From Zavarzinia marina (GTDB lineage: Bacteria; Pseudomonadota; Alphaproteobacteria; Zavarziniales; Zavarziniaceae): a stretch of DNA of 64,000 nt. The stretch lies in the NCBI RefSeq assembly GCF_021568905.1, contig NZ_JAKGSB010000002.1, positions 558,001 through 622,000 on the forward strand, in the 5' to 3' direction. Below are positions 1 through 64,000 of the stretch, in pieces. Each line of letters begins with the position of its first letter. Within the stretch, counting starts at the first letter, position 1. A program made the position numbers and the translations under genes. The notes beneath the pieces were generated by a model. It did not search any database. It saw only the letters and a program-made list of their open reading frames with translations, and had not been told where the DNA came from.

Positions 1-394
1 CCGTCCGCTGGCGAAAGGCCGCCTGGGGAAAACGCAGCACCAGGGCCAGGGCCTGGAAGCGGATACGGCGGAGCGCGCTTTCCGCCGTATCGATGCGGCG
101 CCGCTCGATCGCGAGGCGAAAGCGCTGATTGACGACGACCAGCGCCAGAAGCAGAAAGCACTGCGTCCCGAGCAGGACGCCCGCCGTCACCTCGATCCCG
201 AGCACATGCGACGGCAGTTCGATACCGAAGAGGTGGCGCGGCAGTCCCATGTCGCCGCCGATCAGAGCGACGATCTCCTTCGGCATTTCGTAATAGAGCC
301 AGAGGAAGGGAAAGGAGGCGAGGGCGAGCGCCAGCAGGGAGAGCTGCGCGCGCAGCGAATAGCGCCACAGAAAGCGCCGGAAGTCCGGTTCCAA
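1..394 (-). CDS. ABC transporter, membrane-spanning N-terminus (partial)
   Basis: Only the first ~131 codons are in the window; the gene runs off the left edge. The visible protein begins with an aromatic/basic stretch (FRRFLWRYSLR), a hydrophobic helix (LLALALASFPFLWLYY), then EMPKEIVALIGG, a second hydrophobic segment and RRIRFQALALVLRFP. I recall this layout from the N-terminal membrane domain of alphaproteobacterial ABC exporters with fused ATPase, but no ATPase motif is visible here. The reading frame follows the hemY TGA in the same frame. The only start codon before the conserved part is TTG at 394, so the start is inferred. It is likely cotranscribed with hemY. The substrate is unknown. 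Confidence 0.6.
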   Translation of the reverse strand, partial: MEPDFRRFLWRYSLRAQLSLLALALASFPFLWLYYEMPKEIVALIGGDMGLPRHLFGIELPSHVLGIEVTAGVLLGTQCFLLLALVVVNQRFRLAIERRRIDTAESALRRIRFQALALVLRFPQAAFRQRT

Positions 395-421
395 ATCGCG
401 GCTCCGGCGCTCTTGCCTTGA

Positions 422-1801
422 TCAGCCGGTCGCGCGGGCGACGTCGGCGGCGGGCACGGTTCCGTCGGCGGGCGCGGCGGGCGGCGGCAGGATCTCGCTG
501 ATCGCGCCGGGCGCCCGCCATTCCAGGCTGTCGAAGGAATGACAGGCCGGGCAATGGGGCGACCATTTCACCGGCGTGTGACCGCATGTGTGGCAGAACC
601 AGCGCGGTTCCGATTCGCCGGTCGCGGCCTTTTCCTGCCATTCGGCGGCGCGGCGCTGATCGCCCTTCTCGCGCCGTTCCAGTTCGGCCAGCAGGTCGTA
701 GGTCCGGCGCGTCGCCTCGCTGTTGGCGACGAGCACCATCAGGGCTTCGCGCGCCTCGGCCCACTGGCGCCGCACCAGGGCCTGTTCGGCGGCGAGGAGC
801 CGGCTTTCGCGCGCCGCCGGATTGATCGACGCCAGGGTGGCGAGGCGCTTGGCGCGCTCCTCCTCCGGAAGGTCGGGGGCGATGGCGCCGTAAACCTCGG
901 CGATGTCGGGATGGGGCTGATGGGCCCAGGCATTCTCCAGCAGGCGGTCGGCCTTGCGCTGTTTGCCGGCATCGGCCAGCAGGCGCGCCAGACGGGTCGT
1001 CGCCGGCACCAGATCGGGCGCCAGGGCATGGGCGGATTCGGCCAGCGTCAGGGCCTCGCGGGAATCGCCCCGGGCGATCGCGGCATCGACCTGGCCCAAT
1101 TGCACCACGGCACGGTGGCGCTTGCCCTTGGCGCCTTCGATCAGCTTGTGGCGGAGCGCGCCGGCAAGGGTCTCTTCCGCCGCGCTCCATTCGCCGAGCG
1201 CCGCCTGCAAGCCGAAGATCTCGCTCGCCACCCAGGGCGCGCCGGGGCGCAACGCCTGGGCCTCGCGGGCATGGGCCAGCGCCATGTCGTTGTCGCCGCG
1301 CCGCCGCGCCAGCACGATCAGGCCGCGCAACCCGAGGAATTTCGTCTCGTCATTCTCGAGCATCAGCTTGTAGGCGCGTTCGGCGGCCCCGCTGTCGCCG
1401 TTGAGCTGGGCCGCCTGGGCCGCCAGCAGCAGCGACAGAGGCGAGCCGTCGGTCGCCGTCTCGGCCGCGATCGCCTGTTTCTTGGCATCCCGCGCATCAC
1501 CCGCCGCGACCGCGACGAGGCCGCGCACCAGGGCGCGTTCCGCCGTCTGCCGGCGCTTGGCCCGGCGCCTTCCCGCGAGATAGCGGGGCCCGCGCGCGGC
1601 AAACAGCGCGAGGCGCGCCAGCGCCGCAAGCACGGCCGCCAGCACGATGATGATGGCGATCAGCACCCCGACCGAGGTTTCGATCCGATAGCCGAGCCAG
1701 TCGACGGCGATGACCCCCGGCCGATCCGCCATCCAGGCGGCGACCAGCGCCAGGACGAGGACGAGAACGACCGCGATGGTGATCTTCAGGACCGCGCGCA
1801 T
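422..1801 (-). CDS. hemY: HemY-like TPR membrane protein
   Basis: 459-residue protein with two N-terminal hydrophobic helices (residues ~5-25 and ~43-68), a HemY_N-type membrane domain, then helical TPR-like repeats. It is the last recognisable member of the hemC-hemD-mitofilin-hemY block. HemY is placed with heme biosynthesis by genetic linkage; its biochemical role is not settled, and it is not protoporphyrinogen oxidase. Near the C-terminus two CxxC pairs (Cys403/406 and Cys417/420, CHTCGH and CPAC) sit about ten residues apart and would form a rubredoxin/zinc-ribbon knuckle. The gene starts 2 bases after the mitofilin stop, so translational coupling is likely. Confidence 0.9.
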   Translation of the reverse strand: MRAVLKITIAVVLVLVLALVAAWMADRPGVIAVDWLGYRIETSVGVLIAIIIVLAAVLAALARLALFAARGPRYLAGRRRAKRRQTAERALVRGLVAVAAGDARDAKKQAIAAETATDGSPLSLLLAAQAAQLNGDSGAAERAYKLMLENDETKFLGLRGLIVLARRRGDNDMALAHAREAQALRPGAPWVASEIFGLQAALGEWSAAEETLAGALRHKLIEGAKGKRHRAVVQLGQVDAAIARGDSREALTLAESAHALAPDLVPATTRLARLLADAGKQRKADRLLENAWAHQPHPDIAEVYGAIAPDLPEEERAKRLATLASINPAARESRLLAAEQALVRRQWAEAREALMVLVANSEATRRTYDLLAELERREKGDQRRAAEWQEKAATGESEPRWFCHTCGHTPVKWSPHCPACHSFDSLEWRAPGAISEILPPPAAPADGTVPAADVARATG

Positions 1802-1803
1802 GC

Positions 1804-3276
1804 TCAGTTCGCCTCCGCGAAGCGGGCGGAAACCTCGCCGTCGAGAAGATCGACGGCGGCCTCGGCGGCGAGCCGCGCCTCCGCCTTGGCCTTCCAGGCC
1901 GAAAGCGCCTCGGCCGCGCCGCCCTGCAACGCCGCGACTTCCGCCAGGGCGTCTTCGAGATCGCCCCGATCCAGCCGGCGCTCGGCCCGGGCGATGCGGG
2001 CGGGAACGTCGTCGCCCTCGACCTCGCCCACCGGGCGGACGGTGATCAGATTGCCGGCTTCCGCCAGCAGGCGATCGACGACATCGGCATCTTCCGGCAT
2101 GTTGGCGGCCTGGACCGCCGCGCGGGCCAGCGGCGCGAATTCGGTGGCCAGGGCGCCGCGCGTGGCGAGGCCTTCGGCGGCATGGGCCGATAGCGTATCC
2201 AGCGCCTTGCCGATGGTCGGCTCGCGCACCAGATCCAGCGCCTCGAAATGGCGGCGCACCGGCGCCAGCGCCCCGTCATAGGGCCGCTCGCTCGAAATCG
2301 CGTTGCGCAGATGGCCGATGGCATAGACCAGGGAGACGCCGCGCCCGACCGCGCGCAGACGGTCGGTCTCGTCGGCGATGCGGGCATTGCTGGCGGCGGC
2401 CGCGGCCTTCATGTCGGCGATTTCCTGGCGCAGCGCCGCGATGGCGGCGGCATCGCCGGACGGCGCCGCCAGTTTCGCGTCGATCGCGGCGAGGCGGGCG
2501 CTCAGGGCGGGGTCCGACATCGGGTCCGCCACCGGGGCGGGCGACGGTTCGCCGCCCTCGCCGCCCTCGGCCATGTCGCCCTCGCTGCCCGCCTCCGTCA
2601 GGCTTTCCTCGAGAACGCCCTGGCGCTCGCGCAGGGCCGAAAGCTCGGCGCGAAGCTCGGCCAGAGCCCCCGAATCGCTCGCACCACCGCTCTCGGCCGG
2701 ACCCGCCGTGCCAAGTTCGGCGACCCGCGCCTCGACGGCCTGGATCTTGCGGTCGAGGCCGGCGACGGCGGCTTCGAGGGCGTCGACCCGGGGATCGCCC
2801 ACCACTTCCGCGACCGGCGACGCCGGCGCTTCGGTGCCGTCGATCATATGGGTGAGGCGGTCGCCATAGCGGTGCCAGACACCGGCGCCGGCGGCCACCA
2901 GGACGATGGCGGCGACGCCGAACCACAGGCTGCGGCGCGAGCCGCGCGACGGCGGCGGCACGGCGTAATCGGGGGAATCCATGCGCGGCGGCGGATCCTC
3001 CAGCGGCTTGTCCATCACGGGCGCGCTCTCTGCTTCGACTTCCGGTTCGGCTTCGGGCTCGGGCGCCGGCTCGGCGACCGCTTCGGTTTCAATCTTTTCG
3101 GTTTCGGGCTTTTCGGGATCGGGAGCATCGGTTTCGTCCTTCTCGCCGTCCCCGTCCGCGATTTCCTCCGCTACGACGTCGATGATCGCCGATTCGTCGG
3201 CCGCGTCGCCTTCTTGTTTCCTGTCGAGTCCACGCTGGTCGGGGCCCTGGCCCGGCTGGTCGGGACGCTCGCTCAT
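1804..3276 (-). CDS. Mitofilin/MICOS-like inner-membrane protein
   Basis: About 490 residues. The N-terminal ~110 residues are acidic and rich in Glu and Pro, followed by one transmembrane helix (LWFGVAAIVLVAAGAGV). The periplasmic part is a coiled coil (VDALEAAVAGLDRKIQAVEA and similar) with a helical C-terminus. This architecture and the position between hemD and hemY are typical of alphaproteobacterial mitofilin homologues, which shape intracytoplasmic membranes. A GTG at 3291 abuts the hemD stop, but ATG at 3276 has GGAG six bases upstream and is preferred. Sequence conservation in this family is low, so the call rests largely on architecture and context. Confidence 0.8.
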   Translation of the reverse strand: MSERPDQPGQGPDQRGLDRKQEGDAADESAIIDVVAEEIADGDGEKDETDAPDPEKPETEKIETEAVAEPAPEPEAEPEVEAESAPVMDKPLEDPPPRMDSPDYAVPPPSRGSRRSLWFGVAAIVLVAAGAGVWHRYGDRLTHMIDGTEAPASPVAEVVGDPRVDALEAAVAGLDRKIQAVEARVAELGTAGPAESGGASDSGALAELRAELSALRERQGVLEESLTEAGSEGDMAEGGEGGEPSPAPVADPMSDPALSARLAAIDAKLAAPSGDAAAIAALRQEIADMKAAAAASNARIADETDRLRAVGRGVSLVYAIGHLRNAISSERPYDGALAPVRRHFEALDLVREPTIGKALDTLSAHAAEGLATRGALATEFAPLARAAVQAANMPEDADVVDRLLAEAGNLITVRPVGEVEGDDVPARIARAERRLDRGDLEDALAEVAALQGGAAEALSAWKAKAEARLAAEAAVDLLDGEVSARFAEAN

Positions 3277-3291
3277 GTCATGCTCCGTCAC

Positions 3292-4017
3292 TCAGGTTCC
3301 CGATGGCGCGGCGGTGCCGTCGATCAGGGTCAGCAGGTCGATTTCCGTCGGCCGCGCCGCCACCAGGATCCGGCCGAAGCCGAGCGGTGCGAGCGCGTCC
3401 GCCACTGCCGCCGACAGGCAGTAGGCCGTCCCGGCGCCGAAGGCGGGCTTCGGGCGCAGGTCCGCAGCGAGGGTAACAAAGGTCGCCGCCGTCCGGGGAG
3501 AGAAAAACAGAAAGCCGTCAAAACCGTCGCTGGCGAGACATTTCGTTACCTCGGGCGGCAGGGCGGCGGCGGCGGGCGAATCATAGAGGGTGATGCGGTC
3601 CACGGTGAAACCGCGCCGGCCGAGCAGACCCGCGAGATCGCCGGCAAGGCTGGCGCCAGCGCCGTGGATCAGACGCCCGGCGGCCGGATCGAGGCGACCG
3701 GCGACCAGATCGGCCAGGCTTTCGACATTGCCGCCGGCACTCTCGACCGTGGCGAAGCCGGCCGCCCGGGCGCGCCGCGCCGTGGCATCGCCGACCGCGA
3801 AGAGCGGCAGGTCGCGGCGCGCCGTGGCGGCGGCGATACCGTCGACGCCATTGCCGCTGGTCGCCAGCAGGGCCTGGACGCCGTCGGTATCGAGGGCGAT
3901 GTCCGGGCGCTGGACGATGTCGATCAGGGGCGCGATCACGCATTCATGGCCCTTCGCCGACAAGGTGGCGGCGAGGCGCTCCGCCTCCGCCGCGACACGG
4001 GTGACGAGAAGGCGCAT
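3292..4017 (-). CDS. hemD: Uroporphyrinogen-III synthase
   Basis: 241 residues beginning MRLLVTRVAAEAERLAATL. HemD cyclises hydroxymethylbilane with D-ring inversion to give uroporphyrinogen III. The family diverges strongly; support here is the N-terminal LVTRP-like strand, the two-lobe alpha/beta pattern, the C-terminal FFSPRTAATFVTLA segment (the usual FTSPSG-like region), the typical length and the position directly after hemC with a 10-base gap. The reading frame is open upstream to 4236, but that part lies inside hemC, so the ATG at 4017 is the start. Confidence 0.9.
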   Translation of the reverse strand: MRLLVTRVAAEAERLAATLSAKGHECVIAPLIDIVQRPDIALDTDGVQALLATSGNGVDGIAAATARRDLPLFAVGDATARRARAAGFATVESAGGNVESLADLVAGRLDPAAGRLIHGAGASLAGDLAGLLGRRGFTVDRITLYDSPAAAALPPEVTKCLASDGFDGFLFFSPRTAATFVTLAADLRPKPAFGAGTAYCLSAAVADALAPLGFGRILVAARPTEIDLLTLIDGTAAPSGT

Positions 4018-4027
4018 GTCCGGGCGC

Positions 4028-5005
4028 TCAGACCCGGTCGAGAAGCGCGCGCGCGCCCTGGTCCAGAAGGTCGCGCGCCGCCGCCCGGCCGATCTCTTCC
4101 GCCTCGTCCGCCGAACCGCTGCGTTCGGCGCAGAGCCGCGCGCTGCCGTCCGGGGCCAGGGTCTCGCCCATGAAATGCAGGCCGCCCACCGCGTCGAGCC
4201 GGGCGAGACCGGCGATCGGCGTCCGGCACGAACCATCGAGAAGGGCGAGGAAGGCGCGTTCGCAGGCAGCGGAACGGGCCGCCGCCCTATCGTTCAGGGG
4301 GGCGAGCAGGCGGGCCGCCGTCTCGTCGTCCGCCCGGCGCTCCACCCCGACGATGCCCTGGGCGATGGCGGGCAGCATCACTTCCGGCTCCAGCACGCCG
4401 TCGGCGCGATCCGCCATGCCGAGACGGCGAAGCCCGGCGAGCGCCAGGAAGGTGGCGTCGAAGGCGCCCTCCGCGATCCTGGCGAGGCGGGTGCCGACAT
4501 TGCCGCGCAGGGGTTCGACCACCAGATCGGGGCGCCGCGCCTTCACCTGCGCCCCGCGCCGCAAGGACGCCGTGCCGATCCGCGCGCCCGCCGCCAGCGC
4601 ATCCAGGCTGGGTGCGCCGATCAGGGCGTCGCGCGGATCCTCGCGCGGCAGGAAACAGTCGATCACCAGGCGGTCGGGCAGAACGGTGGCGACATCCTTC
4701 ATGGAATGGACCGCGAGATCAATGGCGCCGCTGGCCAGCGCTTCCTCGATCTCCTTGGTGAACAGGCCCTTGCCGCCGATCTCCGCCAGGGTGCGGTCCT
4801 GCACCTTGTCGCCCGTGGTCTTGATCACCACGACCTCGGGTTCGGGCAGGCCTTCGTTCCGCGCCACCAGGAGGTCGCGCACCATATGGGCTTGGGCAAG
4901 GGCAAGCGGGCTGCCCCTGGTTCCAATTTTGAGAACGGTTCCGATCTTCAAGATGTCTTGCACGATGTATCCGCCGGATGTTACGGCACGGGCATAACAT
5001 TCCAC
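4028..5005 (-). CDS. hemC: Hydroxymethylbilane synthase (porphobilinogen deaminase)
   Basis: The enzyme condenses four porphobilinogens into hydroxymethylbilane. Visible hallmarks are [17 protein letters not shown] at the N-terminus, [13 protein letters not shown]-like residues ([17 protein letters not shown]), [15 protein letters not shown], and GSCRTPIAG with the cysteine that carries the dipyrromethane cofactor. The ATG at 5005 gives about 20 residues before the conserved start. GTG at 4963 or TTG at 4951 would give a family-like N-terminus and leave more room for a promoter opposite tsaD. The coordinate given is the longest form. First gene of the minus-strand hemC-hemD-mitofilin-hemY run. 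Confidence 0.95.
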
Positions 5006-5013
5006 CGGACATC

Positions 5014-6087
5014 ATGGAACCCTCCGCCGCCTCTCCGGCCGCCATCGCCCGCCCGCTGGTGCTGGGCATCGAATCCTCCTGCGACGAGACCGCCGCCGCC
5101 GTGGTCGCGGGGGACGGACGGATTCTCTCGGACGTCGTGCTGTCCCAGCTCGACGATCACCGGATCTACGGCGGCGTGGTGCCGGAGATCGCGGCGCGCG
5201 CCCATGTCACCCATCTGGACGGGCTGATCCGCCGCGCCCTCGAAGAGGCCGGCCTCGGCCTTGGCGATATCGATGCCGTGGCGGCGACGGCGGGGCCGGG
5301 GCTGATCGGCGGCGTCATCGTCGGCCTGACCACGGCCAAGGCGATCGCGCTCGGCGCCGGCAAGCCGCTGATCGGCATCAATCATCTCGAAGGGCACGCG
5401 CTGACCCCGCGCCTCGTCTCTGGTGTCGCCTTCCCCTATCTGCTGCTGCTGGTTTCGGGCGGACATTGCCAATTGCTGGCGGTCGAAGGCGTCGGGCGCT
5501 ATCGCCGGCTCGGCACCACCATAGACGACGCGGTGGGCGAAGCCTTCGACAAGACGGCGAAACTGCTCGGCCTCGGCTATCCGGGCGGGCCGGCGGTGGA
5601 ACGGGCGGCCGCATCGGGCGATGCCACGCGCTTTTCCCTGCCCCGGCCCCTGATCGGCCGGCCGGGCTGCGACTTTTCCTTCTCGGGCCTCAAGACGGCG
5701 GTGCGCGAGACCGTCGCCGCCCTGCCCAGGCCCCTGTCGGACCGGGACCGGGCCGATGTCGCCGCCGCCTTCCAGACCGTGGTCGGCGCCGTGATCGTCG
5801 ACCGCACGCGCCGCGCCCTCGACATGCTGCCCGCCCCCTGCCCGCTGGTGGTCGCCGGCGGCGTCGCCGCCAACGGCCATATCCGCGCCCGGTTGCAGGA
5901 ACTGGCCACCGCGCGCGGCATCGATTTCGTCGCCCCGCCCCTGAAACTCTGCACCGACAATGCCGCCATGATCGCCTGGGCGGGGGTCGAGCACTTCAAG
6001 GCCGGCCACACGGACGCCCTGGACCTCAAACCCCGCGCCCGATGGCCCCTCGACACCGAGGCGGCGGCGCCGGGCGCGAAGGCTTAG
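5014..6087 (+). CDS. tsaD: tRNA N6-threonylcarbamoyladenosine transferase TsaD
   Basis: 357 residues from ATG 5014 (MEPSAASP). TsaD transfers threonylcarbamoyl from TC-AMP to A37 of ANN-decoding tRNAs, with TsaB and TsaE. Motifs: [38 protein letters not shown] with the metal-binding histidines, [20 protein letters not shown], and [12 protein letters not shown] near the C-terminus. An in-frame ATG at 4978 lies inside divergent hemC and is less likely. Only 8 bases separate the two annotated starts, so either the hemC start is further in or the promoters overlap the coding ends. Confidence 0.96.
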
Positions 6088-6098
6088 GGCTGCGCCAT

Positions 6099-6210
6099 CC
6101 CCTCACCCCCCGCCCTCTCCCCGCAAGCGGGGCGAGGGAGCTCATGCCGCGCGAGGTCCGCCCCCTCGCCCCTTTGGGGAGAGGGCTGGGGTGAGGGGCG
6201 AAACACCGAT
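6099..6210. repeat. Dispersed palindromic intergenic repeat, copy 1
   Basis: A CCCTCACC...CCCTCTCCCCGCAAGCGGGG half faces a CCCCTTTGGGGAGAGGG...GTGAGGGG half, so the element can fold on itself. It ends with GTGAGGGGCGAAACACCG, an 18-base string found identically in the copy near 23.6 kb and inverted near 29.35 kb. It lies between tsaD and atpC and probably also forms stable RNA hairpins between these convergent genes. Confidence 0.85.
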
Positions 6211-6223
6211 GGTCCCCAAACGA

Positions 6224-6248
6224 AAACGGCGGCCCTGGGCCGCCGTTT
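6224..6248 (-). terminator. Rho-independent terminator of the atp operon
   Basis: Perfect 11-bp inverted repeat AAACGGCGGCC / GGCCGCCGTTT with a 3-base loop. On the minus strand it is followed by TCGTTTGG. It lies 21 bases past the atpC stop. Confidence 0.75.
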
Positions 6249-6269
6249 CCAATTCGCTTCGATCGAAGA

Positions 6270-6668
6270 TCAGGCCGCGTCGACCACTTCCTTGATCGCC
6301 GCGACATGGGCTTCCGCCGCGATGCGCTGATTGTCGTCCGCCGCCGCTTCCAGGGTCGCCTGGGCGTCCTGCAGCTTGGCTTCCAGCGCCGCCTTGCTCG
6401 TGGTCGCCATGTCGAGGGCTTCCTCCGCCAGCACGGTCAGACCTTCCGGCGTGACCTGGGCGAAGCCGCCGCGCACGAAGTGGCGCGCGGTCACCTTGCC
6501 GCCGTCGTGAACCTCGACCATGCCGGCGCGCAGCAGGGCGACGAGGGGGGCATGGTCAACCAGCACGCCGAGGTCACCCTCGGCGCCGGGCACGACCACC
6601 ATCTCGACATCGGCCGAGAACAGCAGCCGCTCGGGGCTCACCAGCTCGAAATGCAGCTTGTCGGCCAT
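6270..6668 (-). CDS. atpC: F0F1 ATP synthase subunit epsilon
   Basis: 132 residues. The N-terminal beta-sandwich is recognisable (LHFELVSPERLLFSADVEMVVVPGAEGDLGVL, shown by its start FELVSPERLL), including the GDLGVL-type motif, and is followed by a short helical C-terminal part. Epsilon forms part of the central stalk and can inhibit ATP hydrolysis. Last gene of atpHAGDC, 9 bases after atpD; a terminator hairpin follows. Confidence 0.96.
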   Translation of the reverse strand: MADKLHFELVSPERLLFSADVEMVVVPGAEGDLGVLVDHAPLVALLRAGMVEVHDGGKVTARHFVRGGFAQVTPEGLTVLAEEALDMATTSKAALEAKLQDAQATLEAAADDNQRIAAEAHVAAIKEVVDAA

Positions 6669-6677
6669 GGTCTATCC

Positions 6678-8108
<1,431 letters not shown>

Positions 8109-8119
8109 CTATTCCAGCC

Positions 8120-9007
8120 TCAGAGCGCCTCGGCGCCCGAGATAATTTCGATCAGTTCCTTGGTGATCGCGGCCTGACGCGTCCGGTTGTAGGTCAGCGT
8201 CAGACGATTGATCATGTCGCCCGCGTTGCGGGTCGCATTGTCCATGGCGCTCATGCGCGCGCCCTCTTCCGAGGCGGCGTTTTCAAGGAGCGCGCGATAG
8301 ATCTGCACCGCGACGTTGCGCGGCAGCAGCGCCTCGAGGATCTCTTCCTCGTCCGGCTCGAAGGTGAAGATGGCGCCCTTGAGATCGGGACCTTCCACGT
8401 CACCTTCCGGCAGCGCGGCCGGGATGATCTGCTGCGCGGTCGGGATCTGGGCGATCGCGCTCTTGAACTCGGCGTAGAAGACCGTGGCGACGTCGAATTC
8501 GCCGGCTTCATAGAGCGAGAAGAGCTTTTCCGAGATGCGCGCGGCGATCGGGAAGCCCTGCTTGCGCACGCCGCCCGCAACCTCGATCGTCTCGATGATC
8601 AGCTTGCCGTAGTCGCGACGAAGGGCGTCACGCCCCTTGCGGCCGACGCACAGCACCTTGACGGTCTTGCCCTGGGCGATCAGCGACTGGATGCGCTGAC
8701 GCGCCAGACGCACGATCGACGAGTTGAAACCGCCGCAAAGGCCGCGTTCCGCCGTGGCGACGACGAGGAGATGCACATCGTCCTTGCCGGTGCCGGTCAG
8801 GAGCTTCGGCATGTCCTCGGTCATGACCACGCCGGCCGCCAGCGAGGCCAGCACCTGCTCCATGCGCGCGGCATAGGGGCGGGCGGCTTCGGCGGCTTCC
8901 TGGGCGCGGCGCAGTTTCGACGCCGCGACCATCTTCATGGCCTTCGTGATCTTCTGGGTCGACTTGACGCTGTTGATGCGCAGCTTCAAGTCCTTCAGGC
9001 TCGCCAT
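8120..9007 (-). CDS. atpG: F0F1 ATP synthase subunit gamma
   Basis: 295 residues, the rotor shaft of F1. The N-terminal helix motif [20 protein letters not shown] and the C-terminal [20 protein letters not shown] are diagnostic. [15 protein letters not shown] is the conserved internal motif. Third gene of the operon, 27 bases after atpA. Confidence 0.98.
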
Positions 9008-9034
9008 GGCGGCTGTCCCTTACGCTGCTCGAAC

Positions 9035-10563
<1,529 letters not shown>

Positions 10564-10564
<1 letters not shown>

Positions 10565-11124
10565 TATGCATTCCCCTTCATGGCGACCGCCAGGCGGTCG
10601 AGCTTGGTCTTGAGGCTGCCGTCGATCTGGCGCGAACCCACGCGCACGATCAGGCCGCCGAGGAGGCTTTGATCGACCTTGGCGTCGATCGTGACCGTCT
10701 TGCCGACGAGGCGAGACAATTCGGATTTGAGCTGTTCGCTCTGCTCGAAGCTGAGTGGTTCGGCCGAGACGGCCTTGGCCGTCACTTCGCCGCGCGACTT
10801 GGCCAGCAGGTCCTTGAACGCCGACAGCGCCGCCGGAAGGGCAAACAGGCGGCCGTTCCTGGCCAGGAGCTGGACGAAATTGGTGGCGAAGGGACCGACG
10901 CCGGCCCGGAACATCAGCGCCTGCATGGCACGGCCCTGTTCGTCGCGCTTGTGTAGCGGGCTCTTCAGGAAGGCGGCCAGATCGGCGGATTCGGCGATCA
11001 GCGCCGCGATCGTATCGAGATCGGCGGCGACCGCGTCGACCACGCCACGTTCCATGCAGAGGTCGAACAGGGCGCCGGCATAGCGGGCACCGATATGAGC
11101 GACGAATGACGATGAGGTTGCCAA
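10564..11124 (-). CDS. atpH: F0F1 ATP synthase subunit delta
   Basis: 186 residues. Delta is the peripheral-stalk cap joining F1 to the b subunits. [15 protein letters not shown] at the N-terminus and the C-terminal [20 protein letters not shown] are typical. First gene of the F1 operon; the F0 genes (atpB, E, F) are not in the window, as expected for alphaproteobacteria, which encode them elsewhere. Confidence 0.97.
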
Positions 11125-11478
11125 GACCCTTGCCCCCGGCAGCCGCCCCGCAGGGGCTACCTCTAAGCCGTTGAAATCTCAGGGCGAAGAAGGGCGCGAA
11201 TGACGCGCACACGAACCCCGCCCGCTGAAGCAGGCGTCTCGTACCACAGGCCTTGATGCGCCGCAACCGTAAGCGCCGCGTCAAAATGGTCTAAGGTGCG
11301 ATTTGCCGGCCAAAACAACCGGCGCCTTCGACCATGGTCTGAACGAGACCATCTTCCACGCGGCGCGCGAACCCAGAACCCCGAGCCGAAAACGCCCAAC
11401 GCATTCCAAGGGAGGATGCGACGGATTTCAAGAAGGAAGCGGTGCAGCAAAACGCTTTCTTCACCGATTCCCGCGCGG
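11125..11478. other. Intergenic region upstream of atpH
   Basis: 354 bases between the GNAT gene stop and atpH, with no convincing gene in either strand. It should hold the atp operon promoter on the minus strand. A TTGACG hexamer on that strand (11284-11279) is a possible -35 element, but no good -10 sits at standard spacing, so the promoter is not assigned. Confidence 0.5.
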
Positions 11479-11955
11479 TCAAACATCGAGACGGTAGCGG
11501 ACATAGCCGTCGGCCGGCCGGAAGCGGTCGTAGAGGCGCCGCGCGCGGGCATTGTCGCCTTCCGTATGCCAATAGAGCTGGCAGGCGCCGAGGCGCCGCG
11601 CCTCCCGCTTCAGATCCTCGACCAGGGCGAAGCCGACCCCGCCGCCGCGCACCCCGGGATCGACGAAGAGATCTTCCAGATAGACGATCGGTTCGATCGA
11701 CCAGGTCCGCGCGTGGACGATGCAGACGGCGAAGCCGACGATGCGCCCCTCCGCCTCGGCCAGCCGGGCGAAGACCGGCGTCAGCGGATCGAGGATGCGG
11801 GCCCAGGTGGTCGCGGTCACCGCCTCCGGCACGGCCGCCTGATAGAAGCCGGTATAGCCGGCCCAGAGTTCGCGCCAGCGCGCCTCGTCGCCCGGTCGGA
11901 CCTCCCTGATCGCCAAGGCGCCGAATCGCCCTTCCGTGGCCTTCGATGTCGTCAT
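11479..11955 (-). CDS. GNAT family N-acetyltransferase
   Basis: 158 residues. Acetyl-CoA-dependent acyltransferase fold: LAIREVRPGDEARWRELW at the N-terminus, YLEDLFVDPGVRGGGVGFAL with the RGGGVG acetyl-CoA pyrophosphate loop (motif A), and WHTEGDNARARRLYDRF, the usual motif-B helix. The start at ATG 11955 has GAGAGG eight bases upstream. The acceptor substrate is not predictable. It lies between a small coiled-coil gene and the atp operon on the same strand. Confidence 0.88.
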   Translation of the reverse strand: MTTSKATEGRFGALAIREVRPGDEARWRELWAGYTGFYQAAVPEAVTATTWARILDPLTPVFARLAEAEGRIVGFAVCIVHARTWSIEPIVYLEDLFVDPGVRGGGVGFALVEDLKREARRLGACQLYWHTEGDNARARRLYDRFRPADGYVRYRLDV

Positions 11956-12052
11956 CCCATGCCCTCTCGTCGTTCCGCCAGACTGTGCCGCTTCGATATC
12001 GGGCATCAGAGCGGATCGCGCCGCCGGCACCAGTGCCGGAAACGCAGATCTC

Positions 12053-12385
12053 CTAGCCGCGCTGACGCGGGCGCTGGTGCCGACCGTCGAGCAACTGGCG
12101 CAGATGCCGGACTTCGCGGCGCAGCGCCTCGTTCTCGTCGCGAACCTGCCGGAGGCGGGAATCGGCGGCCGCGACGTAATCCGTGAAGGGATCGGCCCAG
12201 CGCTGTCCGACATCCTTCCGCGGCGCGTCGCGCAGGCCTTGCGGCAACAGCAATTCGGACCAGGTGAGGCCGGCGCCCGTCACCAGGCGATGAGCCGCCA
12301 GAGCCGCCGCTGACCGTTCGCCGTCATGAGCCGAACCCAGCATGCCGAGCACGCGAACCAGGCGCAGCCTGTCCCCCTGTCTCAT
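12053..12385 (-). CDS. Small coiled-coil protein of unknown function
   Basis: 110 residues from ATG 12385, which has GGAGGGG just upstream. The N-terminal half ([20 protein letters not shown] and [20 protein letters not shown]) looks like a small helical domain seen in conserved hypothetical proteins. The C-terminal half ([20 protein letters not shown]) is a heptad-like coiled coil ending in a basic tail. It is 97 bases upstream of the GNAT gene on the same strand and downstream of priA. I do not know its function. Confidence 0.65.
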
Positions 12386-12516
12386 TGGATCCCCTCCGAT
12401 GTCAGGGGCGGACTGTCCCGCCCATCGCGCCGACTGACCAGTGCCGAGAAGGCGGGGCAGGGGGCGTGCCGGGCTGCCTTGTCCCGCCTGCCGGGCAACA
12501 CCATATCCATGAGGTC

Positions 12517-14691
12517 TCACATGAAATGATAGGGGTCGACGTCGACCTGGAGCCGGACACGGCCCGGGATCGCCTGGGCGTCGAGCCAGGGCCGCAGCAC
12601 GGCCTGGACGTTCAGGCGGCGCGGCGCCCGGACCAGCAGGCGCACGCGCCAGCGCCCGCGCAGCAGGGCCATGGGCGCCGGCGCCGGGCCGAGGACGTCG
12701 AAGCCGTCGATGTCGCGGGGCGCGGTGCGGGCCAGGGCACGGCCGACGGTCATCACTTCCGCCTGATCGGGGCCCGAGAGGATCAGCGCCACCAGCCGGC
12801 CGTAGGGCGGCAGGCCGTGGCGCTTGCGCGCCGCCTGTTCGGCGGCGACGAAACCGTCCCGGTCATGGGCGGCGATGGCGCGAATGACGCCCGCCTCGGG
12901 ATCGAAGGTCTGCAACAGGGCATGGCCCGGGCGCTCGCCCCGGCCGGCGCGGCCGACCACCTGGGTGGTCAGTTGAAAGATCCGCTCGCCCGCCCGCAGG
13001 TCGCCGCCGTCGAGGCCGAGATCGGCATCGACCACGCCGACCAGCGTGAGCCAGGGAAAATGATGGCCCTTGGCGACGATCTGGGTGCCGATCACCACGT
13101 CGACCTCCCGCGCCGCAATGGCATCGAAGGCGGCCTGAAGGGCCAAGGGCCCGCCCAATGTGTCCGATGCCAGCACCAGGCGCCGGGCCTGGGGCAGGAC
13201 GTTCGCCACCTCTTCCTCGATCCGTTCGACGCCGGGACCGCAGGGTACAAGGCTGTCCTCCTCGCCGCATTCGGGGCAGGCGTGGGGGATCGGCATGACA
13301 TGGCCGCAATGATGGCAGGCGAGCTGGCGCCGGTTGCGATGTTCCACCAGCCAGGCGGTACAGTTCGGGCATTCGATGCGGTGGCCGCAATGGCGGCACA
13401 GGGTGAGCGGGGCATAGCCGCGCCGGTTGAGGAACAGGAGGCTCTGTTCGCCGCGCGCCATGGTCTCCGCCATCGCCCGCGTCAGCACGGGGGAAAGGAA
13501 ATTGCCCCGCTCCGGCGGGTTTTGCCGCATGTCGATGACGCGGATCTCGGGCAGCACGGCACCGCCGTGGCGTTCCGGCAGGACGAGGCGGCGATAGCGC
13601 CCGGCCTCGACGTTCGCCAGGGTCTCCAGGCTCGGCGTCGCGCTGGCGAGCACGATGGGGCATTTTTCGATCGTCGCCCGCACCACCGCCATGTCGCGAC
13701 CGTGATAGGCGACGCCGTCGTCCTGCTTGAAGCCCTGATCGTGCTCCTCGTCGACGACGATCAGGCCGAGACTGCGATAGGGCAGGAACAGGGCCGAGCG
13801 GGCCCCGACGACGAGGGGCACGGAGCCGTCGGCCACGCCCCGCCAGACCCGTTTCCGGGCGCGCGGCGTCAGATCCGAATGCCAGACCGCCGGTGCCGCG
13901 CCGAAGCGCCCTGCGAAACGCTCGGTCACGGCGGCGGTCAGCGCGATTTCGGGCAGCAGCACCACGACCTGGCGGCCGAGGCGCAGCGCCGCCGCGATCG
14001 CCTCCATATAGGTTTCGGTCTTGCCGGAACCGGTGACGCCGTCGAGCAGGAAGGCGTGATAGGCGCCGTCGCCGACCGCCGCCGCCAGATCGTCCGCCGC
14101 CGCCCGCTGATCGGCGGAAAGCGCCGGCAGGGCGAAATCCGGATCGGGCCGGCGCCCGGCCGCCGCCGCCGCCATGATCTCCACCGGCTCGACCGCGCCG
14201 GCCTCGGCCAGGCCGCGCAGCACGCCGGCCGAGACCCCGGTCGCGGCCAGGATCGCGGGCGCGGTGCCCGGGCCTTCCGCCGCCAGATGGTCCAGCACCT
14301 TCCGCCTTGCCGGCGTCATGCGCTCGGGATCGCGGCCGGTGGCGCGATAGCCGGTCGTCGGCGCCGGCGCGTCGTTGTTGGCGGCATTGACGAAATGGCG
14401 CAGCACCATGCCCGGCGCATTCATCGTGTAGCTCGCCATCCAGTCGAGGAAGCGGCGCGCGCGCGCCGTCATCGCCGGCCAGTCGTGGACGGCCGCGACC
14501 GGCCGCAGCTTCGCCGCCGGCACCACGCCCTCCCCCGCGCCGTCCCAGACGACGCCGGTCACCCGTCGCGGGCCCAGCGGCACCTCGACGAAGGTGCCGG
14601 GAGCGGGTGGCGGCCCCGGCGGCGGCGCATAGTCGAGCGGGCCCGGAAACGGCAGGGAGACGAGAACGGGAATGCGGGAGGGAGCGGTCAT
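12517..14691 (-). CDS. priA: Primosomal replication restart helicase PriA
   Basis: 724 residues. PriA is a 3'-5' superfamily-2 helicase that reloads the replisome at stalled forks. Walker [21 protein letters not shown] box [14 protein letters not shown], the paired zinc-binding cysteine clusters ([13 protein letters not shown] and CHHCGH...CPECGEE), [17 protein letters not shown] and [17 protein letters not shown] are all present. A DNA-binding 3'BD precedes them ([20 protein letters not shown]). The gene is the usual length. Confidence 0.97.
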
Positions 14692-14814
14692 GAGCTATAT
14701 TGGCGGCCACGTGCCGGGGGCGGGGCGGATCGCCGATTCGCGAAGCCCGTGGCCATGACTCCCGTTTCAGGGGCCTCGATGGCGGGCCCGAAGTTTCCAG
14801 CGGATACCGATTCC

Positions 14815-15471
<657 letters not shown>

Positions 15472-15497
15472 TCGCCACATCCGACAGGCAGGCAGAC

Positions 15498-16268
15498 GTG
15501 ACGACGACAACAGAGAAACCCGACAGCCAGAAACCCGAGGGTGCGAAGCCCGCCGCCGGCGAAAAGCCGGCCGCGGCGAGGAAACGCCTGACCTCGGCCG
15601 AGGTGCGGGATTATCTGATGACGCATCCCGGATTTCTGGCGCGCAACCCGGACGTCCTGGAACACCAGAGCCTGCCGCCGCGCAGCGACGCCGACGGCGA
15701 GAAGGTGGTGGATTTCCAGCGCGCCCTGGTGGATCGCCTGCGCCGCGACAACGACCGCCTGCGCGTCTTCCAGTCGGAAGTGATCACGGCGGCGCGGGCC
15801 AATGTCTCGGCCCAGGCCCTCGTGCATGAAGCCGTGCTCATGCTGATGGAAGCGACCAGCTTCGAGCAGCTGATCCACACCATCACCCAGGATCTGGCGC
15901 CCGCCATCGGTATCGACGTGGTCACCCTCTGCGTCGAATCGGAAGAGCCGTGGTCGGATACGCCGGCGGTGCGCAACCTGCACCTGCTGCCGCCCGGCGC
16001 CATCGACATGGTGATGGGCGAGGGTGTCGGCGCCCGCCTCGTCGCCGGCGAGATCGACGACGGCGCCATCTTCGGCCCGGCCGCGACCCTGGTGCGGAGC
16101 CAGGCCCTCGCCCGCCTCGACCTCGGGGAGGACGGGCCGGTCGGCCTTCTGGCGCTCGGCAGCCGCGACGCCGAGAAATACGAGGAAGGCCAGGGTGGCG
16201 AATTGCTCGGCTTCCTGGCGCTCGCGGTCGAGCGGATGATCCAGCTTTGGCTGCGCCAGAGCCACTGA
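15498..16268 (+). CDS. DUF484 family protein
   Basis: 256 residues from GTG 15498. The N-terminal ~35 residues are a low-complexity Lys/Ala/Glu/Pro stretch, then VRDYLMTHPGFLARNPDVLE, a coiled-coil segment (VDRLRRDNDRLRVFQSE) and a GAF-like domain with a C-terminal LLGFLALAVERMIQLWL. DUF484 proteins are conserved directly before xerC in many proteobacteria, as here, but their function is unproven. The xerC frame begins about 30 bases after this stop. Confidence 0.9.
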   Translation: MTTTTEKPDSQKPEGAKPAAGEKPAAARKRLTSAEVRDYLMTHPGFLARNPDVLEHQSLPPRSDADGEKVVDFQRALVDRLRRDNDRLRVFQSEVITAARANVSAQALVHEAVLMLMEATSFEQLIHTITQDLAPAIGIDVVTLCVESEEPWSDTPAVRNLHLLPPGAIDMVMGEGVGARLVAGEIDDGAIFGPAATLVRSQALARLDLGEDGPVGLLALGSRDAEKYEEGQGGELLGFLALAVERMIQLWLRQSH

Positions 16269-16297
16269 CCCCGCCGTCCTCGGACGCATTCGCCGCC

Positions 16298-17230
16298 GTG
16301 CTGCCGGCGGCCCCCGATCTCGCCGCAACCGTCGGCCTCTGGCTCCGCCATCTGAAGGCCGAGAAGCGCGCTTCCGATCATACGATCGACGGTTACGGCC
16401 GCGACCTGCGCCTGTTCCTCGGCTTTCTCGCCGAGCATCTGGGCGCCCTGCCCGATCTCGCCGCGCTTTCGGCGCTAGGCCCGCGCGACTTCCGCGCCTT
16501 TCAGGCAAGGCGACGGGCGGCCGGAATCGGGGCGGCGTCGGCCGCGCGGGGACTGTCCAGCCTGCGTTCGTTCTTTCGCTTTCTCGACCGGCGCGGGCTC
16601 TGCCACAACGCCGCAGCACTCGCCGCCAAGGCGCCGAAACTGCCCCACGCGGTGCCCCGCCCCCTGCCCCAGGCCGCCGCCGTCACCCTGGTGGAGGAAG
16701 GCGGCTGCCTGACGGAGGAACCCTGGGTCGCGGCCCGGGACGAAGCGGTCCTCGCCCTGCTCTACGGCTGCGGGTTGCGCATCTCCGAGGCCCTGGGCCT
16801 GAGGCGGCGCGACGCCCCCCTGCGGGAGACGCTGCGCATCCTCGGCAAGGGCGGCAAGGAACGGCTGGTGCCCGTGCTGCCGGCGGTCGCCGACTCGGTG
16901 GAACGCTATCTGCGCCTCTGCCCCTTCGCGCTCGCCAAGGACGGCCCCCTCTTCGTCGGGGTGAAGGGCGGGCCGCTGTCGCCCCGCATCGTCCAGCGCG
17001 GCATGGAAGCCTTGCGCGGTGCCCTCGGCCTCGGCGCGGACGCGACACCCCACGCCCTTCGCCATTCCTTCGCCACCCATCTGCTGGGTGCCGGCGGCGA
17101 CCTGCGCACGATCCAGGAATTGCTCGGCCACGCCAGCCTGTCGACCACCCAGCGCTACACCGACGTCGACACCGCCCGCCTCCTCGCCGCCTATGCCGAC
17201 GCCCACCCCCGGGCGCGGGGCGGGGATTGA
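16298..17230 (+). CDS. xerC: Tyrosine recombinase XerC
   Basis: About 310 residues. XerC acts with XerD at dif sites to resolve chromosome dimers. The N-terminal SAM-like core-binding domain includes LRHLKAEKRASDHTIDGYGR. Catalytic residues are visible: Arg in LYGCGLRISEALGL, Lys in GKGGKERLVPV, HALRHSFATHLL (His, Arg), LGHASLSTTQRYTDV (His and nucleophilic Tyr). The start is uncertain: no ATG is available near the expected N-terminus, so GTG 16298 is chosen; an upstream CTG near the DUF484 stop is possible. Confidence 0.93.
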   Translation: MLPAAPDLAATVGLWLRHLKAEKRASDHTIDGYGRDLRLFLGFLAEHLGALPDLAALSALGPRDFRAFQARRRAAGIGAASAARGLSSLRSFFRFLDRRGLCHNAAALAAKAPKLPHAVPRPLPQAAAVTLVEEGGCLTEEPWVAARDEAVLALLYGCGLRISEALGLRRRDAPLRETLRILGKGGKERLVPVLPAVADSVERYLRLCPFALAKDGPLFVGVKGGPLSPRIVQRGMEALRGALGLGADATPHALRHSFATHLLGAGGDLRTIQELLGHASLSTTQRYTDVDTARLLAAYADAHPRARGGD

Positions 17231-17241
17231 GGACAAAAGAA

Positions 17242-17285
17242 AACCCCCCGGCCCGGAACGCGATGGCTCGGGGCGCGGGGGGTCT
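17242..17285. terminator. Bidirectional terminator-like hairpin between xerC and infC
   Basis: ACCCCCCGGCCC on the left pairs imperfectly with GGGGCGCGGGGGGT on the right, and A-rich bases flank the left arm (AAAAGAAAA). The position between convergent genes fits a shared terminator. Confidence 0.6.
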
Positions 17286-17308
17286 CTGTCGGCGAAACGC
17301 CGGGACGC

Positions 17309-17848
17309 TTACTTCGGGGCGATGACCATGGTCATCTGACGCCCTTCCATCTTGGGCATCTGCTCCACCTTGGCGATTTCCTCGGTGTCGTCGCGCACGC
17401 GCATCAGTACCTTCATGCCCAGATCCTGGTGCGCCAGCTCGCGGCCGCGGAAGCGCAGGGTGACCTTCACCTTGTCGCCTTCCTCGAAGAACTTGCGGAT
17501 CGAGCGCATCTTGACGTCGTAGTCGTGCTGATCGATGCCGGGGCGCATCTTGATCTCCTTGATCTCGATGACCTTCTGGTTCTTGCGCGCCTCGGCGGCC
17601 TTCTTCTGGGCTTCGTATTTGTACTTGCCGTAGTCGAGGAGCTTGCAGACCGGCGGATCGGCGTGGGGCGAAACCTCGACGAGGTCGACACCGGCGACAT
17701 CGGCCAGCTGGAGCGCTTCGGCGAAGGTGACGACGCCGCGGTTCTCGCCGGTCTCGTCGATCAGGCGGACGCGCGGAACGGTGATCTGGTCATTGATACG
17801 CGGACCACCCTTCTCGGGAAGGGACTGGGGAAAGGGAGGGCGGGCTAT
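17309..17848 (-). CDS. infC: Translation initiation factor IF-3, AUA start codon
   Basis: 179 residues if initiated at ATA 17848. IF-3 binds the 30S subunit, prevents premature 50S joining and rejects non-canonical start codons. Both domains are complete: [22 protein letters not shown] and [17 protein letters not shown] (N-terminal), then [17 protein letters not shown] and [17 protein letters not shown] (C-terminal). No ATG, GTG or TTG exists in frame between the upstream TGA and codon 101. ATA is preceded by GGAG at 7-base spacing and yields (M)ARPPF, a family-like N-terminus. E. coli infC uses AUU, so a rare start is expected biology. Callers limited to standard starts will give only the C-terminal 79 residues (17309-17548). 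rpmI and rplT do not follow. Confidence 0.93.
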
Positions 17849-18014
17849 GTAGAGTCTCCGTCTGACACTGCGGGGACTTCACATGCCATTCGGGTCCGAG
17901 CGACCCTGCACCTCAGTCCTTCCGCGCTAGGTTGATGAGGATCCCGCCGCCATGGCGGGAGCTGAGGACATAATTGTCCTCAAATCCCCGATTTTCAAGT
18001 CGCGAGTAGCACAT
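17849..18014 (-). promoter_or_regulatory. infC: Structured upstream region of infC
   Basis: 166 bases between the infC start and the ilvC hairpin. It contains three dyads: TGAGGAC-N6-GTCCTCA (17963-17982), TCCCGCC-N5-GGCGGGA (17942-17960) and GGGTC-N5-GACCC (17892-17906). On the minus strand TTGAAA lies upstream of the first dyad and could be a -35. The dyads could be RNA stems in the infC leader. No reading frame of note is present. Confidence 0.4.
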
Positions 18015-18043
18015 GCCGCCCCCCCGACGGGCAGGGGGGCGGC
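18015..18043 (-). terminator. GC-rich hairpin downstream of ilvC
   Basis: Perfect 10-bp arms GCCGCCCCCC and GGGGGGCGGC with a 9-base loop, 7 bases past the ilvC stop. There is no T-run on the minus strand, so intrinsic termination would be weak; it may instead be a 3'-end stabilising stem. Confidence 0.5.
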
Positions 18044-18049
18044 GCGGCA

Positions 18050-19613
<1,564 letters not shown>

Positions 19614-19700
19614 TTCGCCCTCTTTTCCCCGGTTGGCGGGGCTTATATCTCGAAAAACGTCGGTTGGGAAATTTTTGGGCAGGCTTCCCTTTCCCCGGCG

Positions 19701-19780
19701 CGTCGTCCCGGCGAAGGCCGGGACCTCATGACCAGTTCGCGTGTAACCGGCCGAAGATCCCGGCCTTCGCCGGGATGACG
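19701..19780. repeat. Palindromic intergenic repeat, family 2
   Basis: 23-base arms at 19701-19723 and 19758-19780 are inverted copies with a single mismatch. The core is CCCGGCGAAGGCCGGGA. It occupies most of the ilvB-ilvN gap, so it is transcribed if the two genes form an operon. Shorter half-elements resembling its end occur near 41549 and 60617. Confidence 0.85.
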
Positions 19781-19794
19781 CACGTTGGAATGCC

Positions 19795-21555
19795 TTATAC
19801 CAGCGCCATGCCCTCGGCCGAGATGTCGCGGTGCGCCTCGTCCTCGGGGCCGAGGATCATCTCGTTGTGGGCGGCGCCCGACGGCACCATGGGGAAGCAG
19901 TTCTCCTTCTGGTCGACCATGCAGTCGACCAGGACCGGGCGCTTGATCGAGACCATCTCGTTGATGGTGTCGTCCAGGGCGTCCGGCTTGTCGCAGCGCA
20001 GGCCCACGGCGCCGAAGGCTTCCGCCAGCTTCACGAAGTCCGGCAGCGCATGCATGTAGGACTCGGAATAGCGGTTGCCGTGCAGCAGTTCCTGCCACTG
20101 GCGCACCATGCCCATGTACTGGTTGTTCAGGATGAAGATCTTCACCGGCAGCCGGTACTGGATGGCGGTCGCCAGTTCCTGGATGTTCATCATGATCGAG
20201 GCTTCGCCCGCGACGTCGACGACCAGGGCGTCCGGATGGGCCATCTGCACGCCGATCGCCGCCGGCAGGCCATAGCCCATGGTGCCGAGACCGCCGGACG
20301 TCATCCAGCGGTTCGGTTCCTCGAAGCCGATGAACTGGGCCGCCCACATCTGGTGCTGGCCGACTTCGGTCGTGATGTAGGTGTTCGGCCCCTTGGTCAG
20401 GGCGTGCAGGCGCTGGATCGCGTATTGCGGCTTGATGATCTCGTTCGACGGGCGATAGCGCAGGCAGTCGCGCGCGCGCCATTCGTCGATCTGCTGCCAC
20501 CAGGCCTCCAGCGCCGCGCGGTCGGGGCGGAGCTGCTTCGACTTCCAGACCTTGATCATGTCCTCGAGGACATGGCCGCAGTCGCCGATGATCGGCAGGT
20601 CGACCCGGACGTTCTTGTTGATCGACGAGGGATCGATGTCGATGTGGATCTTCTTCGAATTCGGCGAGAAGGCGTTGACCCGGCCGGTGATGCGGTCGTC
20701 GAAGCGCGCGCCGACGCAGACCATCAGGTCGCAATCGTGCATGGCGTGGTTCGCCTCGAAGGTGCCGTGCATGCCCAGCATGCCCAGCCACTGCTTGTCC
20801 GAGGCCGGATAGGCGCCCAGACCCATCAGGGTCGAGGTGATGGGATAGCCGGTCATGCGCACCAGCTCGCGCAGGAGCTGCGATGCCTGGGGCCCCGAAT
20901 TGACGACGCCGCCGCCGGTATAGAAGATCGGCTTCTTCGCCGCCGCGATCATGTCGACGGCCTGGCGGATCTTGTTCAGGTCGCCCTTCACCTGCGGGCG
21001 ATAGGACTTGTGCTGGACATTGGCCGGCGGGGTGTAGACGCCGGTGGTCAGCTGGATGTCCTTCGGCAGGTCGACGACGACCGGGCCCGGCCGGCCGCTG
21101 CGCGCGACATAGAAGGCCTCGTGCAGGATGCGCGGCAGGTCCTTGATGTCCTTCACCAGCCAATTGTGCTTGGTGCAGGGCCTTGTGATGCCGACCGTAT
21201 CCGCCTCCTGGAAGGCGTCGTTGCCGATCAGATGGGTCGGGACCTGGCCGGTCAGGCAGACCAGCGGGATCGAATCCATCAGCGCGTCGGTCAGGCCGGT
21301 GACGGCATTGGTGGCGCCGGGGCCGGAGGTGACCAGCAGCACGCCGACCTTGCCGGTCGAGCGGGCGTAGCCCTCGGCCGCATGGGCGGCGCCGCCTTCC
21401 TGGCGGACCAGGACGTGCTTGATGTCTTCCTGCTGATAGAGCGCGTCGTAGATCGGCAGCACCGCACCGCCCGGATAGCCGAAGACCGTGTCTACGCCCT
21501 GATCGACCAGGGCCTTGAGAACCATCTCCGCGCCGGTCATCACATTCTGCGACAT
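19795..21555 (-). CDS. ilvB: Acetolactate synthase large (catalytic) subunit
   Basis: 586 residues from ATG 21555 (MSQNVMTGAEMVLKALV). ThDP-dependent condensation of two pyruvates or of pyruvate and 2-ketobutyrate. VFGYPGGAVLPIYDAL and VRQEGGAAHAAEGYAR (with the ThDP-activating Glu) mark the PYR domain; ARFDDRITG lies in the FAD-binding middle domain; VVDVAGEASIMMN and LNNQYMGMVRQW mark the PP domain and its Mg2+ site. Usual GDGSF-like residues appear as GEASI. First gene of the ilvB-ilvN-ilvC run. Confidence 0.98.
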   Translation of the reverse strand: MSQNVMTGAEMVLKALVDQGVDTVFGYPGGAVLPIYDALYQQEDIKHVLVRQEGGAAHAAEGYARSTGKVGVLLVTSGPGATNAVTGLTDALMDSIPLVCLTGQVPTHLIGNDAFQEADTVGITRPCTKHNWLVKDIKDLPRILHEAFYVARSGRPGPVVVDLPKDIQLTTGVYTPPANVQHKSYRPQVKGDLNKIRQAVDMIAAAKKPIFYTGGGVVNSGPQASQLLRELVRMTGYPITSTLMGLGAYPASDKQWLGMLGMHGTFEANHAMHDCDLMVCVGARFDDRITGRVNAFSPNSKKIHIDIDPSSINKNVRVDLPIIGDCGHVLEDMIKVWKSKQLRPDRAALEAWWQQIDEWRARDCLRYRPSNEIIKPQYAIQRLHALTKGPNTYITTEVGQHQMWAAQFIGFEEPNRWMTSGGLGTMGYGLPAAIGVQMAHPDALVVDVAGEASIMMNIQELATAIQYRLPVKIFILNNQYMGMVRQWQELLHGNRYSESYMHALPDFVKLAEAFGAVGLRCDKPDALDDTINEMVSIKRPVLVDCMVDQKENCFPMVPSGAAHNEMILGPEDEAHRDISAEGMALV

Positions 21556-21613
21556 GACACTGTTACCTTCTTCAATTCCGGGCCGGCCGCCCTTCGGCCG
21601 CGCCACAAACGGC

Positions 21614-21635
21614 AAAACCGCGCCAGACGGCGCGG
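21614..21635 (-). terminator. Rho-independent terminator between miaA and ilvB
   Basis: CCGCGCC-GTCT-GGCGCGG followed by TTTT on the minus strand. It lies 19-40 bases past the miaA stop and 59 bases before ilvB. Its simplest role is miaA termination; it could act as an attenuator if ilvB transcripts start upstream of it. Confidence 0.7.
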
Positions 21636-21653
21636 AGCCGGCAAGCTAGTCGC

Positions 21654-22598
21654 TCAAGATTGCGCCGTCAACCCCTGTGTGCGCATTTTCTGTTCGATAT
21701 CAGCGATAATTCTTTTCGTTTCTTGCGCACCGTCCAGCCACGCCCAGGCTCCCATGCGGCCCCGGGCCCAGGTCATCTGCCGCTTGGCATATTGCCGGGT
21801 CTCGATCTCCGCCCTGTCGATCGCGGTTTCGAGGTCGATCTGCCCCAGGGCATGGGCGGCGAAGGGCCGCAGCCCGATCGCCTTGGCCGCCGGCAGCGCC
21901 GGATCGAGGCCGAGAGCCGAGACATCCCGCGCCTCTTCGACGGCGCCTTCGCCGGCCATGGCTTCCAGCCGGCCCCGGATCCGCGCCAGCAGGGCGGCGC
22001 GGGGCGGCGCCACCACGAGACGCGCGATGACGCCGATTTCCGGCGGGGCGGGCGGCGGCTCGGCCTGGAAGGCGGAGAGCGGACGCCCGGTGCCCTCGGC
22101 GACTTCGAGCCCCCGCAGAATGCGTTGGCTGTCGCCCGGCTTCAACCGCGCCGCCAGCGCGGGATCGAGGGTTGCAAGCCGCGCATGGAGCCGGGGCGCC
22201 CCCAGACGCGCCAGATCGCCCATCAGCCGGGTGCGGACCGCGGGATCGATCGCCGGCAGATCCGCCAGGCCTTCGGTCAGGGCATGGAAATAGAGCCCGG
22301 TGCCGCCCACCACGACGGCGAGGTGCCCGGCCTCATGCGCCGCCGCGATCTCGGCCCGGGCCATGTCGGCCCAGCGCGCCGCCGAACAGCTTTCGGTCGG
22401 GTCCATGACGCCATAGAGCCGGTGGGGCGCGCGCGCTTCGTCGGTGGCGCCCGGCCGCGCCGTCAGGATGCGCAGGCGACCGTAGACCTGCATCGAATCC
22501 GCATTGATCACGACGCCGCCGAGGGATTGCGCCAGCGCGAGCGCCAGCCCCGACTTGCCGCTTGCGGTCGGCCCGGCGATCAGTACGGTGGCGCCCAC
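21654..22598 (-). CDS. miaA: tRNA dimethylallyltransferase
   Basis: 314 residues. Transfers dimethylallyl to A37 of tRNAs reading UNN codons. P-loop IAGPTASGKSGLALAL, INADSMQVYGRL, VVGGTGLYFHALTEGL, and the C-terminal ETRQYAKRQMTWARGR (conserved YAKRQ.TW.R) are present. GTG at 22598 is chosen: GAGG lies five bases upstream and it places the P-loop at the normal distance from the N-terminus. The frame is open to 23549, but that part is antisense to serB. Confidence 0.95.
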   Translation of the reverse strand: MGATVLIAGPTASGKSGLALALAQSLGGVVINADSMQVYGRLRILTARPGATDEARAPHRLYGVMDPTESCSAARWADMARAEIAAAHEAGHLAVVVGGTGLYFHALTEGLADLPAIDPAVRTRLMGDLARLGAPRLHARLATLDPALAARLKPGDSQRILRGLEVAEGTGRPLSAFQAEPPPAPPEIGVIARLVVAPPRAALLARIRGRLEAMAGEGAVEEARDVSALGLDPALPAAKAIGLRPFAAHALGQIDLETAIDRAEIETRQYAKRQMTWARGRMGAWAWLDGAQETKRIIADIEQKMRTQGLTAQS

Positions 22599-22637
22599 GC
22601 GATCCTCACCCGAGTTAGATTCAAGACAGATCCTGCG

Positions 22638-23537
22638 ATGAACCACGTCCTGACCGTGATCGGCAACCCCTCGCGGGCGCCGCTGTCCCCCGCCCTTGCC
22701 GCCGACATCGCCTTCGCCCTGGAAAAGGCCGGCGCCACGGTGGGCGAGCCCGCCTGGCTGGCGCCGGACGAGGCGTTGGACCTGCCCTTCGACGGCCTGG
22801 CGGCGGAAACGGCGGAAGCGGTGGCCGACATCGCCCTGGCCGGCCTGCCGGCCGACCGCCTGGCCCAACCCGTCGCGGCCCGGCGCAAGCGGCTGCTGAT
22901 CGCCGACATGGATTCGACCATGATCACCGTCGAATGCATCGACGAACTGGCGGATTTCGCCGGCCTGAAGGCCGAGATCGCGGCGGTGACCGAAGCCGCC
23001 ATGCGCGGCGAGCTGGATTTCGAGCAAGCCTTGCGCGCCCGCGTCGCCCGCCTGAAGGGCCTGCCCGAGACGGTGCTGCAGACCTGTTTCGACGAGCGCG
23101 TGGGCTTCACCCCGGGCGGTCGCCAACTGGTGCGGACGATGGCGGCGAACGGCGCCCATTGCGCCCTCGTCTCCGGCGGCTTCACCTTCTTCACCCACCG
23201 CGTCGCAGCCCATCTCGGCTTTCACGAGAACCGCGCCAATGTGCTGGGCATCGCGGCGGGCGCCCTGGACGGCACGGTGGCGGAACCGATCGTCGGCGCC
23301 TCGGCCAAGCTCTCGTCCCTGCGCGGCCTGACCGACCGCCTCGGCCTGTCCCAGGACGAGACCCTCGCCGTCGGCGACGGCGCCAACGACCTGCCGATGA
23401 TCGAGGCGGCGGGCCTCGGCGTCGCCTATCACGCGAAACCCAAGGTCGCCGCCGCCGCCCGCGCCCGGGTCGACCACGGCGATCTCTCGACCCTGCTCTA
23501 TTTCCAGGGCTATCCGAAAAGCGAATTCGCGGGCTGA
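22638..23537 (+). CDS. serB: Phosphoserine phosphatase
   Basis: 299 residues. HAD-superfamily enzyme that dephosphorylates phosphoserine in the last step of serine synthesis. LLIADMDSTMITVECID has the nucleophilic Asp and the acid/base Asp two residues later; ALVSGGFTFFT holds the Ser motif, and AVGDGANDLPMIEAAG the Mg2+-binding Asp pair. The first ~85 residues form an ACT-like regulatory region. Divergent from miaA with 39 bases between starts. Confidence 0.96.
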   Translation: MNHVLTVIGNPSRAPLSPALAADIAFALEKAGATVGEPAWLAPDEALDLPFDGLAAETAEAVADIALAGLPADRLAQPVAARRKRLLIADMDSTMITVECIDELADFAGLKAEIAAVTEAAMRGELDFEQALRARVARLKGLPETVLQTCFDERVGFTPGGRQLVRTMAANGAHCALVSGGFTFFTHRVAAHLGFHENRANVLGIAAGALDGTVAEPIVGASAKLSSLRGLTDRLGLSQDETLAVGDGANDLPMIEAAGLGVAYHAKPKVAAAARARVDHGDLSTLLYFQGYPKSEFAG

Positions 23538-23540
23538 AGC

Positions 23541-23650
23541 CCCCCTCACCCCAACCCTCTCCCCGCAAGCGGGGCGAGGGAGTCCGGCCAGGGCACGGCA
23601 GAGGCCCTCGCCCCTCTGGGGAGAGGGGTGGGTGAGGGGCGAAACACCGC
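23541..23650. repeat. Dispersed palindromic intergenic repeat, copy 2
   Basis: Same orientation as the copy at 6.1 kb: CCCTCACCCCAACCCTCTCC then CCGCAAGCGGGGCGAGGGAG, a variable centre, GGGGAGAGGG and a terminal GTGAGGGGCGAAACACCG. It fills the gap between convergent serB and the acyl-CoA dehydrogenase gene. Confidence 0.87.
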
Positions 23651-23677
23651 CCTTGAAAACACCTCGTCCCGAGTAAC

Positions 23678-24892
23678 CTACTTCAGCAATTCGCCCGCGA
23701 TGATCATCTTGCGGATCTCGCTGGTGCCCGCGCCGATTTCCAGCAGTTTGGAGGCGCGGTAGAGTCGGTTGACCTCCGCCTCGCGCATATAGCCGACGCC
23801 GCCGTGGATCTGCACCGCATCCGAGATCACCCGGGTGCAGCCCTCCGCCGCATAGAGGATGCAGGCCGCCGTCAGCTTGTGGATGTCGCCCCGGCCGCCG
23901 GCGCCTTCGCCAAGGTCGTTCGCCTCGGCGAGGGTCCTATAGCAGAAGGTCTTCATGGTCTCGATCGTGGTCCACATTTCGGCCAGCTTGGCCTGGATCA
24001 TCTGGAACGAGGCGATGGGCTTGCCGAACTGTTCGCGCGTCTTGGCATAGTCGAGGGCCAGATCGAAGGCGCGTTCCGCCATGCCGACATTGATCATGGC
24101 GACGATGGCGCGCTCGAGGTCGAGGCCCGACATGACCACCGCCACGCCCTTGTTCTCGGCGCCCACCAGATTCTCGGCCGGCACGCGGCAATCGTCGAAC
24201 AGGAGTTCCGCCGTGGTCGAACCCCGGAAGCCCATCTTGTCCAGCTTCTGGGCGACCTTGAAGCCGGGGAAATCCTTCTCGATGACGAAGGCGGAGATGC
24301 CCTTGGCGCCGGCCGCCTTGTCGGTCTTGGCATAGACCAGCAGATAGTCGGCCACGGGGCCGTTGGTGATATAGAGCTTGCGGCCGTTGAGGACGTAGTG
24401 ATCGCCGTCGCGCCGCGCCGTCGTGGTCATGGAACCCAGCGCATCGGAACCCGCGCCCGGTTCGGTCAGGCCCAGCGCCCCGATCTTGCTGCCGTCGATC
24501 AGCCCGGGCAGATAGCGCTGGCGGATATAGTCGCTGCCGTTCCGCGCGATGTTGTTCAGGCACAGATTCTCATGCGCGACATAGGACAGCGCGACGGCGT
24601 GGTTCCAGCGCGCGATGCCCTGGGCGATCAGGCCCGAAGTGAAGAAATCGGCACCCGCGCCGCCCAGTTCCGGTTCCACCGTGACGCCCAGGAAACCCAT
24701 GCCGGCCAGGGCCGGCATCGCCTGGGGCGGCCACCATTCCTCGTCGTCCATACGGGGCGCGAGGTCGTAGAGCTCGCCCCGGCCGAACTTGTCCGCCTGA
24801 TCGAGGATTTCCTGCTGCTCCGGCGTCAGGCGGAAGCCGTTCAGGGCCGTGGAATTCAATCCGAAATCGGCCGTGGCCGCGTTCGCGCTCAT
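23678..24892 (-). CDS. Acyl-CoA dehydrogenase, isovaleryl-CoA dehydrogenase type
   Basis: 404 residues from ATG 24892, with GGAGAGA upstream. FAD-dependent alpha,beta-dehydrogenation of an acyl-CoA. GALGLTEPGAGSDALGSM and LYITNGPVADYLLVYA are family motifs. Near the C-terminus the protein reads LLEIGAGTSEIRK: Ala stands where most acyl-CoA dehydrogenases have the catalytic Glu of YEGT. Glu260 in SGLDLER matches the alternative catalytic Glu of isovaleryl-CoA dehydrogenase. So a branched or isovaleryl-like substrate is favoured. Divergent from a TetR gene and the acyl-CoA carboxylase genes, which suggests a joint catabolic unit. Substrate not proven. Confidence 0.88.
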   Translation of the reverse strand: MSANAATADFGLNSTALNGFRLTPEQQEILDQADKFGRGELYDLAPRMDDEEWWPPQAMPALAGMGFLGVTVEPELGGAGADFFTSGLIAQGIARWNHAVALSYVAHENLCLNNIARNGSDYIRQRYLPGLIDGSKIGALGLTEPGAGSDALGSMTTTARRDGDHYVLNGRKLYITNGPVADYLLVYAKTDKAAGAKGISAFVIEKDFPGFKVAQKLDKMGFRGSTTAELLFDDCRVPAENLVGAENKGVAVVMSGLDLERAIVAMINVGMAERAFDLALDYAKTREQFGKPIASFQMIQAKLAEMWTTIETMKTFCYRTLAEANDLGEGAGGRGDIHKLTAACILYAAEGCTRVISDAVQIHGGVGYMREAEVNRLYRASKLLEIGAGTSEIRKMIIAGELLK

Positions 24893-24972
24893 CCGTCTCT
24901 CTCCTCCCCGGCTCGGGCCGGGCATTCTTGGGGCCTGGGCTTTATTGGGGGGCGTTTTCCGCATGTCCCCGG

Positions 24973-25005
24973 TTGACACGATTAAAATGAAGCATATTCA
25001 TTATA
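24973..25005. promoter_or_regulatory. Divergent promoter and TetR-type operator
   Basis: AATGAA-GCATA-TTCATT (24986-25002) is a perfect 6-bp inverted repeat with 5-base spacer. On the plus strand TTGACA (24973-24978) is a consensus -35 and TATTCA (24995-25000) lies 16 bases downstream, so the dyad covers the spacer and -10 of the tetR promoter. On the minus strand TATAAT (25005-25000) could be the -10 for the dehydrogenase gene. A repressor bound here would block both directions. Confidence 0.75.
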
Positions 25006-25032
25006 GCGCCGGAGGCAAGGGGAGAGATGTGA

Positions 25033-25661
25033 ATGCCCGTCATCAGCGCGGAGAGAATGCAGGGCCGGATCGACGCCATCGTCGAGGCGGCGAGCGCCGT
25101 CTTCGCCGCCAAGGGCTATGAAGCCGCCTCCATCGCCGAGATCGCGCGGCGGGCCGAAGTGTCGGACGGGCTGATCTACCGCTATTTTTCCAATAAGCGC
25201 GACCTCCTCTACCGCGTGCTCGAAGCCTTCTACGAACGCGTGGTCGCCGCCCTCGAGAAGGAAGTGGCGAAGGATGCCGGCTTCGAGGAACGGCTCCACG
25301 CCCTGGTGCGCCGCCACCTCGGCAATTTCGTCGCCGACCGCGAATTGTGCCGCCTGTTCCTGTCCGAGGTCCGGGTCGCCAGCGATTACAAGGGCTCCAC
25401 GATCCAGACCCTGAACCGGCGCTATGCCTCGGTGCTGACCGGCCTGATCGAGGCCGGCATCGCCGCCGGCGAAGTGAAGACCGATGCCTCCGCCCGGCTG
25501 ATCCGCGACGTCATCTTCGGCGCGATCGAGCACATCGCCTGGCCCTATGTGAACGGCGACGGAAAGCTGGACGTCGAGGCGACGGCGCAATCCGTCACCG
25601 CCCTCATCTGCGGCGGCATCTGCCTGCCCCAACAGAAGAATCCCGAGGAAGCCCCGAGGAC

Positions 25662-25665
<4 letters not shown>
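25033..25665 (+). CDS. TetR family transcriptional regulator
   Basis: 210 residues. N-terminal helix-turn-helix domain: AIVEAASAVFAAKGYEAASI, then IARRAEVSDGLIYRYFSNKR, the classic TetR recognition helix and following FxxK. The rest is the ligand-binding helical domain. TetR proteins of acyl-CoA catabolic clusters usually sense an acyl-CoA intermediate. The gene is followed by biotin carboxylase with a 4-base ATGA overlap, so it is cotranscribed with its probable targets and autoregulated through the upstream dyad. Confidence 0.93.
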
Positions 25666-27146
<1,481 letters not shown>

Positions 27147-27187
27147 ACACTCCCCCTCCGCCGGGAAGACAGAAAACAGGAAACGCC

Positions 27188-27679
27188 ATGCGCCACCTGC
27201 TGATCATCGACGAGACCGAGGCCGAAGCGGGCCTGACGCCCGCCGGCGACGATCTCTATATCCTGCATGACGCCGAAGGCAGCCACGAGGTCTCGTTCCA
27301 CGGCTATGCCGTCCGCGTGGACGACGTCATGGACCGGGTCGCCGTCGCGGTCGACGGCAATGTGGCCTACGTCCATCTGAACGGCCGCGCCCACCGCGTC
27401 GAATTCCGCGAGCCGGTCGATCGCTTCGCCAGGGGCGGCGCCGGCGGCGGGGCCGATGCCATCGCGGCGCCCATGCCCGGCTCCGTCGTCGCCGTCAACG
27501 TCGAGGCGGGACAGAGCGTCGCTGCCGGCCAGGTGATGATGGTGATCGAGAGCATGAAACTGGAAACCGCGATCAAGGCGCCGCGCGATGCCGTGATCGA
27601 GACGGTTCACGTCTCTGCCGGCAAGACCTTCAACAAGGGCGCACCGCTCATCGCCCTCGTCCCCCTGGAAGAGGAGTGA
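27188..27679 (+). CDS. Biotin carboxyl carrier protein subunit of acyl-CoA carboxylase
   Basis: 163 residues. The C-terminal ~75 residues form a biotinyl domain: AAPMPGSVVAVNVEAGQSV and VMMVIESMKLETAIKAP, with Lys124 of ESMK the predicted biotinylation site. The N-terminal ~80 residues (VAVAVDGNVAYVHLNGRAHR, VEFREPVDRF) resemble the BT linker found before the biotin domain in fused alpha subunits. So this is the detached C-terminal half of an alpha subunit rather than an AccB. It lies 4 bases before the carboxyltransferase gene. Confidence 0.93.
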   Translation: MRHLLIIDETEAEAGLTPAGDDLYILHDAEGSHEVSFHGYAVRVDDVMDRVAVAVDGNVAYVHLNGRAHRVEFREPVDRFARGGAGGGADAIAAPMPGSVVAVNVEAGQSVAAGQVMMVIESMKLETAIKAPRDAVIETVHVSAGKTFNKGAPLIALVPLEEE

Positions 27680-27683
27680 GCCG

Positions 27684-29291
27684 ATGCGCCTCATCGAAAC
27701 CCAGATCGACATTTCGTCGCCCGAATTCCAGGCGAACGCCATCCACAACCGTAACCTCGCCGGTCAATTGGCCGAGAAGCACCGGAAGGCCCGCTTCGAG
27801 CGTCCGCAGCGCGATCTCGACCGCCTGGCGCGCCAGAAGAAGATGAGCGTGCGGGAGCGGATCGAGGCCCTGCTGGACCCCGGCACGCCCTTCTTCGAAC
27901 TCTCGACGCTGGCGGCCAATCAGGCCTACGGCGGCGATGTGCCGGGGGCGGCCATCGTCACCGGCATCGGCGTGATCGCCGGCCAGGAAGTGGTCATCCA
28001 CGCAGACGATCCGGCGGTGAAGGGCGGTGCCTGGTATCCGCTTTCGGTGAAGAAGATCGTCCGCGCCCTCGACATCGCGATCGAGAACCGGCTGCCCGTC
28101 GTCCATCTGTGCGATTCGGCCGGCGGCTTCCTGCCCCTGCAGGCCGATCTCTTCGCCGACAAATATCTGGCCGGCCGCATCTTCCGCAATCAGGCGACGC
28201 TGTCGAAACTGGGCGTGCCCCAGGTCGCCATCGTGCTCGGCCATTGCACGGCGGGCGGCGCCTATATTCCGGCACTGTCGGAATATAACGTCATCGTGCG
28301 CGGCACCGGCGCCATCTTCCTGGGCGGCCCGCCACTGGTGAAGGCGGCGACCGGCGAAGTCGTTACCGTCGATGAGTTGGGCGGCTGCGACACCCATACC
28401 CAGATTTCCGGCACCGCCGACTATCCGGCCGACAGCGAGATGCATGCGCTGGCCATCGCCCGCGACATCGTCGGCACCTGGAAACGCGCCGAGAAACTGA
28501 AGATCGAGCGGATCGCGCCGGAAGCCCCCCATTACGACCCGGCGGAGCTTTACGGCATCATCCCGCGCGACATCAAGGTGCAGTTCGACATGCGCGAGGT
28601 GATCGCCCGCATCGTCGACGGCAGCCGCTTCCACGAATATCAGCCGGCCTATGGCACCACCCTGATCTGCGGTTTCGCCCATATCTATGGCATGCGCGTC
28701 GGCATCATCGGCAACAACGGCGTGCTCTTCAACGACAGCTCGCTGAAGGGCGCGCACTTCATGCAATTGTGCGATCAGAACCGCACGCCGATCCTGTTCC
28801 TGCAAAACATAACGGGTTACATGGTCGGGCGCGAATACGAGCATCGCGGCATCACCAAGGACGGCGCCAAGATGATCATGGCGGTCTCCGGCCTCGAAGT
28901 GCCGAAGATCACGGTGATCGTGAACGGCTCCTTCGGCGCCGGCAATTACGGCATGTCGGGCCGCGCCTTCGATCCGCGATTCCTGTTCATGTGGCCGCAG
29001 AGCCAGATTTCCGTGATGGGCGCCGATCAGGCCGCCAACGTCCTGACCGACCTGAAGGTACGCCAGGCGACGCGCGGTGGCGAGACCCTGTCGGCCGAAG
29101 CCGTCGCCGCCATCAAGGAGCCGATCCTGGAGGATTACCGCCGCCTGTCGAGCGCCTATTACTCGACGTCCGAGATGTGGGACGACGGCATTCTCGATCC
29201 CGTCGACACGCGAAACGCCCTGGCGATCACCCTGTCGGCCAGCCTGAACAGGCCGATCGACCGGCCGCATTTCGGCGTCTTCCGGATGTAA
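27684..29291 (+). CDS. Acyl-CoA carboxylase carboxyltransferase (beta) subunit, methylcrotonyl-CoA carboxylase-like
   Basis: 535 residues, both crotonase-like halves on one chain. Transfers carboxyl from biotin to an acyl-CoA. SVRERIEALLDPGTPFFEL, GHCTAGGAYIPALSEY, IFLGGPPLVKAATGE, ITGYMVGREYEHRGITKDGA and GSFGAGNYGMSGRAFDPRF match the methylcrotonyl/geranyl-CoA carboxylase branch more than propionyl-CoA carboxylase. With an isovaleryl-type dehydrogenase alongside, a branched enoyl-CoA substrate is plausible. Hydratase and HMG-CoA lyase genes, usual leucine-pathway partners, are absent from the window. Confidence 0.92.
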   Translation: MRLIETQIDISSPEFQANAIHNRNLAGQLAEKHRKARFERPQRDLDRLARQKKMSVRERIEALLDPGTPFFELSTLAANQAYGGDVPGAAIVTGIGVIAGQEVVIHADDPAVKGGAWYPLSVKKIVRALDIAIENRLPVVHLCDSAGGFLPLQADLFADKYLAGRIFRNQATLSKLGVPQVAIVLGHCTAGGAYIPALSEYNVIVRGTGAIFLGGPPLVKAATGEVVTVDELGGCDTHTQISGTADYPADSEMHALAIARDIVGTWKRAEKLKIERIAPEAPHYDPAELYGIIPRDIKVQFDMREVIARIVDGSRFHEYQPAYGTTLICGFAHIYGMRVGIIGNNGVLFNDSSLKGAHFMQLCDQNRTPILFLQNITGYMVGREYEHRGITKDGAKMIMAVSGLEVPKITVIVNGSFGAGNYGMSGRAFDPRFLFMWPQSQISVMGADQAANVLTDLKVRQATRGGETLSAEAVAAIKEPILEDYRRLSSAYYSTSEMWDDGILDPVDTRNALAITLSASLNRPIDRPHFGVFRM

Positions 29292-29347
29292 TCAGAAACC
29301 TCTCGTCGTCGAGGCAGAAGGCCGTGATGACGGGCTTCTTGCAAGCA

Positions 29348-29457
29348 TCGGTGTTTCGCCCCTCACCCAACCTTCTCCCCAAAGGGGCGAGGGCTTTAAT
29401 TCGGTGCTCGTTCTGTCCCCTGGCCCCCTTGGGGGAGAGGGATAGGGTGAGGGGGTG
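29348..29457. repeat. Dispersed palindromic intergenic repeat, copy 3 (inverted)
   Basis: Begins with CGGTGTTTCGCCCCTCAC, the exact reverse complement of the 18-base end of the copies at 6.2 and 23.6 kb, then CTTCTCCCCAAAGGGGCGAG, a unique centre, and GGGGGAGAGGGATAGGGTGA. It lies between convergent carboxyltransferase and ccoS genes. Confidence 0.86.
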
Positions 29458-29466
29458 GTATCGGGA

Positions 29467-29631
29467 TCAGACGCGGCGGTGCGGTGCCGTTTCGTCGTCC
29501 TCGAAGAGGATGCGGGCGGCGTCGCCGTCCAGGTCTTCGAACTGGCCGCTGCGCATCGCCCAGAAGAAGGCGGCGAGGCCGCCGAGGCCGAGCAGCAGGG
29601 CGATCGGCATCAGATAGATCAGCACGTTCAT
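29467..29631 (-). CDS. ccoS: cbb3 oxidase maturation protein CcoS
   Basis: 54 residues: one transmembrane helix (LIYLMPIALLLGLGGLAAFF) then SGQFEDLDGDAARILFEDDE, the conserved CcoS core (the GQFDDLDGPA..IL motif). Required for heme and copper insertion into cbb3 oxidase. Its ATG overlaps the ccoI stop in ATGA. Last gene of ccoGHIS. Confidence 0.93.
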   Translation of the reverse strand: MNVLIYLMPIALLLGLGGLAAFFWAMRSGQFEDLDGDAARILFEDDETAPHRRV

Positions 29632-31829
29632 TGGGCGGCGACCTTTCCGGCGCGCCCGAGGCGGAGCGCATTGAGAATGACGGTGAGCGACGAGGCCGAC
29701 ATGGCGACCGCCGCCAGCAGCGGCGTGACCAGCCCCAGAATCGCCAATGGCACCAGGGTGACGTTGTAGACCAGCGACAGGCCGAGGTTCTGGCGCACCA
29801 GCACCTGAGAGCGGCGCGCCACCGCGAGCGTCGCGGTCACGGCGTCGAGGCCGGCGCCCTGGAACAGCACGTCGGCGGTGGTGCGGGAGATGTCGGCGGC
29901 GGCGCTGGGCGCCATGGAGGCATCGGCGGCGGCCAGCGACGGCGCGTCGTTGATGCCGTCGCCGACCATCAGCACCTTGGCGCCCGACGCCTTCAGGTCC
30001 TCGATCGCGGCGACCTTTTCGGCCGGGCGGCAGGCGGCGCGCCATTCCGTGATGCCCAGGGCCTCGGCCAGCGCGGCGACGGCCGGCGCCCGGTCGCCCG
30101 AGAGCAGGATGACCCGGTGATGGCGGCGCAGATCCGCCACGACCGCCGCCGCATCACCACGCGGGCGGTCGCGGAAGGCGAAGCGCAGCGGCGCGATATC
30201 GTCCCCGCCCAGCCACATTTCGGCACAGCCGTCGTCCACCTCCGCCACGCCGGGGGCGGCGAAATCGCGCCGGCCGAGGCGGAAGGTCCGGCCCTCGATC
30301 ACGGCTTCCAGGCCGTCGCCCGGTTTCTCGGTGACATCGGTGATGGCCCCCGCCTGGGGCCGGGCCCGGCGCAGCGCCTCGGCGAGCGGATGGCGGGAGG
30401 CGGCGGCGATGCCGGCGGCGAGATCGGCAAGGCCGGCCGGGAAGGTGCCGTCGACCAGTTCGGGACGGCCTTCGGTCAGGGTGCCGGTCTTGTCGAAGAC
30501 GACGGTGTCGATGGTCGCGAGCCGTTCCAGGGCGGTCGCGCTCTTCATCAGGATGCCGCGCTTGAACAGCCGGCCGGAGGCGGCGACCTGTACCGCCGGC
30601 ACGGCGATCGCCAGCGCGCAGGGACAGGTGATGATGAGAACGGCGACGGCATTCAGCAGCGCCACGGTCCAGGGCGCGCCCACCGGCCAGAGCCACCAGC
30701 CGAGGAAGGTGAGCGCGGCCAGCGAATGCACCACGGGGGCATAGAGCCGGGCGAGGTGATCCGCCAGCACGACATAGCGGGCACGCCCCTGTTCGGCCGC
30801 CTCCATGCAGCGCACGACCTCGGCCAGGACGGTATCGGGACCGATCGCCGTCGCCTCCACGGTCAGGGCGGCGCCGAGGTTCATGGTGCCGGCGAAGACG
30901 CGGTCGCCGATGCCGACGTCGGCCGGCACGCTTTCCCCGGTCAGGGACGAAGTGTCGAGGGCGGAGCGTCCGGCGAAGACCATGCCGTCGACCGGCACCC
31001 GGCTGCCGGCGGCGACGATGATCTGATCGCCCGGCGCCACCTGTTCCAAGGCCACCTGTTCGATGCGGCCGCCGTCGGCGATGCGGGTGACATGGGTGAC
31101 CGCCAGGGACAGCAGATGGGCGGCGGCGGCGCGTGCCCTGCCCCTTGCACGGTGATCGAGATAGCGCCCGACCAACAGCAGGAAGACGAGGGAGATGGCG
31201 GCATCGAAATAGACTTCCGGCGCGCCGACCACGGTCTGCACCAGGCTCATGCCGGCGGCCAGGATGACACCGATGGAGATCGGCACATCCATGTTCACAT
31301 GACCGCCCCGGACAGCAGCCCAGGCCGAAGCGAAGAAGGTCATGCCGGAATAGGCGATGGCGGGCAGCGCGATCAGCGCCTGCGTCCAGTTGAGGAGGCT
31401 GCGCGTCGCCGGGCCCATGTCCTCGAATACGCCGGCCCAGACCGCGATCGCCAGCCACATGACGTTGCCGGCGGCAAAGCCGGCGATACCCATGGCGCGC
31501 AGCAGATGGCGGTCGCGTGCGGCATCGGCCGTCGAAAGCGCGCCGGCATCGAAGGGCCGGGCGGTAAAGCCCATGTCCGACAGGCGCTCGATGAAATCGG
31601 CAGCGCGGCCGGGCGCGCCCTTCCATGTGAGCGCGAGGCGCCGCGTGGTGAAATTGACCCTTGCCGCGACCACATCCGGTTCCGCGTTCAGGGCGCGTTC
31701 GATACGCTGGACGCAGGCCGAGCAGGAGATGCCGTCGATCGCCAGCATGATCCGGTTCGCGCCGTCCACGGTCTCCACCGGGAGGGCGCGGGCCGTCTCG
31801 AGGCGTCCATGATCGGCGGCGAGGGTCAT
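29628..31829 (-). CDS. ccoI: Cu-translocating P-type ATPase CcoI/FixI
   Basis: 733 residues. N-terminal heavy-metal-associated domain with CSACVQRIERAL, eight membrane helices, TCPCALAIAVPA (the CPC metal site in helix 6), VFDKTGTLTEGRPEL (phosphorylated Asp), and MVGDGINDAPSLAAAD. It exports copper to the periplasm for assembly of the CcoN binuclear centre. Overlaps ccoH by 4 bases upstream and ccoS by 4 downstream. Confidence 0.97.
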   Translation of the reverse strand: MTLAADHGRLETARALPVETVDGANRIMLAIDGISCSACVQRIERALNAEPDVVAARVNFTTRRLALTWKGAPGRAADFIERLSDMGFTARPFDAGALSTADAARDRHLLRAMGIAGFAAGNVMWLAIAVWAGVFEDMGPATRSLLNWTQALIALPAIAYSGMTFFASAWAAVRGGHVNMDVPISIGVILAAGMSLVQTVVGAPEVYFDAAISLVFLLLVGRYLDHRARGRARAAAAHLLSLAVTHVTRIADGGRIEQVALEQVAPGDQIIVAAGSRVPVDGMVFAGRSALDTSSLTGESVPADVGIGDRVFAGTMNLGAALTVEATAIGPDTVLAEVVRCMEAAEQGRARYVVLADHLARLYAPVVHSLAALTFLGWWLWPVGAPWTVALLNAVAVLIITCPCALAIAVPAVQVAASGRLFKRGILMKSATALERLATIDTVVFDKTGTLTEGRPELVDGTFPAGLADLAAGIAAASRHPLAEALRRARPQAGAITDVTEKPGDGLEAVIEGRTFRLGRRDFAAPGVAEVDDGCAEMWLGGDDIAPLRFAFRDRPRGDAAAVVADLRRHHRVILLSGDRAPAVAALAEALGITEWRAACRPAEKVAAIEDLKASGAKVLMVGDGINDAPSLAAADASMAPSAAADISRTTADVLFQGAGLDAVTATLAVARRSQVLVRQNLGLSLVYNVTLVPLAILGLVTPLLAAVAMSASSLTVILNALRLGRAGKVAAQ

Positions 31830-32317
31830 TCGATCACCAATGTCTTCAGGCTGTCGAAGCGATCGTCGCCCCGGCGGATGGTGACGGCGAGCTGCCAGAG
31901 GCCGGGCGTAACCGCGCCGATTTCAGCACGAAACCGGCCGGCTTCTATGGCTTCCGGAACGAGCACACGGTCCTGGTTCGCGTCGCTGGGGCGCAGCAGG
32001 CGAAGTTCGACGCGATCCGCCGCAACGCCCGCGCCCGCCGAATCGACGATCGAAAGCATGACCGCGCCGCCCGTCCGCTCGACCGCGACCCGCCAGCCGA
32101 GCGCGTCCTGGCGCGCCTTGGCGGCCAGAACCTCGTTATGGGCGAGGCCCTTCTCATAGGCATGGTCGGTGACGAGGCCGGGCTGGCTGTCCAGGGCCGA
32201 GGTGATCATGATCACGTCGACGGCCGTGATGGTCATGAAGAATGCGACCAGGATCGCCGCCACCTTGCGACCGGTCAGGCCACCCCGGCGGGGCGCGTTT
32301 TCCATGGTGATGCTCAT
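31826..32317 (-). CDS. ccoH: FixH/CcoH family protein
   Basis: 163 residues with one N-terminal membrane helix (VAAILVAFFMTITAVDVIMI) and a periplasmic domain of the FixH type (DHAYEKGLAHNEVLAAKARQ is the conserved YY.KG..YN-like region). FixH/CcoH assists cbb3 assembly. Overlaps ccoG by 4 bases upstream and ccoI by 4 downstream. Confidence 0.9.
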   Translation of the reverse strand: MSITMENAPRRGGLTGRKVAAILVAFFMTITAVDVIMITSALDSQPGLVTDHAYEKGLAHNEVLAAKARQDALGWRVAVERTGGAVMLSIVDSAGAGVAADRVELRLLRPSDANQDRVLVPEAIEAGRFRAEIGAVTPGLWQLAVTIRRGDDRFDSLKTLVIE

Positions 32318-33762
32318 CGCGCGGGCCCCTCGAAACGGGTCGGCACGGCGACGGTCAGGCCGCGGGCCGTATCATGGATGGTGAAGTCGAAGTCCCGCGG
32401 CGTGCCGGTCCAGTCGTTGGCCGGCAGGCGGACGAAGACGCGGATGGCGGCGACCGCGTCGGGCGCCAGTTCGATCGTCGGCTGGACCTCTTCCTCGTGG
32501 CCGAGCACGATCACCTCGCCGCCGGCGAGATCGGCCGTCACCTGCACGTGCTGCGGCTGGGTGCTCTTGTTCAGGAGCTTCAATGTATAGCCATTGCGCA
32601 GGTCGCCGTTCGACAGGCGGACGAAGATCGGGTTGCGGTCGGCCAGCACCGAGGCATCGAGCGGCTGGCGCGCGACCAGGGCATAGAGCACGCCGAGCAT
32701 CGCCAGCCCGAAGACGAGGCCATAGCCGAGGGTGCGCAGGCGCAGGAAGTTCCAGCGCGGCTTTTCGCCCGCCGCCTTCAGTTCGATGTTGCGTTCGGTG
32801 TCATAGGCGATCAGGCCGTGGGGCAGGCCGACGCGATCCATGATCGAATTGCAGGCATCGACGCAGAGACCGCAGGAGATGCAGCTCATCTGCAGGCCTT
32901 CGCGGATGTCGATGCCGGTGGGGCACACTTCGACGCATTGCCGGCAGTCGATGCAGTGACCGCGGCCATCCCAGCTTTCGCCGGCCTTGTGCTTGCCGCG
33001 CTTCTCGCCCCGGGCCGGATGATAGGTGACCACCATCGTGTCCTTGTCGAACATGGCCGACTGGAAGCGGGCATAGGGACACATGAAGGTGCAGACGTTC
33101 TCGCGCGCCACGCCCGCCATCAGATAGGTGGTGAAGGTCAGGAAGGCGACGGTGGCATAGACCGCCGTGCCCGCATCGCCGGTGAAGAGGTCCGGCACCA
33201 CGGTCGGCGCGTCGTTGAAATAGAGGATCCAGGCGCCGCCGGTCATCATGCCGATGAAGACCCAGGAGGCGTGCTTGGCGGCGCGCTTGCCCAGCTTCCT
33301 CACCGAGAAGGGCTGGCGGTCCAGCTTCATGCGCTGCGCCCTGTCGCCCTCGATCCAGCGCTCGACCATCATGAAGAGGTCGGTCCAGACCGTCTGCGGA
33401 CAGGCGTAACCGCACCAGACACGGCCCAGCATGGCGGTGATGAAGAACAGGCCGATGGCCGCCGCGATCAGGAGGCCGGTGACGATATAGACTTCCTGGG
33501 GCCAGATCTCGAACCACAGGAAATAGGCCTTGCGCCCGGGCAGGTCGATCAGGATCGCCTGGTCGGGGGCGAAGGGGCCGCGGTCGAAACGGAACCACGG
33601 CACCCCCCAATAGATGGCCAGGAGCACGGCCATGACCAGCCACTTGAGGTTCCGGATCGGGCCCTTCACCTTCTTGGGATAAACCTTCGGCCGGTGCGAC
33701 CAGACGGGGATGTCCGCCTCGTCGATCGTCGTCTGGGTACGTTGGGTCATGGTCATGCTCAT
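32314..33762 (-). CDS. ccoG: CcoG/FixG 4Fe-4S cluster protein (cbb3 assembly, Cu reductase)
   Basis: 482 residues. Polyferredoxin with several membrane helices: AMLGRVWCGYACPQTVWTDL, CIDCRQCVEVCPTGIDI and CISCGLCVDACNSIMDR provide two 4Fe-4S motifs. A periplasmic Ig-like C-terminal domain (LLNKSTQPQHVQVTADLAGG) follows. Homologues reduce Cu(II) during cbb3 maturation. Start MSMTMTQ at 33762; the in-frame downstream Met codons are alternatives. Confidence 0.96.
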   Translation of the reverse strand: MSMTMTQRTQTTIDEADIPVWSHRPKVYPKKVKGPIRNLKWLVMAVLLAIYWGVPWFRFDRGPFAPDQAILIDLPGRKAYFLWFEIWPQEVYIVTGLLIAAAIGLFFITAMLGRVWCGYACPQTVWTDLFMMVERWIEGDRAQRMKLDRQPFSVRKLGKRAAKHASWVFIGMMTGGAWILYFNDAPTVVPDLFTGDAGTAVYATVAFLTFTTYLMAGVARENVCTFMCPYARFQSAMFDKDTMVVTYHPARGEKRGKHKAGESWDGRGHCIDCRQCVEVCPTGIDIREGLQMSCISCGLCVDACNSIMDRVGLPHGLIAYDTERNIELKAAGEKPRWNFLRLRTLGYGLVFGLAMLGVLYALVARQPLDASVLADRNPIFVRLSNGDLRNGYTLKLLNKSTQPQHVQVTADLAGGEVIVLGHEEEVQPTIELAPDAVAAIRVFVRLPANDWTGTPRDFDFTIHDTARGLTVAVPTRFEGPAR

Positions 33763-33778
33763 GGTCGGTCCTCCGCGG

Positions 33779-34660
33779 TTACTCGCCGCCGCCGAGGCTG
33801 TGGACGTAGAAGACGAGCTTCTTGATCGCGAGCGGATCGAGACGTCCCGCCCAGTCCGGCATCACGCCGTGACGCGGGTTCCAGATCTGGTTCGAAATCG
33901 ATTTGGCATCGCCGTTGTAGAGCCAGATCGCATCGTCGAGGCGCGGCCCGCCCATTTCCCGGAGGCCCGCGCCGGCATCGCCGTGGCAGGCGGCGCAATT
34001 GTCGGCGAAGACCTGGGCGCCGCGCTCAGCCGCCGCCGGATCAGCCGGGACCGTGCCGGAAAGCGACAGGACATAGGCGACCGTGTCGTCGACCTGCTCG
34101 CGGGTCAGGATGCCGTCCTTGCCGAAGGCGGGCATCATGGCCTGACGGGTTTCCTCGTCGTTGGTCGAACGGACACCGTGCTCGATCGTCGTCTGCAGGG
34201 TCTCGTAGTCGCCGCCCCACAGCCAGTCGTCGTCGAGCAGGTTGGGATAGCCAACGTTACCATTGGCACCCGAGCCGTGGCACTGCGCGCAGTTCTCGCC
34301 GAACAGGGCCTTGCCGCCCGCCATGGCGAAGGTCGACAGTTCCGGATCGGCCGCGATCTCGGCATAGGAAAGCGCCGCCAGCTTATTGTTGTAGGGGGCC
34401 TGCGCGGCCTTGGCGGCCGCCAGTTCCTCCGCCACTTCGGCGCGGGTCGAATAGCCGAGAAGCCCCGTGGTATAGCCCGAGATATAGGGCCAGGCCGGGA
34501 AGGCGATCCACCAGCCGACGGCGAAGAGGAAGCAGACCGCATAGGTCAGCACCCACCAGCGCGGCGGCGGCGTTTCGAGTTCGCCGATACCGTCCCAGGT
34601 ATAGGGGTGGATGGCGCTGCCCGTCACCGGGTCGACTTCGTATTTGCGTTTTTCGCTCAT
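33779..34660 (-). CDS. ccoP: cbb3-type cytochrome c oxidase subunit III (diheme CcoP)
   Basis: 293 residues. Short N-terminal cytoplasmic part (HPYTWDGIGELETPPPRWW), membrane anchor, then two cytochrome c domains with NCAQCHGSGANG and NCAACHGDAGAG heme sites. Carries electrons from soluble cytochrome c to CcoO. The ATG at 34660 begins MSEKRKYEVD; the frame open beyond it is an artefact. One base after ccoQ. Confidence 0.97.
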   Translation of the reverse strand: MSEKRKYEVDPVTGSAIHPYTWDGIGELETPPPRWWVLTYAVCFLFAVGWWIAFPAWPYISGYTTGLLGYSTRAEVAEELAAAKAAQAPYNNKLAALSYAEIAADPELSTFAMAGGKALFGENCAQCHGSGANGNVGYPNLLDDDWLWGGDYETLQTTIEHGVRSTNDEETRQAMMPAFGKDGILTREQVDDTVAYVLSLSGTVPADPAAAERGAQVFADNCAACHGDAGAGLREMGGPRLDDAIWLYNGDAKSISNQIWNPRHGVMPDWAGRLDPLAIKKLVFYVHSLGGGE

Positions 34661-34661
34661 G

Positions 34662-34835
34662 TCAGTTCTCCGCGCCGGCATGCTTCGACTCGTCCCGGAA
34701 CGGCACCTGGGCGGCATCGTCGTAATAGCGACGACCGCCCGGCCGGTAGGACCAGAAGACGAAGACGGCAAAGAGGCCGAAGAAGATCGCGAGGCCGAGG
34801 ATCCGGCTCCAGACCAGCGTGTCGTAGAAATCCAT
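34662..34835 (-). CDS. ccoQ: cbb3-type cytochrome oxidase subunit IV (CcoQ)
   Basis: 57 residues, read directly from the sequence: MDFYDTLVWSRILGLAIFFG, one transmembrane helix, then FWSYRPGGRRYYDDAAQVPF and a short charged tail. CcoQ stabilises the oxidase. Position between ccoO and ccoP and the size match the family. It is short enough to be missed by ORF callers with a 60-codon limit. Confidence 0.93.
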   Translation of the reverse strand: MDFYDTLVWSRILGLAIFFGLFAVFVFWSYRPGGRRYYDDAAQVPFRDESKHAGAEN

Positions 34836-34850
34836 CTCGAATCTCCCGTC

Positions 34851-35588
34851 TCAGCGGTTGAAGTCGGCGTCAGGCACGATCTTCGGGAAATCGACGAGGG
34901 TGCCGAGCATCTGGAGATAGGCCACCAGGGCATCCATCTCGGTCAGTTTCTCGGGATTGCCGTCGAAGTCGCGCGAAGCGGCCTTGGGCCAGCGGGCATC
35001 GAAATCCGCGTCCGCCCCTTCGGCCGACCCTTGCGCCGAGAAATCAGCCGCCGCATGGGCGATCTGATCGTCGGTATAGGGCACGCCGGTGACGCGGAGC
35101 GCGCGCAGGTGATCCGCGATCTCGGACCCGTCGATGGGCGTCGCCGCCAGGAAGGCGTAGGACGGCATCACGGATTCGGGCACCACGTCCTGCGGGTGGA
35201 TCAGATGGCGGACCTGCCATTCGTCGGAATATTTTCCGCCGACGCGGGCAAGATCCGGCCCCGTGCGCTTGGAGCCCCACTGGAACGGATGGTCGTACAT
35301 CGACTCGGCCGCCAGGCTGTAGGGCCCGTAGCGTTCCACCTCGTCACGGAAGGGGCGGACCTGCTGGCTGTGGCAGAGGTAGCAGCCCTCGCGGATGTAG
35401 ATGTTGCGACCGGCGAGTTCCAGCGGGGTGTAGGGGCGCATGCCCTCCACCTTCTCGATGGTGTTCTCGATCATGAACAGCGGCGCGATCTCGACCAGGC
35501 CGCCGACGGAGACGGCCGCCAGAATGCCGACCATCAGCTTGATGGAATGCTTCTGGAGGACGTCGTGGACGGAATAGACGTTTGCCAT
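34851..35588 (-). CDS. ccoO: cbb3-type cytochrome c oxidase subunit II (monoheme CcoO)
   Basis: 245 residues: N-terminal membrane anchor ([20 protein letters not shown]), [19 protein letters not shown] with the heme-binding Cxx[19 protein letters not shown] and the axial-ligand Met region ([13 protein letters not shown]). Links CcoP to the catalytic subunit. 13 bases after ccoN. Confidence 0.97.
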
Positions 35589-35601
35589 TGTATGTCCTCC
35601 C

Positions 35602-37089
35602 TCACTCGGCCGGTTGCAGGGCGGGGGCGGGCGGCGCCTCGGTCTCGGCGGGTTCGCCGGCCTTGACGGTCATCCACAGGTTCCACGCCATGACCAGCAC
35701 GCCCGACAGGAAGCACAGGCCGCCCAGGGTCCGGATCGCGTAATAGGGATGCATGGCGGCGACGGTCTCGACGAAGCTGTACTGCAGGAAGCCGAGGCTG
35801 TCGTAGGCCCGCCACATCAGGCCCTGCATGATGCCGGAGGCCCACATGGAGGTGATGTAGAGGACGATGCCGATGGTCCCGAGCCAGAAGTGCAAGCGGA
35901 CCAGGTTCTCGGAAAACACCGCCCTGCGGCCCCAGAGACGCGGCACCAGATAGTAGAGCGCGCCGAAGGAGATGAAGGCGTTCCAGCCGAGCGCACCGGA
36001 ATGCACGTGGCCGACGGTCCAGTCGGTGTAATGCGACAGGCCGTTCACCGCGCGGATCGACATCAGCGGGCCTTCGAAGGTCGACATGCCGTAGAAGGCG
36101 ACGGCGACGATCATGAAGCGCAGGATCGGATCGGTGCGCAGGCGGTCCCAGCGGCCCGAGACGGTCATGATGCCGTTCACCATGGAAGCCCAGGACGGCA
36201 TCCACAGGATGATCGAGAAGGTCATGCCCAGCATCTGCACCCAGTCGGGCAGCGCCGTGTAATGCAGGTGGTGCGGACCGGCCCAGATGTAGACGAAGAT
36301 CAGCGACCAGAAGGACACGATCGACAGGCGATAGGACCAGACCGGGCGTTCGACCTGCTTCGGGATGAAGTAATACATCATGCCCAGGAAGCCGGCGGTC
36401 AGGAAGAAGCCCACCGCGTTATGGCCGTACCACCATTGCGTCATGGCATCCTGCACGCCAGAGAACAGCGAATAGCTCTTCGAGCCGAGGAAGGACACCG
36501 GCACTGCCAGGTTGTTCACGATGTGCAGGATCGCGATCGTGACGATGAAGGCGAGGAAGTACCAGAGCGACACATAGATGTGCGGCTCCTTGCGCTTGAT
36601 GATCGTGCCGAGGAAGACCACCAGATAGGTCACCCAGACGACGGCCAGCCAGATGTCCAGATACCATTCCGGCTCGGCGTATTCCTTGGACTGGGACCCC
36701 CCCAGGACGTAGGACAGCGCCGCCATCACGATGAAGAACTGGTAGCCCCAGAACACGAATTCCGAGGCGAAGCCGCCGAACAGGCGGGCCCGGCAGGTGC
36801 GCTGGACGATGTGGAACGACGTGCCGATCAGCATCGAGCCGCCGAAGGCGAAGATCACGCCCGAGGTGTGGACCGGCCGCAGGCGGCCGAAGGTGGTCCA
36901 CGGCAGGCCGAGATTCAGCGCCGGAAAGGTGAGCTGGGCCGCGATCACCACGCCGACCAGCATGCCGACGATGGCCCAGAATATTGCCGCGATCATGAAC
37001 CAACGCACCACGTCGTCCTTGTAGACGACGGGTGCATCGATGACCCGGCCCGGGGATGCCCCCCCGGCAGTCATGGATGCTACAGTCAT
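35602..37089 (-). CDS. ccoN: cbb3-type cytochrome c oxidase catalytic subunit I (CcoN)
   Basis: 495 residues, about twelve membrane helices. Heme-copper oxidase that reduces O2 with high affinity. [14 protein letters not shown] (heme ligand), [32 protein letters not shown] and [15 protein letters not shown] carry the CuB and heme histidines. Start ATG 37089 is preceded by AGAGGGG. An FNR-type box lies 68-81 bases upstream, so micro-aerobic induction is likely. First gene of ccoNOQPGHIS. Confidence 0.98.
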
Positions 37090-37156
37090 GGTCTTGCCCC
37101 TCTATGGCGACCGTGCGAACAAGACGGGAATGTGGGCGCCCGAGTGATCAGCCGCC

Positions 37157-37170
37157 TTGATCCAGATCAC
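37157..37170. promoter_or_regulatory. FNR/FixK-type box upstream of ccoN
   Basis: TTGATCCAGATCAC, 13 of 14 positions as in TTGAT-N4-ATCAA. Its centre is ~74 bases upstream of the ccoN ATG, which suits a class II promoter with a ~33-base leader. The same 14-mer recurs 82 bases away. Confidence 0.82.
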
Positions 37171-37238
37171 GAGAGGCCGGGCCGCCTTTGCGACAAATCG
37201 ACCTCGCGGGCGCGTCCGGCCCCTTCTTTGGTCGAATC

Positions 37239-37252
37239 TTGATCCAGATCAC
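37239..37252. promoter_or_regulatory. FNR/FixK-type box upstream of the divergent small membrane gene
   Basis: TTGATCCAGATCAC, identical to the box at 37157. The centre is ~62 bases before the ATG at 37308, so a class II start would give a leader of about 21 bases. It predicts that the small gene is induced with cbb3 oxidase. Confidence 0.78.
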
Positions 37253-37307
37253 GGCGGCGCCCCCGCCCGTGGCTAGGCTTTGCCGATCGAGCCACGGAGT
37301 TGAGACC

Positions 37308-37592
37308 ATGAGCCTTGCCGAAAACCTCGCCCCAGAGGCCCATTCCAAACAGGCGCATCAGACCGCCGACGCGCATGCCGTCTCGGCCCTCGCTCTCGTT
37401 CCCGAGGTCGAGGCGGACGACCAGGGCGGCGTCATCGCCCCCGTCCTGATGGGTCTGTCGTTCCTGCTGATCGCCCTGTTCGGCGTGTTCCTGGCCGCGC
37501 GGGCACCGGATCAATACGGCTATGTCGCCGGCTTCGGCTTCATGGCCTTCGCCTTCGTGATGAGCATGCATTACTTCGCGCGCCGGATCTGA
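37308..37592 (+). CDS. Small two-helix membrane protein, divergent from cbb3 operon
   Basis: 94 residues from ATG 37308, with GGAG ten bases upstream. The first ~40 residues are soluble and rich in His and Ala (EAHSKQAHQTADAHAVSALA), followed by two hydrophobic helices (VLMGLSFLLIALFGVFLAA and YVAGFGFMAFAFVMSMHYFA). It ends ARRI. I do not recognise a family. The shared FNR-type control region suggests a role in low-oxygen respiration, possibly an accessory to cbb3 oxidase; this is inference from context only. Confidence 0.75.
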   Translation: MSLAENLAPEAHSKQAHQTADAHAVSALALVPEVEADDQGGVIAPVLMGLSFLLIALFGVFLAARAPDQYGYVAGFGFMAFAFVMSMHYFARRI

Positions 37593-37619
37593 CCGGCGCC
37601 GAAGGGATCCCTGCCCAGG

Positions 37620-38324
37620 TCACTCCACGCGGGCCGCCCCGATGATCGCGCCGTCCCCCGCCTGCAGGAGGACAGCGAAACGTTCGCCCGCGCCGGCGCG
37701 GGCTTGAAGCATTACGGCCTCGCCGCGCCATTCGCCCGCGACGTCGAGGCTGCGCACGATATTGGCTTCCAGCAGGGTCCGCCCGCCATTCTCGCCCCGG
37801 CCGACCGCCGTTCGATGCGACGGGTCATAGCCGACCAGCAGCACCAGCGCCCGCCCCGTGCCCTCCCCTGTTCCCGTGCCGTCGACGGCGATGCCGATCT
37901 CGTCGCCGATTCGCCGCGCCGTCACCGTCACGCCGCCCTCCTGTTCTGCGGCCGCGCGGATCAGGGCCGTCACCGCCGCCCGGTCCGAACCGACGGCCTG
38001 ACGACGGCCGTCGATCACCATCTGCGGCGTATAGACCTGGCGCTGGCCGAGCAGCGCCGCATAGAGACGCTGACGATCGGTGCCCGCCTCCAGCGAAAAG
38101 GGATCGTGCCAGCCGAGACGGTTCCAATAGGTCACATGAAAGGCGAGCGGCAGCACGTCGTCGCGGGTGGCGAGGTCGCGCAGGAAGGCGTCGGCCGGCG
38201 GGCATGACGAACAGCCCTGTGAGGTGAAGAGTTCGACCACCACGGGCCGATCGGAAGCCGCCGCCGCCCGAAGGCCCAGGACGGCGAGCACGGCGAGAAC
38301 CGCGATGACGAAGGCGATGCGCAT
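37620..38324 (-). CDS. DUF1223 family secreted thioredoxin-fold protein
   Basis: 234 residues with signal peptide (FVIAVLAVLAVLGLRAAAAS). VVVELFTSQGCSSCPPADAF is the family hallmark, with a CSSC pair at a thioredoxin-like active-site position; FHVTYWNRLGWHDPFS and VYTPQMVIDGRRQAVGSD follow. Probably a periplasmic protein with possible thiol-redox activity; function not established. It faces the small membrane gene tail to tail with 27 bases between. Confidence 0.9.
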   Translation of the reverse strand: MRIAFVIAVLAVLAVLGLRAAAASDRPVVVELFTSQGCSSCPPADAFLRDLATRDDVLPLAFHVTYWNRLGWHDPFSLEAGTDRQRLYAALLGQRQVYTPQMVIDGRRQAVGSDRAAVTALIRAAAEQEGGVTVTARRIGDEIGIAVDGTGTGEGTGRALVLLVGYDPSHRTAVGRGENGGRTLLEANIVRSLDVAGEWRGEAVMLQARAGAGERFAVLLQAGDGAIIGAARVE

Positions 38325-38399
38325 GGTCTGTCCTTCCCGTCTGGCCCCGCACCCGCCTGAAGGTTCGACCGAAGGCGATGCGAAGTTACGGAAAGGGCC

Positions 38400-38852
38400 T
38401 CAGTCCCGGCCCAGCAGCTTCCAGCCGACGATCCAGCCGGCGCCCACCAGCAGGATCGCCAGATAGGGGCTGAGCCCGCCGGCGAGACCGAGGCCGGCGA
38501 TCAGGCTGGGCACCAGGATGAGGGCGAGCGCGCCCCGGTCGGCCGGGCGTTCGTGGCCGGTGCGGCCGTTCCGGACCGAGGACAGGATGACGAGGGCCAG
38601 CCCGTCGGGATCGGGGCACGGCTCGCCGTCGAGCCGGGTGCGGCGCAGCAGGTTGGCGAGTTCGGCGGGACCGCCGTCGGTGCGCAGGATGCGCCGGGCG
38701 ATGACCGCCGGATCGTCGCCGGCGCGGACGATCAGATCGCCGACGGCCACCGCCTCGCCGCCGTCGGTCCCCAGCGGCCAGCCCAGCAGGCGACCGATCC
38801 GCGCCTCGAGGTTGCGGTCGCGCGGGTCGGGCTGGACGATCGGTTCCACCAT
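38400..38852 (-). CDS. Hypothetical protein with C-terminal membrane helices
   Basis: 150 residues. The N-terminal ~95 residues are soluble (RDRNLEARIGRLLGWPLGTD, VIARRILRTDGGPAELANLL). The C-terminal ~40 residues hold two hydrophobic segments (ALILVPSLIAGLGLAGG and LAILLVGAGWIVGWKLL). No family recognised. It lies upstream of the DUF1223 gene on the same strand, 75 bases away, so the two may be cotranscribed. Confidence 0.65.
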   Translation of the reverse strand: MVEPIVQPDPRDRNLEARIGRLLGWPLGTDGGEAVAVGDLIVRAGDDPAVIARRILRTDGGPAELANLLRRTRLDGEPCPDPDGLALVILSSVRNGRTGHERPADRGALALILVPSLIAGLGLAGGLSPYLAILLVGAGWIVGWKLLGRD

Positions 38853-39038
38853 GGCGAAATCCCGGCTGTCGTTCCCACCATCACAAGCCAGCGACGCGGT
38901 CTTGTCGAGCCTTCATTGCCGGCACGGCCGGGAATTCCCGAGCCCTGATCTGAGCGAAGGCGGCATTGCCGGCTTCGCGCTTGCCTATCGCCCGCAAGTG
39001 TTGCATTCCGGGCCCCAGAGAAAAAATTGGGGATCGTC

Positions 39039-40886
39039 ATGCCCGCCTACCGCTCCCAGACTTCGACCCATGGCCGCAACATGGCCGGTGCCCGCGCCCT
39101 GTGGCGCGCGACCGGCGTGAAGGAAGGCGATTTCGGCAAGCCGATCATCGCCATCGCCAATTCCTTCACCCAGTTCGTGCCGGGCCATGTGCACCTCAAG
39201 GACCTCGGCCAGCTCGTCGCGCGCGAGGTCGAGAAGGCGGGCGGCATCGCCAAGGAATTCAACACCATCGCCGTCGACGACGGTATCGCCATGGGCCATG
39301 ACGGCATGCTCTACAGCCTGCCGTCGCGCGACATCATCGCGGATTCGGTCGAATACATGGTGAATGCCCATTGCGCCGACGCGCTGGTCTGCATCTCCAA
39401 TTGCGACAAGATCACGCCGGGCATGCTGATGGCGGCGCTGCGCCTGAACATCCCGACGATCTTCGTCTCCGGCGGGCCGATGGAGGCCGGCAAGGTGAAG
39501 TGGAAGGGCAAGGAACTGGCGGTCGATCTGATCGACGCCATGATCGCCGGTGCCGATCCCAACGTCTCGGACGCGGAAAGCCTCGAGATGGAACGCTCCG
39601 CCTGCCCGACCTGCGGTTCGTGCTCCGGCATGTTCACGGCGAATTCGATGAATTGCCTGACCGAGGCCCTGGGCCTGTCGCTGCCGGGCAATGGCACCAT
39701 CGTCGCCACCCATGCCGACCGCCGCGAACTCTTCCTCTGGGCCGGGCGGCTGATCGTCGATCTGGCGCGCTCCTATTACGAGGGCGAGGACGAGCGCGTG
39801 CTGCCGCGTTCGATCGCCAGCTTCAAGGCGTTCGAGAACGCCATGACCCTCGACATCGCCATGGGCGGCTCCACCAATACGGTGCTGCACCTGCTGGCCG
39901 CCGCCTTCGAGGGCGGCGTCGACTTCTCCATGGCCGACATCGACCGCCTGTCGCGCCGCGTGCCCAATATCTGCAAGGTGGCGCCCGCCAAGCAGGACGT
40001 CCACATCGAGGACGTGCACCGCGCCGGCGGCATCCTGGGCATCCTGGCGGAACTGGACCGGGGCGGGTTGATCCATCGCGACGTCGGCACCGTCCATGCC
40101 TCCAGCCTCGGCAAGGCGCTGGACAAATGGGACGTCAAGGGCAAGCCCTCGGACGAGGTGCTGCATCTGTTCAGCGCGGCGCCGGGCGGCGTGCCGACCC
40201 AGGTCGCCTTCAGCCAGGACCGCCGTTTCCCCGATCTCGACCTCGACCGTTCGGCGGGCGTGATCCGCGACGTCGAACACGCCTTCTCGAAGGACGGCGG
40301 CCTGGCCGTGCTCTACGGCAACATCGCCCTCGACGGCTGCATCGTGAAGACGGCGGGGGTCGATGCCTCGAACCTGTCCTTCACCGGCCCCGCCCGCATC
40401 TTCGAGAGCCAGGACGCGGCGGTCGAAGGCATCCTGGGCGACAAGGTGAAGGCGGGCGACGTCGTCATCATCCGCTATGAGGGCCCGCGCGGCGGCCCCG
40501 GCATGCAGGAAATGCTCTATCCGACCAGCTTCCTGAAGTCGAAGGGCCTGGGCAAGGCCTGCGCCCTCTTGACCGACGGGCGCTTCTCGGGCGGCACCTC
40601 GGGGCTTTCCATCGGCCATGCCAGCCCGGAAGCGGCCGAAGGCGGCGCCATCGGCCTGATCGAGGAAGACGACACCATCGTCATCGACATCCCGAACCGG
40701 ATCATCCGGGTCGACGTGTCGGACGAGGTGCTGGCCGCGCGCCGCGCCGCCATGGAGGCCAAGGGCAAGGACGCCTGGAAGCCGGCGGCGCCCCGCGCCC
40801 GCCGCGTCTCCGCCGCGCTGAAGGCCTATGCCGCCATGGTGACCAGCGCCGCCAAGGGCGCCGTGCGCGACGTTTCCCACCTCTGA
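39039..40886 (+). CDS. ilvD: Dihydroxy-acid dehydratase
   Basis: 615 residues from ATG 39039 ([20 protein letters not shown]). Dehydrates dihydroxy-isovalerate and -methylvalerate to keto acids, using an Fe-S cluster. [16 protein letters not shown] (first cluster Cys), [20 protein letters not shown] (further Cys ligands) and [20 protein letters not shown] are conserved. A TTG in frame at 39027 is unlikely to be used. It completes the branched-chain pathway with ilvBNC, ~18 kb away. Confidence 0.98.
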
Positions 40887-40972
40887 CCCGCAAGCGCGGA
40901 TCGCCCCGGGGTTGCGGCGACGCCGGCCCTGGGGGAAGATTCCGGCGGGGATCGTCGAAGGGGGAAACCGGC

Positions 40973-41527
40973 ATGGACCGCATCGCCGCCGCCACGGCCT
41001 GCATGGCGCTGAGCGCCCTGCTCGGGCTCGGCGCCTGCGCCGGCAAGGCGCCGCCGCCGGCGCCGACCCCGGCCGCCGTGCCGATGGTCGACGTCGCGCC
41101 CCTGCCCATCGCCGTGCCGCCGCCCGGCCGCACCGTCGCCCCGGCGGACCGCGACTGCCTGATCGCCAACATCTATTACGAAGCCGGCGGCGAAGGGCCG
41201 GACGGCATGGCGGCGGTCGCCCATGTGGTGCTGAACCGGCTGGACGTGCGCCCGGCGGGCACGACCATCTGCGACGTCACCTATGAACCGCATCAGTTCG
41301 GCTGGACCCGCAAGGTCCCGCGCGGCGCGGTATCCGCCGCGATCGGCAGCAGCCAGCGCTGGCAGACCGCCGCCATCATGGCCGAGGCGGTGCTGAGCGA
41401 ACGGGTGGCGGACCCGACCGGCGGCGCCCACTACTTCTATTCGACCATCCTGAACCGCAAGCCGCCGCGCTGGACCCGCAGACTGCAGCCCATCGCCCAG
41501 ATCGGCAACCACATGTTCCTGCGCTGA
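40973..41527 (+). CDS. SleB-like cell wall hydrolase lipoprotein
   Basis: 184 residues. Signal peptide ends LLGLGACAGK, a lipobox with Cys23 or nearby as the lipidation site, then a Pro/Ala linker. Hydrolase_2 core: CLIANIYYEAGGEGPDGMAA (conserved catalytic Glu region), VAHVVLNRLDV, TICDVTYEPHQFGW. Members cleave peptidoglycan. Probably outer-membrane-anchored. It follows ilvD by 86 bases and is likely a separate unit. Confidence 0.88.
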   Translation: MDRIAAATACMALSALLGLGACAGKAPPPAPTPAAVPMVDVAPLPIAVPPPGRTVAPADRDCLIANIYYEAGGEGPDGMAAVAHVVLNRLDVRPAGTTICDVTYEPHQFGWTRKVPRGAVSAAIGSSQRWQTAAIMAEAVLSERVADPTGGAHYFYSTILNRKPPRWTRRLQPIAQIGNHMFLR

Positions 41528-41578
41528 GTTGGGCAATCGGCACACGCCGTCCCGGCCCGCGCCGGGGCGACGCAAGTC

Positions 41579-42115
41579 TCAGACCCCCGCCAGCCAGAGG
41601 CCCGCGGCCATCAGGATGTTGACGACGGCGAGGCGGCCCTCGCCTATCGCGGCGCGGACCGTGTCGCGGTCGAGGGTCAGGACTTCCGCTTCCTCGAGGT
41701 CGCCTGAATCGGCGGCGGCGACCGGCACCGCGCTCCTGGCGTGGAACAGATGGCCGGTGCAGCCGTGCATATTGGCCATGGAGACGAAGGACTGGACGTG
41801 ACGCCAGTCCGGCGCCGCATAGCCCGTCTCTTCCAGAAGCTCGCGCCGGGCCGCCTGTTCCGGCGTCTCGCCCGGGTCGATCATGCCCCCCGGCAGGGAC
41901 AGGCAGGCACCGCCCACGCCCTGGCGATACTGATGCATCATGACGAGATCGCCCGCCGGCGTTTCCGCCAGGATCAGGACATAGGGGGCGAGTTCGAGGG
42001 TGTGGAATTCCTCCACCACCTTGCCGTCGGGCAGTTCGAGTGTGTCGACATGGACCGTCAGCCACGGCCGGCTTTCATAGACCGTGCGCCGGGCGAGGCG
42101 TTTCCAGGGTTTCAT
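41579..42115 (-). CDS. Nudix hydrolase, ADP-ribose pyrophosphatase-like
   Basis: 178 residues. Nudix box GGMIDPGETPEQAARRELLE followed by ETGY fits GX5EX7REUXEEXGU exactly. The N-terminal EFHTLELAPYVLILAETPAG and VMMHQYRQGVG resemble ADP-sugar pyrophosphatases of the NudF type. The C-terminal ~20 residues are hydrophobic (LAVVNILMAAGLWLAGV). Its ATG overlaps the stop of the upstream sugar dehydrogenase gene by 4 bases. Confidence 0.9.
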   Translation of the reverse strand: MKPWKRLARRTVYESRPWLTVHVDTLELPDGKVVEEFHTLELAPYVLILAETPAGDLVMMHQYRQGVGGACLSLPGGMIDPGETPEQAARRELLEETGYAAPDWRHVQSFVSMANMHGCTGHLFHARSAVPVAAADSGDLEEAEVLTLDRDTVRAAIGEGRLAVVNILMAAGLWLAGV

Positions 42116-43398
42116 TCGCCGCCCTCATAGGCTACGCGCCAGATCGTGCCGCCGACATCGTCGGCGACCAGCAGGGCGCCGTCGGGCGCCACCGCGACGG
42201 CGGCGGGCCGGCCCCAGACTTCCGCCCGACCGTCGCTGCCCGGGGCATCGAGGCGGAAACCGTCGAGGAAGATTTCATAGCGATTGGCGACCGGCCGCCC
42301 TTCCTCGAAATCGACGCGCGCGACCTGATAGCCGCGCGGCGTGCCGGCGTTCCAGCTTCCGTGCAAGGCGACGAAGGCGTCGCCACGATAGTCGGGGGGA
42401 AATGCCGCACCCGTGTAGAAGGCGAGGCCGAGGGGGGCGGAATGGCTGCGGAACAGGACCTCCGGCATGCGCGTGGCGGCGACCAGATCGGGGCTGCGGT
42501 CGCCGAAGCGCGGGTCCGGCACACCCATGTAGGCATAGGGCCAGCCGTAGAAGCCCCCCTGCACCACTTCCGCCAGATAATCGGGCACGAGATCGTCGCC
42601 GAGGCCGTCGCGCTCGTTCACCACGGTCCAGAGATGGCCGGTCCCCGGCTCGACCGCGAGACCGACCGGATTGCGCAGCCCCGCGGCGAAGGTCTCGCCC
42701 GTGCCGCCGGCGGCGGGATAGCGCCGGATGGTGGCGCGGGGCGCCGGCTCCTCCGCCAGATTGCCCTCGCTGCCGATGGCGACGAAAAAGGCGGAACCAT
42801 CCGCCGAAAAGGCGAGATTGCGGGTCCAATGGCCGCCCGGCTCGCCGAAATCGTCCTCGGCCGTGATCCGCTCGGGCGTGGCCGCCGCCCGCTCGGCGCC
42901 GTCGTAGGGCAGGCGCCAGACGCCATGGGCATCGGCGACGAAGAGCGTCTCGCCCTGGAAGGCGAGGCCATAGGGCAGTTCGAGACCGTCGAGATAGGCG
43001 CTGCGGCTCTCCGCCACGCCGTCGCCGTCGCCGTCGACCAGGCGCGTGACCACGCCGGCCCGCGACTGCGCCAGCAGGATCGCGCCATCGGGAGCCACGG
43101 CGAAGGCGCGGGGATGGGCCAGCCCGTCGACGAACAGATTGACCGCGAAGCCGGGCGGCGCCACGGGCGCCACGCCATCCGGCCGCGCCACTTTGCGCGG
43201 ACCGTTGTAGGCGCTGCCCGTGGCATGGGGCGGCGGCAGGTCGGCCGGATCGACCGAGATCGACATGCCCGGCTCCGAGCCGTGTGCCGGCGATGCGAGG
43301 GCGAGCGTCAGCAGGGTGAAGGAAGCTGTTAACCCGCGTCTGGCAGGATGCCGGCCATGCCCGATGCCGCCAAACCCTTCCCGATGAACCGCCGTCAT
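42112..43398 (-). CDS. PQQ-type sugar dehydrogenase / sorbosone dehydrogenase family
   Basis: About 428 residues. Six-bladed beta-propeller: GLAHPRAFAVAPDGAILLAQ, NLAFSADGSAFFVAIGSEGN, GLRNPVGLAVEPGTGHLW, GGFYGWPYAYMG and VWGRPAAVAVAPDGALLVAD. A signal peptide is present (LTASFTLLTLALASPAHGSE). The only start that retains it is ATG 43398, which overlaps the divergent Tat-protein gene start by 15 bases. A start at the Met just after the signal would give a cytosolic form. Probably periplasmic; substrate unknown. Confidence 0.85.
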   Translation of the reverse strand: MTAVHREGFGGIGHGRHPARRGLTASFTLLTLALASPAHGSEPGMSISVDPADLPPPHATGSAYNGPRKVARPDGVAPVAPPGFAVNLFVDGLAHPRAFAVAPDGAILLAQSRAGVVTRLVDGDGDGVAESRSAYLDGLELPYGLAFQGETLFVADAHGVWRLPYDGAERAAATPERITAEDDFGEPGGHWTRNLAFSADGSAFFVAIGSEGNLAEEPAPRATIRRYPAAGGTGETFAAGLRNPVGLAVEPGTGHLWTVVNERDGLGDDLVPDYLAEVVQGGFYGWPYAYMGVPDPRFGDRSPDLVAATRMPEVLFRSHSAPLGLAFYTGAAFPPDYRGDAFVALHGSWNAGTPRGYQVARVDFEEGRPVANRYEIFLDGFRLDAPGSDGRAEVWGRPAAVAVAPDGALLVADDVGGTIWRVAYEGGE

Positions 43399-43800
43399 TT
43401 CCTGACCCTCGCGCTTGGCGCGGGGCTTGCCGGCGCCGGCGCCCGTGGCGCCCGCGCGGAAGCCTCCCGCGATGGTATCGACATCGTCGGCACCATCGTC
43501 ATCCTGGCGCCATTCAACATCAGCGTCGTGCGCCGGGGCAAGGTCCGGGCGATCATGACCCTGGTCACCAATCTGGATATCGGGGATGCGATGCTGCGCG
43601 ATCGCATCTCGCACGAACTGCCGGTGCTGCGCGACGCCTATCTGCGCTGCCTGGACCCCTATGTCGACCGCCTGGACCTGCGCCAGACGCCGGACGTGGT
43701 GCGCCTGACACAGGTGCTGCAGCGGATGACCGACGGTCTCTACGGCAAGGGCGAGACGCGGGTGCTGGTCACCCACGCCACCCTGCGGCGGCTGGCCTGA
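43384..43800 (+). CDS. Tat-exported hypothetical protein
   Basis: 138 residues from ATG 43384. The N-terminus MNRRHFLTLALGAGLAGAGA is a twin-arginine signal (NRRHFLT). The mature part is short: ISVVRRGKVRAIMTLVTNLD, MLRDRISHELPVLRDAYLRC, then VLQRMTDGLYGKGETRVLVT. The arrangement vaguely recalls FliL-like periplasmic domains, but I cannot assign it. An upstream ATG at 43348 would add 12 residues before the signal. Divergent from the sugar dehydrogenase gene with overlapping 5' ends. Confidence 0.72.
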   Translation: MNRRHFLTLALGAGLAGAGARGARAEASRDGIDIVGTIVILAPFNISVVRRGKVRAIMTLVTNLDIGDAMLRDRISHELPVLRDAYLRCLDPYVDRLDLRQTPDVVRLTQVLQRMTDGLYGKGETRVLVTHATLRRLA

Positions 43801-43801
43801 C

Positions 43802-43854
43802 GGCGCGGCCCGCGCGCCGTTCGATCGGGCGAAACCCGCCGCGCGGGCCGCGCC
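43802..43854. terminator. Bidirectional terminator hairpin
   Basis: Perfect 15-bp inverted repeat GGCGCGGCCCGCGCG / CGCGCGGGCCGCGCC with a 23-base loop, sitting between convergent genes. No strong T-run on either strand, so it may work by blocking or be Rho-assisted. Confidence 0.65.
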
Positions 43855-43863
43855 CTCTCGGAT

Positions 43864-44862
43864 TCAGTTGGTGAGGGCGCCGGCGAAGCCGGTTTCACCG
43901 AACAGCAGGATCTTGCCGTCCTTGGTTTCATAGGCGGTGGCGAGCGCGTTGCGATCCTCGCGGGCGATACGCTCGAAGTTCTTGCCGCCGTCCTTGGAGA
44001 TCAGCACCGTTCCCTCGAGCCCGACCAGCAGGATACGGCCGTCCTTCAGGACGCGGCCGAACTGGATCGAGGAGATCGTCCCGGTCTCGGACTGCGACCA
44101 GCTTTCGCCCTGATCCGTGGTACGCCAGACATTACCACGCAGGCCCATCAGCAGCACCGAGCCGTCGTCCAGCGCGAGCACGTTCCAGAACGAGCCGCTG
44201 TAGGGCGTCTCGATGACCTTCAGCTCGGACAACTGGGGATCGGTCACGAACACGTGACCGGCCTCGCCCGCGATCCAGATCTTGCCGTCCTTCGCCTGGG
44301 TGAGCGCGTTCATGTGATAGTCGAGGTCGCCCATGGTCTTGGTGGACCAGGACTTGCCGCCGTCCTCCGTGACCACCACCAGGCTGTAGGCGCCGATGGC
44401 GAAGCCCGACTTGTCGTCGTTCATGAAGACGTCGAACAGGGGCGTCTCGAGTTCCGGGTCGTATTCGACCAGGGCCCAGGTGTCGCCGCCGTCCTCGGTG
44501 CGCAGGATGACCGCGTCATGACCGGTGATGAAGCCGAGCTTGTCGTCGACGAAACGGACCGCCGTGAAGGTCACGTTGACCGGCGACTGAATCTGACGCC
44601 AGGTCTGGCCCTCGTCGCTCGAAATCAGGATGTGGCCCCAGCTGCCCACGGCCACCAGGTGATCGCCGACCTTGGTGACGGCATTGATCAGCACCTTGTC
44701 GGCATAGGGCAGGTTCATCGAGGGGAAGGGTTCGAAATTGTCCTGGCCGAGCTGGGCCTCGGCATGCGCCGGCCGCGCGATCGCGGCGGCGCCCGCCGCG
44801 AGACCGAACGCGAGCAGCGCGGCGACGGCGCTGCGGCCGAAAGGAACGACACGGTCGGACAT
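43864..44862 (-). CDS. YCF48/BNR-repeat beta-propeller periplasmic protein
   Basis: 332 residues with a signal peptide (AVAALLAFGLAAGAAAIARP...AHA). At least five Asp-box motifs recur: ISSDEGQTWRQI, RTEDGGDTWALV, VTEDGGKSWSTK, RTTDQGESWSQS and ISKDGGKNFERI. This is the YCF48-like propeller seen beside DUF1302/DUF1329 genes in several proteobacteria, where an RND/MMPL transporter often follows; none does here. The start ATG 44862 has GGGGGAGAG upstream; ATG 44898 is an alternative. It follows DUF1302-1 by 86 bases and is followed by a terminator hairpin. Confidence 0.9.
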   Translation of the reverse strand: MSDRVVPFGRSAVAALLAFGLAAGAAAIARPAHAEAQLGQDNFEPFPSMNLPYADKVLINAVTKVGDHLVAVGSWGHILISSDEGQTWRQIQSPVNVTFTAVRFVDDKLGFITGHDAVILRTEDGGDTWALVEYDPELETPLFDVFMNDDKSGFAIGAYSLVVVTEDGGKSWSTKTMGDLDYHMNALTQAKDGKIWIAGEAGHVFVTDPQLSELKVIETPYSGSFWNVLALDDGSVLLMGLRGNVWRTTDQGESWSQSETGTISSIQFGRVLKDGRILLVGLEGTVLISKDGGKNFERIAREDRNALATAYETKDGKILLFGETGFAGALTN

Positions 44863-44948
44863 AAAGCTCTCCCCCAGGCGTTTTCTGTTCTTTGACATGG
44901 TTCTGCCGCTTGTAGCCCGAGTCCCGCCGGTTTTCAACGCAAGCCGCA

Positions 44949-47189
44949 TCAGAATATGTACGAGACGCTGAGGCCCACGAAGTCGCGGTCGATATAGGGA
45001 TTGCGCGCCCCGCCCGTGCCGCCGCCGCCGCCCCAGCTCTTGAAATAGTTGAGGTTGAGGGTCCAGGCGTTCAGATAGTCGAACTTCAGGCCGAAGTTCA
45101 TCGAGGTGACGCTCTTGGTGAAGCCCGGATTGGGTGCCGGCGTGATGCCGAAGATGCCGTGGGAGAAACCGACCGACGGGGTCATGGTGACGCCGCTCAT
45201 GATGTTCGGGTAGTCCCAGAACAGCAGGCCCTGCACGCCGCCGGACCAGCGGGTCGGCTGCTTGCCGGTCGGCGGGAACATGGGGCCGAGACTGGTCGCC
45301 TCGATCGACTCGATGATCGGAATGCCGCCGATGGTCAGCGGCCGCGTGCGGAAGCCCGAGAAGCCGTTCTGACCATAGGAGGCATATTGCGTCTCCTTGT
45401 TCAGATCGATGTAGAGGGCGCCGAATTCGACCAGGGCGAAGAGCTGGTTGGCGCCGAGAACGCGGGTGACGAAATCGCTGCCGCCGCGGATCTGGGTGAA
45501 GCGCAGCGCCGCCTGCCAGACGTCGTGGCGCTCGTCCAGGGTCTGGCTGCGGCCCGGCGTGAACTGATTGTCGAATTCCTGGAAATCCGTGTCGAGCAAC
45601 GGGGCGATACCCGGGTTGCGGACGCCGAGGGGGGTCGGCGCCTTGGTCGCCTGGTCGATCGGCACGCCGCCGCCGCCATCGTAGACGGCCGCCAGGAACG
45701 CCGGTTCGGAGAACCACACCGGGGCATCGTGCTTGTAGCTGATCTCGGCATTGATGGCGACGCCGAGGGGGTCGTAGGTGGTGTTGAAGGCAAAGCCGAT
45801 CATATCGATGCCTTCGGGGTAATACATGTAGAGATGGCCGTTCTCGAGGTTCTCGAGGACCGTCGAACGGGGAGCGGTGCCAAAGGGCGGATCGACCAGT
45901 TGCGACGTGATCGGTCCGGTCAGGGCGCCGACGAGATCGGACACCGGGCCCGTGCCGAGCAGCGCGCCGACCGCCGACGACAGGGCGTCGAGATTGCCCT
46001 GGGCGACGGTGTCGAGCACGTCGTCGACCAGGGGCGCGGGCAGCGCGGCAAGGTTCAGTTCGCCCGTGCCGTCGGCATATTGCGACGGCGCCACCGCCTT
46101 CAGCGACGGCAGGCGCGAGGTGTAGTTGATGTAGTAGAGCTGGAACTCGGTATTGTTGAGTTCCGGCACGAAGTAACGCAGCGCGACGCCCCAGTCGTTG
46201 ACGTCCGGATCGTCCATCTGTTCGATCGGGCCGTTCACCGCGATCATTTCGGCGTTCGGATCGTCGTAATCCGACGGGTTCATGCCCGTGCCCGTGGTGT
46301 AGGAGCGGGTATCCATCGGATCGGTGAAGCTGGAGGCGAATTTCACCCCGTCGCAGAAATTGTCGGTGAAGGAGAAGAAGCTGCCGCAGGGATCGAGCTT
46401 GTAGGGCTCGAAATCGAGTTGGTAGAAGGCTTCCAGCGACATGCCCTCGATCACGTCGATGCCGGCCGAGATCATGGGCACCGGAATCAGCGCGTCCTTC
46501 AGTTCGGCGCCCGGGGTGCGGATCTTGGCGACGTCGATCGGGTTGATCACCGAGATGCCGTTGATGGTGAACAGCGCCTCGCCCCAGTTCAGGATCTGGC
46601 TGCCGACCTTCACCGTCAGGAAGCGGTCGAAGACGTCGAAATTGCCGCCGATGTAGTAGTCGAGAACCTTGGCGTCCCAATCCGCCTTGTGTTCCGCGCC
46701 GGCCGGGTAACGCCCGCTGGTATAGGGCCGCGTCTCCGGCATGAAATCGGCAAGGTCGTTGTTGGCCGCGATCGAATCGTAGAAGGCGACGCCGCGCGTG
46801 AAGAGGAAGAAGTCGCGCCAGCTCAGGCTCAGTTCGGCGCTCGCCGTGGTGATCTGGCTGATGACGTCGTATTTCTCGAAGTTCAGGTTGCCGTCGTCGT
46901 TGCCGGACGAGATCAGGCCGCCGCCGTAGTAATAGCCGTAGTTGCGCGGATCGCGGTCCGCCATGCGGAACTGGGCGCCGGTCGAGAGCGAGACGATGAG
47001 CGAGCCGCTGACCTCGTCGGTCAGATCGAAATCGAAGGCGAAGGCCGAGGTTCCGATCGCGCCCGAGCCGAGAGCGACCGCCAGGGCGACCGTCGCCGCG
47101 GTGCCGCGAAGGCGGCCCGTCTTCGTTCCGTCATATGCGAAAGCAGGCGCGGCCCGGCCGGCCTTTGCGCGATTCTGCGCAAGTCTCAT
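44949..47189 (-). CDS. DUF1302 outer-membrane protein, paralogue 1
   Basis: 746 residues. Signal peptide, then FDFDLTDEVSGSLIVSLSTG and QFRMADRDPRNYG, the paralogue signature. NWGEALFTINGISVINPIDV and AKIRTPGAELKDALIPVPMI are shared with paralogues 2 and 3. The C-terminus NPYIDRDFVGLSVSYIF ends in Phe and alternates like a beta-barrel end strand, which fits outer-membrane insertion by Bam. Residues ~366-438 form an Ala/Leu-rich insertion (LDALSSAVGALLGTG) absent from paralogue 3. Cys268 and Cys279 may pair. Start ATG 47189 has GGGGGGAA upstream. Function unknown; probably a porin for a hydrophobic ligand. Confidence 0.9.
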   Translation of the reverse strand: MRLAQNRAKAGRAAPAFAYDGTKTGRLRGTAATVALAVALGSGAIGTSAFAFDFDLTDEVSGSLIVSLSTGAQFRMADRDPRNYGYYYGGGLISSGNDDGNLNFEKYDVISQITTASAELSLSWRDFFLFTRGVAFYDSIAANNDLADFMPETRPYTSGRYPAGAEHKADWDAKVLDYYIGGNFDVFDRFLTVKVGSQILNWGEALFTINGISVINPIDVAKIRTPGAELKDALIPVPMISAGIDVIEGMSLEAFYQLDFEPYKLDPCGSFFSFTDNFCDGVKFASSFTDPMDTRSYTTGTGMNPSDYDDPNAEMIAVNGPIEQMDDPDVNDWGVALRYFVPELNNTEFQLYYINYTSRLPSLKAVAPSQYADGTGELNLAALPAPLVDDVLDTVAQGNLDALSSAVGALLGTGPVSDLVGALTGPITSQLVDPPFGTAPRSTVLENLENGHLYMYYPEGIDMIGFAFNTTYDPLGVAINAEISYKHDAPVWFSEPAFLAAVYDGGGGVPIDQATKAPTPLGVRNPGIAPLLDTDFQEFDNQFTPGRSQTLDERHDVWQAALRFTQIRGGSDFVTRVLGANQLFALVEFGALYIDLNKETQYASYGQNGFSGFRTRPLTIGGIPIIESIEATSLGPMFPPTGKQPTRWSGGVQGLLFWDYPNIMSGVTMTPSVGFSHGIFGITPAPNPGFTKSVTSMNFGLKFDYLNAWTLNLNYFKSWGGGGGTGGARNPYIDRDFVGLSVSYIF

Positions 47190-47368
47190 GAGTTCCCCCC
47201 TTGGCGCCCGTGCCCGGTTTCCGGATCACGTGCCGGCGCTTCCTTCCCGTCCAGCCGGTGCCCGCCACTCTGTCGGTGGCCTTCTCGGCTTTTTGCTTTT
47301 CAAGCGGAATTCAACAGTCAGCGGTATGTCGGGGGAAGTCGGTTTTGTCCCAAATCGACGGGAACACG

Positions 47369-47395
47369 AAAAAAGGCGCGGCAGAATGCCGCGCC
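47369..47395 (-). terminator. Rho-independent terminator after the broken DUF1329 gene
   Basis: GGCGCGGCA-TTC-TGCCGCGCC followed by TTTTTT on the minus strand, 26 bases past the DUF1329 stop. A textbook intrinsic terminator; it separates the DUF1302-2/DUF1329 unit from DUF1302-1. Confidence 0.92.
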
Positions 47396-47420
47396 TTTCG
47401 TTCGATCGGTGCCGTCCGGA

Positions 47421-48794
47421 TCAGCGGGTGCCGAGGCGGCGCACCGCGTCCGGCGTGAACTGGCTCGGGTCGACGTCGGTCGCATTCAGGTTGAACTGCT
47501 TTTCCTCGTTCTTCAGGGCGAAGACGATGTAGCGGCCCGACTGCAGGTCATAGGTCACTTCCAGCGCCGACGAGCACAGCGGCAGTTCGTAGGCGTTGGA
47601 GATCGGGCCTTCCTGCACGCGGAACAGCTCGCCGCGCTTGTCGTAGATGTCGACGGCGGCGATGTTCCAGCTGTCCTCGTCGAGATAGAAGACCCGGCGG
47701 CCGAAGATGTGCTGCGAACCTTCCTTCAGCTTCGAATCGACGACCCACACGCGGTGCAGCTCGTAGCGGCCGTAGGCCGGGTTCAGGGTGTTCGGCGTCA
47801 ACAGCTCGTCGTACTTCACGTTGACCGAGTAGTTGTTGTAACCGATTTAGACTTCCTTCTTGCCCTTCAGGTCGAAGTTGTAGCGATCGGTCGCGCCGTT
47901 ATACATGTCGAACTGGTCGGTCGTGGCCAGGCCGTCGGTGTTGTACAGCGGGTTGTCGTAGGCCAGTTCCGGCGCACGCAGGATGCGGCGGGTGCCGGGG
48001 TTGTAGATCCAGGCCTGACGCGGCATGTCCTTGGCGTTGATGGTGTCGTGCACCAGCACCACCTGACCGGCCAGACGCGCCGGCGACGTGGTGATGTTGA
48101 TGTAGGAAATGCCGATGTTGTTGAGCTGCTTGATGTCGGTGACGTCGCCGACTTCCTTCAGACCCGGCCCGTTGTAGTGGAAGATGCCGAAATCTTCGTT
48201 CTTGAACAGCGTGTAGGAACCATCGCGGTTCACCGCGGCGGACGCGAAGTAGCGGCGGAACTTGAAGCCGCGATAGCGCAGGCGGTGGTTCCAGATCGCC
48301 TCGACGCCGCTCTGCGGGATCGGGAACGGATTGCCGAGAAGGGCGTCGTTCAGGCCGTTCTTGTCCTCCGTCATGGTGGCGGTCAGGGCGTTCTTCTTGT
48401 TCGCCTCATAGACGCGCTCGGGCAGGGCGCAGGTGCGGCGGGTTTCGAACACGCGCAGATAGGAGGCCGGATAGAGCTTCGTCATGGCGACGGCGCCGGG
48501 CGAGAGCTTGTCCGCGTATTGGTCGACGTTGGTGGCGTCGATCTTGAACTTCATCTGGTCGTTGGGGAACGGATCGACGTATTTGCCGCCGGGGACATAG
48601 CCCGCGGGCGGCGTGGTCAGGCCGCCGGTCCATTCCGGGATGGTGCCGTCGGCGTTGCCGGCCTTGACGGCGCCCATCGGGGTCAGATCCTTGCCGAGAC
48701 GCTCGGCCTCGGCCTGAGGCACCTTGGCGAAAGACGGCGAGCCGGCGATGCCCGCCAGCATGACGCCGGCGAGAACGGCCTTTGCGATCTTCAT
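47421..48794 (-). pseudogene. DUF1329 gene interrupted by one in-frame TAA
   Basis: A 458-codon frame encodes a DUF1329 protein, except for a TAA at 47849-47847. Before it: signal peptide, LGKDLTPMGAVKAGNADGTI, PEWTGGLTTPPAGYVPGGKY and so on, ending DLKGKKEV. After it, in the same frame: IGYNNYSVNVKYDELLTPNT, RYELHRVWVVDSKLKEGSQH and the C-terminal DAVRRLGTR. The intact paralogue reads KQEAYIGYNAYRA at this point, so the lost codon was probably TAC (Tyr). No other lesion is visible, which suggests a recent mutation or a sequencing error. If real, the product is a 315-residue truncation lacking the last third (~142 residues). Confidence 0.9.
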
Positions 48795-48829
48795 TTTGTC
48801 TCCTCCTGAAGCTCTCTCTGGGCGCTTGA

Positions 48830-51193
48830 TCAGAATTGGTAGTTAAGCGTTACGCCGACGAAGTCACGATCGATGTAGGGGTTCCGCGCACCGGCCGCCC
48901 CGCCGCCGCCGCCCCAACTCTTGTAGTAGTTCACGATGACCGACGTGTTGTTCAGATAGTCGGCCTTGAGCTGGAAGTTCACGGAATGAACGCTCTTGGT
49001 GAAGCCGGGATGTGGAGAGGGCGTCGTTCCGAACAGCCCCGACGAAAAGCCGACGGCCGGCGTAAGCGTGACGCCACTCAAGATGTTCGGGTAGTCCCAG
49101 AAGATCAACCCTTGAACACCGCCGGACCAGCGCGTCGGCGCCTTGCCCGTTTCAGGGAAATAGAATCCGTCCGGCCCATAGGCCGGCAGATCCGTCGCCA
49201 TGATCGGCGGCACGACCGTCAGGCCGTTGGCCAGGCTCAACGGCGACGTGCCGAAGCCGGAATAGCCGAACTGGCCGTAGGACGCATATTCCTGGTCCTT
49301 GTTCAGGTCGAAGTAGAGAGCGCCGAATTCGACCAGGGCCGTGACCCCCGACGCCCCCAGGATCTCCGTGATCAGGTCGGTCGCCGCGAACAGTTTGGTG
49401 AAGCGCAGCGACGCCACCCACATGTCGTGCTTCTCGTCGAGATAGACGGTGTTCGGACCCGCGCTCGAGAAATCGGGCGATGCGGTGCCCGGCACGTTGA
49501 CGATCGGCGCGATGCCCGGGTTCTCACCCGGCGCGCCCAGGGCGGTGATCGGGGCATCGGTGACCGGATCGACCGGCACGCCGCCCGCATTGTTGTAGGT
49601 CGTGACCACGAAGTCGGTCTCGGCCTTGAAGACCGGCACGTTGTGTTTCCACGACACTTCGAAGTTGATGGCCACGCCCGACCATTCCTCGAGCGTATTG
49701 AAGGCGAAACCGACCATGTCGATGCCGCTCGGGTAATATTTGTGCAGCACCGTGTTCTCGAGGTTCTCGAGCACGGCCGAGCGCGGATAGGTCCCGTAGG
49801 CCCCACCGGACCCGTCGGTCAGCAGGGCATCGACCAGGGGCTGCGCCAGCGGATCCGCGAGTGCGGCCACGATATCGGTCACCGACGAGGCGACCGGCGT
49901 GTTCAGGAGCCCGGTGAGGGACGAGGCGAGGTCGCCCAGCGCCGGCACGCCGAGGCCGGAGACGACACCGCCGAGCAGATCCGGCACCGCCGTGACCAGC
50001 CCGGTGCCGCTCAGCTTGCCGGTTCCGTCCGCATCGTGCGGAACCACCGCCTTGATCGACGGCAGGCGGCTCGTATAGCGCATGTAGTAGAACTGGAATT
50101 CCGTGTTGTTCAGTTCCGGCACCAGGGCACGCAGGGCGACGCCCCAATCGTTGACCGAATCCGGCTTGTCGTCCTGGAGCTTCATGTTGACCGAGACGAG
50201 GCGCGGCCCGCCCAGGTCCCACGCCTGATCGTAGTCGCCCGGATTCTGCCCGGTGCCGGCGTTGTACGCGCGGGAATCGCCGTAGTCGCTGAGCACGGAA
50301 ATGCCCATGGCGCCGTCGCACAGTGCATCGGTGAACGAGAAATAGCTGCCGCAGGCCTCGAGCTTGAAGGGCTCGAAACCCCATTGGTAGAAGGCTTCGA
50401 GCGAGATGCCGCTGAACAGATCGATCGAATTGGAGATCATCGGCACCGGGATCAGCGCGTCGCGCAGTTCGGCGCCGGGCACGCGGATCTTGGCGACGTC
50501 GATCGGGTTGATGACCGAGATGCCGCCGATGGTGAACAGCCCCTCGCCCCAGTTCAGGACCTGATTGCCGATCTTCAGCGTGCCGTAGCGATCGCCGAGC
50601 TGATAATTGTAGCCGATCAGATAGTCCAGCATCTGCGCGCCGTAACGCGCGTTTTCCTGGGCCTTCGGATTGTATTCGCCCCGATAGGGCCGTTCGGCCG
50701 GGCCGTTGTCCGACAGATTGTTGGCATCCGCGATCGAATCGTAGAATGCCGTGCCGCGAGCATAGAGATAGAAGTCCCGCCACTTCAGGCTCAGTTCCGA
50801 CGTCACCGTCGAGATCTGCGAGAAGACGTCGTACTTGTCGAAATTCAGGTTGCCGTCGTCGGTGCTGGCGGAATGGGACGCGCCACCATTGTAGATGCCG
50901 ACGTTGCGCGGATCGCGATCCGCCAGGCGCATCTGGAAACCGGTCGAGAGCGAGGTGATGATCGAGCCGCTGACCTCGTCGCTCAGATCGAAGTCGACCG
51001 CGAGCGCGGGAACGGCGACGCCGAGGGCGACGGCGGCCGTCAGCATGGCGCGGACCACGCGCGGCCGGAAACGGCTGCGTGCCGGCTCGGCTTCGGCGGC
51101 GATCATCGACGGAATGGCGAATGGTGTCATTTTTTTCGGTGCGGATTCCGCCCCCCGTTGCCGGGCGGAAGCACCACGATACGCGGCACCCAT
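48830..51193 (-). CDS. DUF1302 outer-membrane protein, paralogue 2
   Basis: 787 residues from ATG 51193, which has GGAGGGGAG upstream; the frame is open to 51253. A ~65-residue N-terminal stretch precedes the mature start (VRAMLTAAVALGVAVPALAV). VDFDLSDEVSGSIITSLSTG, MRLADRDPRNVG, NWGEGLFTIGGISVINPIDV and the C-terminal NPYIDRDFVGVTLNYQF are the shared paralogue signature. Residues ~383-468 are an Ala/Leu/Gly/Val-rich insertion (LLGGVVSGLGVPALGDLASS) at the same place as in paralogue 1. Paired with the broken DUF1329 gene 35 bases downstream. Confidence 0.9.
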   Translation of the reverse strand: MGAAYRGASARQRGAESAPKKMTPFAIPSMIAAEAEPARSRFRPRVVRAMLTAAVALGVAVPALAVDFDLSDEVSGSIITSLSTGFQMRLADRDPRNVGIYNGGASHSASTDDGNLNFDKYDVFSQISTVTSELSLKWRDFYLYARGTAFYDSIADANNLSDNGPAERPYRGEYNPKAQENARYGAQMLDYLIGYNYQLGDRYGTLKIGNQVLNWGEGLFTIGGISVINPIDVAKIRVPGAELRDALIPVPMISNSIDLFSGISLEAFYQWGFEPFKLEACGSYFSFTDALCDGAMGISVLSDYGDSRAYNAGTGQNPGDYDQAWDLGGPRLVSVNMKLQDDKPDSVNDWGVALRALVPELNNTEFQFYYMRYTSRLPSIKAVVPHDADGTGKLSGTGLVTAVPDLLGGVVSGLGVPALGDLASSLTGLLNTPVASSVTDIVAALADPLAQPLVDALLTDGSGGAYGTYPRSAVLENLENTVLHKYYPSGIDMVGFAFNTLEEWSGVAINFEVSWKHNVPVFKAETDFVVTTYNNAGGVPVDPVTDAPITALGAPGENPGIAPIVNVPGTASPDFSSAGPNTVYLDEKHDMWVASLRFTKLFAATDLITEILGASGVTALVEFGALYFDLNKDQEYASYGQFGYSGFGTSPLSLANGLTVVPPIMATDLPAYGPDGFYFPETGKAPTRWSGGVQGLIFWDYPNILSGVTLTPAVGFSSGLFGTTPSPHPGFTKSVHSVNFQLKADYLNNTSVIVNYYKSWGGGGGAAGARNPYIDRDFVGVTLNYQF

Positions 51194-51425
51194 CCTGTAA
51201 ACTCCCCTCCACGCGTTCAGTCCCGGGTCTTTCGGCGGCGTGTCTGCGTGCACACCTGCCGGACAATTGCCTTACACCGACCCAAGGTATCGCCGTTTAA
51301 GGCATAGCCCGGGTCTGGTTGTCGCGACAAAAATGCTCCGGTCCCTCAGTAATACGCCCAAACCGGTTTGACCATCGCCAAAACCAGAATCGGCGTCATT
51401 TTTTGGGGCGATCGCCTGCGCGGCC

Positions 51426-53453
51426 TCAGAAGACGTAGGATGCGGTGAAACCGATGAAATCGCGGTCGATATAGGGATTGCGGGAACCGCCGCCCCCGCC
51501 CCCGCCGCCCCAGCTTTTGAAATAGGTCACCTGGAAGCCGTATTTGCTGAGGTAGTCCGCCTTGAAGCCGACGTAGAGGGAGTTGACGCTCTTGGTGAAG
51601 CCCGGGTTGGGGGCCGGCGTGGTACCGAACAGGCCGGTGGAAACCGCCAGGAAGGGAGTCAGGTTGATGCCCATGTCGAAGGCGTTCGGATAGTCCGCGA
51701 AGGCGAGGCCGGTGACGCCGCCGGACCATTGGGTGGGCGGCTTCCAGGTTGCCGGCACCCGAGGGTCGCCCTGGTCTGGCAGGTACAGGGCGGGCACGAC
51801 CTCCACTCCCGGCACGACCTCGAGGGGGCGGGTCGAGAAGCCGCTGAAGCCGTTCTGACCATAGGACGCATAATCATAGGGCCCGTCCGGATCGATGTCG
51901 AAATAGAGGGCGGCGGCTTCCGCCAGCACGGTCATCGCGTTCGCCCCGATGGCCGAGACCAGCCAATGGGTCGTGGGCAGGATCTTGGTCACCCTGATGT
52001 TGGCGTTCCACATGTCGTGCGGCTCGTCGAGCCGCAGATCGACCGGACCGTCCGCCAGTTCCTCGTAGGGGTAGCCGGTTTCGACATAGGGCGCGAAGCC
52101 GAAGGCCTCGCCCGCCAGCAGCGGGTTGCCGCCCGCGTAATTATAGACCGTGAAGGTCAGCGTCGGCTCGGAGATCCAGACCGGCACGTTCCACTTGTAG
52201 GAAATCTCGCCGTTGACGGCGATGCCGAGGGCGTCGACCGTCGTGTTGAAGCTGAGCCCCAGCATCTCGACGTCGTCCGGGTAATAGATCGTGAGCTGGC
52301 CGTGATCGAGATTGTCGAGCACGGTGGAACGCGGCCGCGTGCCGAAGGCCCGGGACGGATAGGGCAGGCCGTTGATGGTGCCGGTGTTCGGGTTCAGATA
52401 GTCGGAATTGGCGCGGATCGACGGCAGGCGGCTCTGATAGTGGACATAGTAGAGACCGAATTCGGTGTTGTTCAGTTCGGGCGAGAAATAGCGGAGCGCC
52501 ACGCCCCAGTCGGTGCCGCTGGCATCGTCGTCCACCCGCGCGTCGGCGGTGATGCCGTCGTAGGTGGCGAAATCGTCGTTGGGATCGTTGCGGCCCTTGT
52601 AGTAGGAGCGCGTGTCGGCGAAATCGGTGCCGACGCCCACCCCCCTGGTGCCGGTGCAGAACGTATCGGTCGATGAAAAGAAGCTGCCGCAGGCCTCGAG
52701 CTTGTAGGGCTCGAAGTCGAAGGCGACGAAGGCCTCCATCGAAAGTCCGTCGAAGAGCTGATAGGACGCCGACAGCATGGGGATCGGGATCAGGGCATCG
52801 CGCAGTTCGGCGCCGGGCGTGCGGATCTTGGCGACGTCGATCGGGTTGATCACCGAAATGGCGTTGATGGTGAACAGCGCCTCGCCCCAGTTCAGGACCT
52901 GATTGCCGAGCCGGATGGAGAGCGCGCGGTCGAGGACGTCGAAGTCGCCCGCGACATAGGCATCCATCAGGTCGACGTCGTAGCGGGCGTATTTGTGGCC
53001 GTGGCCGGTATAGGCGCCGCGCACGCCCCTCTCCTCGGGGCCGTTCACCGCGAGATCGTTGTTGTCGGCGATATAGTCGTAGAAGGCGGTGCCGCGCACA
53101 TAGGCGCGGTAGTTCTTCCAGCGCAGGCTGAGCTCGCTCGACACCGTGCCGACCAGGGTGATGAGATCGCCCCGGTCGAAGTTGAGATTGCCGTCGTCGT
53201 TGCCGGCGGTCGGCATGGCCCCGCCGTTGCTGAAGCCGACGTTGCGCGGGTCGCGGTCCGCCATGCGGACCTGGGTTCCCACCGACAGCGACGTGATGAT
53301 GCTTCCGGTTACATCACCCCAATCCAGCTCGACGGCGGCCGCGCCGCCGACCCAGGCCGCCGAGACGGCGATGGCGACGATCGAGGCACCCGCCGCGATC
53401 GCGCCGCCACGGCCCCCGGCGCAAGAACCGCGCGAAAGCGCATCTTTTCCCAT
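51426..53453 (-). CDS. DUF1302 outer-membrane protein, paralogue 3
   Basis: 675 residues, the shortest of the three similar paralogues. Signal peptide (IAAGASIVAIAVSAAWVGGA), VELDWGDVTGSIITSLSVGT, RMADRDPRNVGFSNGG, NWGEALFTINAISVINPIDV, C-terminal NPYIDRDFIGFTASYVF. It lacks the hydrophobic mid-protein insertion of paralogues 1 and 2: SRLPSIRANSDYLN leads into PRSTVLDNLDHG within about 35 residues. Stands alone, with a terminator-like hairpin upstream after the intact DUF1329 gene and no DUF1329 downstream. Confidence 0.9.
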   Translation of the reverse strand: MGKDALSRGSCAGGRGGAIAAGASIVAIAVSAAWVGGAAAVELDWGDVTGSIITSLSVGTQVRMADRDPRNVGFSNGGAMPTAGNDDGNLNFDRGDLITLVGTVSSELSLRWKNYRAYVRGTAFYDYIADNNDLAVNGPEERGVRGAYTGHGHKYARYDVDLMDAYVAGDFDVLDRALSIRLGNQVLNWGEALFTINAISVINPIDVAKIRTPGAELRDALIPIPMLSASYQLFDGLSMEAFVAFDFEPYKLEACGSFFSSTDTFCTGTRGVGVGTDFADTRSYYKGRNDPNDDFATYDGITADARVDDDASGTDWGVALRYFSPELNNTEFGLYYVHYQSRLPSIRANSDYLNPNTGTINGLPYPSRAFGTRPRSTVLDNLDHGQLTIYYPDDVEMLGLSFNTTVDALGIAVNGEISYKWNVPVWISEPTLTFTVYNYAGGNPLLAGEAFGFAPYVETGYPYEELADGPVDLRLDEPHDMWNANIRVTKILPTTHWLVSAIGANAMTVLAEAAALYFDIDPDGPYDYASYGQNGFSGFSTRPLEVVPGVEVVPALYLPDQGDPRVPATWKPPTQWSGGVTGLAFADYPNAFDMGINLTPFLAVSTGLFGTTPAPNPGFTKSVNSLYVGFKADYLSKYGFQVTYFKSWGGGGGGGGSRNPYIDRDFIGFTASYVF

Positions 53454-53645
53454 GCCGCCCCTCCCTGCGGCGGGCCGGGAACCTTGTCACGCGGTTGCCC
53501 TCTCTGCCCGCCCGATCGCGAGTTTTCTCGCTTTCACTGCAAAGAGTTTTACAGGCCGGTTCAAATTTGTCGCCGCCTATTGCCTTCAGTTCTCCGGTAA
53601 TCAGGACCATTACGGTCGTAACGGCGGACGGCGCGCGCGAAACGA

Positions 53646-53671
53646 AACGGGCGGCCCGAGGGCCGCCCGTT
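53646..53671 (-). terminator. Terminator after the intact DUF1329 gene
   Basis: AACGGGCGGCC-CTCG-GGCCGCCCGTT followed by TCGTTTCGC on the minus strand, 22 bases past the stop. Weaker T-run than the terminator at 47.4 kb. Confidence 0.75.
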
Positions 53672-53692
53672 CATGATTGCGGAGGAGGTCGC

Positions 53693-55075
53693 TCAGCGCG
53701 TGCCGAGGCGGCGCAGCGCATCCGGATTGTAGCGCTCGGGCTGCAGTTCCGTCGCGTTGAAGTCGATCGGCGTCTCTTCCATGTTCATGGTCTGCGCCAG
53801 ATAGCGGCCCGACTGCAGATCGTAGTCGACCTCGAAGATCTGGTTGCAGGACTTGGCGTCGTAATAATTGATGATCGGGCCGTCCTGCACCCGCCACAAT
53901 TCGCCGCGCGAGTCGTAGAGCGAGATGTTGGTGAAGGTCCAGCTGTCCGCATCCTGGAAGATCACGCGCTTCGAATACTGGTGGCGCGAACCTTCACGGA
54001 CGCTCGCCTCGATCACGTTCACGCGCTGCAGTTCGTAACGCATGACGTCCTGATTGGGATGATTGGCGGTCAGGAATTCCTTGTAGGTCGTGTTGTTCGC
54101 ACGATAGGCGTTGTAGCCGATATAGGCTTCCTGCTTGCCGACCAGTTTCCAGGAATAGCGTTCGGGCGAACCGTTCATCATGTCGAACTGGTCGATGGTG
54201 GTCAGACCGTCGGCATTGGTGCCCGGATTGTCGAAGGCGAGATCCGGCGCGCGGACGACGCGGCGGGTGCCCGGATTGTACTGCCAAGCCTGGCGCGGGC
54301 CGACCTCGTCGCTGATGTTGTCGCGCACCAGGATGATCGAACCGGCGATGCGCGCCGGCGACGTGGTCATGGACAGATAGGTGATCCAGACATTGTCGAG
54401 CTGCGAGAGACTGGTGACGTCACCCGGTTCGCGCAGGCCCGGCCCCATGTAGTGCAGAATGCCTTCGTCCTGGCTCTTCACCAGATTGTAGTCGCCGCCG
54501 CGTGTGACCGCGGCAAGGGCGAAGGCGCGCTTGAACTTGAAGCCGAGACGCGGCCGGAAGCGGTGGTTCCAGAAGAATTCCACGCCTTCGGTCGCCAGCG
54601 GGAAGGGCACGCCGACGAGGCCTTCGACGAGGCCGTTGCCGTCCGCCGTCAGCTTGGCGACTTCCGCGTTCTTGCGGTTGGCGTCATAGACCTTCTGGGT
54701 GTAGGAGCACGAGCGCCGGCTCTGATAGACGTTCATCTTGTAGGTCGGATAGAGCTTCAGCAGGGCCATCTGCCCCGGCGAGAGCTTTTCCGCATATTGG
54801 TCGGCGTTCTGTCCGGTGATGGTGAACAGCACCGGATCGGACGCGAAGGGATCGACCAGGCGCTGTCCCGGCACGAAGCCCGGCGGCGGCGACTGGATGC
54901 CGCCGTCCCAGGCCGGGATGGTACCTTCGGCGTTGCCCGCCTTGATCGAACCCATGGGTGTCAGATCGGCGCCGAGGCGCGCGATCTGATCCGGCCCGCC
55001 CTTTGCCATGGCGGCACCGCTGCCGGCGAGGGCCACCAATCCGATGGCGAGCCCAAGATACGCAAAACGTTTCAT
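53693..55075 (-). CDS. DUF1329 outer-membrane lipoprotein-sorting-like protein, intact copy
   Basis: 460 residues from ATG 55075. Signal peptide MKRFAYLGLAIGLVALAGSG, then LGADLTPMGSIKAGNAEGTI, PAWDGGIQSPPPGFVPGQRL, RHQYSKRVIFQDADSWTF and the C-terminal DALRRLGTR shared with the broken copy. Probably periplasmic; I recall this family as having a LolB/lipoprotein-carrier-like fold, which would suit carrying a hydrophobic ligand, but no function is proven. It lies 85 bases downstream of DUF1302-4 and is followed by a terminator. Confidence 0.92.
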   Translation of the reverse strand: MKRFAYLGLAIGLVALAGSGAAMAKGGPDQIARLGADLTPMGSIKAGNAEGTIPAWDGGIQSPPPGFVPGQRLVDPFASDPVLFTITGQNADQYAEKLSPGQMALLKLYPTYKMNVYQSRRSCSYTQKVYDANRKNAEVAKLTADGNGLVEGLVGVPFPLATEGVEFFWNHRFRPRLGFKFKRAFALAAVTRGGDYNLVKSQDEGILHYMGPGLREPGDVTSLSQLDNVWITYLSMTTSPARIAGSIILVRDNISDEVGPRQAWQYNPGTRRVVRAPDLAFDNPGTNADGLTTIDQFDMMNGSPERYSWKLVGKQEAYIGYNAYRANNTTYKEFLTANHPNQDVMRYELQRVNVIEASVREGSRHQYSKRVIFQDADSWTFTNISLYDSRGELWRVQDGPIINYYDAKSCNQIFEVDYDLQSGRYLAQTMNMEETPIDFNATELQPERYNPDALRRLGTR

Positions 55076-55159
55076 GCGATGTCTCCCGCTTGGGTCGCGG
55101 TGATCCCGCGACCCGATTTTCTTTTCTTGTCCCCGGCCGATGGCCACCCCGTCCTTCGG

Positions 55160-57175
55160 TCAGAAGGAATAGGAAACGGTCATCTGGAAGAAGTCGCGAT
55201 CGTTCAGCAGGTTCTGCCGCCCGCCGCCGAAATAGTTCGTGTAACCGAGCGAGGCCTTCCAGGCGAGGAGATACTCCGCGTCGACCTGGAAGGTCAACGC
55301 GCTGGCATGCTCGACATAACCGCCGGTCAGCGGCGTATTGCCGAACAGGCCCGTCTGGAAACGGACGCTGGGCGTCAGATTGGCGCCGAACAGGGCGTCG
55401 GGATAGGAGGCCGAGAGGACGGCGGTAACGCCGCCCGACCAGTCCGATGCCGGCTCGTACTTGCTGGCGTTGGGATCGGTCGGATCGACGGCGGCGCCGG
55501 CGCCCGGCAGGCCATTGCCCGGCGCCTCCATGGCAAGCACGTTCTGATCCGGCAGGTTGGAATAGACCGCGCCGAATTCCGCCAGGAAGTTGACCGAATT
55601 CGATTGCAGGACCCGTGCCGGCAGGTCGGATGCGCCGAACGACTTGATGCCGCGCAGCACGAAGGTCTGCACGTCCTTGATCAGATAGCCGTCGACCCGG
55701 CCGCCTTCGCGCTCGGTCGCCCAGTTCATGAAGGTGCTGAGCTGGTTGCCGCGCCCGACGAGATTGCAGGGCAGACCGCCGGCGGGCACGATGCCGCAAA
55801 CGAAGGCGGTGGCATAGGTCTCGCCGTCGATCAGCACCGGCAGGTCGTGCATATAGGCGGTCTCGCCCGCGACAGAGATGCCGAGCCAGTCGATCGTCGT
55901 GTTGAAGCTGAACCCGAACATCTGCGTGTCGCCCGGGTTGGTCAGTATGATCTGGCTGTTCTTGGCGTTGTCAGCCGCCGCCAGGCTTACGAGGCTGTTC
56001 GGCGTCGACGCCGCTGCCTGCACCGCCGCGATCTGGGCCGGCGTCGCCCCCGGATTGGCGGCGACGAAATTCTGCACCGCACCCGTCACGAGCCGCGCCT
56101 GGATGGCGGGGTTGGTAAAGAGTTCCGCCTGGGTGATGTAATTGTCGCCGCTACCCGTGATGAAGCTCGGCACCGGGCTGCGCGGCGTGATGTTGGCGAA
56201 ATAGAAGCCGAATTCGGTGTTGTTCAATTCCGGCGCGAAGTATCGCATGGCGATACCGAAATTGTCGCCGTTGCTATTGTTTTCGAACTTCGGGCCGAGG
56301 GGCACGGAAATGCCACCGCCGTCCGGCAGGATCTGGTCGTAATCCTGGCTGCCGCCGAAGCCCGCCCCGCCCTTGCCGCCAACATCGGTGGTCGAGAAGA
56401 AGCTGCCGGCGGGGTCGGTCACACTGCTGCGGAAGTCGAACTGATAGAAGGCCTCGAAGGTGAGGCCGCCGCCGATGTCATAGGTGAGCACGGCCGCCGG
56501 CATGGAACGGACCGCGTCGCGGATTTCGGCGCCGGGAACGCGCAGCTTCGACTGGTCGAAGGAATTCACCTGGGCGAGGCTGAGCGGGGTGACCAGGGCT
56601 TCGCCCCAGGAGATCGTCTGCAGGCCGAGCTTGGCGGTCAGTTCGGTCGAGCCGATCGGGAAGCGCCCGCGCACCCAGAGGTCCATCAGCTCGTAATCAT
56701 GCGAGGAGACGTGGCGGGCGGCCGCGGTCTGCCGGCCCGAGAGATCGCGATAGCCGGTGACGCCGGGCGAGGCGGCGAGATCGCCATTGTCGTAGACACC
56801 GTCGTAGAACGCCTGACCGCGGCCATAGACGGTGAAATTCTCCCAATTCAGGGTGACTTCGCCCTGGGCGCGCACCGTCGCGAAGACGGGATCGTTGACG
56901 TCGAAGTTCAGGTTGCCGTCGTCGCCGTTACAGGTGGTCGCGGTACCGCCGGCGATATTCTGCGGACAGATCAGGCGCGGGTCGCGGTCCTGCGTGCGGA
57001 TGCCGAAACCGGCCGAGATGGTCACCTGGGTGACCACGTCGACCTCGCCGATCTGGAACTCGCTGGCCGATGCATTGGCGGCGATGCCGAAGACGGCAAT
57101 CGCCAGCGTGGTGGCGCCGACACCGAACGCCGCGGCGCGCGTCGAACGCGACCGATAGATACCCTTGTGCTTCAA
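55160..57175 (-). CDS. DUF1302 outer-membrane protein, divergent paralogue 4
   Basis: 671 residues. Signal peptide (TTLAIAVFGIAANASASEFQ), then VTQVTISAGFGIRTQDRDPR, SWGEALVTPLSLAQVNSFDQ, SKLRVPGAEIRDAVRSMPAA and a C-terminal NDRDFFQMTVSYSF. The signature is the same in outline but clearly diverged from paralogues 1-3 (no NPYIDRDF). A different mid-protein insertion occurs (FVAANPGATPAQIAAVQAAA). First gene of a unit with the intact DUF1329. An upstream inverted repeat overlaps a TTGACA box at ~57.39 kb. Confidence 0.9.
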   Translation of the reverse strand: MKHKGIYRSRSTRAAAFGVGATTLAIAVFGIAANASASEFQIGEVDVVTQVTISAGFGIRTQDRDPRLICPQNIAGGTATTCNGDDGNLNFDVNDPVFATVRAQGEVTLNWENFTVYGRGQAFYDGVYDNGDLAASPGVTGYRDLSGRQTAAARHVSSHDYELMDLWVRGRFPIGSTELTAKLGLQTISWGEALVTPLSLAQVNSFDQSKLRVPGAEIRDAVRSMPAAVLTYDIGGGLTFEAFYQFDFRSSVTDPAGSFFSTTDVGGKGGAGFGGSQDYDQILPDGGGISVPLGPKFENNSNGDNFGIAMRYFAPELNNTEFGFYFANITPRSPVPSFITGSGDNYITQAELFTNPAIQARLVTGAVQNFVAANPGATPAQIAAVQAAASTPNSLVSLAAADNAKNSQIILTNPGDTQMFGFSFNTTIDWLGISVAGETAYMHDLPVLIDGETYATAFVCGIVPAGGLPCNLVGRGNQLSTFMNWATEREGGRVDGYLIKDVQTFVLRGIKSFGASDLPARVLQSNSVNFLAEFGAVYSNLPDQNVLAMEAPGNGLPGAGAAVDPTDPNASKYEPASDWSGGVTAVLSASYPDALFGANLTPSVRFQTGLFGNTPLTGGYVEHASALTFQVDAEYLLAWKASLGYTNYFGGGRQNLLNDRDFFQMTVSYSF

Positions 57176-57598
57176 CTTGGCCTCCCACCCCTGATGTCCC
57201 GGTGCCGTCCGGCCCGGGGCTTGTCGTTCTCGGCGGTCTTCGCCCGGGCCGCGTTCGCAGCCGGGCGAATGGCGGTCGCCGCTCTTCCCTGCGGGGCTAG
57301 GCGTGTCTCATCGGACCGCCAGACCCCGTCTTATTGCATTGCAGCAACGCCAAAACCGCATGACTGCCTTAACCCACACCGTTCCCAAAACGGTGTCAAG
57401 TCTTTGCACGCGACGCGGGATTCTGGTGCAGTGCAAACCGTTGCGATTATGCCACATCGCGAAAAACGCCATATGGCGCAATCGCTTAGACTGACGGATT
57501 GTCAGCCGGATCGGCTCCTGCGGCAAATGCGCACATATGCCCATTTTGAGCATGTTTCGCCCATTATGGCAGCAAAACCGATTCCCTGCGATACCCCG
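57176..57598. other. Intergenic region between SMP-30-like gene and DUF1302-4
   Basis: 423 bases, AT-richer than its surroundings, without a convincing gene. Both flanking genes are on the minus strand, so it holds the promoter for DUF1302-4. Besides the repeat at 57376-57396 it contains TTTGCAC (57403-57409) facing GTGCAAA (57431-57437) and a GCCATATGGC palindrome (57468-57477). Confidence 0.6.
57376..57399 (-). promoter_or_regulatory. Inverted repeat overlapping a -35 box upstream of DUF1302-4
   Basis: ACACCGT-N7-ACGGTGT (57376-57396) is a perfect 7-bp inverted repeat. On the minus strand TTGACA (57399-57394), a consensus -35, overlaps its first bases. No strong -10 is seen at 16-18 bases. 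It could be an operator; the mRNA leader would be about 190 bases. Confidence 0.5.
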
Positions 57599-58516
57599 TC
57601 ACCCGCCGTGAAGCCGGAGCCCCCGGCGCGGCCAGTCGACCGCGACCAGACGGCCCGTGCCCGACAGCGTGATGTAGGCGGTGCGCAGATCCGGCCCGCC
57701 GAAGCAGATGTTGGTGGTCAGGGGATCGGGCAACGGCATGTGCGCCACCTCCGCGCCGTCGGGCGACACGCTGGTGATGCCGCCATTCACCAGTGTCGCG
57801 ACGCAGACATGGCCTTCGCCGTCGACCCCGAGGCTGTCGAACAGGTTGAGCCCGCCCGGCGCCAGCAGCAGACGCCCCTGATGGCCGAGCAGATTGGGCG
57901 CGCCGCCGATCCGTCCCGGCCCCGTCACGTCGAAGGCCCAGACCCTGCCGGTGAAGGTCTCCGCGACATAGAGCGTATTCCCGTCGGGCGAGAGTCCGAT
58001 GCCGTTCGGCGCCATCAGGGGGAAGATCACTTCCTCGATCCGGTTGCCGTCGGGCGTGGCGTAGAAGACCCCCGTGGTATCGCGCTCGCGGTCCCGCGAC
58101 TTGCCGTGGTCGGTGAACCAGAAGCCGCCGTGGGCGTCGAAGACGATGTCGTTCGGCCCCTTCAGGGCGATGTCCCCGGCATGGGTGTAGAGGGTTTCCG
58201 CCCTGCCGGTCGAAAGATCGACGCGCTGGATGCTGCCGCCACCATAATCGTGGGCCTGGTGCCCGGGCACCATCAGACCGTCGACATCGGCGAATTCGAA
58301 ACCGCCGTTGTTGCAGACGTAGACGGCGCCGTCCGGCCCGAGGGCCGCGCCGTTGGGGCCGCCCCCCAGGTTCGCCGCAACGGTCGAGGTGCCGTCGGGC
58401 CTTACCCGGGTCAGGGTGCCGCGCTCGATCTCGACCACCAGAATGTCGCCGTCCGGCAGCACGACCGGCCCCTCGGGGAACCGAAGCCCCCCGGCGATCT
58501 CACGAAATCCGTTCAA
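57599..58516 (-). CDS. SMP-30/gluconolactonase/LRE family protein
   Basis: 305 residues from TTG 58516, which has GGGAGGG upstream; no ATG fits this N-terminus. Beta-propeller lactonase fold: LRFPEGPVVLPDGDILVVEI (metal-binding Glu), GPNGAALGPDGAVYVCNNGG, GPNDIVFDAHGGFWFTDHGK and APNGIGLSPDGNTLYVAET carry the Asn/Asp metal ligands. Likely hydrolyses a sugar or xenobiotic lactone. No signal peptide, so cytosolic. Stands between the DUF1302 array and a divergent membrane-anchored gene. Confidence 0.88.
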   Translation of the reverse strand: MNGFREIAGGLRFPEGPVVLPDGDILVVEIERGTLTRVRPDGTSTVAANLGGGPNGAALGPDGAVYVCNNGGFEFADVDGLMVPGHQAHDYGGGSIQRVDLSTGRAETLYTHAGDIALKGPNDIVFDAHGGFWFTDHGKSRDRERDTTGVFYATPDGNRIEEVIFPLMAPNGIGLSPDGNTLYVAETFTGRVWAFDVTGPGRIGGAPNLLGHQGRLLLAPGGLNLFDSLGVDGEGHVCVATLVNGGITSVSPDGAEVAHMPLPDPLTTNICFGGPDLRTAYITLSGTGRLVAVDWPRRGLRLHGG

Positions 58517-58678
58517 TTTGCCCTCCCTTTGCCGCCAACCGCGGTCATTTTTATCTTTCCCCGCGCGCCCCGAACGGTAACGTTGCCGAAACGCCCGCGG
58601 CAAGCCGGGCGATTCACAATTCTCGTATCCCGTCGCCGCAACGCCCGCGGCGTCCCGGCCTGGGTGATGGTTCTACCG

Positions 58679-59695
58679 ATGACGCGAGTGCGCCTTTTCA
58701 ACGCCGCCGGTTTCAGGGCTGCCGGTCCGGCGCTCGCCTCCGCCGCCCTGGCGGCCGTCCTCGCCGTCGCCGTACCCGCGCCCGCCGTGCAGTTCGAGGC
58801 CGGCGCCGGCATCAGCCTGGAACTCTCGCCCTTCGCGGGCTATTGCGCCCTGGACGAGACGCGCACGACCGAGGCCAATCTGATCCGCAGCTTTCGCGAG
58901 CGTGTCAGCGAATCGATGCGCCTCGTCCTCGCCTTCGGCGACTGCGAGGAATTGGTCGAGTTTCGTGACGGCACGCGCCCGTTCCTGAACCGCTTCGGGC
59001 AGATCCTGCTGGTCGCCCAATCGGGCGAGGTCCAGCCCGTATCGGAAACCCGGGGCGAATATCTGGCCAATGTCGCCCGCTCCTTCCCGACCGCGACCTT
59101 CGAGGAGGTCGCGGCCAACGGCGAGGCGCAATTCGACGCCGCCCGCCCGGCCGATGCGCCGCGACCGTTGTTCGCCGTGGTCGGACGCGACGAGCTGGCG
59201 CTCTATATCGCGACCGCCAGCCTTCAGGGACAGGACGACAACCGCATCAAGGTCGCCGGCGTCGCGGGTGTCACCGTGGTGCGTCAATTGCCCCTGACCG
59301 TGAATCTGTTCTCGGCCTACGCGGGCGATGCCGCCACCGGGACCGCGACCCTCGAGGATCTCCACCTCCAGATGGCCGCGGGCATCGCCGACCTGCAGTT
59401 CGTCAACGAGGATGTGGAAAAGCAGGCGGCCCTGCCGCCGCCCAGCCGGGGCGAATGGCGGGCCATGGGCTCGACCGCCCTGGTCGGCGCCCTGGTCGGC
59501 GGCCTGATCGGCGGCATCGGCGCCATGGTCATCATCCTGTTGCGGCGCCGGCGCCGGCCGGCGGCCCCGGACGAGACGGAGCCCGAAGTGGAGACCGAGC
59601 CCGAGGCGGGCGTGGCGGCCGAGCCCGGGACGGCGGATGCGTCCCCCGATGGCGACGGCAGAAAACCCGAACCCCGGACCGAAGGCGGCGCTTGA
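58679..59695 (+). CDS. Membrane-anchored protein of unknown function
   Basis: 338 residues from ATG 58679; ATG 58667 is an alternative. Signal peptide (ALASAALAAVLAVAVPAPAV), a ~220-residue extracytoplasmic domain with two Cys (GYCALDETR and FGDCEELVEF), then a transmembrane helix at ~263-287 (LVGALVGGLIGGIGAMVIIL) with a basic stop (RRRRRP) and an acidic Glu/Pro-rich cytoplasmic tail. The order predicts a type I single-pass protein. No family recognised. It is followed 57 bases later by an orphan binding protein on the same strand. Confidence 0.78.
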   Translation: MTRVRLFNAAGFRAAGPALASAALAAVLAVAVPAPAVQFEAGAGISLELSPFAGYCALDETRTTEANLIRSFRERVSESMRLVLAFGDCEELVEFRDGTRPFLNRFGQILLVAQSGEVQPVSETRGEYLANVARSFPTATFEEVAANGEAQFDAARPADAPRPLFAVVGRDELALYIATASLQGQDDNRIKVAGVAGVTVVRQLPLTVNLFSAYAGDAATGTATLEDLHLQMAAGIADLQFVNEDVEKQAALPPPSRGEWRAMGSTALVGALVGGLIGGIGAMVIILLRRRRRPAAPDETEPEVETEPEAGVAAEPGTADASPDGDGRKPEPRTEGGA

Positions 59696-59752
59696 TCTTG
59701 ATCGCCAAGCGGGCGAGGCTTGATTCCTCCGCAATTTCTGGGGGATGAGCCC

Positions 59753-60556
59753 ATGTTGTTTGGCATTCGACCGACTTTTGCCCTGCGCCTCGTCGCGGCG
59801 GCCGCGACTTTCGCCGTGGCCGTCGGCCTCGGCGCCGCGCCCGCCTCCGCCGACGAGAAAGTGGTCCGCATCGGCACCGAAGGCGCCTACCCGCCGTTCA
59901 ACGAAGTCGATGCCGACGGCAACCTGAAGGGCTTCGACATCGATATCGCCAAGGCCCTGTGCGAGAAGATGGAAGTGAAGTGCGAATTCGTCGCCCAGGA
60001 TTGGGACGGCATCATCCCCGCGCTGCAGGCCAAGAAGTACGACGCCATCGTCGCCTCCATGTCGATCACGGAGGAACGCAAGAAGCAGGTCGACTTCACC
60101 GACAAGTATTACAACACCCCGACCCAGTTCATCGCCGCCAAGGGCATGGACGTGGGCGAGGCGACGGCGGCCGACCTCGCGGGCAAGACGCTCGGCGCCC
60201 AGAGCTCGACCATCCAGGCCGACATGCTGGAAAAGGTCTATACGGACTCGACCGTCAAGCTCTACGGCACCGTCGACGAACTCTATGCCGATCTGTCGTC
60301 CGGCCGTGTCGATGCCGCGCTGGTCGACAAGCTGGTCAGCGACGAATGGCTGAAGACGGAGGCCGGCGCCGGCTATGAATTCGTCGGCCCGCCGATGTTC
60401 GAGCCGAAGGAAATCCTGGGCGAAGGCGTCGGCATCGCCGTCCGCAAGGGCGACGACGAGCTGCGTCTCGCCTTCAATGCGGCGATCAAGGCGATCCTCG
60501 AGGACGGCACCTACGAGAAGATCAACGCCGAATATTTCCCCTTCTCGATCTACTGA
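59753..60556 (+). CDS. Amino-acid ABC transporter substrate-binding protein (orphan)
   Basis: 267 residues. Signal peptide (ALRLVAAAATFAVAVGLGAA), then VVRIGTEGAYPPFNEVDADG, LKGFDIDIAKALCEKMEV and DWDGIIPALQAKKYDAIVAS, the canonical SBP_bac_3 pattern for Lys/Arg/Orn/His or polar amino acids. Cys pair in CEKMEVKC probably forms the loop disulfide of LAO/HisJ-type proteins. Start ATG 59753 has GGGGGATG upstream. No permease or ATPase gene is nearby; a strong terminator follows. Confidence 0.93.
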   Translation: MLFGIRPTFALRLVAAAATFAVAVGLGAAPASADEKVVRIGTEGAYPPFNEVDADGNLKGFDIDIAKALCEKMEVKCEFVAQDWDGIIPALQAKKYDAIVASMSITEERKKQVDFTDKYYNTPTQFIAAKGMDVGEATAADLAGKTLGAQSSTIQADMLEKVYTDSTVKLYGTVDELYADLSSGRVDAALVDKLVSDEWLKTEAGAGYEFVGPPMFEPKEILGEGVGIAVRKGDDELRLAFNAAIKAILEDGTYEKINAEYFPFSIY

Positions 60557-60573
60557 TCGATCCCGCGGAAAAG

Positions 60574-60608
60574 GAATGGCCCCGGCAGTGCCGGGGCCAT
60601 TCTTTATC
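60574..60608 (+). terminator. Rho-independent terminator after the binding protein gene
   Basis: GAATGGCCCCGGC-AGT-GCCGGGGCCATTC, a perfect 13-bp stem, followed by TTTATCT. Shared with convergent rpoH on the other strand at best weakly. Confidence 0.9.
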
Positions 60609-60654
60609 TGCCTTCTCGTCGTCCCGGCCTTATGCCGGAACGGCGCGTTTTCCC

Positions 60655-61560
60655 TCAGGCCGGGTCGGGCGACAGGGTCAGGCGGTTGGCGCGGGCGGCG
60701 CCGCGCATCGCCTTCTGCAGCTTCTCGAAGGCGCGAACCTCGATCTGGCGCACGCGCTCGCGGCTGATGCCGTATTCCTGGCTCAAATCCTCCAGCGTCA
60801 CCGGGTCCTCGACCAGCCTGCGGCGGCTGAGGATGTCGCGCTCGCGGTCTGTCAGGTCGCCCATGGCGTCGTTCAGCAGGCCGCGGCGGATCGACAGTTC
60901 CTCGCTCTCGGCGAGGCGGCTTTCCTGGTCGGGGGTGTCGTCCACCAGCCAATCCTGCCATTCGCCTTCGCCGTCGACCTTCAGGGGCGCGTTCAGGCTG
61001 TGGTCCGGGGCCGAGAGGCGGCGGTTCATCGAGACCACGTCCGCTTCCGGCACCGCCAGCTTGTGGGCGATCTGGCTGACGTGTTCGGGGCGCAGGTCGC
61101 CTTCCTCGAAGGCGGCGAGCTTGCCCTTCATGCGCCGCAGGTTGAAGAACAGCTTCTTCTGGGCGGCGGTGGTGCCGATCTTCACGAGGCTCCACGAGCG
61201 CAGGATATATTCCTGGATCGCGGCGCGGATCCACCACATGGCATAGGTGGCGAGACGGAAGCCCTTGTCCGGATCGAAGCGCTTCACCGCCTGCATCATG
61301 CCGACGTTGCCTTCGGAAATCAGTTCGGACACGGGCAGGCCATAGCCGCGATAGCCCATGGCGATCTTGGCGACGAGACGCAGGTGGCTGGTCACCAGCC
61401 GATGCGCCGATTCCGCGTCGCCATGCTCGCGCCAGGCCTTGGCCAGCATGAATTCCTCTTCCGGCTCCAGCATGGGGAATTTGCGGATCTCGGAGAGATA
61501 GCGCCCCAGGCTGCCCTCGTCGGGCAGGGCGGGCATTTTCGAGGTCGAGGAAACGCTCAT
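60655..61560 (-). CDS. rpoH: RNA polymerase sigma factor RpoH (sigma-32)
   Basis: 301 residues. Heat-shock sigma factor. Region 2 SEGNVGMMQAVKRFDPDKGF and FRLATYAMWWIRAAIQEYIL; the RpoH box AAQKKLFFNLRRMKGKL; region 4 with LEDLSQEYGISRERVRQIEV. The sequence is complete. Start ATG 61560 (MSVSSTSKMPALPDEGSLGR). The ~100 bases up to rluD must hold its promoter; no confident -35/-10 is seen. Confidence 0.97.
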   Translation of the reverse strand: MSVSSTSKMPALPDEGSLGRYLSEIRKFPMLEPEEEFMLAKAWREHGDAESAHRLVTSHLRLVAKIAMGYRGYGLPVSELISEGNVGMMQAVKRFDPDKGFRLATYAMWWIRAAIQEYILRSWSLVKIGTTAAQKKLFFNLRRMKGKLAAFEEGDLRPEHVSQIAHKLAVPEADVVSMNRRLSAPDHSLNAPLKVDGEGEWQDWLVDDTPDQESRLAESEELSIRRGLLNDAMGDLTDRERDILSRRRLVEDPVTLEDLSQEYGISRERVRQIEVRAFEKLQKAMRGAARANRLTLSPDPA

Positions 61561-61661
61561 GAGGGTACCTCCAGGCTTCGGCCGGGAATGATGTTCGCTA
61601 CACTCGGGCCTTGGGCGGCGATACGCAATACCCGACGTTGGGGATCGGATATGCGTCCACC

Positions 61662-62615
61662 TTATAGCTCTTCAAGACTTTCGATGAGATCATTGATATC
61701 ATTTGGCAATTCACTCTCGAAACTCAAGTCTTCCCCGCTGATCGGATGGCGGAATCCGAGCAGCCAGGCGTGCAGGGCCTGGCGCGGGAAGGCCAGCGCC
61801 GCCTTCGGCGCGCCCTTCTGGGGCCGGCCGTAGAGCGGATCGCCCACCAGACCATGGCCCAGCGCTGCCAGATGGACGCGGATCTGATGGGTGCGCCCGG
61901 TCTCCAGCCGGCAGTCCAGCAGGGCGGCGACGGGCGGGCGGCCGAACCTCGCATCGACCTGCCAATGGGTGATCGCCTCCTTGCCGCCCTCGACCACCGC
62001 CATCTTCTTGCGGTCGTAGCGCGAGCGGGCGATGGGCCGATCCACCGTGCCGGCATTGGAGGCGGGATTGCCGTAGACCACGGCCTTGTAGCCGCGATCG
62101 AGATCGTGGCGGGCGAAGAGCGCGGCAAGGCCGTGATGCGCCGCCTCGGTCTTCGCCACGACCAGAAGGCCCGAGGTCTCCTTGTCGATGCGATGGACGA
62201 TGCCCGGCCGTTCCACCCCGCCGATGCCCGACAACTGGCCCTTGCAATGATCCAGGAGCGCATTGACGAGCGTACCGTCCGGATTGCCCGGCGCCGGATG
62301 GACCACCAGGCCGGCAGGCTTGTCGACCACGATCAGATGCTCGTCCTCGTAGGGAATGGTGAGGTCGATCGCCTGGGCCTTGGGCGTCGCCGGGGCCGGC
62401 GGCGGCACGTCGAGAACCAGCGCCTGCCCCGGTTTGACCCTGGCCGAGGCGTCCTCTATGGTCGCGCCGTCGATCGACACCCGGCCGGCCTCGATCAGGT
62501 CCTTCAGCCGCGTGCGCGAAAGGCCGGACGCCCGGGCCAGGATCTTGTCCAGGCGCTCGCCGCCGTCTTCCTCCGCCACCGTCAGCCGGTGCAGGGTCGA
62601 GAGTTCATCCGTCAT
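61662..62615 (-). CDS. rluD: Pseudouridine synthase RluD/RluA family
   Basis: 317 residues. N-terminal S4 RNA-binding domain (GERLDKILARASGLSRTRLK), then IVVDKPAGLVVHPAPGN, VHRIDKETSGLLVVAKTE with the catalytic Asp, and LLDCRLETGRTHQIRVHLAA. Isomerises uridines in 23S rRNA. The frame is open to 62837, but ATG 62615 gives the family start. Its start codon shares bases with the divergent small gene. Confidence 0.95.
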   Translation of the reverse strand: MTDELSTLHRLTVAEEDGGERLDKILARASGLSRTRLKDLIEAGRVSIDGATIEDASARVKPGQALVLDVPPPAPATPKAQAIDLTIPYEDEHLIVVDKPAGLVVHPAPGNPDGTLVNALLDHCKGQLSGIGGVERPGIVHRIDKETSGLLVVAKTEAAHHGLAALFARHDLDRGYKAVVYGNPASNAGTVDRPIARSRYDRKKMAVVEGGKEAITHWQVDARFGRPPVAALLDCRLETGRTHQIRVHLAALGHGLVGDPLYGRPQKGAPKAALAFPRQALHAWLLGFRHPISGEDLSFESELPNDINDLIESLEEL

Positions 62616-62919
62616 GGCCGAAGAGCTGCCTCCCAACCCCCGTGGCCTCAAGGCCGTCGTCATCATCCTCGGCGTCATCCTCGTCGCCATGCTGGCGCTG
62701 TTCATATACGGCCTTGCCACCAAAGTCGGCGGCAAAAAGGGCGGGATCGCGGCGGAATTGCGAATTCCGGCCGGCGAGACCCTGGTGGAGATGACCGGGG
62801 CCGGCGATTTCCTGGTACTGCGCCTGCGCGACGGCACGGGGGCCGAGCGCCTGCTCTACGTCGATCCGGCGACCGGCAAGTCGCCCGGCTTCACCACGCT
62901 GTCGCCCGAGACGCCGTGA
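62614..62919 (+). CDS. Small single-TM protein, DUF6476-like
   Basis: 101 residues: short basic lead (PPNPRGLK), one transmembrane helix (AVVIILGVILVAMLALFIYG), then an extracytoplasmic part (GIAAELRIPAGETLVEMTGA, RLLYVDPATGKSPGFTTL). I recall small proteins of this layout beside rluD in alphaproteobacteria. The ATG at 62614 overlaps the rluD ATG on the opposite strand within CATG. Its stop overlaps the GTG of the next gene (GTGA). Confidence 0.75.
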   Translation: MAEELPPNPRGLKAVVIILGVILVAMLALFIYGLATKVGGKKGGIAAELRIPAGETLVEMTGAGDFLVLRLRDGTGAERLLYVDPATGKSPGFTTLSPETP

Positions 62920-63356
62920 CCGGCCGCCCCGCGATCCGCCTTTACCCGGACGCGGTCGCCGCCCTCCGCGCCCATGCGGCGCGCGAATTGCCGCGCGAAT
63001 GCTGCGGCCTGCTGACCGGCCCCCTCGTCCCAGTGGATGGGCCGGCGGATGGGCCGGTGACCATCGATGCCGCCGTCGCCTCCGCCAATCTGGCGCCGCC
63101 GGGGGTGGCCGACGCCTTCGAGCTCGACGCCGCCCTGCATCTCGACGTCCAGCGCCGCGAACGGGCGGCCGGGCGCGCCGTGCTCGGCCTCTATCATTCC
63201 CACCCCAAGGGGGCCGCGATCCCCTCGCCCCGCGACCGCGCGGGCGCCTATGATCACGGCCTGGTCTGGCTCATCATCGGGCCGGACGGGGCGATCCGGG
63301 CCTGGTGGCCGGGGCCCGAAGGATTCGTCGAAGCCTGTATCGAGGTAGCGTCATGA
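62916..63356 (+). CDS. JAMM/MPN-domain metalloprotease-like protein
   Basis: 146 residues from GTG 62916. The JAMM zinc motif is complete: YHSHPKGAAIPSPRDRA fits HxH-x7-S-x2-D, and the upstream Glu lies in ARELPRECCGLLTG. The prokaryotic RadC-like/Mec+ members cleave peptide or isopeptide bonds or act on sulfur carriers. No ubiquitin-like or ThiS/MoaD gene lies beside it in the window, so its substrate is open. Overlaps the next gene by ATGA. Confidence 0.88.
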   Translation: MTGRPAIRLYPDAVAALRAHAARELPRECCGLLTGPLVPVDGPADGPVTIDAAVASANLAPPGVADAFELDAALHLDVQRRERAAGRAVLGLYHSHPKGAAIPSPRDRAGAYDHGLVWLIIGPDGAIRAWWPGPEGFVEACIEVAS

Positions 63357-64000
63357 ATTTCTCGTCCGACAATGTGACCGGCGCCCATCCGGCGATCGCC
63401 GAAGCCCTGGCCCGGGCCGCCGCCGCCGGCCCCATGGCCCCCTATGGCGCCGATCCCCTGACCGAGGGCGTGGCTGCGCGCCTGGCCGAGATTTTCGAGC
63501 ATGAGGTCGCGGTCTTTCCCGTCATTTCGGGCACGGCCGCCAATGCGCTCGCCCTTTCGGCCCTGGTGCCGCCCTGGGGCGGCGTGCTGGCCAGCACCGA
63601 AGCCCATGTCGAGGTCGACGAATGCGGCGCGGTCGAGGCGCTTTCGGGCGCCCGCATCCTGGCCGTGCCGACCCCCGACGCCAAGCTGACGCCCGAGACG
63701 CTGGCGGCCCGCATCGCCCCCATCCGTCTCGGCGACCAGCACCACGTCCAGCCCGCCGCCATCAGTCTGACCCAGGCGACGGAAGCCGGCACCGTCTATA
63801 CCCCGGGCGAGCTCGCCGCCATCGGCGCCTTCGCCCGCGAACGCGGGCTTCGGGTCCATATGGACGGGGCGCGCTTCGCCAATGCGGTCGCCGGCCTCGA
63901 ATGCGCCCCGGCGGAGATCACCTGGAAGGCGGGCGTCGACGTGCTCTCCTTCGGCGCCACCAAGAACGGCGCCATGGCGGCCGAGGCGGTCGTGTTCTTC
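63353..64000 (+). CDS. Low-specificity L-threonine aldolase (3' end beyond window)
   Basis: The first 216 codons are visible; the gene continues past the right edge. PLP-dependent fold type I: NFSSDNVTGAHPAIAEALAR, PYGADPLTEGVAARLAEIFE, THVEVDE-like residues (AEAHVEVDECG appears as TEAHVEVDECGA), VHMDGARFANAV with the PLP-ring Asp, and LSFGATKNGAMAAEAVVFF with the PLP lysine. Cleaves threonine or phenylserine-type amino acids to glycine and aldehyde. Third gene of the small-TM/JAMM/aldolase overlap run. Confidence 0.93.
   Translation, partial: MNFSSDNVTGAHPAIAEALARAAAAGPMAPYGADPLTEGVAARLAEIFEHEVAVFPVISGTAANALALSALVPPWGGVLASTEAHVEVDECGAVEALSGARILAVPTPDAKLTPETLAARIAPIRLGDQHHVQPAAISLTQATEAGTVYTPGELAAIGAFARERGLRVHMDGARFANAVAGLECAPAEITWKAGVDVLSFGATKNGAMAAEAVVFF

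Follow-up and report, generated by a model that had tools for sequence, protein, structure and literature searches.

A conserved gene array in Zavarzinia marina carries the barrel, carrier and propeller parts of an AmeABCD-type system, with a candidate pump encoded on another contig

Results

The stretch of DNA analysed here (the window, 64,000 nucleotides, positions 558001 to 622000 of contig C10 in the 3.95 Mb Zavarzinia marina genome, G000) holds a gene array on its minus strand, read from 57175 down to 43864. Using A for DUF1302, B for DUF1329, C for a YCF48 propeller and D for a HAE3/RND (AmeD-type) pump, a Pfam search of the window gave the order A1-B1-A2-A3-B2-A4-C. DUF1302 matched four of these genes (Pfam E 3.5e-137 to 1.9e-128), DUF1329 two, and PSII_BNR/YCF48 the propeller gene. 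Every array protein has a signal-peptide-like start and all four barrels have F as the last residue. The original prediction of this gene content, on one strand and all exported, is borne out by the Pfam matches and the termini, save that B2 is not an intact open reading frame. Rfam and tRNA searches of the 64-kb window were both empty.

The order and flanks of the array are kept in six Zavarzinia genomes, one of which (G005) is truncated by a contig end. The context, with an upstream SMP-30-like lactonase and the same downstream neighbours, is identical in G001 to G004 and in the surviving part of G005. Compared with their relatives, the array genes have dN/dS values of 0.15–0.52, lowest in the carriers and A3 and highest in A1 and the propeller. 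The conservation of order and flanks, together with dN/dS, is far beyond chance. Of the catabolic neighbours first suggested, only the SMP-30-like lactonase is conserved next to the array; about 15 kb of sequence with unrelated genes separates the carboxylase from it. We note that a gene adjoining the array (58688–59695, plus strand) encodes a conserved, exported-looking protein of 335 aa without a Pfam match.

A terminator-like hairpin with a T-rich tail, identified by folding and kept in five genomes, is located 3′ of B1 (53647–53670, minus strand); a terminator 3′ of B2 (47371–47399, minus strand) has a 13-bp stem and T run and is kept in relatives. The strong hairpin at 43801–43863 (minus strand, fold −45.6 kcal/mol) lies in the gap between C and the convergently oriented 43348–43800(+), and is a possible bidirectional terminator. 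Hairpin and fold scans with genome alignment found no terminator between A2 and A3. Terminators do therefore divide the array, and their positions after B1, B2 and the propeller support three units, not the four proposed at the outset.

Upstream of A1, a perfect dyad, ACACCGTT-N5-AACGGTGT (57376–57396), overlaps a TTGACA −35-like box and has 0 mismatches in five genomes; the chance expectation in the window for a match with at most 3 mismatches is 0.04. Alignment of the five genomes located a second conserved inverted repeat, TGAC-N5-GTCA (57492–57504), and a third, conserved but imperfect one, GC(A/G)TTGCTGCAATGC (57336–57350), in the same upstream region. The whole genome contains one other dyad site with at most 2 mismatches (C10:6434, 2 mismatches), which adjoins the core AmeD pump gene (C10:6527-8965) just downstream of it. 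This site is missing from all five orthologous regions, and a control with the pattern backward gave 0–2 sites of that quality per genome; it is therefore treated as chance and the dyad was rejected as a regulon marker. It was also the sole candidate in the originally proposed search for RND genes carrying the same dyad. Neither the orphan D described below nor its TetR neighbour was found to have the array dyad nearby, thus there is no sign of co-regulation. Since the C10:6434 site is unconserved, the array dyad appears to be a single-site operator. A different conserved motif, TAGTCYGYAYGGACCATGC, at L043:6253-6523 and in the orthologous loci L123–L127, is situated upstream of hydrolase-DUF1302-DUF1329 genes; it differs from the array dyad and may be another operator.

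The four DUF1302 outer-membrane barrel genes, all on the minus strand, are A1 (55160–57175; 671 aa, TTG start; PF06980 1.5e-128), A2 (51426–53453; 675 aa; PF06980 3.5e-137), A3 (48830–51193, with the start codon uncertain within 51106–51193; PF06980 1.9e-128) and A4 (44949–47189; 746 aa; PF06980 8e-136). A1, which has a signal-like N-terminus and C-terminal F, is 55–66% identical to its orthologues in G001 to G004; the corresponding values are 78–87% for A3 and 73–85% for A4. The A1 orthologue of G002, a low-coverage draft, carries an in-frame TAG (L093, G002:C358:11853-13799), which is either an error of sequencing or the second case of a broken array gene in the genus.

Searching the PDB by sequence for A2 and B1 yielded nothing usable, and a fold search was therefore used. 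The AlphaFold model of A2 (pLDDT 70.7) has about 18 long strands and matches OccK, OpdK, OprD and BenF with Z 19–22 (21–22 for OccK, OpdK and BenF) and rmsd 3.3–4.0 over approximately 295–330 residues; identity to these solved channels is 8–12%. DUF1302 is the sole Pfam match of A2, which places it outside the OprD family by sequence, so in the model A2 is an OprD-type barrel by fold and not OprD by sequence. The original assignment of DUF1302 proteins as outer-membrane channels is thus supported at the level of the fold. Taken with the four PF06980 matches and the termini, the barrel model identifies the array's A proteins as exported DUF1302 outer-membrane proteins of the AmeA kind.

With OccK/OprD/BenF substrate channels as the nearest matches of the A2 model, the barrels might simply be pump-free OprD/BenF-like diffusion channels for catabolic substrates, DUF1329 serving as a periplasmic buffer or chaperone. 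Such a reading would also suit the solitary A genes (L056 and L057) and the dispersed A/B pairs near catabolic genes. We nevertheless consider it unlikely. A conserved propeller closes the array and propellers elsewhere go with D, A-B-C-D is the usual cluster outside the family, and knockouts of the A/B and pump loci in P. putida have a common phenotype (PMC10866462).

B1 (53693–55075, minus strand, 460 aa; PF07044 6.9e-123) is a LolA-like DUF1329 carrier. Its AlphaFold model (pLDDT 79.5) matched LolA3 (9tp6, Z 21.2), a DUF1329 structure (4z48, Z 19.8) and LolA (2w7q, Z 9.0) in the fold search. This LolA-type carrier fold supports, again at fold level, the earlier proposal that DUF1329 is a periplasmic carrier. 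With PF07044 and the LolA fold, the array's carriers belong to the DUF1329/LolA superfamily of AmeB, one of the two copies being broken in this strain. The folds of the A2 and B1 models do not in themselves show function.

The broken copy, B2 (47421–48794, minus strand), is interrupted at codon 316 by an in-frame TAA (47847–47849), beyond which the frame runs on to 47421; PF07044 matches both halves. A Tyr occupies the stop position in the orthologues of G002, G003, G004 and G005, and the G001 orthologue aligns over its full length. The dN/dS of head and tail are alike, consistent with a stop that is recent or a sequencing error. It therefore appears that the TAA is specific to this strain, being either a recent nonsense mutation or an error of sequencing. 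Recoding at this position was rejected, since the readable orthologues have Tyr and the DUF1329 copies of the same genome are otherwise free of stops.

The fold of B is that of the LolA/LolB lipoprotein carriers, which raises a further reading, in which lipids, lipoproteins or some other component of the envelope would be exported to the cell surface and the system would provide no route for exogenous hydrocarbons. The best solved relative of core AmeD is the hopanoid transporter HpnN, and the array and orphan D are kept in another genus that has few further sets, both in keeping with this role. Set against it are the characterised relatives, which are linked to monoterpenes, Tween 20 and benzene (PMC6394551, PMC10866462, PMC13101534), and the several relatives in the same genome that lie within catabolic clusters; we judge envelope export to be quite improbable.

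The array is closed by C (43864–44862, minus strand), a YCF48/BNR propeller of 332 aa (PF14870 4.8e-21) found in the orthologous position in six genomes. It is a COG4447/YCF48-like propeller of the periplasmic AmeC kind and scores 404 bits with the AmeC profile built here, a profile that includes the array C sequence itself. Among the 6 propellers counted, it is the only AmeC of the genome without a linked AmeD.

A census of the genome gave 14 DUF1302, 15 DUF1329, 6 propellers and 6 AmeD-type pumps. C and D occur together in five cassettes (L043, L044, L048, L049 and L050), leaving over the array C without D and a D at C9:1018012-1020375 (L059) without A, B or C. This orphan D is the only one of the 6 AmeD-type pumps that has no propeller. 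A further AmeD-profile match at L059 (36 bits) is a HAE1-sized protein. The AmeD-type profile constructed for this analysis did not match a nearby RND gene at C10:624-626 kb, which adjoins an MFP-sized gene; by size and arrangement this gene was classed as HAE1-like and left out. The window contains no RND/MMPL gene, as originally noted, though the genome has six AmeD-type pumps; the array therefore has no HAE3/MMPL pump in its own cassette, the orphan D being on C9.

The same leftovers recur in the genus. Of the 8 C and 8 D of G001, seven of each are linked as pairs, which again leaves over the array C and the C9-type D. The census of G003 and G004 agrees with an orphan C and an orphan D, save for fragments at contig edges: one other apparently unlinked D of G003 has a C missed by the Pfam model and a D fragment lies at a contig end, and the remaining unlinked items of G004 are fragments at contig ends. 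The pairing count excludes G002 and G005, drafts about 75% complete. We note that G004 has 36 DUF1302 matches, some of them fragments, compared with 14 in G000. The orphan D is 86–93% identical across the genus, is syntenic where contigs allow (Band7-GATase-SBP8-D-TetR-DoxX), and has no A, B or C near it in the genus. In the genus and in G006 alike, the TetR-like gene (L059:16601-17281) lies directly upstream of the pump and is a candidate regulator of it.

In G006, a 92% complete draft from a second genus of the family, the one DUF1302 gene is truncated by a contig end. Its A-B-C locus has no D and is followed by an orthologue of 43348(+); the orphan D is present at 78% identity. We infer an ancestor in which D already lay at a different locus from A-B-C, the array having expanded in Zavarzinia. 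Outside the family, A-B-C-D are found as compact clusters.

In the trees, A1 and B1 group with a distant pair on C9, and the other array A and B genes with copies on C9, C10, C12 and C15. Simple recent tandem duplication was rejected because the trees place A1 and B1 beside the C9 pair and set B2 among pairs of C10, C12 and C15. None of these array-like copies has an adjoining D, giving at least 9 barrels and at least 6 carriers for one unpaired pump. The census thus fits the original suggestion that a distal transporter may serve several channels.

Other loci of the genome showed further features. On C12, a LuxI-type autoinducer synthase gene (L052:13466-14092) adjoins an array-type DUF1302/DUF1329 pair. 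On C9, a sulfatase and a formylglycine-generating-type enzyme (L054:13006-15461) follow the A/B pair most like A1/B1, a gene context that may hint at sulfated substrates. At L048:6135-8012 and L050:10966-12867, proteins of 625–633 aa without a Pfam match occupy the barrel position and are possibly a divergent barrel family. L043 (C10:1-18000) has a full A-B-C-D set amid HsaA/B/C/D-like and KshB-like genes, the neighbours comprising an acyl-CoA-dehydrogenase-type protein, a flavin reductase, a BphC-type dioxygenase, an alpha/beta hydrolase and a ferredoxin-type reductase. This gene set suggests steroid or aromatic meta-cleavage.

The array could instead work with the pump of another cassette, chiefly core AmeD, which belongs to a steroid/aromatic meta-cleavage-like cluster, with the orphan D serving something else. 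Core AmeD is present as one copy in each of the six Zavarzinia genomes (82–92% identical), and in G000 the two-mismatch dyad lies just downstream of it. That the five orthologous regions lack this dyad counts against such a partnership. Core AmeD moreover is already linked to a C, an A and a B, this A and B falling in clades other than those of the array, and in the 92% complete draft of G006, where A-B-C and the orphan D are present, core AmeD was not found. We regard service by another cassette's pump as rather unlikely.

Discussion

On balance we favour, with moderate confidence, the view that A, B and C of the array belong to an AmeABCD-type system that moves hydrophobic small molecules across the envelope and that the distal orphan D (C9:1018012-1020375) serves many A/B pairs. 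The homology of the parts, the barrel and carrier folds, the conserved gene order, the conserved single orphan C and orphan D and the lack of a D beside the A/B pairs are what we observe; from these we infer that C and D pair and are shared, and what the cargo and its direction might be. Drawing on the proton motive force, D with C as its cap would move cargo between the inner membrane and the LolA-like B. B would carry the cargo over the periplasm and hand it to the OprD-like, approximately 18-strand barrel A, which would be the passage through the outer membrane, distinct A/B pairs being used for distinct compounds. Much as TonB serves many receptors, a single D with the single orphan C would serve the array, and probably also the array-type pairs at dispersed loci.

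The published evidence on direction conflicts, as related genes are required for growth on substrates (PMC10866462) yet the Nile Red result points to export (PMC6394551). Because the pump is of the HAE3 type and because of this Nile Red result, we lean slightly towards outward transport; the growth requirement on several substrates makes uptake nearly as likely.

A broader proposal, which we put forward tentatively and hold to be somewhat doubtful, is a hub-and-spoke arrangement. One orphan HAE3-type pump and one propeller would serve at least 9 DUF1302 barrels and at least 6 DUF1329 carriers at several loci, with the substrate range set by outer-membrane/periplasmic pairs exchanged around a fixed pump. 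If true, this would be TonB-like logic assembled out of RND and LolA components. The names DUF1302 and DUF1329 still mark both families as unknowns, yet they recur in hydrocarbon and steroid degraders. Zavarzinia sets the pump apart from the barrels by genome position and retains just one propeller and just one pump that have no partner, thereby posing the question of whether a single RND pump can drive many channels in the outer membrane.

The system had been called undescribed. Its parts are, however, homologous to those of AmeABCD (PMC6394551) and to the Tween 20 genes of P. putida (PMC10866462); what is new here is the split of pump from barrels, the protein kinds themselves being already known. 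AmeABCD of Castellaniella defragrans consists of a DUF1302 protein (A), a LolA-type DUF1329 protein (B), a COG4447/YCF48-like protein (C) and a HAE3 RND pump (D); cells from which it is deleted tolerate monoterpenes less well and accumulate more Nile Red (PMC6394551). The same four kinds of protein are found in Zavarzinia, where the array differs in having A four times and B twice, C at the end, and D alone on another contig. With the pump outside the locus, the array is not a canonical AmeABCD cassette in the strict sense; it probably works like one.

In P. putida, PP_0765/PP_0766 and PP_2018/PP_2019 are all required for growth on Tween 20, and a complex was proposed from AlphaFold contacts (PMC10866462). 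PP_0765/PP_0766 resemble the array in being an A/B pair encoded away from its pump. The second P. putida locus combines a periplasmic protein with the pump, whereas Zavarzinia keeps C with A/B and leaves D alone. The benzene-linked 'Nanopod' cluster of ORM2a (Desulfobacterota), for which the authors leave the direction open (PMC13101534), resembles the array in its porin-like protein, DUF1329 and YCF48-related protein, with an MMPL pump as the pump part. It is a single compact cluster with the pump linked, unlike the Zavarzinia array. The comparison with TonB/ExbB/ExbD and its many TonB-dependent receptors is one of analogy only: there too, one energised inner-membrane unit serves many outer-membrane channels. 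There is no homology between the two, the Zavarzinia parts being instead a HAE3 pump, a propeller and a LolA-like carrier.
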